A stretch of 64,000 bases of DNA, taken from Botryococcus braunii (lineage: Eukaryota > Chlorophyta > Trebouxiophyceae). The notes below the pieces were generated by a model. The model had not been told where the DNA came from, did no database searches, and was given only the letters and a program-made list of their open reading frames with translations. A program made the position numbers and the translations under genes. Positions 1 through 64,000 of this stretch are shown one piece after another (within the stretch, counting starts at the first letter, position 1; each line of letters opens with the position of its first letter). The stretch covers positions 62,501 through 126,500 of the forward strand of contig KV908382.1 of assembly GCA_002005505.1 (NCBI GenBank). Direction: 5' to 3'.

Positions 1-387
1 ATAATAATGTTCAGACCTCAACAACTGCCCTTGGGGCCCCGTCACTGCGGGATTCTGGTCTAGGCGTACCATAGAGATACCTCGGGCAAGTGTACACCCA
101 GGATGCGGTCTGGTGTCTGGAGGAGACTCGCCGGCTCAAAGTGCAATGTATAGAATTGTGGCAGTGACCTTCTATACGCCGCTGCCTGTGGCTATGGCTT
201 GCTTTGGCAGGCCTCCTGGGAGCTCAGTCACCTTGGAGGGGGAGAATGTAGCGCGCGGCAGGCAGACTCTGCCGGATGCCAAGCGGTACATTAGACTAGG
301 CGTAGCCTCTTCACGCTAGTATATACGGTGTGGCGCTCGGGCTACACTGACACTTTCATCGGTGCAAACAACTCGGATAACTTTACA
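1..387 (+). mobile_element. 3' end of a TRIM-like non-autonomous LTR element
   Basis: This is a diverged relative, in the opposite orientation, of the complete small LTR element at 59795-61243. A purine-rich tract (about 234-246, ending ggagggggagaa) is followed by an LTR at 247-387 that begins TGTAGCGCGC and ends TTTACA, as in the complete copy. Stretches such as gcggtacatt and ggtgcaaac are shared. The internal region (1-246) has no convincing ORF. The element is inserted in a copia RT gene, which resumes at about 388. Its 5' end lies outside the window, so a target duplication cannot be checked. Confidence 0.75.
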
Positions 388-1614
388 GGGAGCTGGAAGA
401 GGAGGTGTATGTCACCCAAGCTCCTGGGTTTGAAAATGGTGATCGAAATATTGTCTGCCGCCTGAAAAAGGCCCTTAATGGCCTAAAGCAGGCTCCTCGT
501 GCTTGGCATAAGACCCTGAATGACAAGCTGGAAGTCATGGGGTATGAGGTGTGCAAGAGTGATGCAAGAGTGTATGTGAAGTGCTCTGTGGATGGAGGCA
601 AGTCGTATGTGCTAATCTATGTAGATGATCTGCTGATTGTATCCAAGGCCATGAGTGAGGTTGACAGAGTGAAGGGGTTGCTTAAAAAAGAATTCACCAT
701 TCATGATTTGGGTGAAGTGAAGGATTTCTTGGGTTGCCAAGTGATGAGGGATAGAGAGAAAGGTCTGATCTCTTTGAGTTGTATTCCCAAGATTGATGTT
801 CTTGTGGAAATTCTGGGCTGGATCTGAAGTCATTGGGCCCCAATAACTAAAGATGTTGTGACATCTCAGAGGCCTACTCCTAAGGATGGGAGTGACAGTG
901 TCGGCGCCGGGAGCCTTCTACCTCCTGGGCATCAATACTGTGAGCTTGTGGGTTATTACTCTTGTACATAGCAAATACCACTCGGCCTGACGTTGCACAG
1001 GCAGTGGGAGTGCTCTCTCGGTACCGAATGACACCCACTACAGCACATTGGAATGAAGCCATCCGTGTGCTGAAATATCTGAAGGAAACGAGATAGCCGG
1101 TTCTGGTTCTTGGAGGCAAGGTTTCAGAAATTGGAGGGATTTGTTGATGCAGATTATGGTGGTGATCAAGATCACCGGTTTTCCACAACAGGCTTTGTCA
1201 TCTCACTCTTTGGTGGTGCAGTTGTGTGAGGGAGCAAGAAGCAGTCTGCTGTCGCCACATCAACGGTTGAAGCTGATTTTATGGCTGCTAGTACAGCTGT
1301 GAAGGAAGCAGATTGGATGAGAGAATTTCCGGAGGAAATTGGTGTCTCACCTTGGATTGTTTAAATCCATTATGATAATCAAGGGTGCATTAATCACCTC
1401 AGGAATCCAGTGTATTCCAAGCACACGAAGCACATAGCAGTTAGCTTCCTTTGCACGTGAAGCTATTGCAAAGGGGCAGGTTGACATCAGGTACATTGCA
1501 TCTGCAAGAAATGTTGCAGAAATTTTCACGAAACCCTTGACTAGAGAAGTTTTTCAGGGACATCGTAGTTCTCTAGGTTTGGCCAAGGTTTTGTGACGAA
1601 AAGGCAAGGAGAAG
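388..1614 (+). pseudogene. Copia family C RT-RNase H remnant
   Basis: This is the C-terminal half of a Ty1/copia pol. The longest open stretch (405-827) carries the RT core, with GLKQAPRAW and the YVDD catalytic motif at LIYVDDLLIVS. After a stop at about 825 the frame changes several times. RNase H motifs are still readable in other frames: VDADYGGDQDH near 1140, VEADFMA near 1265 and NVAEIFTKPL near 1510. Family A RT-RNase H (16340-18214) is the close intact relative. This copy is dead: the LTR-proximal part has stops and frameshifts, and the N-terminal part of pol is absent because a small LTR element interrupts it at 387/388. Confidence 0.85.
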
Positions 1615-2327
1615 TGTTGTGTTATATAAGAATTTTTGTGCCTTTCCCTCAGAAGAGTAATTTTGGCTTTATGATGGAGAACATTGAGCTGGACACAATT
1701 AGCTGGAATGAGTAATTGATGGCAGAACTCAGAGTTCTGCCCAACTACGTAGACAAGTTTTGCTAGATAGAGGTAATGTGGTAACTCAACACGTTTGCTG
1801 AGAAAGCCTTTATGGTGCCGTCTCAAACGGACAAGGCACTTGGTTGGGACTATAAGAGCACTCCGGGTGCTTGTCTTTTGTTGCCAATCAGTCCTTGACT
1901 CATATGTGTTACGGTCTGCTACACACACACAGCAGACGTAACACCGACTAAGCACCCTTCGTGTCCGGCGCCATACAGGTAACTCGGTTTGGACAGGTAT
2001 TACTTATAAGTTTGCGTGACAGCTTAAATTAAGACATATCGTTGTTATTTTCCTCAGAGCTGGACTCATCAGACAAGGTCATGTGAGTAATCAGCTCATG
2101 AGCGGGATTGTTTAGTTTGAACCTTATCAAGTGATAGATGAGAGAGAAAGAGAATGTAATGACATGGTTGGGACTACAAGAGACTCCGGGTGCTTGTCTT
2201 TTGTTGCCAATCAGTCCTTGACTCATATGTATTACGATCTGCTACACACACACACCAGACGTAACACCGACTAAGCGCCCTTCGTGTCCGGCGCCATACA
2301 GGAATACGCCAAGCCCATAACCTCACA
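1615..2327 (+). repeat. 3' LTR, copia family C, two-unit form
   Basis: The LTR starts TGTTGTGTTA directly after a polypurine tract (aaaaggcaaggagaag, 1599-1614) and ends CCTCACA. It contains two copies of a ~138 bp segment (about 1841-1978 and 2163-2301). Each copy has a TATA-like box followed by the conserved end ggcgccatacag. The first copy runs into gtaactc and the second into gaatacgcc. The LTR is 713 bp, against 387 bp for the one-unit copy at 56978-57364. Confidence 0.85.
1979..2301 (+). other. Candidate GT-AG intron inside family C LTR
   Basis: The segment starts GTAAC right after CAG at the end of the first leader unit, and ends ACAG at the end of the second unit, followed by GAATACG. 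Its last ~139 bp repeat the exon just upstream. The one-unit LTR at 56978-57364 lacks this 323 bp segment. Splicing followed by reverse transcription, or recombination between the two units, would both explain that. Confidence 0.5.
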
Positions 2328-2840
2328 CTTCTCCACCACAGGTTTTTTGCCCCGGCCCCGCCGGGCTATTTACGCCAGGTCAAATCGCACGAGAGAGCAG
2401 GATTCGAGCGCTGTGAGCTCAGCAGTACAAATCCGGAACAGCCACACCACAGCTTCTTGCATGCACGTACACGGGACCTTGTGGGGCTTGATGAGGGCCC
2501 CATCTGCTCCTATAGGTCCCTTCACACCTTCAGTGCCAGGTACGGCAATACGAACATTAAACTTCACACTTTCACCCTTCGGTGGGCTGTGGGGGTTGTT
2601 TGTGCTGTAGGGGTTCTTAGCTCGTCAGACAGAGGGTTTTATATAATTCTTGAGGGGTGGGGGGTAGGGGTAGGTATCCGTAGGTCTGGGCCCAATCTGA
2701 CCTGCTCTTTCTGGGTTTCCCGGGTATTTCTTATTAGTCATGCTGGGGGGAGGGAAATAGGTCACACCCATGGGTCACATTGCCGGGAGTGTCGGGGTGG
2801 GAGTTTAGGGCTCTCGCCCCCATCTTCCTTTTTCCTTCGG

Positions 2841-2875
2841 AAATGGAGCGCTGAGAGGCTCTCAGCGCTCCATTT
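2841..2875. repeat. Perfect 17-bp-arm palindrome
   Basis: The arms aaatggagcgctgagag and its exact reverse complement are separated by one base. The R2 copy (about 21351-21385) keeps the outer arms but has substitutions at the centre. This could be two fused terminal inverted repeats or a strong hairpin. Confidence 0.8.
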
Positions 2876-3496
2876 GCTCAGTGAGAGCTCGAGAATTAAG
2901 GAGCGCCGAGAGCTCAGCGGTACATTCGTACATGAAAGGGGTACAGTACCCCGGGTACCCCGGGTACTGCAGCTTGCAACGGATTCTTCCGAAGGGACTC
3001 CTTCTCAGTGCAACCTCCAAAGAAGAGCAAGAAAAAGCTTGGCCCCATTCTAAATCCCCACGGGAGGCCTTTCAAACTTTCTCTCTTTGTTTCATATCGC
3101 TTATTGTGTCTTGCAACTATTGTTATTTCCGAGATATGTATGTCAAAGGAACTCGATATGCTGATGCTTTCTTCATGGGACCCTTAACTTGACTTAAGTT
3201 GACTGAAACTTCGAAACCGCATGTATGTGATCTCGGCCTTAGTTGTCACGTCTCCGATAAGCGGTCAATGGTGGTGCTAATATGGGTGTTCCTTTACTCC
3301 ATGGAACCCCAGAGTAGTGAAGTTAATATCACACCCAGCAGTTTGTCTGCTCGAAACCAGCAGAAGCTAGAGCAGCATACTCGAGATTTTGAGAGGGTGT
3401 GTATTCACTTCTTCTAGGATCCAACCAGCGTGCATCGTTGCCTTTGCGGAAATACCTTTGCACCACTCTTAGATGCATTCGTTAAAGCATACGAAA

Positions 3497-3757
3497 TCAA
3501 TATTTCATCTTATATGGTTGTTTGCAGCAGGCGTTTCGCCTGCCCTCTTCTTGTAGCTTCGAAAGGTGTCGTCTTTGCTCTGGAGTCGCATCAGGCGAAA
3601 CATGATTTATATCATAAATGTGCCTCATGATCATGGAAGGTGTGGTATATCCGACAAGGTGTCTCTCCAGCATCCTCCCATGTCCCTCCATGCCCTCGAC
3701 CGCCAACTTTTGTGGGAATAGCTCAGCTGCTAGACACCTTTCCCGGGGACCTCTCAT
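3497..3757 (-). CDS. Unrecognised ORF, conserved between R1 and R2
   Basis: This 86-codon frame has a close counterpart in R2 (20421-20726, plus strand). Shared stretches include KLAVEGMEGHGRMLERHL and TTPSMIMRHIYD, followed by a charged, probably helical tail (EQRRHLSKLQEEGRR). The two copies differ at scattered residues and both stay open. That may mean past coding function, or only that the copies are recent. I recognise no family. The frame on the other strand of the same block is also partly open. Confidence 0.25.
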   Translation of the reverse strand: MRGPRERCLAAELFPQKLAVEGMEGHGRMLERHLVGYTTPSMIMRHIYDINHVSPDATPEQRRHLSKLQEEGRRNACCKQPYKMKY

Positions 3758-3838
3758 GGATAGTAAGAGAGGGCATCCATTCTAATGTCAGAGTTCCCAT
3801 ACTAGCAAAGCTCCTCTAGCTCGCCTTGCTCGAGATGC

Positions 3839-4120
3839 ATGGGACATGGTGTCACTCCGACATACTCACAAGCTCATCCATGGCCTCAAACCCTTGTAGG
3901 GAATACCTCTGGAAGTTCAGTCCCCTCACCTATTACGTGTGCTGCCAAACGCCGTTCCAGACTACGTCTCAAGGATAATAGCAGAGGACATCCATTCCCT
4001 TCAGTCAAAGTTCCCTGTGCTCACACGGCCCCTCGAGTTCGCAACGTAATTCCAACTCCTATTTACAACCTTATCGTCCGTGTCTTCCGGGCTCTACTCC
4101 CACCATCACCACCAACGTAG
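3839..4120 (+). CDS. Unrecognised ORF, R1 copy
   Basis: This 93-codon frame matches the first half of the 170-codon R2 ORF (19870-20382, minus strand). Both contain PWPQTLVGNTSGSS and DNSRGHPFPSVKVPC. The GHPFP...V.VP phrase also occurs in a neighbouring frame at 20402-20605, which suggests an internally duplicated module. Here a stop at about 4118 cuts it short. Function unknown; it may be non-coding. Confidence 0.2.
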   Translation: MGHGVTPTYSQAHPWPQTLVGNTSGSSVPSPITCAAKRRSRLRLKDNSRGHPFPSVKVPCAHTAPRVRNVIPTPIYNLIVRVFRALLPPSPPT

Positions 4121-4577
4121 TATAATGTGGTGAAGGCATTTGTAACTGTACATCGTATTTGTTTGGAATTAAAGACATTTGTAACTCCAACTCGTATCAC
4201 AATCGTGTTTGCTCCACCAAACCAGGGCAGGCCACCACCACCATTATGCCCAATTGCGACTCACGCCACCTTCACGTACCGCCAAAGGCCGGGGCTGAAG
4301 CTGGCCCTTCTCGCCAGCAATACTCGTTTAAAAAAGTAATAGTGTGCATGACCCTGCACACGCGGAGACGAGATTATGTAAGCACCACCAATACTTCCCG
4401 TGGCCCCATACATACACGAAGTTTCTTGGTCTCCACCCAGCATAAGTAATGCCTTCAAGAAAAGCACAGACATACCAATGTGAACAAAATTAGTTCCTGG
4501 TTGTTGTACATGTAGGCGACCCTGTCATCCGGATGGATCCACAGCATCCCCAGCAATCTGTGGATGTACACGGAAAC

Positions 4578-4887
4578 TGTGAGATTATGAGCTTGGCGTA
4601 TTCATGTATGGCGCCGGACACGAAGGGTGCTTAGTCGGTGTTTTTCCTGCTATGTGTGTGTAACAGACCGTAACACACATGAGTTAAGGACCGATTGGCA
4701 ACAATACAGACAAGCACCCGGAGTGCTCTTATGGTTCCAACCAAGTCATTACATTCTCTTTCTCTCTCGTTCATCACTCGATAAGGTTCAAACTAATCCT
4801 TCCCGCTCATAGACTGATTACTCACACTACCTTGTCTGATGAGTCCAACTCGAGGAAAATTACCAATGATGATATGTCTTCACTTAT
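4578..4887 (-). repeat. Family C LTR on minus strand, outer part
   Basis: Read on the minus strand, this is the 3' end of a family C LTR. It begins on the plus strand with TGTGAGATTATG and contains the second leader unit (tatggcgccggacacgaaggg). At 4887/4888 it is split by the 14.1 kb family A element, and it resumes at 18981. The insertion falls inside the segment proposed as the LTR intron. Confidence 0.85.
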
Positions 4888-5126
4888 TGTTATATTGGTG
4901 AGATGAATTTGTGCCTTTCCCTCGGGAGAGTAATAGTGGCCAAATCTGATCAGAATGACAAGCTGGAACAATTAGGAGAATGAGTAATTAATGGCAGAAC
5001 TTAGAAATTCTGCCAAGGTCAATCTAGACTGATTCCACTTAGGTAGAGGGAATGAGGTAATTTGACACGGTTTTGCTAGGAGAATATATGTCGCCGGCTC
5101 GCAAGGCTGAGGCACTTGATTGGGAC

Positions 5127-5132
5127 TATAAA
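5127..5132 (+). promoter_or_regulatory. TATA box, first leader unit
   Basis: TATAAA lies in gggactataaaggcactcc at the start of the first leader unit. The same box recurs in the second unit (5456-5461), so the LTR may carry two tandem promoters. Families B and C keep the context as ctatagtgg and ctataagag. Confidence 0.6.
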
Positions 5133-5258
5133 GGCACTCCAGGTGCTTATCTCTTGACAGTTGCCTATCAAGTGCACAGACACAGTCGGCCCTGCTTGTT
5201 TATCGACACACAACAAGAGTGCCGCCGAGCTAAACACCCTTCGTGCCGGGTCATACAG

Positions 5259-5587
5259 GTAACCTGATGTTGCAGCACCAGATGCACATGAACAACTGGT
5301 TAGGAGGAGGTTTAGATAATGTTATTAGAATAGTGCTAATGTTTTGACTCATTGAACAACGGTAATGCAGACTATCGGTAGATATGTAGAGTGATTAGTT
5401 TGAATTACTGAGTGATGAGAGAAAGCAATAAGCATTGCAATGACTTGATTGGGACTATAAAGGCACTCCGGGTGCTTATCTCTTGACAGTTGCCTATCAA
5501 GTGCACATACACAGTCGGCCCTGCTTGTTTATCGACACCCAACAAGAGTGCCGCAGAGCTAAACACCCTTCGTGCCGGGTCATACAG
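5259..5587 (+). other. Candidate GT-AG intron inside family A LTR
   Basis: CAG|GTAACC closes the first leader unit and CATACAG|GAATCG closes the second. The final 145 bp of the putative intron repeat the upstream exon almost exactly. The same layout is present in families B, C and D. Confidence 0.5.
5456..5461 (+). promoter_or_regulatory. TATA box, second leader unit
   Basis: This is the second copy of the TATAAA box, 329 bp downstream of the first. A transcript started here would have the same leader as a spliced transcript started at the first box. Confidence 0.5.
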
Positions 5588-5612
5588 GAATCGCCAAGCA
5601 CATAAGTTTACA

Positions 5613-5627
5613 GGTTATGGGCCCACC
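5613..5627 (+). other. Primer-binding site, initiator tRNA-Met anticodon arm
   Basis: Immediately after the LTR comes GGTTATGGGCCCACC. This complements the anticodon stem-loop of plant-type initiator tRNA-Met rather than the tRNA 3' end. Priming by an internal tRNA fragment is known for Drosophila copia. Family B carries GGTTATGGGCCCAC at the same position (63429). Confidence 0.7.
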
Positions 5628-5678
5628 AACTTTTATGCTGGGCATGCAAGATGTGTGACCCGAGTGGCAGAATCTGCA

Positions 5679-6202
5679 ATGGCGCGAACGAGGCAAAGTG
5701 GACGAATGCGTTCCGGCGCACCTGGTCCTCCTAGACCACTACCACCTCCCCCTCCATCCTATAACGAACGAAGAAAGGCTGGAGGAGAGAGAGGACCACG
5801 GACAGTAGAAGAACGGGCATTCATTGTAAAAGATTTTGTCAACGCGGACTATAGACGAGGAGCTCTTACGCCGCCCCAGTGGTTTCAGGATCGCTTCCCT
5901 ATATATCCAGCCTACAAATTTACGGCGTGGAGCTCTCATTCATCAACGGAGATCCTGGATTTTTGACCAAACCTATCTTTGAGAGGCATCTGCAGCAGAC
6001 AGGGGGACCATCCCAAGAAGCATACTGGACGGAGAAAGCCGCTTACACAGCCGTCGAGTCTGCATTGATCAGGCTAGGAGACGACTTCTTGGATCGGCTG
6101 ATACTCTACAGTGGGGCCTACCACGAAGACGAGTGGCTGACTGAGACAGACAGTGAGGACGAAGGCGGAGACTCGCGACTGTCAGAGCGTAGTGACCAGT
6201 AA
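5679..6202 (+). pseudogene. Small accessory ORF upstream of gag (one frameshift)
   Basis: An ORF of about 174 codons precedes gag. It starts MARTRQSG, is open to 5966, and continues in another frame to 6202 after a probable 1-nt indel near 5918. Its N-terminal part is basic and proline-rich. The motif PPSYNE...ERAFIVKDF is shared with family B (63497-63769: PPSYNE...ERAFIVKDY). Its C-terminal part is acidic (WLTETDSEDEGG). It ends 15 bp before the gag start. Conservation between two diverged families suggests a real accessory protein. I do not recognise its family. Confidence 0.55.
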
Positions 6203-6217
6203 TCAACCACCTGCAGA

Positions 6218-7303
6218 ATGAAGAAGAAGGGTTCCAGCACCAGTGAGGCATCTAAGTCAGCCAGCGAACAGTCTACATCAACTCCGACGCGAGAACCCTG
6301 CACACCCAGCACATCCAGGGGCGAGGGAGACAGCGTGCCAAAGGTCATCGCCACCCAGGTCAAGGTCCATATCAAGCTCCTGAACAAAGGTCAGAACTCT
6401 GTAGTGTGGAATAATGCCTTTCTTGCGGCTAATGATGCAAAAGGCTCGTTGTCTGCAGTCCAGGAAGCAATGCCTGGAACTACCCACAATGTTGCTGCCT
6501 TGCTGCTATTGTATGAATCAGTCCCATAAGATTGGCTAGGAGACTTGTCGAGTAAACCCTCAGCTTATGATGCCTATGTACACATCTGCAGAAAATTTAC
6601 AGGTGGACATAATGTTCGCGCCAATGCTGATTGGTTGAAGGAGATGTCCAGAGGCATGAGACAAGGAGAGACAATGTCCCAGTATGTGAATAGGATGATC
6701 AACCTCAAGGGTTGTCTGAAACGCAATGGTCATGACCTCCTGGACGGACATGTGGCAACACAGATTGTGCAAGGACTGCCTGCAAAGGAGCCAGGGTTAC
6801 TGCCTACTGCCGTCGCCCATCCATTGGTCCAACTGGCTGACCTCATCTGCACCACAGCAGAAGCAATTGGCTACAACGACGATGGAGATCAGCCAGCAAG
6901 GGTCATGATGGCTCTGCCTGCCCCAGCAGCAGATACCCCTGTCCCTGCTGCAAGTGTGGTAAACCAGCCCAGGCAACCAGCTGATGCAGATCCAAAGGCA
7001 GAGGTACGTTGGACCTGCCACTACTGTCATAAAAAGGGGCACTTCTGGCGAGACTGCCGCAAGAGGCAGAGGGACGCAGAGACACAGAGAAATGTTGTGG
7101 CAGCAGTGCAGCAACTGGCGGGCATGTGGCCCCAAGGACAGCTCCCCGGAGGACCTCAACCTCCTCTAGCAGTTCAGCATGTTTTCCCTGGAGCTGGAGC
7201 CTTCCCACTGCTGCACCCTCCACCTGGTCCACCCTCACCTCCTCCAGAAGGTATGCCGTACGTGGTGTTTTACAATGTATTGGACTCCCTAAACAACAAG
7301 TAG
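6218..7303 (+). pseudogene. Copia gag, family A
   Basis: Gag forms the cytoplasmic virus-like particle and binds element RNA. The frame begins MKKKGSSTS, has one in-frame TAA at 6527-6529, and runs to a TAG at 7301-7303. The capsid-like part (YDAYVHICRKFTGG...MSQYVNRMINLKG...IVQGLP) matches the copia-type gag pattern. A CCHC zinc knuckle, CHYCHKKGHFWRDC (C-x2-C-x4-H-x4-C), lies near 7015-7056. A proline-rich tail follows. The terminal TAG lies directly before the protease, in the same frame as its DSGA motif. The start is supported by family B, whose gag also begins M-(T)SKKKGSS. The internal TAA makes this copy defective unless suppressed. Confidence 0.8.
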
Positions 7304-7775
7304 TCCAAAAATTCCTGGTTGGTGGACAGTGGAGCATCCGTGCAGCTGGTCAACAATCTGTGAATGCTCCCACAGTACATGCCACACCCATCCCATTACA
7401 GCTTGCCACCTCAGATGCTACTTGGGGAATTATTGACACTGGATCTGTATTTCTTTTGACCCAACAGCGTGTCCCACTGTGGCTGCACCATGTGCGGTGT
7501 GTCCCCTCAGCTACAACAAATATTCTGTCAGTGTCTGCTGCCCTTCGTGATGGAGCTTGCTTTACCACAGACAGTGTGGGTGCATTCACAGCAGTGTCAG
7601 GTTCAAATGGTTGGAGAATTCCTATCAGATCAGAAAATGGCATGTTTATATCCATGATTGCTTCCCTGTTACCACAAATAGAAGCCCTTTCCCAGTCACA
7701 GCTACAGTGAAGACCAAGCGCAATAAAAATCCAAAGCATGACTGTGCCAGAAGATTATCTGTGGCATAGCAGAAT
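7304..7775 (+). pseudogene. Copia protease and pre-integrase start, family A
   Basis: An aspartic protease would cleave the Gag-Pol polyprotein. The active-site phrase WLVDSGAS lies just after the gag TAG, in the gag frame (about 7318-7341). A stop follows at about 7361. The rest of the domain (ATSDATWGIIDTGS, LWLHHVRCVPSATTNILSV) is open in another frame to about 7710. The pre-integrase LWHS motif is reached at about 7760, where the chromovirus interrupts at 7775/7776 (TSD agaat). The frame breaks make it inactive. Confidence 0.75.
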
Positions 7776-8017
7776 TGTTGGAGAGGATCCGACGGAAGGG
7801 TTTAGGAAAGAAACGCAAGATTGTTACAAAGGAGCAACCGCCCAGACCACCAGCCACGTCCAAGTCCCTTTCCCATAATATAAGGCTATATTCTAGTCTA
7901 ACTCTAATTATTATATTACTCCCTGACACCCGCTACTCCACGGTGCTTCGTCCCATAAGGTCGCGTCACACCGCGTCAGAGACTCGGCGGTACGACTGTA
8001 CCGGAATCCCTCTAACA
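7776..8017 (-). repeat. 3' LTR of chromovirus
   Basis: The LTR is bounded by TGTTGGAGAG and CTCTAACA on the plus strand. It is very similar to 14067-14308, differing at about a dozen positions, so the insertion is not brand new. Confidence 0.92.
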
Positions 8018-8485
8018 CCATCCCCCTCTTATTCTTTGGCCGTCCCGGCAAAGACGAGTGAGGAGACTAACTAGTCCTAGCCCTCGGTGGTCTTGTCTGA
8101 CGTTCCAAGCTCCATGTCAGACCCCTTCCAAGTCCAATGTCCAGTCCCAGTCCCTTACACATATACTGAAGTACGAAAGTCTAAGTCTATGTCCGGGTCC
8201 CAACACAAGTCCCAATACGAGGTCCAAGTCCCAAGTAACTTAATGCCATCACTCTACTATTCACGTTGCAAGTTGAGCATCTAAGGCAGCAATACACAAG
8301 TCCCGCGGGTGAGCAGCCCGTGCCACACGCACCCTAAGCAATCACCTTGTATTACGTAAGCCCCGTCCCATGCCATGCTCTTGTACTAGGATACCCCCAA
8401 GGTACACTCTGGTGTGCCTGTCCAAAGCTTCCCTGATGGCCAAGGATGTACCAAGGGGCCGACCCGACCTCCCAGGGTGACTAAA
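8018..8485 (-). other. Chromovirus 3' untranslated region
   Basis: About 470 bp lie between the integrase stop and the 3' LTR. Apart from the polypurine tract next to the LTR and short repeated caagtcc phrases (8125-8240), I see nothing recognisable. Confidence 0.5.
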
Positions 8486-9882
8486 CTAACGCTTTCGTTT
8501 CTTTTTCCCATCTCCCTTGGCCTTCACCCCGTGGTTATCCCAATACGTCTGCAACGCCTCCCGCGCGTGTCCTAAATGATCCTCAGGCTCCCATGTATTA
8601 TTGATATCTTCGTACCCTGTCCACTTAATGAGATACTCGCGTTTAACTTGTCGCCCTCGTCCCTTTTTCTCCCTATGTGCTAACACAGCCTCCACCTCAT
8701 ACTCCAATTCACCATCTATCACCTCTGGTGGAGGTGGAGGTTGAACACTACCGTCACTACAGTAAGGCTTTAACAAGGAAACATGAAACACATCATGAAC
8801 ACGCATTGACTTGGGTAACCGTAACTTAAACGCTACGGGTGACACCACTCTATCTATAACAAAGGGACCTATAAAGCGTGAAAGTAACTTCCGAGTACGC
8901 GTATGCTTGAACTTAATGTTTTTGCTAGATAAAAGCACCTGTTGCCCTACTTCAAAGGTTGGACCATCACGACGATGACGGTCTGCAAACGCTTTCATAC
9001 GATCCTGGGCAGCCTTGAGACACTGCCGAGCCCGTTCAACATCATAACGCATGCGGCGTACAAATTCTTGTGCCGCTGGGACATAGTCATCTCCTAAGAA
9101 GCGTACGGTCATCCGAGAAGGTAAAACTTCTTGGAAAGGTATCCTTGGGTCCTGCCCACAAGTCAGCCTAAACGGCGTAGAATTTATAGACGCTTGATGT
9201 GTATTATTATACTCAAACTCAGCCTCACAAAGATGTACGTCCCAATCCGTATGCCTACCCGTTACATAATGACGTAGGTAATCTTCTAGAATACGGTTTA
9301 CCCTTTCGGTCTGCCCATCCGTTTGTGGATGGAAGGCCGTGGAGAGAGCGTTACGACACCCCGTGAGCTTAAACAGCTCTGAACAAAACTTATTGACCCA
9401 ACGGGGGTCCCTATCACTAACTATCTCCATGGGGAAACCATGTAATGTAAATACTCTAGTCCTAAGCAGGTTGGCAATGTCTACTGCATCGGCCTCCGTC
9501 CAAGTGGCAGCAAAGTGTGCACACTTAGAGAGACGGTCCACTACTACCCATATGGCATCATGCCCAGACTTAGTTTAGGCAAGCCAGTGATCAAGTCCAT
9601 TGAAATGGATTGCCACTTCCTAGTAGGTATCTCCAAGGGATGCAAAAGTCCTGCTGGAAGGTGTGAGGAGGCTTTTACACGTTGACAACTATCACAATGG
9701 GCCACAAAATGTCGAACATCCTCATAAACTCCTGGCCACCACCAAGATCTAGCCACCAACTCTAAGGTACGATCCCGCCCAAGATGGCCCACCACTGGTG
9801 GCCCGTGGAGATTTTCTAAGACCTCCCTGCGTAGATTATACTCGGTCCCTTCCCTATCTACATGATGCGAGGGAACGTACAC
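8486..9882 (-). pseudogene. Gypsy integrase with C-terminal chromodomain
   Basis: Integrase inserts cDNA, and the chromodomain directs it to modified histones. The HHCC zinc-binding N-terminus is visible (VVGHLGRDRT...HFVAHCDSCQRVK). The catalytic core has the first Asp at SMDLITGLP, the second at VSDRDPRWV and the Glu at PQTDGQTERVNR. A chromodomain lies near the end (YEVEAVLAHR...REYLIKWTGYEDINNTWEP), followed by a lysine-rich tail. A frameshift near 9575 separates the N-terminal part (9882-9544) from the long C-terminal frame (9541-8486, 351 codons), so this copy is broken although most of the domain is preserved. Confidence 0.9.
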
Positions 9883-9987
9883 ACGCGAGTTTTTATAGAA
9901 TAACCTATCCCTAAAGGTTACCTTACGACGGTTTTGCCGTCGCTGGAGCCATGGATCACCTAAACTAGCCTGTTTGATACGGTCCAG

Positions 9988-11300
9988 TCACACGCCCTCC
10001 TCTCCGGGATGCGAGGGTAGGGTGATAGCCCCTGCAGTGACTCCAACCCCCATCGCCCCGGCAGTCCTTTTAGCATGTGCGGGCCCCATAAAATCAGGGT
10101 GACGCGAGAGTGGGTTGGCAGGGTTTTGTCGACCTGGTGCCCAGACCCACTCCATGCTAAAATTTTGCAAGAACTCGGCCCACCGCGCCCGTCGAAATGT
10201 TAGTGAGGACTGTTCCTGTAAGAAACTATTTGACTTATGGTCTGTAATGACCTTAAAGGACTTTCCTAACAAGTAACACCGCCACTCCTTTAAAGCATAC
10301 ATGACCCCGGCCAACTCTTTCTCGGTTGTAGAGTAGTTTCTCTCCGCATCATTTAATTTTTTGCTGAAATATGCTACCGGCCTATCATTCTGCAGTAAGA
10401 TTGCCCCTACCCCTACATCAATGGCATCGGAAATGACCTTGAGCTCAAAGGCCTTGGTCATATCCGGCAACACTAACACAGGTGCGGAGGTTAGAGCGTC
10501 CGTAATTCGTTGAAATGCACGTTGTTCTACCTCCCCCCATGCCCAAGGGCGTTTGGTACTCGTCAAGGATGTCAAAGGTGCTGCAATGATACTGTAACGC
10601 GCGATAAACTTACGAAAATAATTGGCCAATCCGAGAAACTGCCTTACGTGCTGTACGCTAGAAGGCGTGGGCCATTTATTAAATACCTCGATCTTCTCTG
10701 GATCAGGTTTAAGCCCATCCTTCCCCACAAAACGTCCTAATTATTTAAGTTCGTGTGTGAGAAAGTTACATTTAGACAACTTAGCATACAACTGATGTTC
10801 CCTTAAGCGGTCTAGCACCCGCTTGAGGTGGTGCATATGGTCCTCTGAAGTTTTACTGTGTACTAACAAGTCATCAAGATATACAACAACAAATCCTTCT
10901 CGGACAAAGTCATGAAAGACAGTTTCATTAAACGCTGGAATGTTGCTGGGGCATTAGTGAGCCCAAATGGTAAAACTAAAAATTCATAAGAACCAAAGGG
11001 AGTCCGGAAAGCTGTCTTCGGTATATCGGAATCCAAATGCTAACTTGGTGGTATATACCTAGAACTTGAAGGTATATACTTGTCTGGATATATCCAAACA
11101 AGAGTTCGAAAGAAGAGAAAGGTTTTGCACCTTGAAATTTGTCAAGCAGGTCGTCTATCCTAGGCAAGGGATATTTATCTTTGACAGTCAAGTTGTTGAT
11201 GGCCCTATAGTCTATAACCATCCGGAATGTATCTTCGAAGGAATTCTTTCTTTCGTACAAACAGGATGGGACTGCCATAAGGTGAAGCACTTGGCCTTAT
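9988..11300 (-). pseudogene. Gypsy RT and RNase H
   Basis: The RT fingers and palm are readable in pieces: FRMVIDYRAINNLTVKDKYPLPRIDDLLDK near 11200 and YLDDLL near 10870. The connection domain FLGLANYFRKFI and a gypsy RNase H domain (PVAYFSKKLNDAERNYSTTEKELAGV...VITDHKS) lie in the open frame 10728-9988. Frameshifts separate 11290-10976 from what follows, and a stop lies near 10740. The RNase H part is the best preserved. Its neighbours are protease upstream and integrase downstream. Confidence 0.85.
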
Positions 11301-12122
11301 CAAACCTTGCTGAAGCAATTCTTCCACCTGCTTTTTACATTCTTCTATTTCAAGATGAGAAAGACGATACGTTGGCCTACAAGGGGGTCTGTGTCCCGGG
11401 TCCATTGGAATAGTGTGCGAGACTTGCCGCACGGGCGGCAAGCTCGGCAATTTAGTAGGAAACCTATCCACATACTCCATCAATAAATCTTTTAGAGCAT
11501 CGGATTTTTCCAGCAACTCTATGACACGACGGGAGTTTTCATTTAATTGGCCTTCGGAACCCAACAAGTCCTCTTCCCAAGGGTTCAACTGTTCTGAAGC
11601 CATGGCGGCTGCAGAAAATATCTTTTGCACCTCTGGGGTCATTTCATTCAATGTAACAGTAGTAGTACCTTCTTTTGAATCCCCGGTGCTTGTTCCCACA
11701 AGTCCCCAGAATGCTTGCGCACCCTTACGCAAGTACCGGCAAGCTGTCACCGCACCTACCACCTTTGGCGGTCCTCTCCGCTGATTTCCCCAGTAGTGAG
11801 TAGGTGTGTTGGACAGACTGACATAGTTGTGTTTTGCTCGGAGGTAACACATGTTATTCCCATAGTTTAAAATTACCCCCCGAGCCCGTAGAAAATCTTG
11901 CCCCAAAATAACATCTACCCCATCCAAAAGGGTATCGCATACGATGAATTTTCTTTGGTCGGTAATGTGGGAGGCTAAGTGTATTCTTAACCGAGCCCTG
12001 CCCGCTGACTTCATCAGTTGACCATCTGCCAACTGAATGTTGACACTTTCAGTACTCGGCCTGATTCCCAATGTATTTAAGAAAGAAGCTCTAACAAAAG
12101 AGTGGGTTGCTCCGGAGTCCAT
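11205..12122 (-). pseudogene. Gypsy protease and RT N-terminus
   Basis: This 305-codon frame starts at the protease active site MDSGATHSFV. It contains the flap-side motif GVDVILGQDFLRARG typical of gypsy aspartic proteases. It ends with the RT N-terminus (YRLSHLEIEECKKQVEELL...IRPSASPYGSPILFV). A frameshift at its end shifts RT into the next frame. The Met at 12122 is internal to a polyprotein and not a true start. The stretch between here and gag (12123-12562) shows no further domain. Confidence 0.88.
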
Positions 12123-12562
12123 AAGAGCAGTACCCCATACCCCACTTACATTAAGTTAAAAATTATGTGTAAACTTCTGTTACCAAAAGCCTGTGCAAAG
12201 CTTATGTTATACTTGGGGGCAGCATAAAATTTGTGAAAGAGTAGGGAGTATTTCTATCTTTCTTACCCTGCCCAACTAATTTCATTCCCTTGGTGAGAGA
12301 GTAAACACTATGAACTTTTTCCCCTATTAAGAAACACTCCGATAAGTGTGGGTTTTTCATTTGTGCCTCTAAAAAGGACCCTAACACTTCTGCTTTTCCA
12401 GGGGATACAATCACAAAGGAAGGTCTAGAAGTGCCATCTTCAAAGCACTACATCTCCTTCCTCTTGTGTAAATCGACAATGAAGCAAAGTTTCAAGTGTT
12501 TTCTGTTGTTCGGAATAAAATTTGTCGAGACGAGTAAAATTTGGGGAATGTGGGTTTGCCAT

Positions 12563-13874
12563 TTAATATCTCCCCCTTCCCCTTCTTCCTCCTCCTCCTC
12601 TGCCTCTGCCCCTGCCTCTGCCCCAGCCCCATCCTCTGCCCCTGCCCCTGCCTTGTCCATATCCCTGCACCATCCCTGCCCCTGCTGGCAGAGCCTGTGG
12701 GGCAGGAAGACCATGAATGGCCCCCCTACCCCTCCCCTGTGTCATGTAAATGTGTGGGGGGACTCTGTTCTCCACCGCACACTGCTGTAAGCATAACTCA
12801 ATTGTGAGTTGATCAAACTGAGTGAGGGGAATATTGTTCTGAAGTTTCCTAAAGGGGCACATGTGGAATTCATGACCCCTACAATGGCAAGCATGGCAAC
12901 GCCTATCTGGGGGGATTGCTACCCGAGTATCAACTCGGAGATGTGGAGCCGCACCATCCCTTCTTTGTGGATACGGGACGTATGGTTGAGCCCCTCCCCA
13001 AGCTTGTCCAGCTGCCAGTCCAGCCATACCAGCCACTCCAGCTTGCTCCTGAAGCGCTGGTGGATGAAACAATAATGGCTGCTGCCATTCCCACTGTCCC
13101 AGTCCTTGCCCTTGTCGTTGGGGTGGTTGCAAAGCAGCTGCTTGCCCACTCGGGGCCCCCATCCTGGTCCTTTTGAAGTGTCTCTGCCCTCCCCCCATGG
13201 CAGCCTCATACTTTGTTAGAGCATTGATCAGTAAATCTAAATCATCATAGGGTAAACCAGTGCCCGGATCAATAATTGCTTTGTCCTGCAGTTCCTCGCG
13301 TAAGTCTTTTTTAAAGCGATGCAACTTTTCTCCCATGGACAAAGTTTCATGTGCTTCAACTTCTCCAAACAAAGTAGTGATTCTTTCCACGTATTTTGAC
13401 AAAGGCTCATTGCCTTGATACACAATATCAAGTTTATTACGGGCTGTAGTGCACTCTATCTTGGCTATCATACACACTTTGCATCAATTCGTTCATAATG
13501 TCTAACGTCACCTCTTCATTAGGATTTGCTCGTTCAAATGCAGCTCGTTTTGATAGCCAGACCTTTCTAGGAAGTTTCCCTAAGCACCTGTATGCATAAT
13601 CCACTCGCAAAGCTTGTGGCACCTTCGTTAGTACGCAATAGGAGCGGACATCAGCCATAAATTGCTGCTAGTCATCTTTTCGACCTCCAAACTTTTCTTG
13701 TAAGTGCGCCCTAATTGCAACGGGACGAACCTCTGCTTCTCCTTCTCGTTCTTGTTGTCGCTCTTGCTCGCGATGGAGCAGATCGTCAAGTTGGCCTCGC
13801 AGGGCGTCCATGCGCTCGTTGAGAGCGGCATTATCCGCCTGTATAGCTGCCATTATTTGATTTCGATTAGCCAT
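12563..13874 (-). pseudogene. Gypsy gag with CCHC knuckle and RG-rich tail
   Basis: The start MANRNQIMAA at 13874 is chosen because the upstream in-frame Met (14021) precedes low-complexity leader sequence. A coiled-coil-like Gln/Glu-rich segment is followed by an in-frame stop near 13668, then by the capsid region in two frames (13658-13437 and 13477-12563). A CCHC knuckle, CHACHCRGHEFHMCP, lies near 12860. The C-terminus is an Arg/Gly-rich stretch (GRGRGRGWGWGRGRGR), a possible RNA-binding tail. One stop and one frameshift make it non-functional. Confidence 0.82.
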
Positions 13875-14066
13875 TTTTACTGCCCGAGCAAAAGAAAGAG
13901 ATCGAGTTAAACCAGGCGGAGGCCCCAACGGGGCGCCGAGTGAAACCCGCGCTAACGCACCACAGATACCGCAAAGCTCTTCTTCAAATGATGTATAACT
14001 ATTATTGGAACTACTATACACACTCTCCGTGGCCGGAGAGGGGCCTAGCCCCTCGCCGATACCAGA

Positions 14067-14308
14067 TGTTGGAGAGGATCCGTCGGAAGAGTTTAGGAAA
14101 GAAACGCAAGATTGTTACAAAGGAGCAACCGCCCAGACCACCATCCACGTCCAAGTCCCTTTCCCATAATATAAGGCTATATTCTAGTCTAAATCTAGTT
14201 AATATATTACTCCCTCACACCCGCTACTCCACGGTGCTTCGTCCCATAAGGTCGCGTCACACCGCGTCAGAGACTCGGCGGTACGACTGTACCGGAATCC
14301 CTCTAACA
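14067..14308 (-). repeat. 5' LTR of chromovirus
   Basis: This is the partner of 7776-8017 and is next to the primer-binding site TGGTATCGGCGA on the minus strand. The target duplication agaat follows at 14309. Confidence 0.92.
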
Positions 14309-15641
14309 AGAATGGGACACCCAGGGGAACCATGGATGCGGCGCCTGAGCAATGAACAGTTGGTCACTGGAATTGATACTTCTCTGTCACCATGTGAAAG
14401 ATGCCCCAAATATTGTGAAGCTTGCATTGAGGGAAAGCATTCTCGCCCTCCTTTGGAGAAAGTTCCAGGCCTGCAGTGAACCCTCTTGACAGAGTGCATA
14501 TTGACACAGTGGGCCCCATTTCCCCCGTTGCCATCACAGGCGAGCGATATTGGGTGACTGTGGCAGATGAGGCATCTGGCTGGAAAGCAGTCCTGCCTGT
14601 GAAATCAAAAGACGTCATTGGATCTGTGGTAATGGACCTTATATTGTTCTGGCAGTCTGTCAAGTGCATTCGTTGCGATCGAGGCACAGAGTTTATCAAT
14701 TCCAGTTTCAAGGAATTTTGTGCCTCTCAGGGAACAAATTGGAGATGTCTGCTCCATGCACTCCGCAACAGAATGGGATAGCAGAGCGAGCCAACAGGAC
14801 CCTGAAGGAGCGTACCAGACCCCTTCTCAACTTTGCTGCGGCCAGTCCAGTGATGCGGAAAGAAGCCCTGGAAACGGCATGCACCCTCCCTGAATATGGG
14901 ACCCAGTACAGGCAGGCCTCTCACACCCTTCGAAATGTTTATGGGCTATAAACTAGATGTCTCCCTCTTGCGCACATGGGGATGTCTGGCATTTGTCCAT
15001 GTCCCTGATCAGCAGAGGGGTGTTCGCCCAAGGCAGTACCGGGAATGTTCATAGGATATTCCCCGGTTTCTAAAGCATTTCATATTTATCTGGGAGGAGG
15101 TGTCTGGCGAGAAAGCAGAGATGTAAAATTTGTGGAGCACATTCGTGGGGCACCTCGTGTGGGAGTGAATGCTGCCCCTGAGCAACCACAGAATTTCTCA
15201 TATCCAGAGGGGTTAGATCATCAGCAGCAAATCTATGAATTCCCAGCAGACAATCCACGGATAAGTTTCAGGAATGAAGCTACCAGCCTTCCCGTGTCCA
15301 GCAACAGTACTGACAGCGCCTTCCCAGAACCCCTTGACGAGGTTGCAACCGAGCCTGGCTGTCAGGGGAAGAACCGCCCCACGGAGACAACCACCGAACA
15401 ATCCTCTGGACCCCCGGAGAAACCGCCACCTCCGGATCTGGACATGTCTGGCATGATGGAATCACTCCGCCACCTGGGAAGAGGTAGTAAGGACCGTGGA
15501 CAACATCGGCCCCTTTTGGAGCGTGCACAGCAGTCCCTCCGAACCAGTCAACCGGCTGGGAAAGACAAGCGGCCAGACTGTCAAACTCGATCTCAACGCT
15601 ACGAACAGCGAACTGCCACACGTGAACTCCTGCTGGCATAG
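14309..15641 (+). pseudogene. Copia integrase, family A
   Basis: After the chromovirus the copia frame resumes with the pre-integrase zinc motif region (GHPGEPWM...CPKYCEACIEGKHSRPP). The catalytic triad is present: first Asp in VHIDTVGP (near 14497), second in IRCDRGTEF (near 14675), and Glu in NGIAERANRTL (near 14790). Several frameshifts separate these pieces. The C-terminal integrase region (MFIGYSPVSKAFHIYL...VWRESRDVKFVEH) is open from 15045 to 15641 and leads into a low-complexity acidic and proline-rich linker. Confidence 0.82.
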
Positions 15642-16339
<698 letters not shown>

Positions 16340-18214
16340 GTGAATCGGAAGCTTGGACAATGTGCAGGAACACCAAATTACAAGAGCTTTCCGAGAGGTA
16401 CCTGTGTGTGGGAGGATGATGTAAGCGTGGGGAGCAGCAAGCTTGAAAAGGCAAACTGCGAGTCAAAGAGAGAGAGAAAACAAAGGAGAAATCCAGAGGC
16501 AGTTCAGGCTGCTCCCGTGTGTAGTGCGGCGAAGGTCAGTGGAAGAGTAGTGAGTGCTGGAGAGACTGAGAGCAACTCTACTGAGAAAAAGGGAGAAAAG
16601 GGGAAGCACAGTGGAGTTCGATTTAGCAAGATTAGCGTGCCCTCTAGTTTGAAAAAAGAACAGCAGTCCCCACAGTGGGAATACTGGAAGGCTGCTATGC
16701 AAGAGGAGCAGGATTCATTGGATGCTCACGAGGTTATGGAGTATGTTCTTAGACCCCGAGGACATAAAGTTATTCCAGTTCACTGGATATTCGCAGTGAA
16801 GATGGATGCCCATGGCAATGTCATCCGATTTAAGGCCAGGCTGGTTGCTAAGGGATGTAGACAAATCCCTGGAGTGGATGTCATGGAAGTGTTTGCTCCA
16901 ACAAGCAGCTATGGATCCAGAAGGGCACTGCTTTCAGTTGCTGCAAAAGAGGGTTTTGAAATCCACCAGGTGGATGTCAAGACTGCTTTCCTGAATGGTG
17001 AGTTAGAAGAAGAGGTGTATGTCACACAAGCACATGGGTTTGAAAATGGAGATGGCAACATTGTCTGCCGCTTGAAGAAGGCATTGTATGGCCTGAAACA
17101 AGCACCGAGAGCCTGGCATAAAACCCTCATTGAGAAGCTTCACACCATGGGCTATGAGGTCTGCAAGAGTGATGCTAGTGTCTACGTGAAGTGTTCAGTA
17201 GATGGAGGGAAGTCATTTGTGTTGATCTATGTTGATGATTTGTTGATTGTTTCAAAAGGCATGGGAGAGGTTGAGAGAGTGAAGGGGCTTCTCAAGCAAG
17301 AATTCACTATCCATGATCTGGGAGAGGTGAAGGATTTCCTGGGCTGCCAAGTGATGAGAGATAGGGACAAAGGGCTCATTTCATTGAGCTACATCCCCAA
17401 GATTGATGCCTTGGTAGAAAAATTTGGTTTGGATCTGGAGTCATTGGGACCTAGCACCCCAATGACTAAAGATTTTGTTGCCACTCAGAGGCCTATGTCT
17501 AAGGACAGCAGTGACAGTATTGGGGCTGGGAGCATTCTGCCTCCTGGTCACCGGTATTGTGAGTTGGTTGGGTCACTGTTGTATATCGCCAATACCACCA
17601 GGCCTGATATAGCTCAGGCAGTTGGTGTGCTCTCTCGTTATAGAATAAGTCCCACTACAGCACACTGGAATGAAGCCATCGGGGTGCTGAAGTATTTGAA
17701 GGGAACGAGAGGTCTAGTTCTGGTCCTGGGAGGCAAGGATACAGAATTAGAAGAGTTCGTTGATGCAGATTATGGAGGAGATCAGGATCATCGCTTCTCT
17801 ACTACAGGTTACGTAATTCGAGTGTTTGGAGGAGCCGTAGTTTGGGGGAGCAAGAAGCAATCAGCAGTTGCCACCTCCACTGTGGAGGCTGAGTTTATGG
17901 CGGCAAGTGCAGCTGTCAAGGAGGCCAATTGGATGAAAGGCTTCCTGGAGGAAATCGGAAATTCCCCATGGAATGTCAAGATTCACTGTGATAATCAGGG
18001 ATGCATCAATCATCTCAGAAATCCAGTGTTTTCCAAGCACACCAAGCACATTGCAATCAGCTTCCACTTTGCCAGAGAAGCTATTGCATTGGGTCAAGTT
18101 GACGTTAGGTATGTCCCCTCAGCCAGAAATGTGGCGGACATTTCTACCAAGCCTCTGATAAGGCAGGTATTCCAGGGACATCGTGAGTCTCTAGGTCTGG
18201 CCAAGTTTTTGTGA
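16340..18214 (+). CDS. Copia reverse transcriptase and RNase H, family A
   Basis: A 624-codon open frame forms the C-terminal part of pol. The RT copies element RNA into DNA, and its domain spans roughly residues 115-380: RFKARLVAKG, VDVKTAFLNGELEEEVYV, YGLKQAPRAWH, and the catalytic YVDD in LIYVDDLLIVS. RNase H follows with its acidic residues in FVDADYGGDQDH, TVEAEFMAAS, IHCDNQGCINH and NVADISTKPL. The stop overlaps the start of the polypurine tract before the 3' LTR. The Met at 16340 is not a true start: the protein would be released from a polyprotein. It is the best preserved gene of the element, while upstream gag, protease and integrase are broken. Confidence 0.92.
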   Translation: MNRKLGQCAGTPNYKSFPRGTCVWEDDVSVGSSKLEKANCESKRERKQRRNPEAVQAAPVCSAAKVSGRVVSAGETESNSTEKKGEKGKHSGVRFSKISVPSSLKKEQQSPQWEYWKAAMQEEQDSLDAHEVMEYVLRPRGHKVIPVHWIFAVKMDAHGNVIRFKARLVAKGCRQIPGVDVMEVFAPTSSYGSRRALLSVAAKEGFEIHQVDVKTAFLNGELEEEVYVTQAHGFENGDGNIVCRLKKALYGLKQAPRAWHKTLIEKLHTMGYEVCKSDASVYVKCSVDGGKSFVLIYVDDLLIVSKGMGEVERVKGLLKQEFTIHDLGEVKDFLGCQVMRDRDKGLISLSYIPKIDALVEKFGLDLESLGPSTPMTKDFVATQRPMSKDSSDSIGAGSILPPGHRYCELVGSLLYIANTTRPDIAQAVGVLSRYRISPTTAHWNEAIGVLKYLKGTRGLVLVLGGKDTELEEFVDADYGGDQDHRFSTTGYVIRVFGGAVVWGSKKQSAVATSTVEAEFMAASAAVKEANWMKGFLEEIGNSPWNVKIHCDNQGCINHLRNPVFSKHTKHIAISFHFAREAIALGQVDVRYVPSARNVADISTKPLIRQVFQGHRESLGLAKFL

Positions 18215-18215
18215 G

Positions 18216-18232
18216 GAAAAGGCAAGGGGAAG
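18216..18232 (+). other. Polypurine tract of family A
   Basis: The purine-rich ggaaaaggcaaggggaag stands directly before the 3' LTR and would prime plus-strand DNA. Family C has the same tract (ggcaaggagaag). Confidence 0.8.
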
Positions 18233-18975
18233 TGTTATATTGGTGAGACGAATTTGTGCCTTTCCCTCAGGAGAGTAATAGTGGCCAAATCTGATCAGAA
18301 TGACAAGATGGAAAAATTAGGAGAATGAGTAATTAATGGCAGAACTTAGAAGTTCTGCCAAGGTCAATCTAGACTGATTCCACTTAGGTAGAGGGAATGA
18401 GGTAATTTGACACGGTTTTGCTAGGAGAATATATGTCGCCGGCTCGCAAGGCTGAGGCGCTTGATTGGGACTATAAAGGCACTCCGGGAGCTTATCTCTT
18501 GACAGTTGCCTATCACTTGACAGTTGCCTACCAAGTGCACATACACAGTCGGCCATGCTTGTTTATCGACACACAACAAGAGTGTCGCCGAGCTAAACAC
18601 CCTTCGTGCCGGGTCATACAGGTAACGTGATGTTGCAGCACCAGATGCACACGAACAATTGGTTAGGAAGAGGTCTAGATAATGTTATTAGAATAGTGCT
18701 AATGTTTTGACTCATCGAACAGCGGTAATGCAGACTATCGGTAGATATGTAGAGGTTTTAGTTTGAATTACTGAGTGATGAGAGAAAGCAATAAGCATTG
18801 TAATGACTTGATTGGGACTATAAAGGCACTCCGTGTGTTTATCTCTTGACAGTTGCCTATCAAGTGCACATACACAGTCGGCCCTGCTTGTTTATCGACA
18901 CACAACAAGAGTGCCGCCGAGCTAAACACCCTTCGTGCCGGGTCATACAGGAATCGCCAAGCACATAAGTTTACA
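18233..18975 (+). repeat. 3' LTR, copia family A
   Basis: This is the partner of 4888-5612, with both leader units and the CAG|GTAACG junction (at about 18620). The first unit carries an extra short duplication. The target duplication cttat follows at 18976-18980. Confidence 0.9.
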
Positions 18976-18980
18976 CTTAT

Positions 18981-19091
18981 GCTATCACGCAAACTCTTAT
19001 GCAATTCCTACCCAAACCAAGTTACCTGTATGGCGCCGGACACGAAGGGTGCTTAATCGGTGTTACTCCTGGTGTGTGTGTGTTTGTGTGT

Positions 19092-19185
<94 letters not shown>

Positions 19186-19475
19186 CAGACCATAACACAT
19201 ATCAATTAAGGAATGATTGGCAAAAGTACAGACAAGCACCCGGAGTGCTCTTATGGTTCCAACCAAGTGCCTTGCCTCATATGCCTGCACCATATGAGGC
19301 TTTCCTAGCAGAACGTGGCAAGTTACCGCATTACCCCTATCGAGTCAAATTTGTCTCCATTGTTGGGCACAACTCTGAGTTCTGCCATCAATTACTTCCG
19401 GCTCATTGTTCTCAATCATAGGGCCATAATTACTCTTCTGAGGGAAAGGCACGAATATTCTCATATCACATAACA
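18981..19475 (-). repeat. Family C LTR on minus strand, inner part
   Basis: This continues the LTR split by copia A. It holds the first leader unit (gttacctgtatggcgcc on the plus strand is the reversed CAG|GTAAC junction) and the U3 region. A (TG)n tract has expanded inside the leader unit. It ends at 19475, followed by the reversed polypurine tract cttccccttgcc. Confidence 0.85.
19072..19183. repeat. (TG)n microsatellite inside an LTR
   Basis: About 112 bp of TG repeats, expanded from the short tgtgtgtgta run present at the same place in other family C LTR copies. Confidence 0.95.
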
Positions 19476-19892
19476 CTTCCCCTTGCCTTTACCTCACACA
19501 AACCTGGCCAAAAGTAGAGAATCACGATGTCCTTGGAACACTTGTCTAGTCAAGGGTTTCGTAAAGATGTCTGCCACATTTCTTGCAGATGCGATGTACC
19601 TAATATCTACCTGCCCTTTTGCAATAGCTTCTCGTGCAAAGTGGAAGCTAACTGCAATGTGCTTAGTATGCTTGGAATACACTGGATTCCTGAGATGATT
19701 AATGCATCCTTGATTATCACAATGAACTTTGACAATCCAAGGTGAGACACCAATTTCCTCCAAGCACCTCTCAGCCAATTTGCTTCCTTCACAGCTGTGC
19801 TGGCACCCATAAATTCAGCTTCAACCGTTGATGTGGCAACGGCAGACTGCTTCTTGCTCCCCCACACGACTACACCTCCAAATACTGAAAGG
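19476..19892 (-). pseudogene. Copia family C RNase H fragment
   Basis: On the minus strand the RNase H motifs VVVWGSKKQSAVATS, VEAEFMGAS, VHCDNQGCINH and NVADIFTKPLTR are readable. They lie in two frames joined by a frameshift near 19750. The fragment is cut at about 19892, where R2 begins, so the RT and everything before it are missing. Confidence 0.85.
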
Positions 19893-20382
19893 ACCGAGTA
19901 CTGCTCGCGAAAAGGGCCAGCTTCAGCCCCGGCCTTTGGCGGTACGTGAAGGTGGCGTGAGTCGCAATTGGGCATAATGGTGGTGGTGGCCTGCCCTGGT
20001 TTGGTGGAGCAAACACGATTGTGATACGAGTTGGAGTTACAAATGTCTTTAATTCCAAAGAAATACGATGTACAGTTACAAATGCCTTCACCACATTATA
20101 ATACGTTGGTGGTGATGGTGGGAGTAGAGCCCGGACGACACGGACGACAAGGTTGTAAATAGGAGTTGGAATTACGTTGCGAACTTGAGGGGCCTTGTGA
20201 GCACAGGGAACTTTGACTGAAGGGAATGGATGTCCTCTGCTATTATCCTTGAGACGTAGTCTGGAACGGCGTTTCGCAGCACACGTAATAGATGAGGGGA
20301 CAGAACTTCCAGAGGTATTCCCTACAAGGGTTTGAGGCCATGGTTGAGCTTGTGAGCATGTCGGAGTGACAACATGTCCCAT
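19870..20382 (-). CDS. Unrecognised 170-codon ORF in R2
   Basis: The frame starts MGHVVTPTCSQ. It contains a basic segment (CAAKRRSRLRLKDNSRGHPFP) and a proline-rich stretch (PPSPPT, PPNQGRPPPPLCP). Its last codons run into the copia fragment, so the true C-terminus is lost. The R1 counterpart (3839-4120 plus the frame at 4127-4339) is broken by a stop. I recognise no domain and it may be non-coding. Confidence 0.25.
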   Translation of the reverse strand: MGHVVTPTCSQAQPWPQTLVGNTSGSSVPSSITCAAKRRSRLRLKDNSRGHPFPSVKVPCAHKAPQVRNVIPTPIYNLVVRVVRALLPPSPPTYYNVVKAFVTVHRISLELKTFVTPTRITIVFAPPNQGRPPPPLCPIATHATFTYRQRPGLKLALFASSTRSFQYLEV

Positions 20383-22052
20383 GCATCTCGAGCAAGGCGA
20401 GCTAGAGGAGCTTTGCTAGCATGGGAACTCTGACATTAGGGAATGGATGCCCTCTCTTACTGTCCATGAGAGGTCGCCGGGAAAGGTGTCTAGCAGCTGA
20501 GCTATTCTCACAAAAGTTGGCGGTCGAGGGCATGGAGGGACATGGGAGGATGTTGGAGAGACACCTTGAAAGATATACCACACCTTCCATGATCATGAGG
20601 CACATTTATGATATGAATCATGTTTCGCTTGACGCGACTTCAGAGCAAAGACAGTACCTTTCGAAGCTACAAAAAGAGGGCAGGCAAAACGCCAGCTGCA
20701 AACAACCACATAAGATGAAATATTGATTTCGTATGCTTTAACGATTGCATCCAAGAGTGGTGCAAAGGTATTTCCGCAAAGGCAACGATGCACGCTGGAT
20801 GGATCCTAGAAGATGTGAATACACACACTCTCCAAACCGCGCCTCAAAATCTCGAGTATGCTGCTCTAGCTTCTGCTGGTTTCGAGCAGACAAACTGCTG
20901 GGTGTGATATTCACTCCACTACTCTGGGGTTCCATGGAGTAAAGGAGCACCCATATTAGCACCACCATTGACCGCTTATCGGAGACGTGACAACTAAGGC
21001 CGAGATCACATACATGCGGTTCCGAAGTTTCAGTCAACTTAAGTCAAGTTAACAGTCCCACGAAGAAAGCATCAGCATATCGAGTTCCTTTGACATATCA
21101 TATCGGAAATAACAATAGTTGCAAGACACAATAAGCGATTTGAAACAAAGAGAGGAAGTTTGAAAGGCCTCCCGTGGGGATTTAGAATGGGGCCAAGCTT
21201 TTTGTTGCTCTTCTTTGGAGGTTGCACTGAGAAGGAGTCCCTTCGGAAGCATCCGTTGCAAGCTGCAGTACCCGGGGTACTGTACCCCTTTCACGTACGA
21301 ATGTACCGCTGAGCTCTCGGCGCTCCTCAAGTCTCGAGCTCTCACTGAGCAAATGGAGCGCTGACAGCCTCTCAGCGCTCCATTTCCGGATTTGTACTTA
21401 GAAAAAGTTTTAAGTGTGCATGACCCGGCACACGCGGAGACGAGATTACGTAAGCATCACCAGTACTCCCCATGGCCCCCATACCTACACGAAGGGCCTT
21501 GGCCTCCACCCAGCATAACCAAGCCCTTGAAGAAAATCACAGACAGACCAATGTGCATACAATTAGTTCCTGGTTGGTGGCGGGCGACCCCGTCATCCGG
21601 ATAGATCCACAGCATCCCCAGCAACCTGTGGATGTACACGGAAACAGGGACGTGGTGTAGAAGTGAAGGTTTTATTACCTAACAGGGGGATGCTTACACT
21701 CGAATATGAGTGAGTACACGTTTGAAATAGTGAAAGCTGTTATTGGAACATGCCTAGGGGGTCTGCACCGTACCTGTGTCTATAGGTTTGGGTGGGAATT
21801 CTGATTGCAGATGTGATCAGTATCTGAACCAGAAATCCCGTGTACGTGGATGCAAGTCAATAGCGTGTTTGTGTGTCTTGGCAATACCCTCTGTATGCAT
21901 GCATGGGTATGTAAGTGGTCAGTCAAAGGAGCTTTTGGCAATATGCATGGGCCACAATAACTGTACTGCTGAGCTCTCAGCGCTCGAATCCTGCTCTCTC
22001 GTGCGATTTTGATCTGGCGTATATAGCCCGGCGGGGCCGGGGCAAAAAAAAC
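19893..22052. repeat. Dispersed repeat R2 (inverted partner of R1)
   Basis: About 19893-21405 is the inverted copy of R1 2841-4330. About 21415-21660 matches R1 4340-4576 in direct orientation. About 21955-22052 is the inverted copy of 2328-2440. About 21661-21954 has no partner in the window. The rearranged order shows that R1 and R2 are not a simple inverted duplication. Confidence 0.7.
20421..20726 (+). CDS. Unrecognised 101-codon ORF in R2
   Basis: This is the counterpart of the minus-strand ORF at 3497-3757 in R1. Both keep GMEGHGRMLERHL, TTPSMIMRHIYD and a charged C-terminus. A neighbouring antisense frame is also open, so coding status is uncertain. No family recognised. Confidence 0.25.
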   Translation: MGTLTLGNGCPLLLSMRGRRERCLAAELFSQKLAVEGMEGHGRMLERHLERYTTPSMIMRHIYDMNHVSLDATSEQRQYLSKLQKEGRQNASCKQPHKMKY

Positions 22053-22080
22053 CTGTGTGTGTAGCGGACCGTAACACATA
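22053..22080 (-). repeat. Family C LTR fragment left of the Tc1-like insertion
   Basis: The sequence tgtgtgtgtagcggaccgtaacacata belongs to the reversed leader unit of a family C LTR. The LTR continues as tatgagtcaagg at 56810, so everything between was inserted with a TA duplication (22079-22080 and 56810-56811). Confidence 0.75.
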
Positions 22081-22872
22081 TCACCCAAGGACAAATATTT
22101 TGTGCGGATTTTTGGAGGTCCACCGTTTTGACGAATTGATTGGCAAAATGTGGGAATTTGTAAAGGGATAGTGGCCCCTTTGGAATCAGTACTCTATGAG
22201 CTATTTTTGAGATATGAGTTGGTGCCTGCCCCGGACTTGTGTACTTGACAAAATTAGCCGTGCGTGCCGGCGTGGCAGGTTGACTGATTGATTTGAAAAG
22301 GGGGCCCACTTTTCGACAGCACCACACACAAGCGCAGTAAGTACGTTCCAAGAAAGACACCCTTCATGTTGTGTGAATAGGGCTACTGATTGCGTGTTCT
22401 TAGTTTAAAGCGCACTCCTTCTTCCCTTGCATCTGTACACGATTTTCACAAGTTGACACCGTTTTCGCTAGAAAAGCTCGCGTTTTGCAGCATATTGCTT
22501 GGGCTTTGTTGTTGATAGATTTGAGAAGCAATTTTGTGTCAGGGGTGGGTGGCAAGGGAAGGACCTGAGCTCCTTTGAGTGCCTCTGTGGGGGCCGGGGA
22601 AAAGCGGTTTGTCCTTTGGCACGGGAGGCTCGGACTAGGTGGTGTTTTGTTGGACTAGGGCTCCTACAGTTGAGAGCTGCAAATCAGGGGGCCATCTTTA
22701 ATTAGGCATATAAGAAAGCACACTGCTGCAAACAGAAATACAAGCTCCCCGTGAGGTAGCCCAACGAACAGCCTTGACAATACATTAAACTTGGGTGAAT
22801 CCCATGCCTGGCACATGCGCTATAGCACTTTCCCTCGAAGGCAGTGTTGCACAAAATTTTTGCCCTTGGGTG
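22081..22872. repeat. Terminal repeat E1
   Basis: This ~790 bp unit starts CACCCAAGGACAAATATTTT and ends with its imperfect reverse complement (...CCCTTGGGTG). It is nearly identical, in the same orientation, to 56018-56809. It could be a MITE-like unit or a long terminal region of the Tc1-like element. No convincing ORF. Confidence 0.8.
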
Positions 22873-23564
22873 TCGTAGGCAAGTAAGGCATACTAGAGGT
22901 CGATTTTTTAGCGGAAACCGCCGGATATGGCGAGCGGCACTCTATAAAAAGCACACAAAGCACTAAACATTACTATATTCGCAGTTTATCATTACATGCA
23001 GTTCGAATTCGTTATTATACCGCTCCGTGTCTTGCGAATGGTTCAGGATTGGCCACATGCGCGACCCCATCGGCGGGCACGATCATTTTTTACAGAGATT
23101 ATGGGTTTGTCACAAAGCTATAATAACTTAAAAATCCTTTTACCAACTGTTTTTGCCCAAACAATGGGATCTGATACCTCTATAGAGGGTGGACGTTGGC
23201 ATGTGGAGCCCACGTGCTACTACCTAAAGATTCTCATCCTTGGAGTCGATCTCATGACCCATTCCCCGTAAATGGTCTATGGATGGACGAGCTGCACCAT
23301 CTTTGATATAAGTACAATTGTTTTTGCAGGGTTACAATAATGTTCAAGGCCAAGCATGCCAAGGAAGGAAGCGTACGCTAGCCGGTACCCCGTCCCGCAC
23401 GTGCGAGTGATTTGATTGTGTACCTCACCGTGCATGACTTTTTAGAAGGTGGTGGTCCACAGGGATGTGAGCAAAGGCCTTTGTTAGGTAAACGTTAAAA
23501 CTTGCTCATCTTCTGTGGCGCACGTTATGACAAAGCCTTTGGGGCCCAATTGCCCTTGCTCTCT
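22873..23564. other. Transposon interior without recognised gene
   Basis: About 690 bp. A TATA-like ctctataaaaagc lies near 22940 and a splice-acceptor-like ttgtttttgcag near 23330 on the plus strand. They could belong to the plus-strand endonuclease-like gene at 24118, but I cannot connect exons. Nothing else seen. Confidence 0.35.
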
Positions 23565-24144
23565 TTAGCCACGTGATGGTACAGATCCAGCAATCTGTCT
23601 ACATTCTTGACCACAACTTCCCCCAAATTGACTTCTTCCCAGACCTCTTGCATGTGGCCCAGCACTCATCCATGTTGAAGGGCCACCACCCCTCATCCAC
23701 CTTAGCAAACATCCTCTTTTTGAACCGCCCGTGTGCATGTTCAATCGGTTGGTTGAAATCCGGTGCCCACGGTGGAAGGGGGGCCCTTTGGGAGGGGTGA
23801 ATGCCTGCAACCTCAAGAAGGCGTTCTGGGCATTCATGGAAGGCTGCATTGTCGTAGGAGAAGAGGAGGCTTTCCTCCATATATCTTGCCTTCTCTGTTG
23901 GAAGCTTGTCATGGAGGCGGATACCGATCTCCGTCACCATCTCCTTCATCTTGTCACAAAACTCAGCTTGACTCATGCCCTTTGCAGCCTTCCCGGGATT
24001 ATTCTTGACCTGCACAAGCCAGGACGACCTTCTCACGTGCGTGCCGCTGCAAACAAGAAAGAAGAAGTGCTGTGCTCTGCATTTTGGTGTACAACGAGGA
24101 ACCAGGACACTCCATTTGCATCCACCCTTTTGAGAAGCAGCCAA
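23565..24144 (-). pseudogene. Tc1/mariner-like transposase, C-terminal part
   Basis: This minus-strand frame carries the second catalytic Asp in LLFSYDNAAFH and the third acidic residue in LPPWAPDFNQPIEHAHGRFK, which matches the P-(D)-x-N-P-(I/L)-E pattern of IS630/Tc1/mariner DDE transposases. The N-terminal part, with the first Asp, is at 55252-55851 on the same strand, so one gene has been split by the copia D insertion. A pyrimidine-rich tract ending in tgcag on the minus strand, near 24046-24066, resembles a 3' splice site just before SGTHVRRSSWLVQV, so the C-terminal exon may begin there. Confidence 0.75.
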
Positions 24145-24311
24145 CAGTTCTTTTTCTTTTGTTCAAATTGTAAAGAGGGTTGCAAACACCTTGTTTACAT
24201 CACGTGCAAGAATGCAGAGAGGCATTTGAAAGGGGGGTCGCTCAATTGCTTGATTTGCAACCCCAAGCCTCGAAGGAGTCGGTTCGAGCTTCACGTGCAA
24301 GACGTACTACA
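24118..24311 (+). pseudogene. Cys-rich module of an endonuclease-like ORF, first part
   Basis: The plus-strand frame encodes a zinc-ribbon-like module: CSNC at 24160-24171, then ITCKNAERHLKGGSLNCLIC, then RRSRFELHV. It is cut at 24311 by copia D. The frame continues after the copia at 54706, because the target duplication ctaca keeps the codons in phase. The start codon is not determined: the upstream frame stays open to 23731 but shows no domain. It lies antisense to the transposase gene. Confidence 0.5.
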
Positions 24312-25214
24312 TTTAGCGTAATGGCATCATCAAAACAGAATTTGTAGAATTTAGAATTGATATAAAAATCCCTGTGACTCACACTCTTTGAGTAAGTGAA
24401 CTGTGCCCAAGTGAAAGCTTGTAGAAGTGGACGAAACACGACCAAGCAAACGGGACAGGAGCTTGATAAGGGCACTCAAGACTCTGTTACAATAACTACT
24501 AATCTAACGATGTTGCATTACCTGTGACTCACACTCTTTGAGTAAGTGAACTGTGCCCAAGTGAAAGCTTGTAGAAGTGGACGAAACACGACCAAGCAAA
24601 CGGGACAGGAGCTTGATAAGGGCACTCAAGACTGACTGATCCCTTGGACACTTCCTATATATACTAACTAACGAGACTACTCATTTATTAGCCTCCTGAC
24701 AGGTTTGCAACTCCAGATCTTAAGAGAGTACGGGCACGATCAAGTTTGCATGCCATCAGTACTATGCACTGGAATTTCAATGTACCTCATGATTCGACAT
24801 GTTCGTCGATGAATAGTACGAATCTCGGTCGATGCTAATATCGAATCTAAGTGACTCGAAACTTTAACTCACCACCGAGATGAACCTCGAATCAACCACC
24901 AAGGACCGCAGGACTTAAAGTCTCACGATCGATGAGGTCCGGTATAAGTATACCTTACTAGAAAACAACCAGAAAACAGCCCGAAATTGTACCAGGGCCT
25001 CTATAAATCACTATGAGTGTCAATTTACCTTAAAGTACCATACAGTACAAACCCACCCAAGTGAACTAAAATTGTACCTTAATGTTCATGAGCATTTTTA
25101 ATATTATAAACCCTTGAAATGAATTGATGTGGCTCACAAACATGCTAATATGAAATGACCCAACATGTTTAAGAAATACCTAAGGTATACTTGTTAGTGT
25201 CCATTTTTCTAACA
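24312..25214 (-). repeat. 3' LTR, copia family D
   Basis: On the minus strand the LTR begins TGTTAGAAAAATGG and ends CGCTAAA. It contains a TATATATA box (24656-24663) and a ~112 bp segment present twice (24371-24483 and 24523-24634). The partner LTR (53797-54700) is nearly identical, with a small insertion near 54440. Confidence 0.9.
24372..24521 (-). other. Candidate GT-AG intron inside family D LTR
   Basis: On the minus strand the first repeat unit ends CACAG|GTAATGC and the second ends CACAG|GGATTTT. The enclosed 150 bp start with GT and end with AG. Only one TATA box is present, upstream of the first unit, which fits an intron better than duplicated promoters. Confidence 0.45.
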
Positions 25215-25276
25215 CCTCCCCTCATGTGTAGGGAGAAACATCTCTTAAAAATATTGTTTGAAAATGGGTCACAAAT

Positions 25277-28200
25277 TTATTTAAGACCTGCCATTGCTCT
25301 AAGCTTGGCAAAAGTGACCTTGGAAAGTACCTTAGTGAAGAAATCAGCAATATTTTCACTGGTAGCCACATACTTTGGCTCAATTGCTCCATTCTCCACC
25401 TCATCTCTGACCCTGTGGTACCTTACAGCAATGTGTTTAGTCCTGGATGAGATGGGAATCCCCTTCACATTAGCAAGGGCCCCAGTATTGTCAGTGTAAA
25501 CCACAATACTACCAGGATTTTCACCAAAGTCAGTAATCAACTTGGTGAACCACAGTGCCTCCTGAACTCCAGTGCACAAGGAGATAAACTCAGCTTCAAC
25601 AGTAGACAAAGCAACTATTGGTTGCAACTTGCTACCCCATGAAACTGCAGCTGACCCAGACATGAAAACAAACCCAGAGGTGGACTTTCTACCATCCAAA
25701 TTCCCTGCATAATCTGAGTCAACAAAGGCCATAAAACCTTTGTCACTCTTCTCCCACACAAGCCCCAAATTCTTAGTACCAGCAAGATATTTTAAGACAT
25801 GCATGCCAGCACTGAGATGTGTATTTGAAGGGGCATTTGCAAAACGTGCAAGGACACCAGTAGCATATGACAGATCAGGCCTAATTGTGTTGGCCAAATA
25901 TAAAATGCCCCCCACAAGTTCCCTGTACCTGTTGTCTTTAGGCAAGGGATCCCCTGAATTCTTCTGCAACTTGAATGAATTGTCCAGGGGTGTAGCCTTG
26001 GGGTTGCAGCCTGTCATGCCAAAGCTGTCCAAAATGTCAGTGATTAGTTTCTCATTAGATAACTTCACTGACTTTAGACTGCCATCTAAATACCTTTCAA
26101 AGGTAATCTGCATACCCAAAAAGTGTCGGGCCTCTCCTAAATCCTTCACTGCAAACTTACTTGCAAGGAGAGACTTCACTTCAGAGATACATTTGGGGCC
26201 CTGAGAAACAATGAGAATATCATCCACATATAAAAGTAGATAAACAGTCTCAGAACTACCTCTCTGCAGTATAAATAAAGATGGGTCTGCATCTGAAATG
26301 ACAAAACCAGCAGATTTTAGAAAACTGCTGATAGTGACATACCAGGCCCTAGGAGCCTGTTTAAGCCCATACAAGGCTTTGTGCAACCTGCAGACAGTGT
26401 TAGGCCCACCAATGTGAAACCCCTCTGGCTGCTGAATGAAGACCTTCTCTTCAAGGTCTGCATGCAAAAATGCAGTGCTCACATCCATTTGATGGACCTG
26501 CATGTTTCTCTCAACTGCTTTAGACAACACATATCTTAGAGTTGACTGCTTGGACACTGGTGCATACACTTCAGTGTAGTCAACACCATAAATTTGTTTA
26601 AAGCCTTTGGCCACAAGCCTAGCCTTAAACCTCTCAATCTCTCCAGTTTCAGAAAGTTTTACTTTGTAAACCCACTTAACAGGAAGAGCCTTTTTCTTGG
26701 TTTTGTCATCAACCACAACATATGACCAAGTGCCTAGTGCCTTCAATGAATTCATCTCATCTTGCATTGCACTGACCCACTTGTCACTCTCAGGTGAATT
26801 TATTGCATCTATATACTTTGCTGGCTCAATTATCAGTGTGTCCTTTTGAACTTGCACATAACCACTGAAATTTTCAATTGAATTTACTTCTTTTTGGAGT
26901 ACTGTGTTCCTAACTCTGTCAGGATATCTACCCCCAAAGAGACCAGCAGGTGAGTGTGAGACACCAGCACCTTGAAAATCAAACTCAACAGGCTCAAGTT
27001 GGACATCAGGAGCCTCATTAACTATACCTTGTTGGAGGACCACTTGTGTAACATCCTGAACGGGATGCGGGTCCGAGCCATGGGATTCAGGACCTGCAAT
27101 GTCCTGATTTTCTCCAAGGTTAGTGTTTTCTTGACTTATAAACTTGGCCCTTTCAAGATTTAGTTGATCAAACCTTATGACACTTGGATCAGTGCCCAAA
27201 GGGGCCAAAGAAACAGGAGACAAGTCTTCAGAAGTTTCATGCACATCTTCTCCAATGATTGCAGTTTCAGAATCTACAGGAAAATCCTCTTCTTCATTCA
27301 CCACATCCAGGAGATCAGGCATTTCATCATCATCAGACAAGGCCTCCTCAAACTTGACAAATTGTCTTGCACACACTGTGACCTTGGAATCCATGAGAAC
27401 ACGATAATTCTTGCTGTGTCCATCATAGCCCAAGAAAATACCCTCCTTACTGACAGGGCTAAATTTACCATCCCTTTTGGACTTTTCAATCATGACATGA
27501 CACTTGCTCCCAAAAACACGTAAGTGACTGACATCAGGAACAGTGCCAAACCACATCTCAAATGGGGTCTTATCATGATTTGAAACTGCAGACAAATTTC
27601 TAACATAGTTTGCAGTTAAGAGAGAGTCACCCCAATATTCTGGAGGTGGGCTCGAGGCAGTCAGCATGGCTCTTGCTTTCTCCTGCAGAGTCCTGTTCAG
27701 CCTCTCAATTTTCCCATTTTGTTGATGGGCATATGGTGCAGTCTTTTGGTGGACTGCACCATTTTTCCTGCAGAACTTTTCTAAACCAGAAAACTCAGTA
27801 CCATTGTCGGTCCTGATAAACTTAACCTTGCACTCGTGCTAGGTCTGCCACTCAGTCAATAAATTAATTGCCTCTCTTGATGCATCTGCCTTTGACTTGA
27901 GTAGAATGGTTGCTGACATCTCAGAAAATTCATCTAAGACATTAAGTGCATACTTCTCATCATTATAAGTTTCTGGTGAGACTGGACCCATAAGATCCAT
28001 ATGCACAACTTCTAATTTACTAGTGCAAGCAGTGCCTGTTGGTTTAAAAGGCTGCACAGTTTGTTTCCCATGCAAGCAGGCACTGCAGACACCTCTCGTA
28101 CCAATAGAACTTGAGAAATCAGAAGAGGGGAGTTTCATTCCCTTGACCATTTTTCCCTTCATCATTCTTACCATGTAGGCTGGAGACAAGTGCCCCAGCC

Positions 28201-30658
28201 TCTGATGCCACAGGTCTGCATCCCTGTGAAGCACCTGAACATTGCATGCCTCCACAAACTTAGTTTCTGGATGAAAAGAAACATGCTTGTCTGGTAGAGC
28301 TAAGTCCACCAGCCACTGATAAGGGAAAGCATGCTCAGCATTTCCCAAATGGTACCCATTAGAATCTGTAAGGTAACACTCGATACCCATAATATTGACA
28401 TTGATACCATCTAAATAAGCTTTGCCCACTGATAGAAGATACTTCTTGCTAGAGGGAACATGCTTAACATTATGCAAGAACAAGGAACTGCCAGACTCGA
28501 GGAACACTTGCATGGAACCTTCTCCTATAATTTCCTCTGACTTGCCATTTGCCACAATCAGACGTTGTGGCACATCAAACTTGACATAATTTATCATGTT
28601 GTCACTTGAAGGAGAAATGTGATCAGTTGACCCTGAATCTATAAGCCAAGCAGGAAGAGAAGGTTGGGAGATTACTGTATGCCTTTGTACACAATTAGTT
28701 TGTGCCCTCCTCTCCTGTGCTGCAAGCTTAGGACACGTTGACTTGGTGTGTCTTGGATTCCTGCAGTACTGGCAAATTAGTACAGGCCTTCCCTGCTGTT
28801 GAAACGCAGGTTGTCCTGTCCCTGAATTTTCACGGTTAGTATTTTTAGGCACTTCTGCCTGGTGAGCACCTGGACCAGCCCCACCTGAACCACCTTGCCT
28901 GCCTGCAGGCTGACCACCCCCACCTTGATTCCTATAAGGTTTGGGGTTGGAGGTGTTTGGAGGATTATATGGCTTCTTTGCTTGAAGATCCATATATGTT
29001 AACTCAAGAACATGCTGGAGTTGGTGCACATTTGGATAGTTGTTGCACACAGACAGCTGTAAACGCCTATCTACTTCATACTCTTCAGTGAGGCCTTCAA
29101 TGATCATAGAGCACTGGCAAACCTCAGAACACTGCTCTCCTAGTGATTTGAGGTTGTTTGCAATTTTCCTGCACCTTAACACGTAGTCAGATGGTTTTTC
29201 ACCTGGCTTCATGGCAAATAACTTTTGCTCCGTGTGGAGGCTCATCAGCCTAGCTGCTGCTCTAGCGTTAAACACCTGCAGCAGCTTGTTCCACATGTGG
29301 TAAGCACTTGTCAAGTCAGTAATCTGAACAGAATATTGCTCAGTACATGCTTGAGTGATAATGGTTTGAGCTTTGAAATCATCATAAGCTCCCTGATAAT
29401 CATCATGAACACAGTAGTTGACATTCATTTCCCACAACATAGCATACACTTGCTTTGTCCATGTCAACCAATTGGTATCATTCAGCTTGACTAACTCTAT
29501 CTTTGGAGTTAACTTCTGATGAGAAGCGAACGAAGGGCCAGTGGTTGGATTTATGTTGGGCAGACCAGGAATACCTACGTTTGGAAATTGACCTTGCCCA
29601 GTACTATATGGTGGCCCCTGACTATGAGGAGGACCACCCCAACCACCACCACCTGGTCCACCAGGACCGCCTGGACCACCAGGACCGCCTGGTCCTCCAG
29701 GACCACTAGGACCACCCCCACCAAAGCCACCAGGAACATTCCCACCAGAGCCCGGATAGACAGGGTATTGCGGGTAGTTGCCTGAGACTGGTGGAGGATG
29801 CCAAATCGAGCTTGCTCCTCCAGGGGGACCCCCACTGTATGGTGGCCCACCTCCAGGAGGTCCACTGCCTGAGCTGTATGGGTAGCCACCACCAGGAGGG
29901 CCTCCAGCTGGAATTGCTGAAGCTGACGTTGACACTCCAAAGTTGGATGGTACCTGCACACTAGCTGGCTGAACCAAGGTTGGATTAGAAATTTGGTTCA
30001 GCGTTGAGGTAGGTAGTGAAATGGGGATCATGCCCCCGGTAGCCAGTGGTAGATAAACGGTTGCCTGTGCACTAGCTACTGATGTTGCTGGAACTATTGC
30101 GCCACTAGTAATAACTGGAATGCTAGCTGGCTGGACTGTCACAGCAGGATATTGTGAAACGGGTACTTGTAAAGGACCACTAGTAAGTGTCCTGGACCCT
30201 GAAACTGCAGACTGTGAAGGTCTCCGCAGAACCCTAGGTGCGCTTGAAACAGGAACAGGATTGATCCTGACTGCTCTTCTGACACTGCTAGGATCTAAAG
30301 GAAGGTTGGAAGGCATACCACTAGGAGGAGAGATGCCTGAGCTTACAGCAGGAGCAGCTACAGCTAGAGGTTGACCAGCAGGATCAGCAGGAAGAGACTC
30401 AGAGTGATCATAATCCCCGTATAGATACTCATCACTTGACTCCCCTGCGTGGCGCCCCTCAGCTTCACTGTCCTCCGTTGAGCTGTTGGCACCTGCACCT
30501 ACACTAGAGGTGTAGCCCGTTGAGTCTCCTTGAGTAGAATAAGATTGTTCGAAGCTTTCATTGTTATAAACGTTTGAGGGATCATCCTCAATGACAATGG
30601 GTACTTCATAAGATTCTTCAGGATTAGCATAGGGTGGCACAGTGTATGTACCACTCAT
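25277..30658 (-). pseudogene. Copia gag-pol polyprotein, family D (one in-frame stop)
   Basis: A single frame of 1794 codons is interrupted only by a TAG at 27839-27841, which could be a CAG-to-TAG change. In order: an N-terminal Pro/Gly/Ser-rich region; a gag capsid-like part (LNDTNWLTWTKQVYAML...YSVQITDLTSAYHMWNKLL); a CCHC knuckle CQYCRNPRHTKSTCP; protease WLIDSGSTDHIS; pre-integrase HQRLGHLSPAYM and CSACLHGKQ; integrase Asp in VHMDLMGP, Asp in IRTDNGTEF, Glu in NGKIERLNRTL; RT with YVDD in LLLYVDDILIVSQ; RNase H with FVDSDYAGNLDGR, TVEAEFISL, VYTDNTGA and NIADFFTKVL. The stop lies between the first integrase Asp and the second. Among the elements here, D is closest to full coding capacity after gypsy G. 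Confidence 0.93.
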
Positions 30659-31000
30659 TGCATGAAAATAACGTAGTCAGCACAAGCTCTAACTGGTAGA
30701 GCTCTCCAGCGAGCACCCCAGCCTTCCCAAGGGAAAGCTGCCTTCACCAATAACCAACTTCTCTCCCACTGCCTTAGCCCCAAGGGCTTAGACAATCGAG
30801 AAGTCCAACCAGAGTAACCCACCAGAAGACAGCAAGAGTCCTTCTACCTGACACGGTGGTCTGCGTAGACCCCGTGTAGGCTTAGGTGCTCTTTAGTCTT
30901 TAAAAGAGTGCTATAAAAAGCAAAACGTAGAAAGCTGCGAGGCTTCTTTACGTAGAAAGATCCCGTGCGCCGGGAGACGATAATACCATAAGCGATTTAA
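30659..31000 (-). other. Copia D untranslated leader
   Basis: About 340 bp between the PBS and the gag start. No ORF or recognised element; a direct leader is expected here. Confidence 0.6.
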
Positions 31001-31012
31001 TCGCCGATACCA
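31001..31012 (-). other. Primer-binding site of copia D
   Basis: The minus strand reads TGGTATCGGCGA directly after the LTR end. The chromovirus at 7776-14308 has the same 12 nt, so both elements probably use the same tRNA, ending TCGCCGATACCA. Confidence 0.65.
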
Positions 31013-31021
31013 TTTAGCGTA

Positions 31022-31107
31022 CACTGGGAGAACGAAATTATCCCACATTGATCCCACGGTCCCAGATTGATCCCACGGCAATCCCACATTGATCCCACCA
31101 GAATCCC
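31022..31107. repeat. CACTA left terminus and subterminal repeats
   Basis: The TIR is followed by several GATCCCAC or AATCCCAC units, which in CACTA elements are typical transposase-binding sites. Confidence 0.75.
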
Positions 31108-32517
31108 TGTGGGTTCTGCAACCCAAAGCCGATGGTGTTACCATTCACAGATGATGGATGTCGAATGACATGATCACAATCACCGATTTAATGAGCATGC
31201 GGAAAGTTCTCAACACAGTTACGAACGCATGCCGAACATAAGGATGCGCAGGTGAGACACATAACAAGCTTGCTTGATAAGCAAGCTTGCTTGGAGAATA
31301 CTCCATTGAATGTCTGCTACAAAGGGAATGCATCGAGACGTGCAAATAAAGATATGAACTAAACGTGCACCACTTGACTACTCTTACCTGCAACCCAAAG
31401 CCGATGGTGTTACCATTCACAGATGATGGATGTCGAATGACATGATCACAATCACCTGTACCAGTACTACTTGTCAATGCTTTGGGTTCAACAAATGATT
31501 AAAGACTAAGTGATACACGTTTCTCACTAGTCGGGGCTTACCGATTTAATGAGCATGCGGAAAGTTCTCAACACAGTTACGAACGCATGCCGAACATAAG
31601 GATGCGCAGGTGAGACACATAACAAGCTTGCTTGATAAGCAAGCTTGCTTGGAGAATACTCCATTGAATGTCTGACCTGCTGCCCCGATCACGAAGCCAT
31701 AAACCAGACTTGTTGACCAATCTAATATACGCGTTAACGTCCACTTTTGGATAAAGGTTCGATTCTAGGCCAATCATCCAAGTCAATCGATTGAGCTCAG
31801 TCTCCCTTCACAATAGTAATGTGATCAAAGGAAGACTAATTGCCACCGACAGAGACCACTCTTATCAAGAGATTGCTTGATCAGATTTCTTAAGTACCAA
31901 CTCCCATGAAAGCAATTGCAATCTCCATCTACTAGCCGCATTTAACTAACAACAACAAAGGACATAAAGCTAAGGATCTGATCAGCATGAACCTGTACAA
32001 ATAACAAGTACCACGTGATCTGTAGTTCGACTGGAGTCATAGGAATAAACAGCTTGCACCTAAGCAACTGGTCCCCTGAGACCTAATCTCATCATAGGTA
32101 CAGGAAACATAGTCAATGCCTATTGCATTCGACAAGGCAATACACAAGTCATTACATCCAAGTATGACTTCAACTCAATAACAGTCAATTGCTCACTGTA
32201 TGCGCGTGCAAATGCATATGCATGCTTAATACGATTGTAAAAACAGTATACCGAGAACATGAAGTATCAACCTATGAAGTATCATCGAGTTTATGATTAA
32301 CAACCATATCCAATAGTGTCCCATAGCACCTTATTGACATCTTCTTTGGAATAGTTATGGTTGTGTGATTACACAACACAATTAACGTATTTTAAGATTA
32401 AGAGTTGTAGTAAGTGTGCCAACACAATATGAACCAGTTCACCCATGAAATCGCAATGATAATCCATATCATGATCATTATCTGTAGGTGAATCATGGTT
32501 CATATCCAACAATCTTC
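31108..32517. repeat. Large direct repeat, copy 1
   Basis: This block recurs at 36395-38112. Internally it repeats a ~70 bp phrase (caacccaaagccgatggtg...) at 31113 and 31389, and a longer block with a hairpin (caagcttgctt/aagcaagcttg, 31265-31289, again near 31623). No coding potential seen. Confidence 0.85.
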
Positions 32518-32880
32518 CCCTTTGGCACATTTGCTCAACTTGCAAATTAGGCACGTTCCTCGAAACTATGAAGCATATACAATGAACATTAATCCCTTAC
32601 TCGATTAAGTACATGTCCGTAAATCTCATAATGAAATTTACGTGCAAGATCCATATATGTGTTTGGGCAATCACTGACCTGATATCTGGATACAATTAAG
32701 AATTATACCTCCGGACGTATACTTCTTCTGAGCAATCACTGCCTAGATACGCAAGTGCTCAAGCACTCAATCGTAGGACAATAACTGCCTAGATTAAACT
32801 CCACACAAGTACAACGTCAGCTGAGCTGATAAGCAGATGTAAACGCAAACAAGCTCAGATATAGCACATATAGGCGAAGA
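32518..32880. other. Unannotated spacer
   Basis: AT-rich sequence; I see no gene or repeat apart from short atacgcaagtgctc-like phrases. Confidence 0.4.
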
Positions 32881-33690
32881 GACAAGCGTAAAGAAGACGC
32901 CCAGAGACACGCGCCGAGAAGACGCGCCCAGAGAGGACGGGCAGAGAACAGGCGCAGGGACAAGCCCAGACACACGCGCCGAGAAGACGCGCCCAGAGAG
33001 GACGGGCAGAGAAGACGCGCAGAGACAAGCCCAGACACACGCGCCGAGTAGACGCGCCCAGAGAGGACGGGCAGAGAAGACAAGCAGAGACAAGCCCAGA
33101 CACACGCGCCGAGAAGACGCGCCCAGAGAGGACGGGCAGAGAAGATGCGCAGAGAGAAGCCCAGAAACACGCGCCAAGAAGACGCGCCCAGAGAGGACGG
33201 GCAGAGAAGACGCGCAGAGAGAAGCCCAGACAGAAGCGCCAAGAAGACGCGCCCAGTGAGGACGGGCATAGAAGACGCGCAGAGACAAGCCCAGACACAC
33301 GCGCCGTGAAGACGCGCCCAGAGAGGACGGGCAGAGAAGACGCGCAGAGAGAAGCCCAGACACACGCGCCGAGAAGACGCGCCCAGAGAGGACGGGCATA
33401 GAAGACGCGCAGAGACAAGCCCAGACACACGCGCCGTGAAGACGCGCCCAGAGAGGACGGGCAGAGAAGACGCGCAGAGAGAAGCCCAGACACACGCGCC
33501 GAGAAGACGCGCCCAGAGAGGACGGGCATAGAAGACGCGCAGAGACAAGCCCAGACACACGCGCCGTGAAGACGCGCCCAGAGAGGACGGGCAGAGAAGA
33601 TGCGATGAGATATGCTCAGAGACACGTGCCGAGAAGACGCGCCGAGAAGACGGGCAGAGAAGACGCTCAGAGACATAAGCATAGAAATGC
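32881..33690. repeat. 65-bp minisatellite
   Basis: About 12 tandem units of exactly 65 bp; the gcgcc(g/a)(a/t)g anchor recurs at 32911, 32976, 33041 and onward to 33626. From about 33301 units alternate between two variants, giving a 130 bp higher-order period. No stop codons occur in any minus-strand frame. Confidence 0.95.
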
Positions 33691-36394
33691 GCCTCAGCTG
33701 AGTAGATAAACATAGGTATGCAGCAATAGGACTACACCCCAGCTTGAGGTGACAAATTGGTGCCGGATCACTATGATCCAATATATTAATATTCTTAAGA
33801 TAATGCAACACCACTATGGTGCTCATAGGAGACTAATCAATGATAACCATAGGCCAAGTTTTAGTGCTCACGCACCTCAAGGAAATAACTTCCCCTGCTT
33901 CATTGCTTCCCCTCAAACAAGTAACACCTTAGGACTTTTCACGCTTTGTCTAGTGCTACCACTAACTCTTCCGCTGAGTAATCTATATATACCACTAACT
34001 CTTCCGCTGAGTAGTAGTACAAACAAACGACTTGAGGGATCTCCGCTTATTATCAGCAAAGCGGATACCCAAGAGTACACGATCACCGTGCACAAGACCC
34101 ACGACACCGTGCACAAGCGGGATGGGATACTCTCCATTTGCTCACACACAACGAAATGACATGCTAAAAGCATTTATTCTAATGTCACTTTAATTCACAA
34201 GTCTTTGATAGACATGAGTGCGGAACATCGTTCCATGATCAACTCTTGTAATATCAAACCGTATCTCAACAACACCAAGCTCCAGTACCATAAACAACAA
34301 GCATATCATGCACCAAACTGCAATGCACTCTAATTTAAAAGGCTCTACTATGCATGAACTCATGTAACCAGTAGATGACTTAACAACGATAACATACACA
34401 TATAGGATCCGTATAGGACACATATAGGTCCGGACTACTTACGCACTCTACAGAGCGAGGTGTATTAACTTGCTTCCCCTTAAACCTTGGGAAAATACAA
34501 CACACAAAGCAATGCCTAAATGCTTAAAGGTCAACGCTCAAGTGATCCTAAACAAAATACCAGCCAATAACCATGGATAACATAAGATTCCTCTGTAAAC
34601 CGCTTGAAGATTCGAGTCATGGATCTATCGGAGTATCGGATAGTACCTCGATCGACAAAATTCATTAGTCGACACGGAGTCTCAATCCTAAAAGCGAGTG
34701 TCTACCACCCGATCTCACTCGACTCGAACCGTAGAACCAGACATCGACGCGCAGTCTCTCATTACCGTGTGAAAACCAGACCTGTCACGTTTTTATGAGG
34801 CTGCAGAGCCTTCCTGAGCTTCCCTGAACCAGGGAAGACCACTCAAGACACACAGCATACTCCAGACCTATTTTAAAATTATATCTAATGCGATGAAATG
34901 CCTAAAGATCACTGAACATGGGTATTTAAGGGTAGACGAGCAAAAGGCGCAAGAGACGCAACGATGTGGGCAAACACTGAACCATCCAGAGCTCATTCCA
35001 GTTTCAACCGAAACTTAAATAACTTGGCCTAATATTGCATACTAATAAGAAGTACATTAGAGAGAATTCCCAGCCCTTCTCTATGGGCTGCATTTCCTCA
35101 ACTACCCTTTATAAACGTTCATTATCCTTGGCAGATGTTTGTCTGACTCCAGGGAGTACACAGCCACTGAACATCAGTGACCCTCTCCTTCATCATATCT
35201 CTGCTCATCAGAAAGATTATTTAATGTCAAAGAAATATATATGTCAGGTAGCATTGAAGGAATCAGCCAATCATCAATCAGGACCCTCTTCATGCAATCT
35301 GCATTTCACAAATCAAACACTAAGCTCCTACCAAAGAGCTAATATTATCAGTTTTTTTTTGTCATCATTACCAGAAACCAAAGTACATGACTGGAGGAAC
35401 CAAATATGGATTTCCTCCCTATGTTCCATAGTTTTCCCCAAGTTTTAGGAACCCTCCTCAACTCATGTAAGGTAAAACCAGGCCCTCTTGGAGATCCACT
35501 ATCATGTCCAACAGCAATTATTAACAACCTTAGCCAAACACTATTACTGATTGATGATAATCCCTTGGTATTTGTACCAACATTGGCTTAAACTCACACT
35601 CATGCAAGAACCAACATATATATATTGAAGTGTAAACTTCTACAAGAGCCACAAGTGTGAAGTGAAGAATGTCAACCCAAGGTCTTCGGGTAATTTAGGT
35701 TCCAAGATCTTGGTCTAGACCTGCCTCAAGCACAAGGTCAAAAGACAAGGCCATCTTTGTGTGTACATTCTCATTGAGCATTGTCATTTACTATTGCAAG
35801 TAGCTCATGCTCTTGTATATCACACAACACATTCTCCCAGTCTGAAGACACCTTGAATAGACCTTCACTTGAGCTAGAATTAATTTACACATTAAGGGAA
35901 AGAGCATATCTGCCTCACTTGGCCTTCATCAAATGTGGATAACATATTCCCATCATTGCAAAGACTACCTAAGTCAGAACCGCTAATCAAATTGCTCAAT
36001 TATAGCAAATCTTAAACTAATTGCCCAAAGGTAAGACAACCATTGTCACTTATCGGGAAGGATGCGGAAACGGATACGTGGTAAGCGGCTTCAAAGATGC
36101 AATTACAGGATCTCAAATATCAGCCACTACCTTTTCGATGCCATTATGACTGTAAATAATGGTTGAAATTTCATTCATGCTTCGTATGCAAGAATGAGGA
36201 ACACGGCGTGGCTGCCGATGGCGAAGCGATGGAGAGAGGCACTCTGCCTCATCATCCGCCATAATTTTGCGAGATGGGAATACTTTGACCTTTAGTAGCT
36301 TGCCAAATCGACGAGTTAAAAGGAGGCCTGAACCTCCGATGTTGATGACGACGTGCTCCAGCCGAAGACCGCCCAAGGCGGTGGGCCCATAACC
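33691..36394. other. Unannotated CACTA interior
   Basis: About 2.7 kb of AT-rich sequence. A phrase ccactaactcttccgctgagta is repeated near 33958 and 33993. Open frames are short (the longest 136-137 codons at 33749 and 35035) and carry no recognised domain. I see no gene. Confidence 0.4.
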
Positions 36395-38112
36395 ATTGTG
36401 GGTTCTGCAACCCAAAGCCGATGGTGTTACCATTCACAGATGATGGATGTCGAATGACATGATCACAATCACCGATTTAATGAGCATGCGGAAAGTTCTC
36501 AACACAGTTACGAACGCATGCCGAACATAAGGATGCGCAGGTGAGACACATAACAAGCTTGCTTGATAAGCAAGCTTGCTTGGAGAATACTCCATTGAAT
36601 GTCTGCTACAAAGGGAATGCATCGAGACGTGCAAATAAAGATATGAACTAAACGTGCACCACTTGACTACTCTTACCTGCAACCAAAGCCGATGGTGTTA
36701 CCATCACAGATGATGGATGTCGAATGACATGATCACAATCACTGTACAGTACTACTTGTCAATGCTTGGGTAACAAATGATAAAGACTAATGATACACGT
36801 TCTCACTAGTCGGGCTTACCGATTAATGAGCATGCGGAAAGTTCTCAACACAGTTACGAACGCATGCCGAACATAAGGATGCGCAGGTGAGACACATAAC
36901 AAGCTTGCTTGATAAGCAAGCTTGCTTGGAGAATACTCCATTGAATGTCTGACCTGCTGCCCCGATCACGAAGCCATAAACCAGACTTGTTGACCAATCT
37001 AATATACGCGTTAACGTCCACTTTTGGATAAAGGTTCGATTCTAGGCCAATCATCCAAGTCAATCGATTGAGCTCAGTCTCCTTCACAATATAATGTGAT
37101 CAAAGGAAGACTAATTGCACGACAGAGACCACTTTATCAGAATTGTTGATCAGATTTTTAATACCAACTCCATGAAGCAATTGCATCTCANNNNNNNNNN
37201 NNNNNNNNNNNNNNNNNNNNNNNNNNNNNNNNNNNNNNNNNNNNNNNNNNNNNNNNNNNNNNNNNNNNNNNNNNNNNNNNNNNNNNNNNNNNNNNNNNNN
37301 NNNNNNNNNNNNNNNNNNNNNNNNNNNNNNNNNNNNNNNNNNNNNNNNNNNNNNNNNNNNNNNNNNNNNNNNNNNNNNNNNNNNNNNNNNNNNNNNNNNN
37401 NNNNNNNNNNNNNNNNNNNNNNNNNNNNNNNNNNNNNNNNNNNNNNNNNNNNNNNNNNNNNNNNNNNNNNNNNNNNNNNNNNNNNNNNNNNNNNNNNNNN
37501 NNNNNNNNNNNNNNNNNNNNNNNNNNNNNNNNNNNNNNNNNNNNNNNNNNNNNNNNNNNNNNNACATAAAGCTAGATCTGATCAGCATGAACCTGTACAA
37601 ATAACAAGTACCACGTGATCTGTAGTTCGACTGGAGTCATAGGAATAAACAGCTTGCACCTAAGCAACTGGTCCCCTGAGACCTAATCTCATCATAGGTA
37701 CAGGAAACATAGTCAATGCCTATTGCATTCGACAAGGCAATACACAAGTCATTACATCCAAGTATGACTTCAACTCAATAACAGTCAATTGCTCACTGTA
37801 TGCGCGTGCAAATGCATATGCATGCTTAATACGATTGTAAAAACAGTATACCGAGAACATGAAGTATCAACCTATGAAGTATCATCGAGTTTATGATTAA
37901 CAACCATATCCAATAGTGTCCCATAGCACCTTATTGACATCTTCTTTGGAATAGTTATGGTTGTGTGATTACACAACACAATTAACGTATTTTAAGATTA
38001 AGAGTTGTAGTAAGTGTGCCAACACAATATGAACCAGTTCACCCATGAAATCGCAATGATAATCCATATCATGATCATTATCTGTAGGTGAATCATGGTT
38101 CATATCCAACAA
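36395..38112. repeat. Large direct repeat, copy 2, with assembly gap
   Basis: This is the copy of 31108-32517. Around 36683-36830 and 37080-37190 it loses single bases at many short homopolymers relative to copy 1, next to a run of N. That looks like uncorrected sequence rather than mutation. Confidence 0.8.
37191..37563. other. Assembly gap (373 N)
   Basis: A run of unknown bases. Copy 1 of the repeat has only about 40 bp at the corresponding place, so the gap length is probably an estimate. Confidence 0.98.
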
Positions 38113-38235
38113 TCCCACATCGATCCCACTCTCGGTGGGATTTTGTAGTCGCAATCCCACCAATCCCACATCGATCCCACCTCGATCCCACGTTCCCACA
38201 CCAATCCCACATTGTTCCCAAAAGAATCCCAGACC
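38107..38235. repeat. Internal cluster of CACTA-type subterminal repeats
   Basis: Several ATCCCAC, ATCGATCCCAC and one inverted GTGGGAT unit resemble the terminal clusters at 31022 and 53318-53793. It may mark the end of a second, nested or truncated CACTA-like element. Confidence 0.6.
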
Positions 38236-38497
38236 AAGAAAGTACCATTGCAAGGATGAATGTCACCTCATGACAGCTGTCCAAGGGTCACAGCCATCTG
38301 GACATCATGCAAAATGCATGTCCAACCTGTTTCCCATCCCCATGTCTGCAAAGACCACTAAAAGTCAGATATATATACTCCTCCCCTAGGGTGCCAGGGG
38401 CCTCCCACAACCCCTCTCTGCCAGGGCAGCAAATTTGAGCCATCATCTCCAAAAGTTTAATCTGCAGCCACACCCAGCCACAGCCACACACACCCAG

Positions 38498-38899
<402 letters not shown>

Positions 38900-39378
38900 A
38901 CCGACAAAGAGAGAGAGAGGGGGCCAAGGGCAATTGCCCTTGGCCTATCTCCCCCTACATCCCCCTTGCAAGGGGGTTGTCAAAGACAGATTGTAAACCA
39001 GAACTTTCCCCGACAGCAACGCTTTGGTACCGATGAAGGTACCAGTATGACCCGTAGTCATACTAAAAGAACAATGAAGTAGCCGGCTACTCTGTAACCT
39101 GCCTTGCAATTAGGTAATCTAGTGGAAAACTGAATCGAAAAGCCAAGCAGCCAGGTGCACCTGAATGCCCTTGCTATTGTTGAAGGATGCCCTTGCCATG
39201 CCAGTAGCCAGAGAAACCTTGCTCCATGTTTGCACCAAAGAACTGCTTTCCCTGGATAAGGAAACCTTCTGACGCTATGAACAGGGGTATCCCTTGGTTC
39301 TGATGTACTTTGAAGTTGGTCTCCAGTCGAGATTCTCCACATTTACCCCCAAGGCTCATACCCAGCACATAAAAGAAA

Positions 39379-39544
<166 letters not shown>

Positions 39545-39632
39545 TTAGAATCTGTGTGTGTGCATGCCTGTGTGTATGTGTGTGGTGTGATTCTGCGTGT
39601 GTTCGGTGTGTTAAGAAACCAAAGAAACACAC

Positions 39633-39838
<206 letters not shown>

Positions 39839-41463
39839 AGAGGTAAATAGGCGTGAGCGCTGGCGCCCCTGCATGGTAGAACGCAGCAGTTCCTTGTGTA
39901 GGAAGCTATGGCCTCGGCTTTTACGCTCATTGTGCAGGCAGGTCTGGCCTCTCTGCTCTGCACCTGAGTGACCCGGCTTGGATAATCCCCAAACTGTTGC
40001 ATGATATAGGTTTTCAGAGTTAGCCCTGCAAGGTGGGCCCTCACCCAGCACAGTTTCTTTTCCAGGGCACACAAGCAAAGAGACAGGTAGTTCACTGGTA
40101 TACATATAAACAGAAACAAGTCCGGAAATCTTCTTTGTTGCTTCTAGCCGGCCAGACATGAAAGCCAAAACAGACTGACGAAACCCAAAGTGACCTACCT
40201 GGACGCACCCTTTAGCAGCTCATTGAATCCAACACAACTCATATAAATCATAATCCTTGAAAACATTTCTCAAAATAACAACCGTGAAGCAGCTTATCCA
40301 AAAACAACACACAGACAACGCGCGGACACTGTGCAAACTAGAACTCAGGTAGTTACCGCTGAGCTGCTCCCAATCTCCAGCTTCAGATTCTGGAAAATGG
40401 TAGAAATAAAGGATACAGTGCACAGCTGCATATTTTCAGCCTCCCGTAGGACATCGAACGGGAGGCACATAAACAAGTCCGGGACAGGTCGGGGCAGCTG
40501 CAGCTACAATTCGCCGTTCCCGTGACACTGTCACGTTACGTGACACACGGGACGTCCAAGACGGTATTGGTTCAACATTGTTCTGTGAGTTGGACCAACA
40601 CATAGACCAACATTCCGAAGACAAAATTTGTGTTTGTGGAGCATTTTTGTTTCATGTCTATCATTGAACAGCTGACGACGGAGTTGCGTGGGGCGTGCAA
40701 CCAACGGCTACGTCGCCTGCATTTTGAATTTTTGTGCTCCGGAGTAACTTATGTTTCTCCAATCTTGTTGTATTAGTTAATCCATGCTTGGATAAGTTAT
40801 TAGACTGCTTTTACGAAGGCTCTCGAGGCTGTTTTGGCACGGCAAGAAACGGCTAAGCAGGGATGAGGCACGGCTTGCAGAGGTTGGGGCTCGTTTAGGC
40901 CTCTGGGCTGGCCAAATGTAAGGTAAGGACAGATAATGTGCCTTTCTACTGTGTTTACTTCAATGACCTATTCAAATTACATTGCTTCATTGAGTTGGGG
41001 TCCTAGCAGAACTATGCTGCAGCATCACTGTCCAGGTGCTGCAGGCCCTGAGGCATTTCAGCCTGTGCCTTACGTGTCTATTAGTATGTGGGGGCTTAAC
41101 TCATAATTCAGATCAGTTTGCACATTGTGTGCTTGTTCACCATGTGTGTTAGCTTCCTTCTTAAAGAAGGATAGCAATGGGTAGGGGGATTCTTTGTATT
41201 GTGGGTTGTCAAGTCTAATACAAGAGAAAGACTTTGGGGCAGGGGGCATACTGTATCAATGCTTGCAGTAATGCTTCCAAGTCCCGTCGGCCAGCATCAC
41301 TGCTTCTTAAGCTACAACTTGAGGACAACAGGTTCATTCACCTGCATTGAGTTTCACACAAGCACGCACTTGACTCCGAGTATTTGACATGCAGGCCAAA
41401 TCACTGTGTACACAGGTAGAGAAAACAGCTGCAATGGAGACACATTGTCTGTCACTACGCACT
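39839..41463. other. Unannotated spacer left of gypsy G
   Basis: About 1.6 kb with only short ORFs. A phrase with nested inverted repeats (ccgtgacactgtcacg...cgtgacacacggg) lies near 40519-40550. No gene or element recognised. Confidence 0.35.
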
Positions 41464-42812
41464 TGTCGTGAACTGGAGTGTGACCGTGTACATTGGTGGC
41501 CATCCGATTGATTTAAACTGACAATGTGTGTATTTGGCGTAGCCACAAAGGTGATTAGTAAACGACCCTCAATCGGACTTGTACAGCTTTTATTATGGCT
41601 CTTATTTGACGTTTCATAAAGTCGTGGAAAAACGGCGCTTGTCTTTACCCTTTTGTACCTGGACTGGGGTATTTGTCCCTGATTTAGGTCCTAGGGGCAA
41701 AATTGTGTATTCCGGTGATTTCATTCGAAGCAACGGTTGGAATTGAATGTTCGCGGAGACTTTGGTACTCGGTAGGTGCCATGCAGTTCGGCACGAGGAA
41801 CTTTGACTTTTAGCCGTCCGCTGATCGATGTGTTGGCAGTGTTTTAGCCGCCCTTGATCATGTGAGGGCATGTGTTAATACGGCTTGGGAAGCTGTACGT
41901 ATTACTAGAGGGGAGTGTATATTAGGGGCTCAGCCTCCGGCCCACAAGTAACAGTATAATTCGGAAAGTTGCGTGTAAAGCATAGCGCCCCAACTCCGTG
42001 TCTGTCCGCGGCCCCCGGCGAAATAGGGATGTTGATTGTTTGAACTGTTATTTTAAGTGTATCTGAAACACATCACTTGCAGTAATATAGTACTTTTTGT
42101 GACACCACTGACTTGCCGAGTTAGGCCATTGATCGTCCCGGTGATAACCGTTAATTTGCCTGGTAACACCCAAATTCCTACTGAATATGAAATAATATTG
42201 TCATAATTAACTTGTCAAGTTGAAAGATAAACGTGAGTAGAACAATACCCTTGTTAGTAAGACGACAAACTTACACCATACACGGCCTCACAAACCTCAC
42301 CACGAGATCAAACGCACACCACCATCCGACCCCACAGAGACTTCGAAATAATCATATTCTAGGTCCTCACAACAGCAGAGAAACATCTGAGCAATAGCCG
42401 CGACGTAGCCGTAAGCCGCCTAAACCCTGATCCGGAAGACCCGGATGAACTCCAAGAAAACACAATAGGAAGAAAACACACATCCTGGAGAGCAGAAACC
42501 TTTTAAGAAAACCGATAGTAATCTAATAACTCTTTAACCACAAGGCCCAGCACGAGTCCAGCCCCACCAGTCAGAGCCGTGCTAGCCTAACCGCGATCGG
42601 AGCCAGCCTCCGGTTATCGTCCGAAAGACCGGTCGCAAGACCGGGAGCAGTCCAGTAAGTCCCTCCCAAGTGCTAGGTCCCGGGGCCTCACAAACCCGGG
42701 TGGCGATCCGACCAATCGATTCGAACCTACATTTATAACCCCGCAGCCCGACTGAATCTCGCTAACTGACCGACAAATTTTGTGGGGGTACCGTTGGGCA
42801 CGGAACCCTGTA
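41464..42812 (+). repeat. 5' LTR of gypsy G
   Basis: Starts TGTCGTGAAC and shares sequence with 49777-51118 up to ccctgta, where TGGCTGCACC (possible PBS) follows. Long for a gypsy LTR. Confidence 0.88.
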
Positions 42813-43730
42813 TGGCTGCACCGTCCAGGGAGTTTTAGCGCGTAGACTTAGTCATCGCCTGGGCTCTCCGAATCTGACTCTTCTGCGCAGATTTGCCGTG
42901 TTTACTGTACAAAGACGTACCGTATTTCGAATCAGTTGAGCTTTGTCCGCATATAGGACTGGGTATACCCCTTTAGGAGGGGCTTGATTACATTCAGTTT
43001 GTCGCAGGAATTAACAACAAAAGCATCGGCAACGACCGTTTGGAGCGAAACCATCCTTTAGGAAAGTTCAGTTTAAAGCACCTCATCATCTGTACCGCAG
43101 AGTTAGTTGAGACAAAGTAATTGATTGTAGCACTTGATTTCCGTTTGTGTGAATCCTACCAAAAGTAAAGATCTTAATTTCATAGCCGCGATTGTTTGAT
43201 TGTTTGTTTATCGAAATCTTTGCAGCCCCAAAGATCGCGGTAGTTTGATACGCATCAGGAAGAATATATATTTGATCGATCTAAGAAATTGTAGTAGCAG
43301 TTGTTGTAGTATTTAAAGATCATTCACAGTACCTTTGTAAGGATTGCCTTTATCTTCTGGAAGTCCAAGGTTGGTAGTGAGACCTTGTTTAGGTTGGAGA
43401 TACTGCAACCTTAGTAATACGATTCGTTAATTTTATAACTGCAGTGAATGTAACAAGCAGAAAGAAACCTTGTAATACCAGATTTACAATAGACTAGCAT
43501 TGCACGATTGCAACTGGGTTCACGGGATGCCCCTTTAGGAGGGGTCTGATTACACTCCGTTTGTTGAACAGGCACCCCTGCAGCCAGCTAAAACAGCAGA
43601 ATCAGCAATACAGTAAGTAGCAGTACCAGCCATATCTGACATTAATCTGTGTCGTGAACACACGAGCGTAATCTCTAATAGTGTGTTAGGCCATCTAGAG
43701 CGCAAGGCCTTGTTTGACTAAACAATTAGA
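42813..43730 (+). other. Gypsy G leader with repeated stem-loop
   Basis: An untranslated leader of about 918 bp. CCCCTTTAGGAGGGG, a perfect 5-bp-stem hairpin, occurs at 42968-42982 and 43530-43544, both times followed by a similar (c/t)tgattacaytc..gtttgt phrase. It could be a packaging or dimerisation signal; that is inference. Confidence 0.6.
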
Positions 43731-46700
43731 ATGGCAGACGTACAAACTCCTGTTCGTTTAGAATTTTTCTATGGAAAGCCCACAGAAGACCCTTTTCAGT
43801 GGCTTGAGTCCTTTGAGTTGTTTATTGAGATCAACCATATAGTGGGCGATCGAGTTTTACGATTTGTCAAACACGCAATGCGTGAAGAAGCATATACCTG
43901 GTTTCGTGCAAATCAAGATGACTTTAGTGACTGGGATGAATGCAAGGAGGCTTTTCTCGAAAGATTTGGCCTCGATGAGGACACCCTTATGTTGAAATTA
44001 GACACATGTGCACAACAATCTAATGAGACTGTTAGGAGTTATGCTGACAGATTCAGGAAAATAGTGGGTTATTTGCAGAACTCTCTGCCTCCCAGAATGG
44101 TAACACAACTATTTGTTAAAGGTCTAGTACCACATCTACGTGAGAGGGTTCAGATGACCTACCCCGGCAAAGGAGCGTTAGCCGACATTATAAAATTGGC
44201 AGCTGATTATGAACAAACATTTGGACACGCGCCTTTAGGGGGCATGTATTCAAGCCAGAACATACAAGTGCCGGCGCGCGAGAGGATGGATCAATGGAAT
44301 CGCCGCGCCGATGACAATATGGATCAGCGTGCAGCACGCCCGCCGCCGCAGCAAAATCAGAGAGAGAACAATAGAGACAACAGAAATTGGCAGCGTCAGC
44401 GAGACTTCCCGGAGCGACGCAACCAGCAGCCAGCAGCACCGCCTAGGCAGATTGCACCAAACAACCCACCAAGGGAGGCACCTGCGCCACCCCCAATTAA
44501 TGACATTGACACCCTCACAAGGGAGATGGAGAGACTACGAATTCAAATCGCAGAACTACAGCGACAGCCCACAGCCAACTTCACCAAGTTTGTGGAGCAT
44601 GAACAGCAACCGGAGCAACCGCCCCCGGAGCACGCCACAATAATGCATGATGGATTTACGGATCCTTTTCCCGTGTATCCTATATATGCCACTAAGAGGC
44701 CAGCAGAAAGTCCACCTGAAGCAAACCAACCGCTGCTTCGGCGCCGCCCCAACAATCTGGAGGACACCACAGTTGACCCAAGAAACATACCAAGGCCTGC
44801 CGCCCCTCGGCCTGCACCAGCTCAGAGACAACCAGTAGAACCTACAACACCAGCAGCACCCCCTCCTGCACCTGCAAGGGAGCCAGCAGCGCGTCCACAC
44901 GTGGACCTTGGAGGATTGCCTCCCCTACCTAATGCCGCACGTCCCGCCGCCTACAGGAGACCAGTGGCCAGCGCACCAGCTACGGCAGAACCCATTCAGC
45001 AGATTAAAGGGCTTCCCATGAAGCTCACCGTACAAACCTACCTGAACCACATCAGCGAGGAGGAGTTCAACAAGTCAATCATGGAGCTAAAGGAGTCCCG
45101 TGAGGAATTTCTGCGTAATAGACAGCGAGACCCGCCGCCAGCGAGAGCTACCAATGCGGAAGTTATCTACGTTTCTGGAGGGACCACCTCAACTAGCAGG
45201 ACTGACAACGAGGAGTCACCTTCAACGCAAATGCCACAATCAAACCTGCAAAGGAATCCGGTGAACACCACTGTTGCCACCGTACCTATAATCATTAATG
45301 ACTTAGTATTTGAGGATGGCATCATCGATACTGGTGCCACAAACACAATGATTTCACATTCAGCCGCACGACAGTTAAATTTAATTGATCAGATTGAGCC
45401 TTCACGTCTTAGATACTCGTGTGCAGATGGGAAAATGTCCACTCCTTGGGGCATTATTCGCAAGCTCCCTGTAGGAGTTGAGGGCTTAGTAATACCAATT
45501 GACGTATTTGTTAGTGGAGCGACTTCTTATGATGTACTTCTTGGAACAGATTGGCTTACTCAGGCTCACGCCGAGATAAGCTTCGCCAAGCAAGAGATGT
45601 CTTTTCGAATAGAACCACAAATTATGGGGAGAGTTCCCATCACTGTCATGCCTGCCAGTAAAAGCAGCAACCGATATTGCGTCGCGAGAGTCCCAGGAAT
45701 AGATTTCGATGGTCCCGCGGGTCATCCCGCCGACCCAGGGGTACCTGGGGTACCCGGCCTACCAGACGAAATTATAAACATTGAGAACGATCTGTCAGAA
45801 GAATCCCAGGAAGAAACAGACCTTTATTCCGGGAGTGAGGGAGAAATTCCTAGTACTGAACTCTCCGAGGAGGAGGAAGAGTATTCGGAGGAGCATGAGG
45901 CTTTCTCTTCCGAAAGTGAGATTGAGATTTACAATGCGACAGTAAGCAACGAGGGTCGAGAGCTTGAGTTAGCAGCCCATCCTTACATGACTGAAGATTG
46001 GATGTTGGAAACTAATGTTTTTAGAGAAATTGAAACACAGTGGGGTCCTTTTGACCTCGACGCATGTTGTGATCTCCAAGGTCACAACTCTCAGTTACCT
46101 TTGTATTGGTCCGCTGAGGACGATTGTTTACAGCAGAGCTGGACCCATTTGAGTATATATTGCAACCCACCTTTTTCGATAATTGACAGAGTTGTGAATC
46201 ACTGCCTCGCGTGTTTCACCAGTAGTCCCTTCACCATTAGTGCAGTACTTGTGCTACCATGGTGGCCTTCTGCCCCTTGGTTTCCTACAGTAATGGAGCA
46301 ATTTGAGATCATCAAACAATACCCTCCTGGTGTGCAGCTTTTCACGGCCCCGGGAGAGGACCCTGCAGGTCCGCGACGTCGTTATGGCCCTACCAGATGG
46401 CCTGTCATAATTGTTCGTGTCCCCACCTCCCTTAGGAAGGAAGATCCTGGTATGCAGAAGTTGAGAGAGATAACAAATACTGAAAAGATGAAACAGGACC
46501 CCGATCCCATGTTAAAAATCACCACCGGGATGCGAAAATTGGGTCCTAAGAGAGAAGAAGAGATTGAGAGATTATTACAGGAGTACAGGGACGTATTTAC
46601 CCCAGGTATAGTACAGGAAAGAACCACCTTAATGCACCACCGCATAGACACTGGGGATGCGGTCCCCATCAAAACACGCCCTTATCGCTTGTCCCGTTCG

Positions 46701-48191
46701 GAGGATCAGGTGATCGAGGAAGAAGTTCACAAAATGCTAGAGGCTGGAGTGATAGTGCCTTCCAGCTCTCCTTGGTCTAGTTCGCCTGTGTTAGTAGGCA
46801 AGCCGGATGGCTCTGTCCGGTTTTGTATTGACTACCGTCCATTAAATGCAGTTACCCGACGTGACAACTACCCCATGCCTAGGATAGACGAGACCCTAGA
46901 TTCCTTAGGTCAGGGGGTGGAATATTTAAGTAAGATTGATTGCAAGTCAGCCTTTTGGTTGATACCAGTAGCCCCAGAGGACCGTGCAAAGACCGCTTTT
47001 ACCACCAAAGAAGGTTTATTCGAGTTTGTATCAATGCCGTTCGGCTTGCGTAACGCCCCGGCTACGCTTCAGAGATTTGTTAACACTCTATTGCAAGACT
47101 TAATAGGCAAGTGTTGTGTCATTTATTTAGATGATTGTTTGGTATACAGCCGCACATTTGAGGACCACCTCACTCATTTGAAGTTAGTGCTTGAACGCTT
47201 CCGTGCGGTGGGCTTTAGAGCCAACCCAGCCAAGTGTGAGTTATGTTGCAGTGAAGTGTTGTACTTAGGATACATTATCACGCCCCAAGGCATAAAGCCC
47301 AACCCTTCCAAGGTTGAGGCAGTTCTCAACGCAGCACCGCCAACGAACGTGACCGAAGTCAGGTCCTTTTTGGGACTTGCAAACTACTACAGGAGATTTC
47401 TGCACAACATGGCCGCCATATCTGCCCCATTGACGCGGCTTACGAGAAAGGGGATTGTTTTCAACTGGACCACTGACTGCCAAGCCGCTTTTGAAGCCAT
47501 CAAGGCTATGCTAGTGGATGCGCCGCTTTTACGATACCCCGACTTCAGCAAGAAATTCACCCTATACACTGATTGGCAGCCCGGAGCCGCCGCCGCCATT
47601 CTGGGCCAGGAGTTCGAGGATGGTGACCATGTGATCGCATACGCCAGCAAAACTTTACAAGGAGCAGAGCTCAGCTACTCTCCAACGGATGGGGAGCTGC
47701 TTGCCATAGTGTGGGCCGTGAAGCTATTCCGCCCCTACCTCTATGGAGTTCAATTTACTATAGTAACAGACCACAAAGCTTTGAAGTGGTTACTCACTTC
47801 ACGCAATTTGTCCGGCAAACTAGCACGATACGCCATCGAACTACAAGAATATGACTTTGACATCCAGCACCGCTCGGGGACCTTGCATGGGAATGTGGAC
47901 TGCCTTTCCCGTCTACGCCTAATGCCGCCCCCCGGAGAAGACTACAGTGAAGAGCCGCCGCCGCCGCCGTTAGAAGAAGAAAATAATGAGGAGAACCACA
48001 TGCACTGCTGCTACACCATGACCTTTGACAAGGAAAATATGCCGCCTGCTGGAGACACAATGGACCTGGACCAACCTTACCCGCCACCCGCGCACGATAC
48101 CACCCAGCGCGGAGAGATAGTAACTTCACCAACCCTACGACGACCCCGGAGGATGATGCACCCCCTTCCAGGGACTGCCTTCCGGAGATGA
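43731..48191 (+). CDS. Gypsy G polyprotein: gag, protease, adenine-MTase-like, RT, RNase H
   Basis: An intact 1486-residue frame starting MADVQTPVRL. Residues ~15-165 are a gypsy gag domain (DPFQWLESFELF...FLERFGL...VRSYADRFRKIV); no CCHC knuckle is seen. A long Pro/Gln/Arg-rich region follows. Protease is near 535-640 (IIDTGATNTMIS, YDVLLGTDWL), then an acidic linker. Residues ~753-900 resemble phage N6-adenine methyltransferases: FDLDACCD, a DD-x5-W phrase in SAEDDCLQQSW, the catalytic-type NPPF at 812-815, and VLVLPWWPSAPWF. RT follows (FCIDYRPLNAVTRRDNYPMPRID, YLDD in CVIYLDDCLVYS), then RNase H (LYTDWQPGAAAAI, SYSPTDGELLAI, VTDHKALKW) and DCLSRL. The stop overlaps the next ORF by ATGA. 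Confidence 0.92.
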   Translation: MADVQTPVRLEFFYGKPTEDPFQWLESFELFIEINHIVGDRVLRFVKHAMREEAYTWFRANQDDFSDWDECKEAFLERFGLDEDTLMLKLDTCAQQSNETVRSYADRFRKIVGYLQNSLPPRMVTQLFVKGLVPHLRERVQMTYPGKGALADIIKLAADYEQTFGHAPLGGMYSSQNIQVPARERMDQWNRRADDNMDQRAARPPPQQNQRENNRDNRNWQRQRDFPERRNQQPAAPPRQIAPNNPPREAPAPPPINDIDTLTREMERLRIQIAELQRQPTANFTKFVEHEQQPEQPPPEHATIMHDGFTDPFPVYPIYATKRPAESPPEANQPLLRRRPNNLEDTTVDPRNIPRPAAPRPAPAQRQPVEPTTPAAPPPAPAREPAARPHVDLGGLPPLPNAARPAAYRRPVASAPATAEPIQQIKGLPMKLTVQTYLNHISEEEFNKSIMELKESREEFLRNRQRDPPPARATNAEVIYVSGGTTSTSRTDNEESPSTQMPQSNLQRNPVNTTVATVPIIINDLVFEDGIIDTGATNTMISHSAARQLNLIDQIEPSRLRYSCADGKMSTPWGIIRKLPVGVEGLVIPIDVFVSGATSYDVLLGTDWLTQAHAEISFAKQEMSFRIEPQIMGRVPITVMPASKSSNRYCVARVPGIDFDGPAGHPADPGVPGVPGLPDEIINIENDLSEESQEETDLYSGSEGEIPSTELSEEEEEYSEEHEAFSSESEIEIYNATVSNEGRELELAAHPYMTEDWMLETNVFREIETQWGPFDLDACCDLQGHNSQLPLYWSAEDDCLQQSWTHLSIYCNPPFSIIDRVVNHCLACFTSSPFTISAVLVLPWWPSAPWFPTVMEQFEIIKQYPPGVQLFTAPGEDPAGPRRRYGPTRWPVIIVRVPTSLRKEDPGMQKLREITNTEKMKQDPDPMLKITTGMRKLGPKREEEIERLLQEYRDVFTPGIVQERTTLMHHRIDTGDAVPIKTRPYRLSRSEDQVIEEEVHKMLEAGVIVPSSSPWSSSPVLVGKPDGSVRFCIDYRPLNAVTRRDNYPMPRIDETLDSLGQGVEYLSKIDCKSAFWLIPVAPEDRAKTAFTTKEGLFEFVSMPFGLRNAPATLQRFVNTLLQDLIGKCCVIYLDDCLVYSRTFEDHLTHLKLVLERFRAVGFRANPAKCELCCSEVLYLGYIITPQGIKPNPSKVEAVLNAAPPTNVTEVRSFLGLANYYRRFLHNMAAISAPLTRLTRKGIVFNWTTDCQAAFEAIKAMLVDAPLLRYPDFSKKFTLYTDWQPGAAAAILGQEFEDGDHVIAYASKTLQGAELSYSPTDGELLAIVWAVKLFRPYLYGVQFTIVTDHKALKWLLTSRNLSGKLARYAIELQEYDFDIQHRSGTLHGNVDCLSRLRLMPPPGEDYSEEPPPPPLEEENNEENHMHCCYTMTFDKENMPPAGDTMDLDQPYPPPAHDTTQRGEIVTSPTLRRPRRMMHPLPGTAFRR

Positions 48192-48586
48192 GAATTGAAT
48201 CAACACAGATTTATGACCTGCCGCCGCCTACGGAGACTATATCTGGCCGTTCTGCCGCTATGGCCAGCCAAGAACCTAAGACTACACCGCGTATGCGTAC
48301 TGACAGCCCGCCGCTTATGGAAGATGTACCGTGCCAAGCATGCACGGGAAGAGATGATGAGGAGACCATGCTACTATGTGACCTCTGCAACCACGGATAC
48401 CACATCGACTGGTTGGAGCCTGCACTGGCCCGGGTACCCAGGGGACCCTGGCTATGCCCTTTATGTGACCAGATTGCGGATGCCGTCCCCTCTCGTGACA
48501 TTGTGGACGATGAAGAAGTACTTGACTACCTAGCCGCCGACAAACGACACCGACCTGGGACAAGCCGCAAGGATGCTAGCGAATAG
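48188..48586 (+). CDS. PHD-finger protein encoded by gypsy G
   Basis: A 132-codon ORF whose ATG overlaps the polyprotein stop (ATGA at 48188-48191), so it could be reached by re-initiation or a frameshift. The central part matches a PHD finger: CQAC, then MLLCDLCNHGYHIDWLEPAL, then GPWLCPLC. PHD fingers bind two zinc ions and read histone H3 tails. The residue that should be the fifth Cys (H-x2-C) is Trp (TGG at about 48408-48410), a single-base change from a Cys codon, so the second zinc site may be damaged. A role in targeting element DNA to chromatin is inference. Confidence 0.8.
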   Translation: MRIESTQIYDLPPPTETISGRSAAMASQEPKTTPRMRTDSPPLMEDVPCQACTGRDDEETMLLCDLCNHGYHIDWLEPALARVPRGPWLCPLCDQIADAVPSRDIVDDEEVLDYLAADKRHRPGTSRKDASE

Positions 48587-49750
48587 CACGCCGGGCCCAG
48601 AACTACTATTTTGCCGCCAAAGAATTCCCTATTGAATGAAGGACCCGCAACTGGCCACTTGTACGAAAGGCCACCAGAGGATTTGGCCCAAGGACAGTAC
48701 CATGGTACGAGGGCCGACTTGACATTGTTAAGGAGTACTACGACGGCAGCACGCTTGTTACCCAAAATTCTAAAGGAAAGACTTGGAGGGAATCAATACC
48801 CACCGTTGGGAAGTACCATCCCAGCCACCACTAAAAGGACTAAAGGACATAACTAGAAAAGGAATAGTATTGCACGCATTGAAAATGTTTAAAGTAAGTT
48901 ATACCACTACCGGTAGAGTGCTGAAGGTCGCATCCTTCCTATGAAGAAAGACCGTGAATGAGAAGAAGCTTGCTTCAAAGGACTTGAGCCAAAGCAGTAT
49001 CTTGAGGGAATGTTGGAGTTTGGAATTGGATGGCATATGTAAGCGAAGAGCAATTCAGCCCCGCGCATCTATACTCATGGGCCAAGGGTCCCCGATGAAC
49101 AACGGTGATGCCGCAAAGGCGGTGCATTATGAATCACCTTCCCAACGCGCAGCAATGGACAACGATACCTACAAAGTACCTTGCGGCAAGGACGAAGTAC
49201 AAGGAGCTGTTCAAGGAACAATGAGCAAAGACCAAGCGTGCCGCATGCAGCCGACACAATTGGAGTCGTTCTACTATCATGGATATCTTAACAAGGAACA
49301 TGCAATACCTCGGCGCATCCGAGCAATAATCTGGCTGGACCAATTGAATTTGGAGGGTTTGGAAGCCCAAAGATGGAGAAGGATGTCACACCGGCTCTGG
49401 TCCCGAGAAACTTGCTTTTATCAGACATGTACACCTTCCAGGTGGAAGCAATCTGATGCATTCGAACTCTGGTGGTGTAAAATGGGCATCCCTTGATGAC
49501 CATAGGCAGTACACTTGATGCAGTACATGTTGTACCTTATTCAGTAAAATATATTAAGTTCAATACATTATGATATCACGAAGATATTAGTAAGACCATC
49601 CCTTAGAGGAGGAAAGAATTCCTACATGCGTGAGTACAAGACAGAATTGAATACCCGTACTAATTGTACCTTATGTCATAGGCATTGTACTTTATGCTCT
49701 TTAGTCCTCTCGACAAACACTCTCGAAAGTCGTTCCAGACTTTCTCTCCT
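48587..49750 (+). other. Gypsy G 3' region without recognised integrase
   Basis: About 1.16 kb between the PHD ORF and the polypurine tract. ORFs at 48611-48856 (81 codons) and 48954-49496 (180 codons, MNEKKLASKD) carry no HHCC or DDE motif that I can see. This is where integrase would be expected, so it was deleted or decayed, or the element relies on integrase in trans. Confidence 0.55.
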
Positions 49751-49776
49751 TTAAGGGGGGGAAAGGATGCCACATA
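49751..49776 (+). other. Polypurine tract of gypsy G
   Basis: ttaagggggggaaagg stands shortly before the 3' LTR. The following gatgccaca phrase recurs just after the 3' LTR (51120-51131). Confidence 0.7.
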
Positions 49777-51118
49777 TGTCGTGAACTGGAGTGTGACCGT
49801 GTACATTGGTGGCCATCCGATTGATTTAAACTGACAATGTGTGTATTTGGCGTAGCCACAAAGGTGATTAGTAAACGACCCTCAATCGGACTTGTACAGC
49901 TTTTATTATGGCTCTTATTTGACGTTTCATAAAGTCGTGGAAAAACGGCGCTTGTCTTTACCCTTTTGTACCTGGACTGGGGTATTTGTCCCTGATTTAG
50001 GTCCTAGGGCAAAATTGTGTATTCCGGTTATTTCATTCGAAGCAACGGTTGGAATTGAATGTTCGCGGAGACTTTGGTACTCGGTAGGTGCCATGCAGTT
50101 CGGCACGAGGAACTTTGACTTTTAGCCGTCCGCTGATCGATGTGTTGGCAGTGTTTTAGCCGCCCTTGATCATGTGAGGGCATGTGTTAATACGGCTTGG
50201 GAAGCTGTACGTATTACTAGAGGGGAGTGTATATTAGGGGCTCAGCCTCCGGCCCACAAGTAACAGTATAATTCGGAAAGTTGCGTGTAAAGCATAGCGC
50301 CCCAACTCCGTGTCTGTCCGCGGCCCCCGGCGAAATAGGGATGTTGATTGTTTGAATGTTATTTGAATGTATCTGAAACACATCACTTGCAGTAATATAG
50401 TACTTTTTGTGACACCACTGACTTGCCGAGTTAGGCCATTGATCGTCCCGGTGATAACCGTTAATTTGCCTGGTAACACCCAAATTCCTACTGAATGTGA
50501 AATAATATTGTCATAATTAACTTGTCAAGTTGAAAGATAAACGTGAGTAGAACAATACCCTTGTTAGTAAGACGACAAACTTACACCATACACGGCCTCA
50601 CAAACCTCACCACGAGATCAAACGCACACCACCATCCGACCCCACAGAGACTTTGAAATAGTCATATTCTAGGTCCTCACAACAGCAGAGAAACATCTGA
50701 GCAATAGCCGCGACGTAGCCGTAAGCCGCCTAAACCCTGATCCGGAAGACCCGGATGAACTCAAGAAAACACAATAGGAAGAAAACACACATCCTGGAGA
50801 GCAGAAACCTTTTAAGAAAACCGATAGTAATCTAATAACTCTTTAACCACAAGGCCCAGCACGAGCCAGCCCCACCAGTCAGAGCCGTGCTAGCCTAACC
50901 GCGATCGGAGCCAGCCTCCGTTATCGTCCGAAAGACCGGTCGCAAGACCGGGAGCAGTCCAGTAAGTCCCTCCCAAGTGCTAGGTCCCGGGGCCTCACAA
51001 ACCCGGGTGGCGATCCACCAATCGATTCGAACCTACATTTATAACCCCGCAGCCCGACTGAATCTCGCTAACTAACCGACAAATTTTGTTGGGGTACCGT
51101 TGGGCACGGAACCCTGTA
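49777..51118 (+). repeat. 3' LTR of gypsy G
   Basis: This is the partner of 41464-42812. The few differences are mostly 1-base indels in short runs (for example cctaggggcaaa against cctagggcaaa). Confidence 0.88.
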
Positions 51119-51319
51119 AAGGATGCCACACACTGCCGAGACGAGGAACTTGGCAAATTTGAACAGAATCTACCAGTCTGCAAACGCCTAATGGGTTTCT
51201 GACGGCAAACTTGCTGATGACAAAGTCGGTAGCAGCGACAAGAAATTGACCTTGATGATTCATAGAGGTATTTCATCTCTGTAACATCCATGGAACCCTC
51301 ATATTTTCCACGTGTGCAA
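51119..51319. other. Spacer right of gypsy G
   Basis: About 200 bp, nothing recognised. Confidence 0.4.
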
Positions 51320-52151
<832 letters not shown>

Positions 52152-53317
52152 TGCTGCAGATCTTGGAGATGATGGCTCAGACAATTTGCCATGGCAGAGG
52201 GAGGGGTTCTGGGAGGGGAGGAGTACATATCTGATGTTTAGTGGACTTTGGAAACAGTGCGCGCAGCTTCTTGATGCCTGGGAGGGGTTGGGTGAGGGGC
52301 TTGGGAGCAATATTTTGTCTCCAGCGAAGCCCTGGGTGTGGGAGCGGGATGGGTATCAACAACTTGGCATTCTTAGGTCGACATGCATGGCTGAAGCACA
52401 ATGTTAAGGACCTGATGGTGATTTTACATAGGCTGTACCTCATGCACAACTTTCTTTTCAAAGTGGTCCATGCAAGTGACATGGAGTGTGGGTTTTGCAG
52501 TAACATCGAATACGCAGCAACTGCCCATGGAGCTTGGAAGATCTTCCTCTACAGGACTAGAGAGTCATTCAGGCACGGGAGCCGTTTCCAGAATTTTCAT
52601 GCCGGCAGAGGATTGGAAAGTTCCTGTCTGTCAAGCAAGTACACCCACCAACTGTGGAATCTGTGGCTGCTGGTACCAGTCTCACAAAGTGACACCAGCC
52701 TTGCATTATTAGTATTGTCAAAAGCGACATCATCAGTGTAGGTGGGTGGGTCTGAGGTTTTATGGTAGCTCTCCTGGGTGCAGCCAAAACATGGGAGCCA
52801 CTACATGAACATGGGAGTGCAGTTAGTATCCCATGTATACATATGTTTCGGCCCTTAAGTTTGCATTAAGGTTGTAGAGGCTGCCAGACCAGCATATGAT
52901 CCTGAGTCAACAAGACATATTGCATGGAGTTTAATTACTTGCTGGTAGCTTCAAAACTGGTAATGAAGTTGACATTTAAGTTTCTGCATTAATATGTGGG
53001 TATTCTTAAGTGCACGGACATACGATATATATATACGCCTTCGTGGCTAATTCCTTTATTTAAATGCTTGTAGACGAATAAACTAGTATGCACTCTATAC
53101 ACAGCTATGTATACGTACAGAGTGCATACTATAGTAGCTAGCTAGCTGCTATAGCTAGTAATGAAATAGGTTAAACTTGGCACCTGCAGCTGCGCAGGTG
53201 CATGCAGGTCATCTGATTTGTAATATTAATGGTATACTCATGATGATAGACTTTTGCTGATTTCTTTACATCTCCTACTACTCTCCCACTAGTCTGAGGC
53301 TTCATATGCTCATCCTA
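52152..53317. other. Right interior of CACTA-like element
   Basis: 52155-52265 is the inverted copy of about 38300-38470. The rest has ORFs up to 166 codons without a recognised domain. A 13 bp stem hairpin (tagtatgcactct) lies at 53084-53131. Confidence 0.5.
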
Positions 53318-53793
53318 TGTCAGTCCCACATGGATCCCATACAAATCCCACGTGCTTCCTGGGATCATTGTTGGATGTCCCAGATCATTCCCATATCAAT
53401 CCCACATCATTCCCGTATCAATCCCACATCGATCCCACTCAGTCTGTCCCAGATCGATCCCATAAAAGTCCCACATCGATCCCACAAATTCTATCCCACA
53501 TCATTCCCAGATCGATCCCACATCGATCCCACCAAAATCCCACATCGATGTGGGATCGATGTGGGATCGGAAATTCCGGTCCCAGAATCGTACACTTTGG
53601 TCACACAATCCCACATCGATCCCAAATTCAATCCCACATTGATCCCACATCGATCCCAAATTTTCAGAGTTCAATCCCACATCGATCCCACATCTATCCC
53701 ACACTGTGGGATCGTTTTGGGATCGATGTGGGACTTTTAGCAGCTGGTGGGATCAATGTGGGATCAATGTGGGATAATTTCGTTCTCCCAGTG
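53318..53793. repeat. CACTA right terminus and subterminal repeats
   Basis: More than 20 CATCGATCCCAC, ATCCCACAT or inverted GTGGGATC units fill this stretch and end in the 36 bp TIR. It is much longer than the left cluster. Confidence 0.8.
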
Positions 53794-53796
53794 GTA

Positions 53797-54700
53797 ATGG
53801 CATCATCAAAACAGAATTTGTAGAATTTAGAATTGATATAAAAATCCCTGTGACTCACACTCTTTGAGTAAGTGAACTGTGCCCAAGTGAAAGCTTGTAG
53901 AAGTGGACGAAACACGACCAAGCAAACGGGACAGGAGCTTGATAAGGGCACTCAAGACTCTGTTACAATAACTACTAATCTAACGATGTTGCATTACCTG
54001 TGACTCACACTCTTTGAGTAAGTGAACTGTGCCCAAGTGAAAGCTTGTAGAAGTGGACGAAACACGACCAAGCAAACGGGACAGGAGCTTGATAAGGGCA
54101 CTCAAGACTGACTGATCCCTTGGACACTTCCTATATATACTAACTAAGGAGACTACTCATTTATTAGCCTCCTGACAGGTTTGCAACTCCAGATCTTAAG
54201 AGAGTACGGGCACGATCAAGTTTGCAGGCCATCAGTACTATGCACTGGAATTTCAATGTACCTCATGATTCGACATGTTCGTCGATGAATTGTACGAATC
54301 TCGGTCGATGCTAATATCGAATCTAAGTGACTCGAAACTTTAACTCACCACCGAGATGAACCTCGAATCAACCACCAAGGACCGCAGGACTTAAAATCTC
54401 ACGATCGATGAGGTCCGGTATAAGTATACCTTAATAGAAAACAATAGAAAACAACCAGAAAACAGCCCGAAATTGTACCAGGGCCTCTATAAATCACTAT
54501 GAGTGTCAATTTACCTTAAAGTACCATACAGTACAAACCCACCCAAGTGAACTAAAATTGTACCTTAATGTTCACGAGCATTTTTAAGATTATAAACCCT
54601 TGAAATGAATTGATGTGGCTCACAAACATGCTAATATGAAATGACCCAACATGTTAAAGAAATACCTAAGGTATACATGTTAGTGTCCATTTTTCTAACA
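53797..54700 (-). repeat. 5' LTR, copia family D (main part)
   Basis: Nearly identical to 24312-25214. Its last nine bases lie at 31013-31021 on the far side of the CACTA-like element. The target duplication ctaca follows at 54701. Confidence 0.9.
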
Positions 54701-54705
54701 CTACA

Positions 54706-55120
54706 AGCTAAGTTTAACACTCTCGAGCTTTTCCCCGAGTGCAGAGCATTGAAAGGCTTTAGTGGGGCCATAGACTTTGCCATATTGAGTGAACGTGTTC
54801 TCATTCAGGTAGACGGGCCTGGACACTACGGCACACTAGGCTTAAATAAGGCAAAGAGTACTGACCAAGAAGCCGTCGACGCAAGGTGCAACACATGTGC
54901 GCTGCAACAAGGGTGGCATATGCTCAGGATACATGTCGACGACTTGTATGAATGTGAGTCACTCATAGGGGACGTCTTATGTGTTGCAAGGGCAGGCTCA
55001 ACTCTGACTGAGGCTGATTGTTCATGGCAATTTAGTCGCATGACGTGGTCGCCTTCGTATGGCCGGTCTAGAAAGGTTCTCATAAGGTCATCGGTTGGAC
55101 ATGTGCTACGCACCGTGTAA
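54706..55120 (+). pseudogene. Endonuclease-like ORF, second part (PD-(D/E)XK or RAP-like)
   Basis: Continues the frame cut at 24311. The pattern GAIDFAI...RVLIQVDGPGHY...TDQEAVDARCNTCALQQGWHMLRI fits the core shared by Vsr-like and DUF559-type PD-(D/E)XK nucleases and by RAP domains (Asp, then hxVDG, then D-x2-R and G-W-x-hLR). Together with the upstream Cys-rich module it resembles zinc-ribbon endonuclease proteins. It lies antisense within the transposase gene. A nuclease role is inferred from pattern only; the catalytic Lys/Glu is not certain (IQVDG where IEVDG is usual). Confidence 0.55.
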
Positions 55121-55851
55121 AGCCGGGAATGGTCCGTTGTCCCCGTAAGCTTGAAGATGCCAACACTCCCAACGCCATGCATGACTCCTCCCAAATAGTG
55201 GACCCGGTATGCTGCCTTCTTCATGACATGCGAGCTGGTGATGGGTGGCAGTTAGACCCCCTTCTTTGCATAAAATGATAAGCCGCCTTCCCTCTTTAGC
55301 TCAAAAGAAGAATCATCTACAAAAACTGTAGACCGAAGCTTCTTCTTTGCTATTCTTCTCAACTGTGCCGCCGCTGCTCTCCTCTTCTCCGTCTGATGGT
55401 TGTTGAGAAGCTTGCGGATCCCCACCTTACGCTTCACGAGATCGGGGTCCGCTGCTCGAATGGCACGCTCCAAGGTCCTCCTGTGTACTCCTAGCTGGTC
55501 CACTCGCTGTTTGATGGTGGGGTGGGCGTGAAGGAAGCCCTTAAGACTTGTGTGGTATACCGACTGACCAGCTGGGTTGAGCTTTCCAACAATTTTGTCT
55601 GCAATCTCTTTTGCCAAGGCTGCCGGCACTCTGCGAAAGCGTCCGCATCGGGGCCTATCTTTCGTGCTTGCATACTTCTCCAATTTTGTCCACCATCGCT
55701 TGCAGAACTGTCCAGGCCTTGGAGGAGCATCACCCTTCAGATGGGCAACAAGCATTTCTCCAGCTTTGGCTGCATTGAAATTTGCTTGCATGTAGAATCG
55801 AGCCCCTGCACTTCGGACATCTAGCGGCCACCCCATTTCCGCGACGGCCAA
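55121..55851 (-). pseudogene. Tc1/mariner-like transposase, N-terminal part
   Basis: Minus-strand frame starting MAVAEMGWPL (55851). It has helix-turn-helix-like DNA-binding segments (KRWWTKLEKYASTKDRPRCGR; HPTIKQRVDQLGVHRRTLERAIR), a basic stretch, and the first catalytic Asp in STVFVDDSSFEL. A stop at 55252 is followed in the same frame by HYLGGVMHGVGSVGIFKLTGTT, which resembles the stretch after the first Asp in this family. The rest of the DDE domain is at 23565-24144, beyond copia D. Confidence 0.75.
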
Positions 55852-56017
55852 GTCCTACATGATGTGTAACGCCCGAAGTCAGTTACGTCTCACGTACGCC
55901 CAGATGTAACCTCAAATTTTGCATGCCAAGTCCTTACATATGTAGCTTCAATGCTATGTAAAGGGGCCAGCATACATGCACGTGGCAGCAATGAAAGGGG
56001 CATGTCCTCGTGTGCTA
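55852..56017. other. Transposase 5' flank
   Basis: About 165 bp between the transposase start and repeat E2. It should contain the transposase promoter on the minus strand; no clear TATA box seen. Confidence 0.3.
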
Positions 56018-56809
56018 CACCCAAGGACAAATATTTTGTGCGGTTTTTTGGAGGTCCACCGTTTTGACGAATTGATTGGCAAAATGTGGGAATTTGTAGA
56101 GGGATAGTGGCCCCTTTGGAATCAGTACTCTATGAGCTATTTTTGAGATATGAGTTTGTGCCTGCCCCGGACTTGTGTACTTGACAAAATGAGCCGTGCG
56201 TGCCGGCGTGGCAGGTTGACTGATTGATTCGAAAAGGGGGCCCACTTTTCGACAGCACCACACACAAGCGCAGTAAGTACGTTCCAAGAAAGACACCCTT
56301 CATGTTGTGTGAATAGGGCTACTGATTGCGTGTTCTTAGTTTAAAGCGCACTCCTTCTTCCCTCGCATCTGTACACGATTTTCACAAGTTGACACCGTTT
56401 TCACTAGAAAAGCTCGCGTTTTGCAGCATATTGCTTGGGCTTTGTTGTTGATAGATTTGAGAAGCAGTTTTGTGTCAGGGGTGCGTGGCAAGGGAAGGAC
56501 CTGAGCTCCTTTGAGTGCCTCTGTGGGGGCCGGGGAAAAGCGGTTTGTCCTTTGGCACGGGAGGCTCGGACTAGGTGGTGTTTTGTTGGACTAGGGCTCC
56601 TACAGTTGAGAGCTGCAAATCAGGGGGCCATCTTTAATTAGGCATATAAGAAAGCACACGGCTGCAAACAGAAATACAAGCTCCCCGTGAGGTAGCCCAA
56701 CGAACAGCCTTGACAATACATTTAACTTGGGTGAATCCCATGCCTGGCACATGCGCTATAGCACTTTCCCTCGAAGGCAGTGTTGCACAAAATTTTTGCC
56801 CTTGGGTGA
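56018..56809. repeat. Terminal repeat E2
   Basis: Near-identical direct copy of E1 (22081-22872). Its right end is the outer end of the Tc1-like element and abuts the TA target duplication. Confidence 0.8.
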
Positions 56810-56961
56810 TATGAGTCAAGGACTGATTGGCAACAAAAGACAAGCACCCGGAGTGCTCTTATAGTCCCAACCAAGTGCCTTGTCTGTTTGAGACGGCATC
56901 ATAAAGGCTTTCTCAGCAAAACGTGTTGAGTTACCACATTACCTCTATCTAGCAAAGCTTG
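56810..56961 (-). repeat. Family C LTR fragment right of the Tc1-like insertion
   Basis: Starts tatgagtcaaggactgattgg, which continues the LTR fragment ending at 22080, and runs into the U3 region (ctatctagcaaagcttg). There it breaks off against a short R1-type flank (cttgtggtggagaag). Confidence 0.8.
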
Positions 56962-56977
56962 GCTTGTGGTGGAGAAG

Positions 56978-57364
56978 TGTGAGGTTATGGGCTTGGCGTA
57001 TTCGTGTATGGCGCCGGACACGAAGGGCGCTTAGTCGGTGTTACGTCTGCTGTGTGTGTGTAGCAGACCGTAACACATATGAGTCAAGGACTGATTGGCA
57101 ACAAAAGGCAAGCACCCGGAGTGCTCTTATAGTCCCAACCAACCTTGTCCGTTTGAGACGGCACCATAAAGGCTTTCTCAGCAAACGTGTTAAGTTACCA
57201 CATTACCTCTATCTAGCAAAGCTTGTCTACGTAGTTGGGCAGAACTCTGAGTTCTGCCATCAATTACTCATTCCAACTAATTGTGTCCAGCTCAATGTTC
57301 TCCATCATAAAGCCAAAATTACTCTTCTGAGGGAAAGGAACAAGAAATCTTATACAACACAACA
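56978..57364 (-). repeat. Family C LTR, one-unit form
   Basis: 387 bp, bounded by TGTGAGGTTATG and ACACAACA on the plus strand. It has only one leader unit, and the intron-like segment (323 bp in 1615-2327) is absent with the flanks joined at CATACA(c)|GAATACG. Confidence 0.85.
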
Positions 57365-58593
57365 CTTCCCCTTGCCTTTTCCTCACAAAACCTTGGCCAA
57401 ACCTAGAGAACTACGATGTCCCTCAAACACTTCTCTAGTCAAGGGTTTCGTGAAAATGTCTGCAACATTTCTTGCAGATGCAATGTACCTGATGTCAACC
57501 TGCCCCTTTGCAATAGCTTCACGTGCAAAGGAAGCTAACTGCAATGTGCTTGGTGTGCTTGGAATGCACTGGATTCCTGAGGTGATTAATGCACCCTTGA
57601 TTATCATAATGGATTTTAACAATCCAAGGTGAGACACCAATTTCCTCCGGAAATCCTCTCATCCAATTTGCTTCCTTCACAGCTGTACTAGCAGCCATAA
57701 ATTCAGCTTCAACCGTTGATGTGGCGACAGCAGACTGCTTCTTGCTCCCCCACACAACTGCACCACCAAAGACTGAGATGACAATGCATGTTGTGGAAAA
57801 CCGGTGATCCTGATCACCACCATAATCTGCATCAACAAATCCCTCCAATTTCTGTATCCTTGCCTCCGAGAACCAGAACCGGCTCTCTCGTTCCCTTCAG
57901 ATATTTCAGCACACGGATGGCTTCATTCCAATGTGCTGTAGTGGGTGTCAATCGGTACCGTGAGAGCACTCCCACTGTTCGTGCAATGTCAAGCCGAGTG
58001 GTATTTGCTATGTACAATAGTAATAACCCACAAGCTCACAGTATCGATGCCCAGGAGGTAGAAGGCTCCCGGCGCCGACACTGTCACTCCCATCCTTAGG
58101 AGCAGGCCTCTGAGATGTCACAAAATCTTTAGTCATTGGGGTATCAGGTCCCAATGACTCCTGATCGAGCCCAAAATTTCCACAAGACCATCAATCTTGG
58201 GAATACAACTCAAAGAGATCAGACCTTTCTCTCTATCCCTCATCACTTGGCAACCCAAGAAATCCTTCACTTCACCCAAATCATGAAAGGTGAATTCTTT
58301 TTTAAGCAACCCCTTCACTCTGTCAACCTCACTCATGGCCTTGGATACAATCAGCAGATCATCTACATAGATTAGCACATACGACTTGCCTCCATCCACA
58401 GAGCACTTCACATACACTCTTGCATCACTCTTGCACACCTTATACCCCATGACTTCCAGCTTGTCATTCAGGGTCTTATGCCAAGCACGAGGAGCCTGCT
58501 TTAGGCCATTAAGGGCCTTTTCAGGCGGCAGACAGTATTTCGATCACCATTTTCAAACCCAGGAGCTTGGGTGACATACACCTCCTCTTCCAG
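57365..58593 (-). pseudogene. Copia C RT-RNase H, array unit 1
   Basis: Minus-strand pieces include the RT motif LIYVDDLLIVS (near 58360), HDLGEVKDFLGCQVM, and RNase H motifs FVDADYGGDQDH, VEAEFMAAS and NVADIFTKPLTR, spread over at least three frames. The N-terminal RT is missing. Confidence 0.85.
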
Positions 58594-59794
58594 CTAATTG
58601 TGTCCAGCTCAATGTTCTCCATCATAAAGCCAAAATTACTCTTCTGAGGGGAAGGCACAAAAAATCTTATACAACACAACACTTCCCCTTGCCTTTTCCT
58701 CACAAAACCTTGGCCAAACCTAGAGAACTACGATGTCCCTCAAACACTTCTCTAGTCAAGGGTTTCGTGAAAATGTCTGCAACATTTCTTGCAAATGCAA
58801 TGTACCTGATGTCAACCTGCCCCTTTGCAATAACTTCACGTGCAAAGGAAGCTAACTGCAATGTGCTTCGTGTGCTTGGAATACACTGGATTCCTGAGGT
58901 GATTAATGCACCCTTGATTATCATAATGGATTTTAACAATCCAAGGTGAGACACCAATTTCCTCCGGAAATCCTCTCATCCAATTTGCTTCCTTCACAGC
59001 TGTACTAGCAGCCATAAATTCAGCTTCAACCGTTGATGTGGCGACAGCAGACTGCTTCTTGCTCCCCCACACAACTGCACCACCAAAGACTGAGATGACA
59101 ATGCATGTTGTGGAAAACCGGTGATCCTGATCACCACCATAATCTGCATCAACAAATCCCTCCAATTTCTGTATGCTTGCCTCCGAGAACCAGAAACGGC
59201 TCTGTCGTTCCCTTCAGATATTTCAGCACGCGGATGGCTTCATTCCAATGTGCTGTAGTGGGTGTCATTTGGTACCGTGAGAGCACTCCCACTGCCTGTG
59301 CAATGTCAAGCCGAGTGGTATTTGCTATGTACAATAGTAATAACCCACAAGCTCACAGTATCGATGCCCAGGAGGTAGAAGGCTCCCGGCGCTGACACTG
59401 TCACTCCCATCCTTAGGAGCAGACCTCTGAGATGTTACAAAATCTTTAGTCATTGGGGTATCAGGTCCCAATGACTCCAGATCCAGCCCAAAATTTCCAC
59501 AAGACCATCAATCTTGGGAATACAACTCAAAGAGATCAGACCTTTCTCTCTATCCCTCATCACTTGGCAACCCAAGAAATCCTTCACTTCACCCAAATCA
59601 TGAATAGTGAATTCTTTTTTAAGCAACCCCTTCACTCTGTCAACCTCACTCATGGCCTTGGATACAATCAGCAGATCTTCTACATAGATTAGCACATACG
59701 ACTTGCCTCCATCCACAGAGCACTTCACATACACTCTTGCATCACTCTTGCGCACCTCATACCCCATGACTTCCAGCTTGTCATTCAGGGTCTT
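58594..59794 (-). pseudogene. Copia C RT-RNase H, array unit 2
   Basis: Nearly identical to unit 1, with the same frameshifts, which shows it was already dead when duplicated. YVDD reads YVED here (LIYVEDLLIVS, near 59675), and the RT is interrupted at 59794/59795 by the TRIM-like element. Its last part lies at 61244-61364. Confidence 0.85.
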
Positions 59795-61243
59795 TGTAAT
59801 ATTCTTGCAAAGGATGGCCGTGCACCGACGAAAGTGCTAGTATGGTCCGAACACCATACCATATACTGTGCGAGCCTACGAGGCTACACCTAGTACCAAT
59901 GTACCGCCCGGCACGTGCAGGGACGAGCCCCGGCACCGTCTGCCTACCGGCGCGCTACATTCTCCCCCTCCTAGGTGACCAAGCTCCTGCGAGGTCCTAA
60001 GAGGAGATGTCCAGAGAGTTGCTTTTATGCCTTATGTGAGAAGACACCCTAGAGAATCGCTTCAACGCCTCGTGGAACTTGTAGCGCAACCATCAGCCAA
60101 AGGCCGTCATCATATGGTCACTCCCCTATGGGGTACACAGCTCTCACCTCCCGACGTAAGCCTCATCTCTCTTTCTCTTCTCACTATCCAGCGTAAGCTT
60201 CCTCTCTCCCTCTCTCCTCCCCCCAAAGACACGTTGCCCACCACGAGGCCCACGTGGTGAACGGGTCTATGGACCAACGCCAGGCAAGGAGCAGAGGCAA
60301 CTGGGCCAGGCAGACAAAAGAAGTCTAATGTGTCGCAACACAAAATAACAAATCCTTCATTAAGCAATGATGGAAGCAAAACCAGCATGCAAAGCTCAAT
60401 CCACATTTATGGCATTTTCCAACGGCCCCATAAATGCAGTACTAAGCAAACCGAGCACTAAAAGAGACTGTGAAAATAGAAAGCATTTTCAGCTCCATGC
60501 TACTCGGCGCCAATCAACAAAGCAAGACCTCTTCATATCCGTGTAAGATCGGCATCCGGAAAAGTTGACACTTTACCACCGAAATCCCAACGATATGCTC
60601 GAAACACCAAAGTTTCATTAAGGCAATGCAAGTTGAAAAACAATTGCAAAGGATTAGCAACCCAAAGCAAACCAAACGAGGGGAAGCGCACACTCACCAT
60701 CGTGAAGTGCCACCTTCCTCCCCCACCGTCCCCACGGAAACGGCGGAGCCACACGCCATTAGAAAGATTACAGAAAAATCCGAACTTTCTTGCTTGGATC
60801 CACACACCAAGCTTGGCGTCGACCTTCGCAGGCCAGAACCATCCCCGTCATCCGAACTTATATGGGTGCGAAGAACGGATTCTCCCAACCAAAGTCCGTG
60901 AAGCTGAGACCAAGGTGTTGTTGATCCTTCGATCTAGTGGGAAACAACCCAAATAGGACGACAGGCAGCAACGAAGACACACTTAAGCATCGACACCATC
61001 CGCAAGACACACTTAAGCGTCAAGCGGGATCAACAACCAACATCGCAAGTCCACCGACTTGGATATGGGCCACCAAAATGTAATATTCTTGCAAAGGATG
61101 GCCGTGCACCGACGAAAGTGCTAGTATGGTCCGAACACCATACCATATACTGTGCGAGCCTACGAGGCTACACCTAGTACCAATGTACCGCCCGGCACGT
61201 GCAGGGACGAGCCCCGGCACCGTCTGCCTACCGGCGCGCTACA
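59795..61243 (-). mobile_element. TRIM-like LTR element, 1449 bp
   Basis: Two apparently identical 165 bp LTRs (59795-59959 and 61079-61243), a 5 bp target duplication gtctt (59790-59794 and 61244-61248), a polypurine tract next to the left LTR (ggagggggagaa, minus) and a PBS next to the right LTR (TGGTGGCCCAT, minus). Identical LTRs suggest a recent insertion. The 1119 bp interior has only short ORFs (up to 107 codons) with no retroelement domain, so it must be moved by enzymes from elsewhere. Confidence 0.93.
61066..61076 (-). other. Primer-binding site for tRNA-Ile(AAU)-like primer
   Basis: The minus strand reads TGGTGGCCCAT, complementary to the 3' end ATGGGCCACCA of plant-type tRNA-Ile(AAU), as I recall that tRNA. 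Confidence 0.55.
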
Positions 61244-61364
61244 GTCTTATGCCAAGCACGAGGAGCCTGCTTGAGGCCATTAAGGGCCTTTTCAGGCGGC
61301 AGACAGTATTTCGATCACCATTTTCAAACCCAGGAGCTTGGGTGACATACACCTCCTCTTCCAG
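61244..61364 (-). pseudogene. Remainder of array unit 2 RT
   Basis: Continues the RT reading (GLKQAPRAW region) after the TRIM-like element, ending at the tandem junction. Confidence 0.75.
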
Positions 61365-61518
61365 CTAATTGTGTCCAGCTCAACGTTCTCCATCATAAAG
61401 CCAAAATTACTCTTCTGAGGGAAAGGCACAAAAAACTTATATAACACAACACTTCCCCTTGCCTATTCCTCACAAAACCTTGGCCAAACCTAGAGAACTA
61501 CGATGTCCCTGAAACACT

Positions 61519-62301
61519 TGTAATGTTAACACGGGTGGAGCGTTGCCCGGCGTATCTGCTGCGGATAAAATTTTTGTTTGGGGGGTGCGAATTTGGATAA
61601 GGGTCGGATCGCCAGATCACCTCGGAAGGGATCAGAAGTTATCCTCAATGCCAAAGGCACCAAGGGGTACTACAGACAAGGGGTCAGAGGCAAGCCTCAA
61701 TAATTTGGGTTGATTGATCAGATCGGATTACAAAGATGGGACTTTCAATGACGCACAAGCCCAGTGCGGAGCTGCCAGTCGTGCAAGCCAGATCCTCTTC
61801 GTCGGGATGGGCGCACGACACTGAAGCAAAAACTGATTTGAAACTGAGGAGGCACCCCTATTTATAGTCCTAGCGAGCCAAACGAGCGTCTCCCCAATTA
61901 TGGGTGCGCATAGCGTAATACTACTACGAGAGGCAATAAATTGACAATAAATGCAAAGTATAGCTTCAGGAAACTTCTAATTAATTGATCGGAGCTGCAG
62001 GGAATGTTCGCGAGACTTCTAAAGAAGCTTCCGAGCCGATGTTCGCTCGGAGAGACAAGAGCGTGTGAGAAACTGCCTTATTACGCGTCAAATATGGCCT
62101 GAAAGTCAAAGCTGTACAACCCAACCGAGATCACCGCGTTCAAACCGAGAACCGCGATCCGGATCCGAGGAATGACAACCGTTAGGTACGGAAACTAAAG
62201 CTGTACGAAACTGTCACAAACCGTTCGAAATTTGTTCATAAAATAAGAGAAAATAGTCAGTTAAGGCACACAGAACCACAAGGACCCAGGTTCACACCAC
62301 A
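61519..62301. repeat. LTR-like segment of unknown family
   Basis: Begins TGTAATGTTAACACGGG right where the tandem array breaks off. A pyrimidine-rich tttccccctcctt (polypurine on the minus strand) follows at 62310. The right boundary is uncertain because the phrase tgtaatgtt recurs at 62304. No ORF. Confidence 0.45.
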
Positions 62302-62737
62302 TCTGTAATGTTTCCCCCTCCTTAAAATCTGGAGCGGGGTGGGAGACCCGCCGGTCCGCAATGAAAACAGTAGATTTGTATTATTCACTTATTGAGGTAG
62401 TGCAAATTACGTGCTCTATCCGAGAGTCTTGGTAATTGCTGTCGCTTCATTGAAGAAATTGGAGGAAGCTATCCGGGTTCAAGACTCATCATCGAATTGG
62501 ATTCCTTCTGCTCGGCTATAGGAGGTAGTGGTGCTGGTCCTTCCCCCTCCTGTGTCGCCGTTGGTTGGTTGGCAAGGGCTGCGTTGGCTGTAGAGGGCCC
62601 TTGAGTTTGTAATACGAGCACCTGTACCATTTCCGGACCTTGTATGCCCTGTAATTTCCATGAATCATGCCCTTCACGGCACTCAGACGATTTGAGGTGG
62701 CTGACCAAAGCCGAGTCAAGGGTCCCATCAGGCTTTA
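62302..62737 (-). other. Remnant of an element interrupted by copia B
   Basis: About 436 bp that may be the 3' interior of the LTR-like element to its left. The minus-strand frame 62469-62708 (79 codons, SHLKSSECREGHDSW) has no recognised domain. Confidence 0.35.
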
Positions 62738-63428
62738 TGTTGTGTTAATTAATTTTATGCCTTTCCCTCAGAGGAGTAATAATGGCAAGTCTCCGTATGA
62801 AGACAATACCAATTAGGAAAGAGAGGCAGAACCCTGAGTTCTGCCAGGCAATACATGCATTTGAACGAAGACTATCATAACGCAAGTTACAGACACGTTT
62901 GTAGAAAGGAGGCATATGGGGCAAGCACGGATAGGGAAGGCACTTGGTTGGAACTATAGTGGCACTCCGGGTGTCTATCAATCAGTTGCTAACCAGTCCT
63001 TGACTTGTATATGTCCATGCCTACTTAACAACGCACAAGTAGGAGGACATCGTCTAACACCCTCCGTGCCGCCACCATGCAGGTGACTTAATCCTTATTG
63101 TATTCCTGGATTTAGCACTCAGATGAACATTGTTAGAACATGTTAGACATATAGAGTTGAGTTTAGCTCATCGGACAAAGTAATGAACACGACCTGGGTG
63201 AGAGCAGGTTAGGCGTGTTTGAACTGCGTCACCTTGTTAGGAGAGATGAGAGATATTGTAACACTTGGTTGGAACTATAGTGGCACTCCGGGTGTCTATC
63301 AATCAGTTGCTAACCAGTCCTTGACTTGTATATGTCCATGCCTACTTAACAACGCACAAGTAGGAGGACATCGTCTAACACCCTCCGTGCCGCCACCATG
63401 CAGGATACGCCAAGCCCAGAATATTTCA
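62738..63428 (+). repeat. 5' LTR, copia family B
   Basis: Starts TGTTGTGTTAATT and ends ATTTCA. It contains two 142 bp leader units (62941-63082 and 63262-63403), virtually identical to each other, each with ggaactatagtggcactccgg. Confidence 0.85.
63083..63403 (+). other. Candidate GT-AG intron inside family B LTR
   Basis: CATGCAG|GTGAC ends the first unit and CATGCAG|GATAC ends the second. The enclosed segment is 321 bp and its last 142 bp copy the upstream exon. Confidence 0.5.
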
Positions 63429-63496
63429 GGTTATGGGCCCACGGGCTCGGATGCTGAGAGTGGGTGGCGCCTAAATCGGAGCTCACTAGACTGTGA

Positions 63497-63769
63497 ATGG
63501 CGAAGAAGCGGACAAAGCAAACAGCCAGGAAGACCACCAACCTCAACGTTCCAGCGCGCTTGAGATCAGGACCTCCGTCATACAACGAACTAATCAGAGA
63601 AGGAGGACAACGTGGAGACCGCAATCCTGACGAGAGAGCCTTTATCGTCAAAGACTACATCTTTCACCTTCACGTTGGCTGTCCGTTAGCTCAACCCACC
63701 TGGTTCAGAAGTAAGATCTTGCTGCTACCTTGCGAGTACTGGAGTTATAAGACAACTGGGGAATTATGA
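63497..63769 (+). CDS. Accessory ORF upstream of gag, family B
   Basis: A 90-codon ORF starting MAKKRTKQTARKTTN, with a basic N-terminus, then GPPSYNELIREGG and DERAFIVKDY, as in the family A ORF at 5679. Its stop overlaps the gag start by ATGA (63766-63769). Compared with family A it lacks the acidic C-terminal part, perhaps through an internal deletion. Function unknown. Confidence 0.5.
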   Translation: MAKKRTKQTARKTTNLNVPARLRSGPPSYNELIREGGQRGDRNPDERAFIVKDYIFHLHVGCPLAQPTWFRSKILLLPCEYWSYKTTGEL

Positions 63770-64000
63770 CTTCCAAGAAGAAAGGATCATCAGCTAGTGG
63801 AGCATCAACGTCAAGCAGTGAACCAGCCTCATCCACACCCATCAGAGAACCGTGTACTCCCAGCACCTCAAGAGGCAGCGGAGATGAGCTGCCCAAGATT
63901 ATCCCAACAAATGTCAAGGTACACATAAAACTGAAGGAACGGGGGACAAATATTATTGTTTGGAAGAATGCATTTTTGGCAGCAAATGAGTCAAAAGGGT
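63766..64000 (+). CDS. Copia gag, family B, N-terminal part
   Basis: Starts MTSKKKGSSASG, overlapping the previous stop. It matches family A gag in IREPCTPSTSRG and KVHIKL...VVWNNAFLAAN (here IIVWKNAFLAAN). It is open to the window edge, so the full gene cannot be judged. Confidence 0.8.
   Translation, partial: MTSKKKGSSASGASTSSSEPASSTPIREPCTPSTSRGSGDELPKIIPTNVKVHIKLKERGTNIIVWKNAFLAANESKG

Follow-up and report, generated by a model that had tools for sequence, protein, structure and literature searches.

Copia LTRs of Botryococcus braunii seem to carry an intron that may be renewed through spliced RNA

Copia LTRs in the genome of Botryococcus braunii seem, judging from their sequence, to carry an intron inside the LTR. 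The DNA under study is a 64,000-nucleotide stretch of contig KV908382.1 (positions 62,501 to 126,500 of the forward strand, assembly GCA_002005505.1), referred to here as the window, which was analysed together with loci fetched from the rest of the assembly. In 97 LTR records, U3 is followed by a leader unit (unit 1) that abuts a GT, and the sequence then continues through TGTAA into a second copy of the leader (unit 2) that closes with AG ahead of a short tail; the putative intron would extend from the GT to the AG, with unit 2 as its last part. We consider it highly likely that these Ty1/copia LTRs hold a spliceosomal intron renewed by reverse transcription through the cycle set out below, and probable that splicing forms part of LTR regeneration, the 5' poly(A) signal being removed, the 3' intron kept and unit 2 rewritten by spliced strong-stop cDNA. 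The anatomy of the LTR, the exon-joined copies of its leader, the joint evolution of the two units and their sharp edges are features of the DNA itself; the two families with several exons in unit 1, H and F, are the decisive ones.

LTRs with two leader units in the window and across the assembly

The LTRs of the window are listed in Table 1. An earlier note on this DNA had described a duplicated unit with splice-like ends in families A, B, C and D, and its coordinates match ours to the base; the junctions that it named (A 5258/5588, C 1978/2302, B 63082/63404 and, on the minus strand, D 24522/24371) are reproduced in the DNA, and its GT...AG spans for the four families are exactly those of the table. 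Its view that an intron-like segment lies within the LTR, such that splicing would yield a leader identical to unit 2 followed by the LTR tail, likewise holds. Family H, the D-type LTR at about 53.8-54.7 kb, the TATA-like box and TGTAA are additions to that description. Units 1 and 2 are 97% identical in the 5' LTR of family A, 100% in B, 95% in C and 100% in D, while those of the A 3' LTR are 85% identical (18 gap positions, 6 mismatches); the TGCAA at 5436 in A is probably a decayed TGTAA.

Table 1. LTRs, units, putative introns and primer-binding sites in the window (positions count from its first letter; a slash marks a splice or unit boundary)
Feature	Positions	Strand	Details
Family A 5' LTR	4888..5612	+	TG...CA; primer-binding site adjoins
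A 5' LTR unit 1	5114..5258	+	inferred start to ACAG/GTAAC donor; TATATG ~29 nt upstream
A 5' LTR intron	5259..5587	+	329 nt, GT...AG; TGCAA at 5436
A 5' LTR unit 2	5443..5587	+	4/145 differences from unit 1; ends ACAG/GAATC
A primer-binding site	5613..5626	+	GGTTATGGGCCCAC
Family A 3' LTR	18233..18975	+	unit 1 18460-18621; unit 2 18807-18950
A 3' LTR intron	18622-18950	+	TGTAA at 18799
Family B LTR	62738..63428	+	unit 1 62941-63082; unit 2 63262-63403
B LTR intron	63083-63403	+	321 nt; TGTAA at 63257; primer site from 63429
Family C LTR	1615..2327	+	unit 1 1838-1978; unit 2 2162-2301
C LTR intron	1979-2301	+	323 nt; TGTAA at 2155
Degenerate family C LTR	56982..57364	-	single unit fused to tail (CATACAC/GAATACG); edges approximate
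Family D 3' LTR	24312..25214	-	TATATATAGG box; unit 1 24633-24522; unit 2 24483-24372
D 3' LTR intron	24521-24372	-	150 nt; TGTAA at 24491
Second D-type LTR	53788..54690	-	outer edges approximate; unit 1 54109-53998; unit 2 53959-53848
Second D-type LTR intron	53997-53848	-	
Family H 3' LTR	31108..31925	-	far U3 edge not fixed; exon 1 31673-31542; exon 2 31455-31388
H 3' LTR introns	intron 1 31541-31456; intron 2 31387-31116	-	
H 3' LTR unit 2	31315-31116	-	equals exon 1 + exon 2, 200/200 nt
Family H 5' LTR	36397..37189	-	U3 beside N gap; exon 1 36950-36820; exon 2 36741-36677
H 5' LTR introns	intron 1 36819-36742; intron 2 36676-36405	-	
H 5' LTR unit 2	36604-36405	-	against joined exons: 4 single-base gaps, no substitution
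H primer-binding site	36381..36394	-	GGTTATGGGCCCAC

By their domains the A and D elements of the window are Ty1/copia. A domain scan of the window ORFs found RVT_2 (PF07727) in the A ORF (4.6e-62) and the D ORF (1.1e-68), and Retrotran_gag_2 with gag_pre-integrs in a second D ORF; family A also has the two direct LTRs that begin with TG and end with CA and the primer-binding site beside the 5' LTR that belong to this class. We take GGTTATGGGCCCAC to be the complement of the initiator-tRNA anticodon stem-loop. Relatives of the D ORF were sought in viral contigs and none was confirmed. Elsewhere in the assembly, family B LTR pairs lie 6449 apart and enclose RVT_2 matches with 1805-aa open frames, for example on C10, and all 40 scored B LTRs (of 880 candidates) are 100% identical to the window copy. 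As these copies are alike and have open frames, the LTR plan belongs to recently moved elements. Further RVT_2 matches, at C1:1122040, C10:281355 and other places, lie in open frames reaching 3452 aa; together with a lengthy run of equal-scoring matches that have 1805-aa frames, they represent recently active copia copies.

Self-comparison of the window and the fetched loci for repeats of at least 90 nt gave 104 repeat pairs, 93 of which had the donor pattern; four were added by eye (L060, L072, L073, L095) and seven were excluded, namely L074, a family C relative whose donor was unrecognised; the repeat at 56809, which belongs to family C and is nested; and five pairs of other types (L039:688, L097, L107:630, 32899, 33001). 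In L060 the repeat finder overran the splice site and the donor was taken from a separate reading. Four of the 97 records retained are second sightings (L001, L002 and both in L043), leaving 93 distinct LTRs in 29 families, defined by unit similarity with 90% links, and in 9 groups with unrelated units, defined by the lack of a blastn link at 1e-4. Loci L001-L008 and L069-L080 had been selected by LTR similarity, those of E, F and the L112 group were reached from RVT_2 matches, and L122-L125 enter none of these counts. The donor is GT in 96 of the 97 donor-filtered records; among their acceptors, 90 are AG, 5 are CG (all from F and H, where the measurement refers to exon 1) and 2 are AT (L039, L069). 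The earlier note's rule that the second copy ends CAG/G(A or G) and is not followed by GT held for nearly all of these records (the next two bases being GA in 49 and GG in 39) and failed for GT in 8 and AT in 1. The family formed by L040, L051, L058, L059 and L062 has a longer intron of 482 nt and a unit 2 ending CAG/GTGACG, with GT after the acceptor too.

As the 97-record set is donor-filtered, samples drawn free of that filter carry more weight. The primer-binding site AGGTTATGGGCCCAC has 1796 matches in the 176-Mb assembly (control 0), and the first 30 of these places were turned into loci with no donor filter. This revealed a two-unit LTR in 29 of 30 loci and a GT donor in 29 of 29, with unit 2 ending 19-28 nt upstream of the primer-site match, in a sample in which L042 and L043 overlap as neighbours and which draws repeatedly on a few families belonging to 3 of the 9 groups. 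L042 and L043 (C1:608512-612949) have LTRs of the same family in opposite orientation, their primer sites being separated by about 1.4 kb, and may represent a palindromic insertion. A second unfiltered sample comprised 40 regions (L081-L120) beside 40 of 150 listed RVT_2 matches, mostly diverse high-scoring ones; 31 had a two-unit LTR, although in two of these (L093, L114) the LTR is opposite to the reverse transcriptase match and may belong to a neighbour. All 31 have a GT donor at the first copy (CAT/GT in L095, CG/GT in three), so that the earlier claim of a first copy ending at a GT donor extends beyond the window in both samples. The nine remaining regions consist of an intron-less LTR (L098), a decayed two-unit LTR missed by the repeat finder (L099), five with only partial matches to known elements (L085, L104, L108, L111, L115), one rearranged (L097) and one without an LTR (L118).

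The two-unit design may be limited to copia, as none was flagged in the repeat pairs that flank gypsy-type regions of the window (41464-42812/49777-51118 and 7766-8017/14059-14308), where internal unit repeats of at least 90 nt were looked for. The protease and reverse transcriptase domains of a gypsy-type polyprotein ORF at 43731-48191 (+) are separated by a Dam-like DNA adenine methyltransferase domain (PF05869, 6.9e-13).

Unit edges and the signals beside them

Edges were compared in 29 family representatives, each being the copy of its family with the most similar units. Although only 0.6% of positions carry AGGT, AG/GT falls exactly at the unit end in 26 of 29 representatives and in 7 of the 9 unrelated groups (binomial tail 2e-11, an optimistic figure since the records are donor-filtered); the other two groups are F and H, in which the last exon likewise ends AG/GT. 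The full unit 1 end is (C or T)AG/GT in 26 of 29, the exceptions being F, H and L073. The donor at the unit end is thus beyond chance. To the right of the splice site the two units agree in 28 of 29 representatives at the first base (a shared G), in 4 at the second and in 18 at the third, and then fall to background, while at the left edge they agree in 29 of 29 at the first base and the upstream flanks are at background (0 of 29 at -1 by construction).

The left edge of unit 1 looks like an RNA start. The AT fraction upstream of it is 0.76 at -30 to -26 and 0.31-0.33 at -24 to -14, and unit 1 mostly starts at an A after C (-1/+1 is CA in 22 of 29). The AT-rich box about 30 nt upstream reads TATAAATAGG in D, TATTTAAAGG in the L112 group, GGATAAAGG in E and TATATG in A; no clear upstream box was seen in family F or the L040 group. 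Upstream of unit 2 the DNA is AT-rich throughout with no peak at -30, and TGTAA, known as the poly(A) motif of green algae, starts 6-8 nt before unit 2, within the intron, in 26 of 29 representatives, compared to 0 of 29 within 40 nt before unit 1, from which the start of unit 2 looks like an RNA 3' end and not a second start. In chlorophytes except Pyramimonas, UGUAA peaks about 17 nt before the cleavage site, according to the part of that study used here (PMC1868727), which would place the RNA 3' end about 10 nt inside unit 2. An RNA start at unit 2, which the earlier note had entertained, is therefore not favoured. A related reading makes unit 2 the start of RNA as in an ordinary LTR, with unit 1 and the DNA downstream of it acting as a spare promoter or enhancer; such tandem promoters would yield an identical leader without splicing, and CTATA- or CTACA-like stretches do lie inside the unit in A, B and C, but given the signals just described, together with fused exons in F and H and joint unit evolution that it leaves unexplained, we regard it as highly improbable.

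Among the remaining signals, the last AG of unit 2 is the acceptor position, and the branch-point motif CTRAY, present in 9 of 29 representatives where shuffled sequences give 6.0 (sd 2.1), shows no clear enrichment. When poly(A)-tailed retrocopies that end in unit 2 were sought, 14 overlapping matches turned up at two places, neither of them confirmed, compared with 7 control matches. Comparison of similar copies in the 11 families with at least three copies revealed that the base just before unit 2 is a hot spot of variation. With the edge set at the rightmost unit start it is polymorphic in 8 of the 11 (0.62 expected, P 1.4e-9), and with the edge set at the commonest start in 6 of the 11 (P 4e-6); the base before unit 1 is polymorphic in 1 of 11. 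Variable or extra bases at this place would be the expected trace of shifted RNA starts or of untemplated bases at the cDNA 3' end.

Exon-joined second units, joint evolution and intron-less LTRs

In families H and F, unit 1 is itself split. Intron 1 of the H 3' LTR is a GT-AG intron of 86 nt, intron 2 contains TTTGTAG, and unit 2 of the family ends TTGCAG/AACCCACA. Family F, found outside the window on C500, C154 and C187, has three exons, with introns of 105 and 109 nt before the last intron; unit 2 equals exons 1, 2 and 3 joined on C500 (L102 and L121; 289/289 nt), and on C154 (L106) and C187 (L109), where the comparison covered exons 1 and 2 (212 nt), it shows 1 and 3 differences, respectively. 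The GT-AG introns of 105 and 109 nt in F and 86 nt in H are missing from unit 2 to the base. Duplication of DNA does not by itself remove the inner introns of unit 1, whereas copying of spliced RNA does, and the latter is the simplest explanation of these sequences. This goes against the earlier note's proposal of an intron built by tandem duplication. A DNA-level tandem duplication of an AGGT-containing segment, with occasional gene conversion and incidental splicing, would account for AGGT at the unit end and for the high likeness of the two units of one LTR. Gene conversion should, however, spread or remove the introns by which the F and H units differ so exactly, and in unrelated groups the left edge tracks a TATA-spaced start and the right edge the donor, making this origin very unlikely. 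The extra introns could also be later insertions of intron-like elements into the first of two older duplicates, unit 2 being the original; a split unit 1 beside an intact unit 2 would result here as well, but the exons and unit 2 are identical in the best copies and the shared edges and joint evolution of the other groups would go unexplained, so we hold this to be extremely unlikely. On these grounds we reject all three readings: duplication in tandem, a promoter for unit 2, and introns inserted later.

Two local features accompany these LTRs. Clusters of single-base deletions in L099 and at 36397-37189 of the window, the latter beside an N gap, suggest local assembly errors, and a tandem array with a period of about 390 bases lies between the two family H LTRs at 32794-33826 (-), with long ORFs overlapping in three frames.

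Joint evolution of the units was assessed in 16 families of the largest group, each represented by the copy with the most similar units and with L076 left out. Units 1 and 2 of one LTR have a mean identity of 97.4% (lowest 89.4%), whereas between families the units are 70%, the spacers 53.5% and U3 56% identical. The closest relative of unit 1 is its own unit 2 in 15 of 16 families, the reverse is true in 14 of 16, and the units pair as sisters in 14 of 16. As likeness within LTRs exceeds that between families, the units evolve together and the spacer does not.

How strictly unit 2 would be rewritten varies between elements. Any two of the four family A units differ at 4-5 of 144-145 sites, and the remainder of the LTR pair differs at 16/435, as if all four had been identical at insertion. 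In element C74, however, the LTR pair has 0/761 differences and the units differ at 8/152, and in element C2 the figures are 6/910 and 6/112. As both elements are young with unequal units, rewriting is not strict in every cycle, and a claim of strict rewriting, which fits family A, is weakened by its failure here. In the last cycle of C74 and C2, unit 2 was evidently not copied from the element's own unit 1, and the renewal model would have to invoke either strand transfer from one co-packaged RNA to another or the use of unspliced RNA. In C2 the first unit has its nearest matches in the D copies of the window (1-2 mismatches, 1 gap), whereas L091 and L081/L084 come nearest to the second (2-6 mismatches, up to 3 gaps), affinities that would fit strand transfer between two RNAs; no exact donor unit for C2 or C74 was found among the units compared. 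The two D LTRs of the window have 15/669 differences outside the units and 0/112 in every unit comparison, which is unexpected under a simple clock if they are one LTR pair, and they may be different insertions.

These young elements with unequal units favour a variant in which the RNA is mostly unspliced and the element is an ordinary long-R one (R being unit 1, the intron and about 10 nt), with occasional splicing rewriting unit 2; unspliced RNA could regenerate the LTR as well. Such an element would have to bypass the poly(A) signal of its own 5' LTR, and near-identity of the units is common, with 49 of the 93 donor-flagged repeat pairs at 100% and 63 at a unit identity of at least 99%. We consider this variant unlikely.

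LTRs that lack the intron also exist. The thirtieth primer-site locus, L046, has U3, one unit and a tail, its U3 differing from that of a two-unit relative at 2/198 sites, and the intron-less L098 has the junction CAG/GAATCC. In family E, where 40 of 78 candidates were scored, 6 of the 40 are intron-less in a ranking that favours such copies because the query was itself intron-less; in the other 34 the match halts at the donor, and 33 have a second unit downstream and one only its first 33 nt. Two intron-less family E LTRs on C401 lie 6489 bases apart and intron-bearing pairs on C62 lie 6637 and 6641 apart, the shorter spacing being what a single element would show if the 149-nt intron were missing from each of its LTRs. 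The degenerate family C LTR of the window is another possible intron-less product. Intron-less copies could alternatively come from DNA recombination between units.

A proposed replication cycle and its relation to known systems

From these sequences we infer the RNA start, splicing, the cleavage site, the strand-transfer route and the benefit to the element. Transcription would begin with the opening base of unit 1. The 3' LTR requires a poly(A) signal that would end the RNA too early if used in the 5' LTR; splicing there would remove the TGTAA-bearing intron and bring unit 1 next to the short tail and the primer-binding site, and with the poly(A) signal gone the RNA would escape premature polyadenylation. 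In the 3' LTR the RNA would be cleaved about 10 nt inside unit 2, and because this lies ahead of the acceptor AG the intron would be retained. Minus-strand strong-stop cDNA made from the spliced 5' end (unit 1 plus tail) would then transfer to the RNA 3' end, where unit 2 begins, and be extended through the intron, unit 1 and U3, so that unit 2 is rewritten and the intron regenerated. Strong-stop DNA landing on unit 1 instead would give an intron-less LTR, a type that exists. The exact intron-less copies in H and F stand in for evidence that the putative intron would be removed from RNA. The plan may have originated in one event that joined strong-stop DNA of a spliced RNA at an RNA 3' end, placing the leader behind the poly(A) signal, after which it would maintain itself.

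Retrotransposition is classically proven by an intron that disappears when an element passes through RNA. The LTR intron would survive a cycle that normally erases introns since the two RNA ends are processed differently, and the design would be a simple solution to the problem of 5' LTR polyadenylation that predicts RNA start and splice sites from DNA alone. If true, it would add another explanation of how two identical LTRs can serve as a start at one end and a stop at the other, and a case of intron persistence through reverse transcription common to nine LTR groups with unrelated units in one genome. Fused exons beside split exons in one LTR form a record that could be searched for in any genome.

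Ty1/copia LTR retrotransposons primed by a half-tRNA include Drosophila copia and yeast Ty5, and the textbook LTR has a simple U3-R-U5 form without an intron. The B. braunii elements resemble Ty1/copia in the RVT_2, copia-type gag and gag_pre-integrase domains of the window ORFs and in a primer site directly after the LTR, presumably complementary to the initiator-tRNA anticodon stem-loop. They depart from the simple form in that unit 1, intron and unit 2 follow one another in 29 of 30 primer-site loci. In foamy viruses, the splice acceptors lie outside the LTR. Our search of the open-licence literature found no precedent, in the text available, for an intron kept inside an LTR this way.

According to the portion of a 2025 review used here (PMC12786077), plant LTR retrotransposons generally lack introns, except Ogre and EVADE, in which splicing yields subgenomic RNAs, and that portion mentions no intron between a leader and its spliced copy inside an LTR, as seen here. 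Ogre and EVADE share with the B. braunii elements the possession of introns, but here the intron lies within the LTR and is seemingly renewed via spliced RNA. Marked Ty elements to which an intron has been added drop it when they transpose, as described in the same portion (PMC12786077); both systems would combine splicing with subsequent reverse transcription, but the new Ty copy is intron-less, whereas here the 3' LTR would restore the intron. In foamy viruses the major splice donor lies in R, upstream of the poly(A) signal, and U1 binding to it suppresses 5' LTR polyadenylation independently of splicing (PMC3694450, in the part drawn on here). The duplicated leader distinguishes the B. braunii LTRs, none being described for foamy viruses in that part of the source (PMC3694450), while the order of start site, donor and poly(A) signal inside the LTR is alike in both, TGTAA lying downstream of the donor within the LTR in 26 of 29 representatives.
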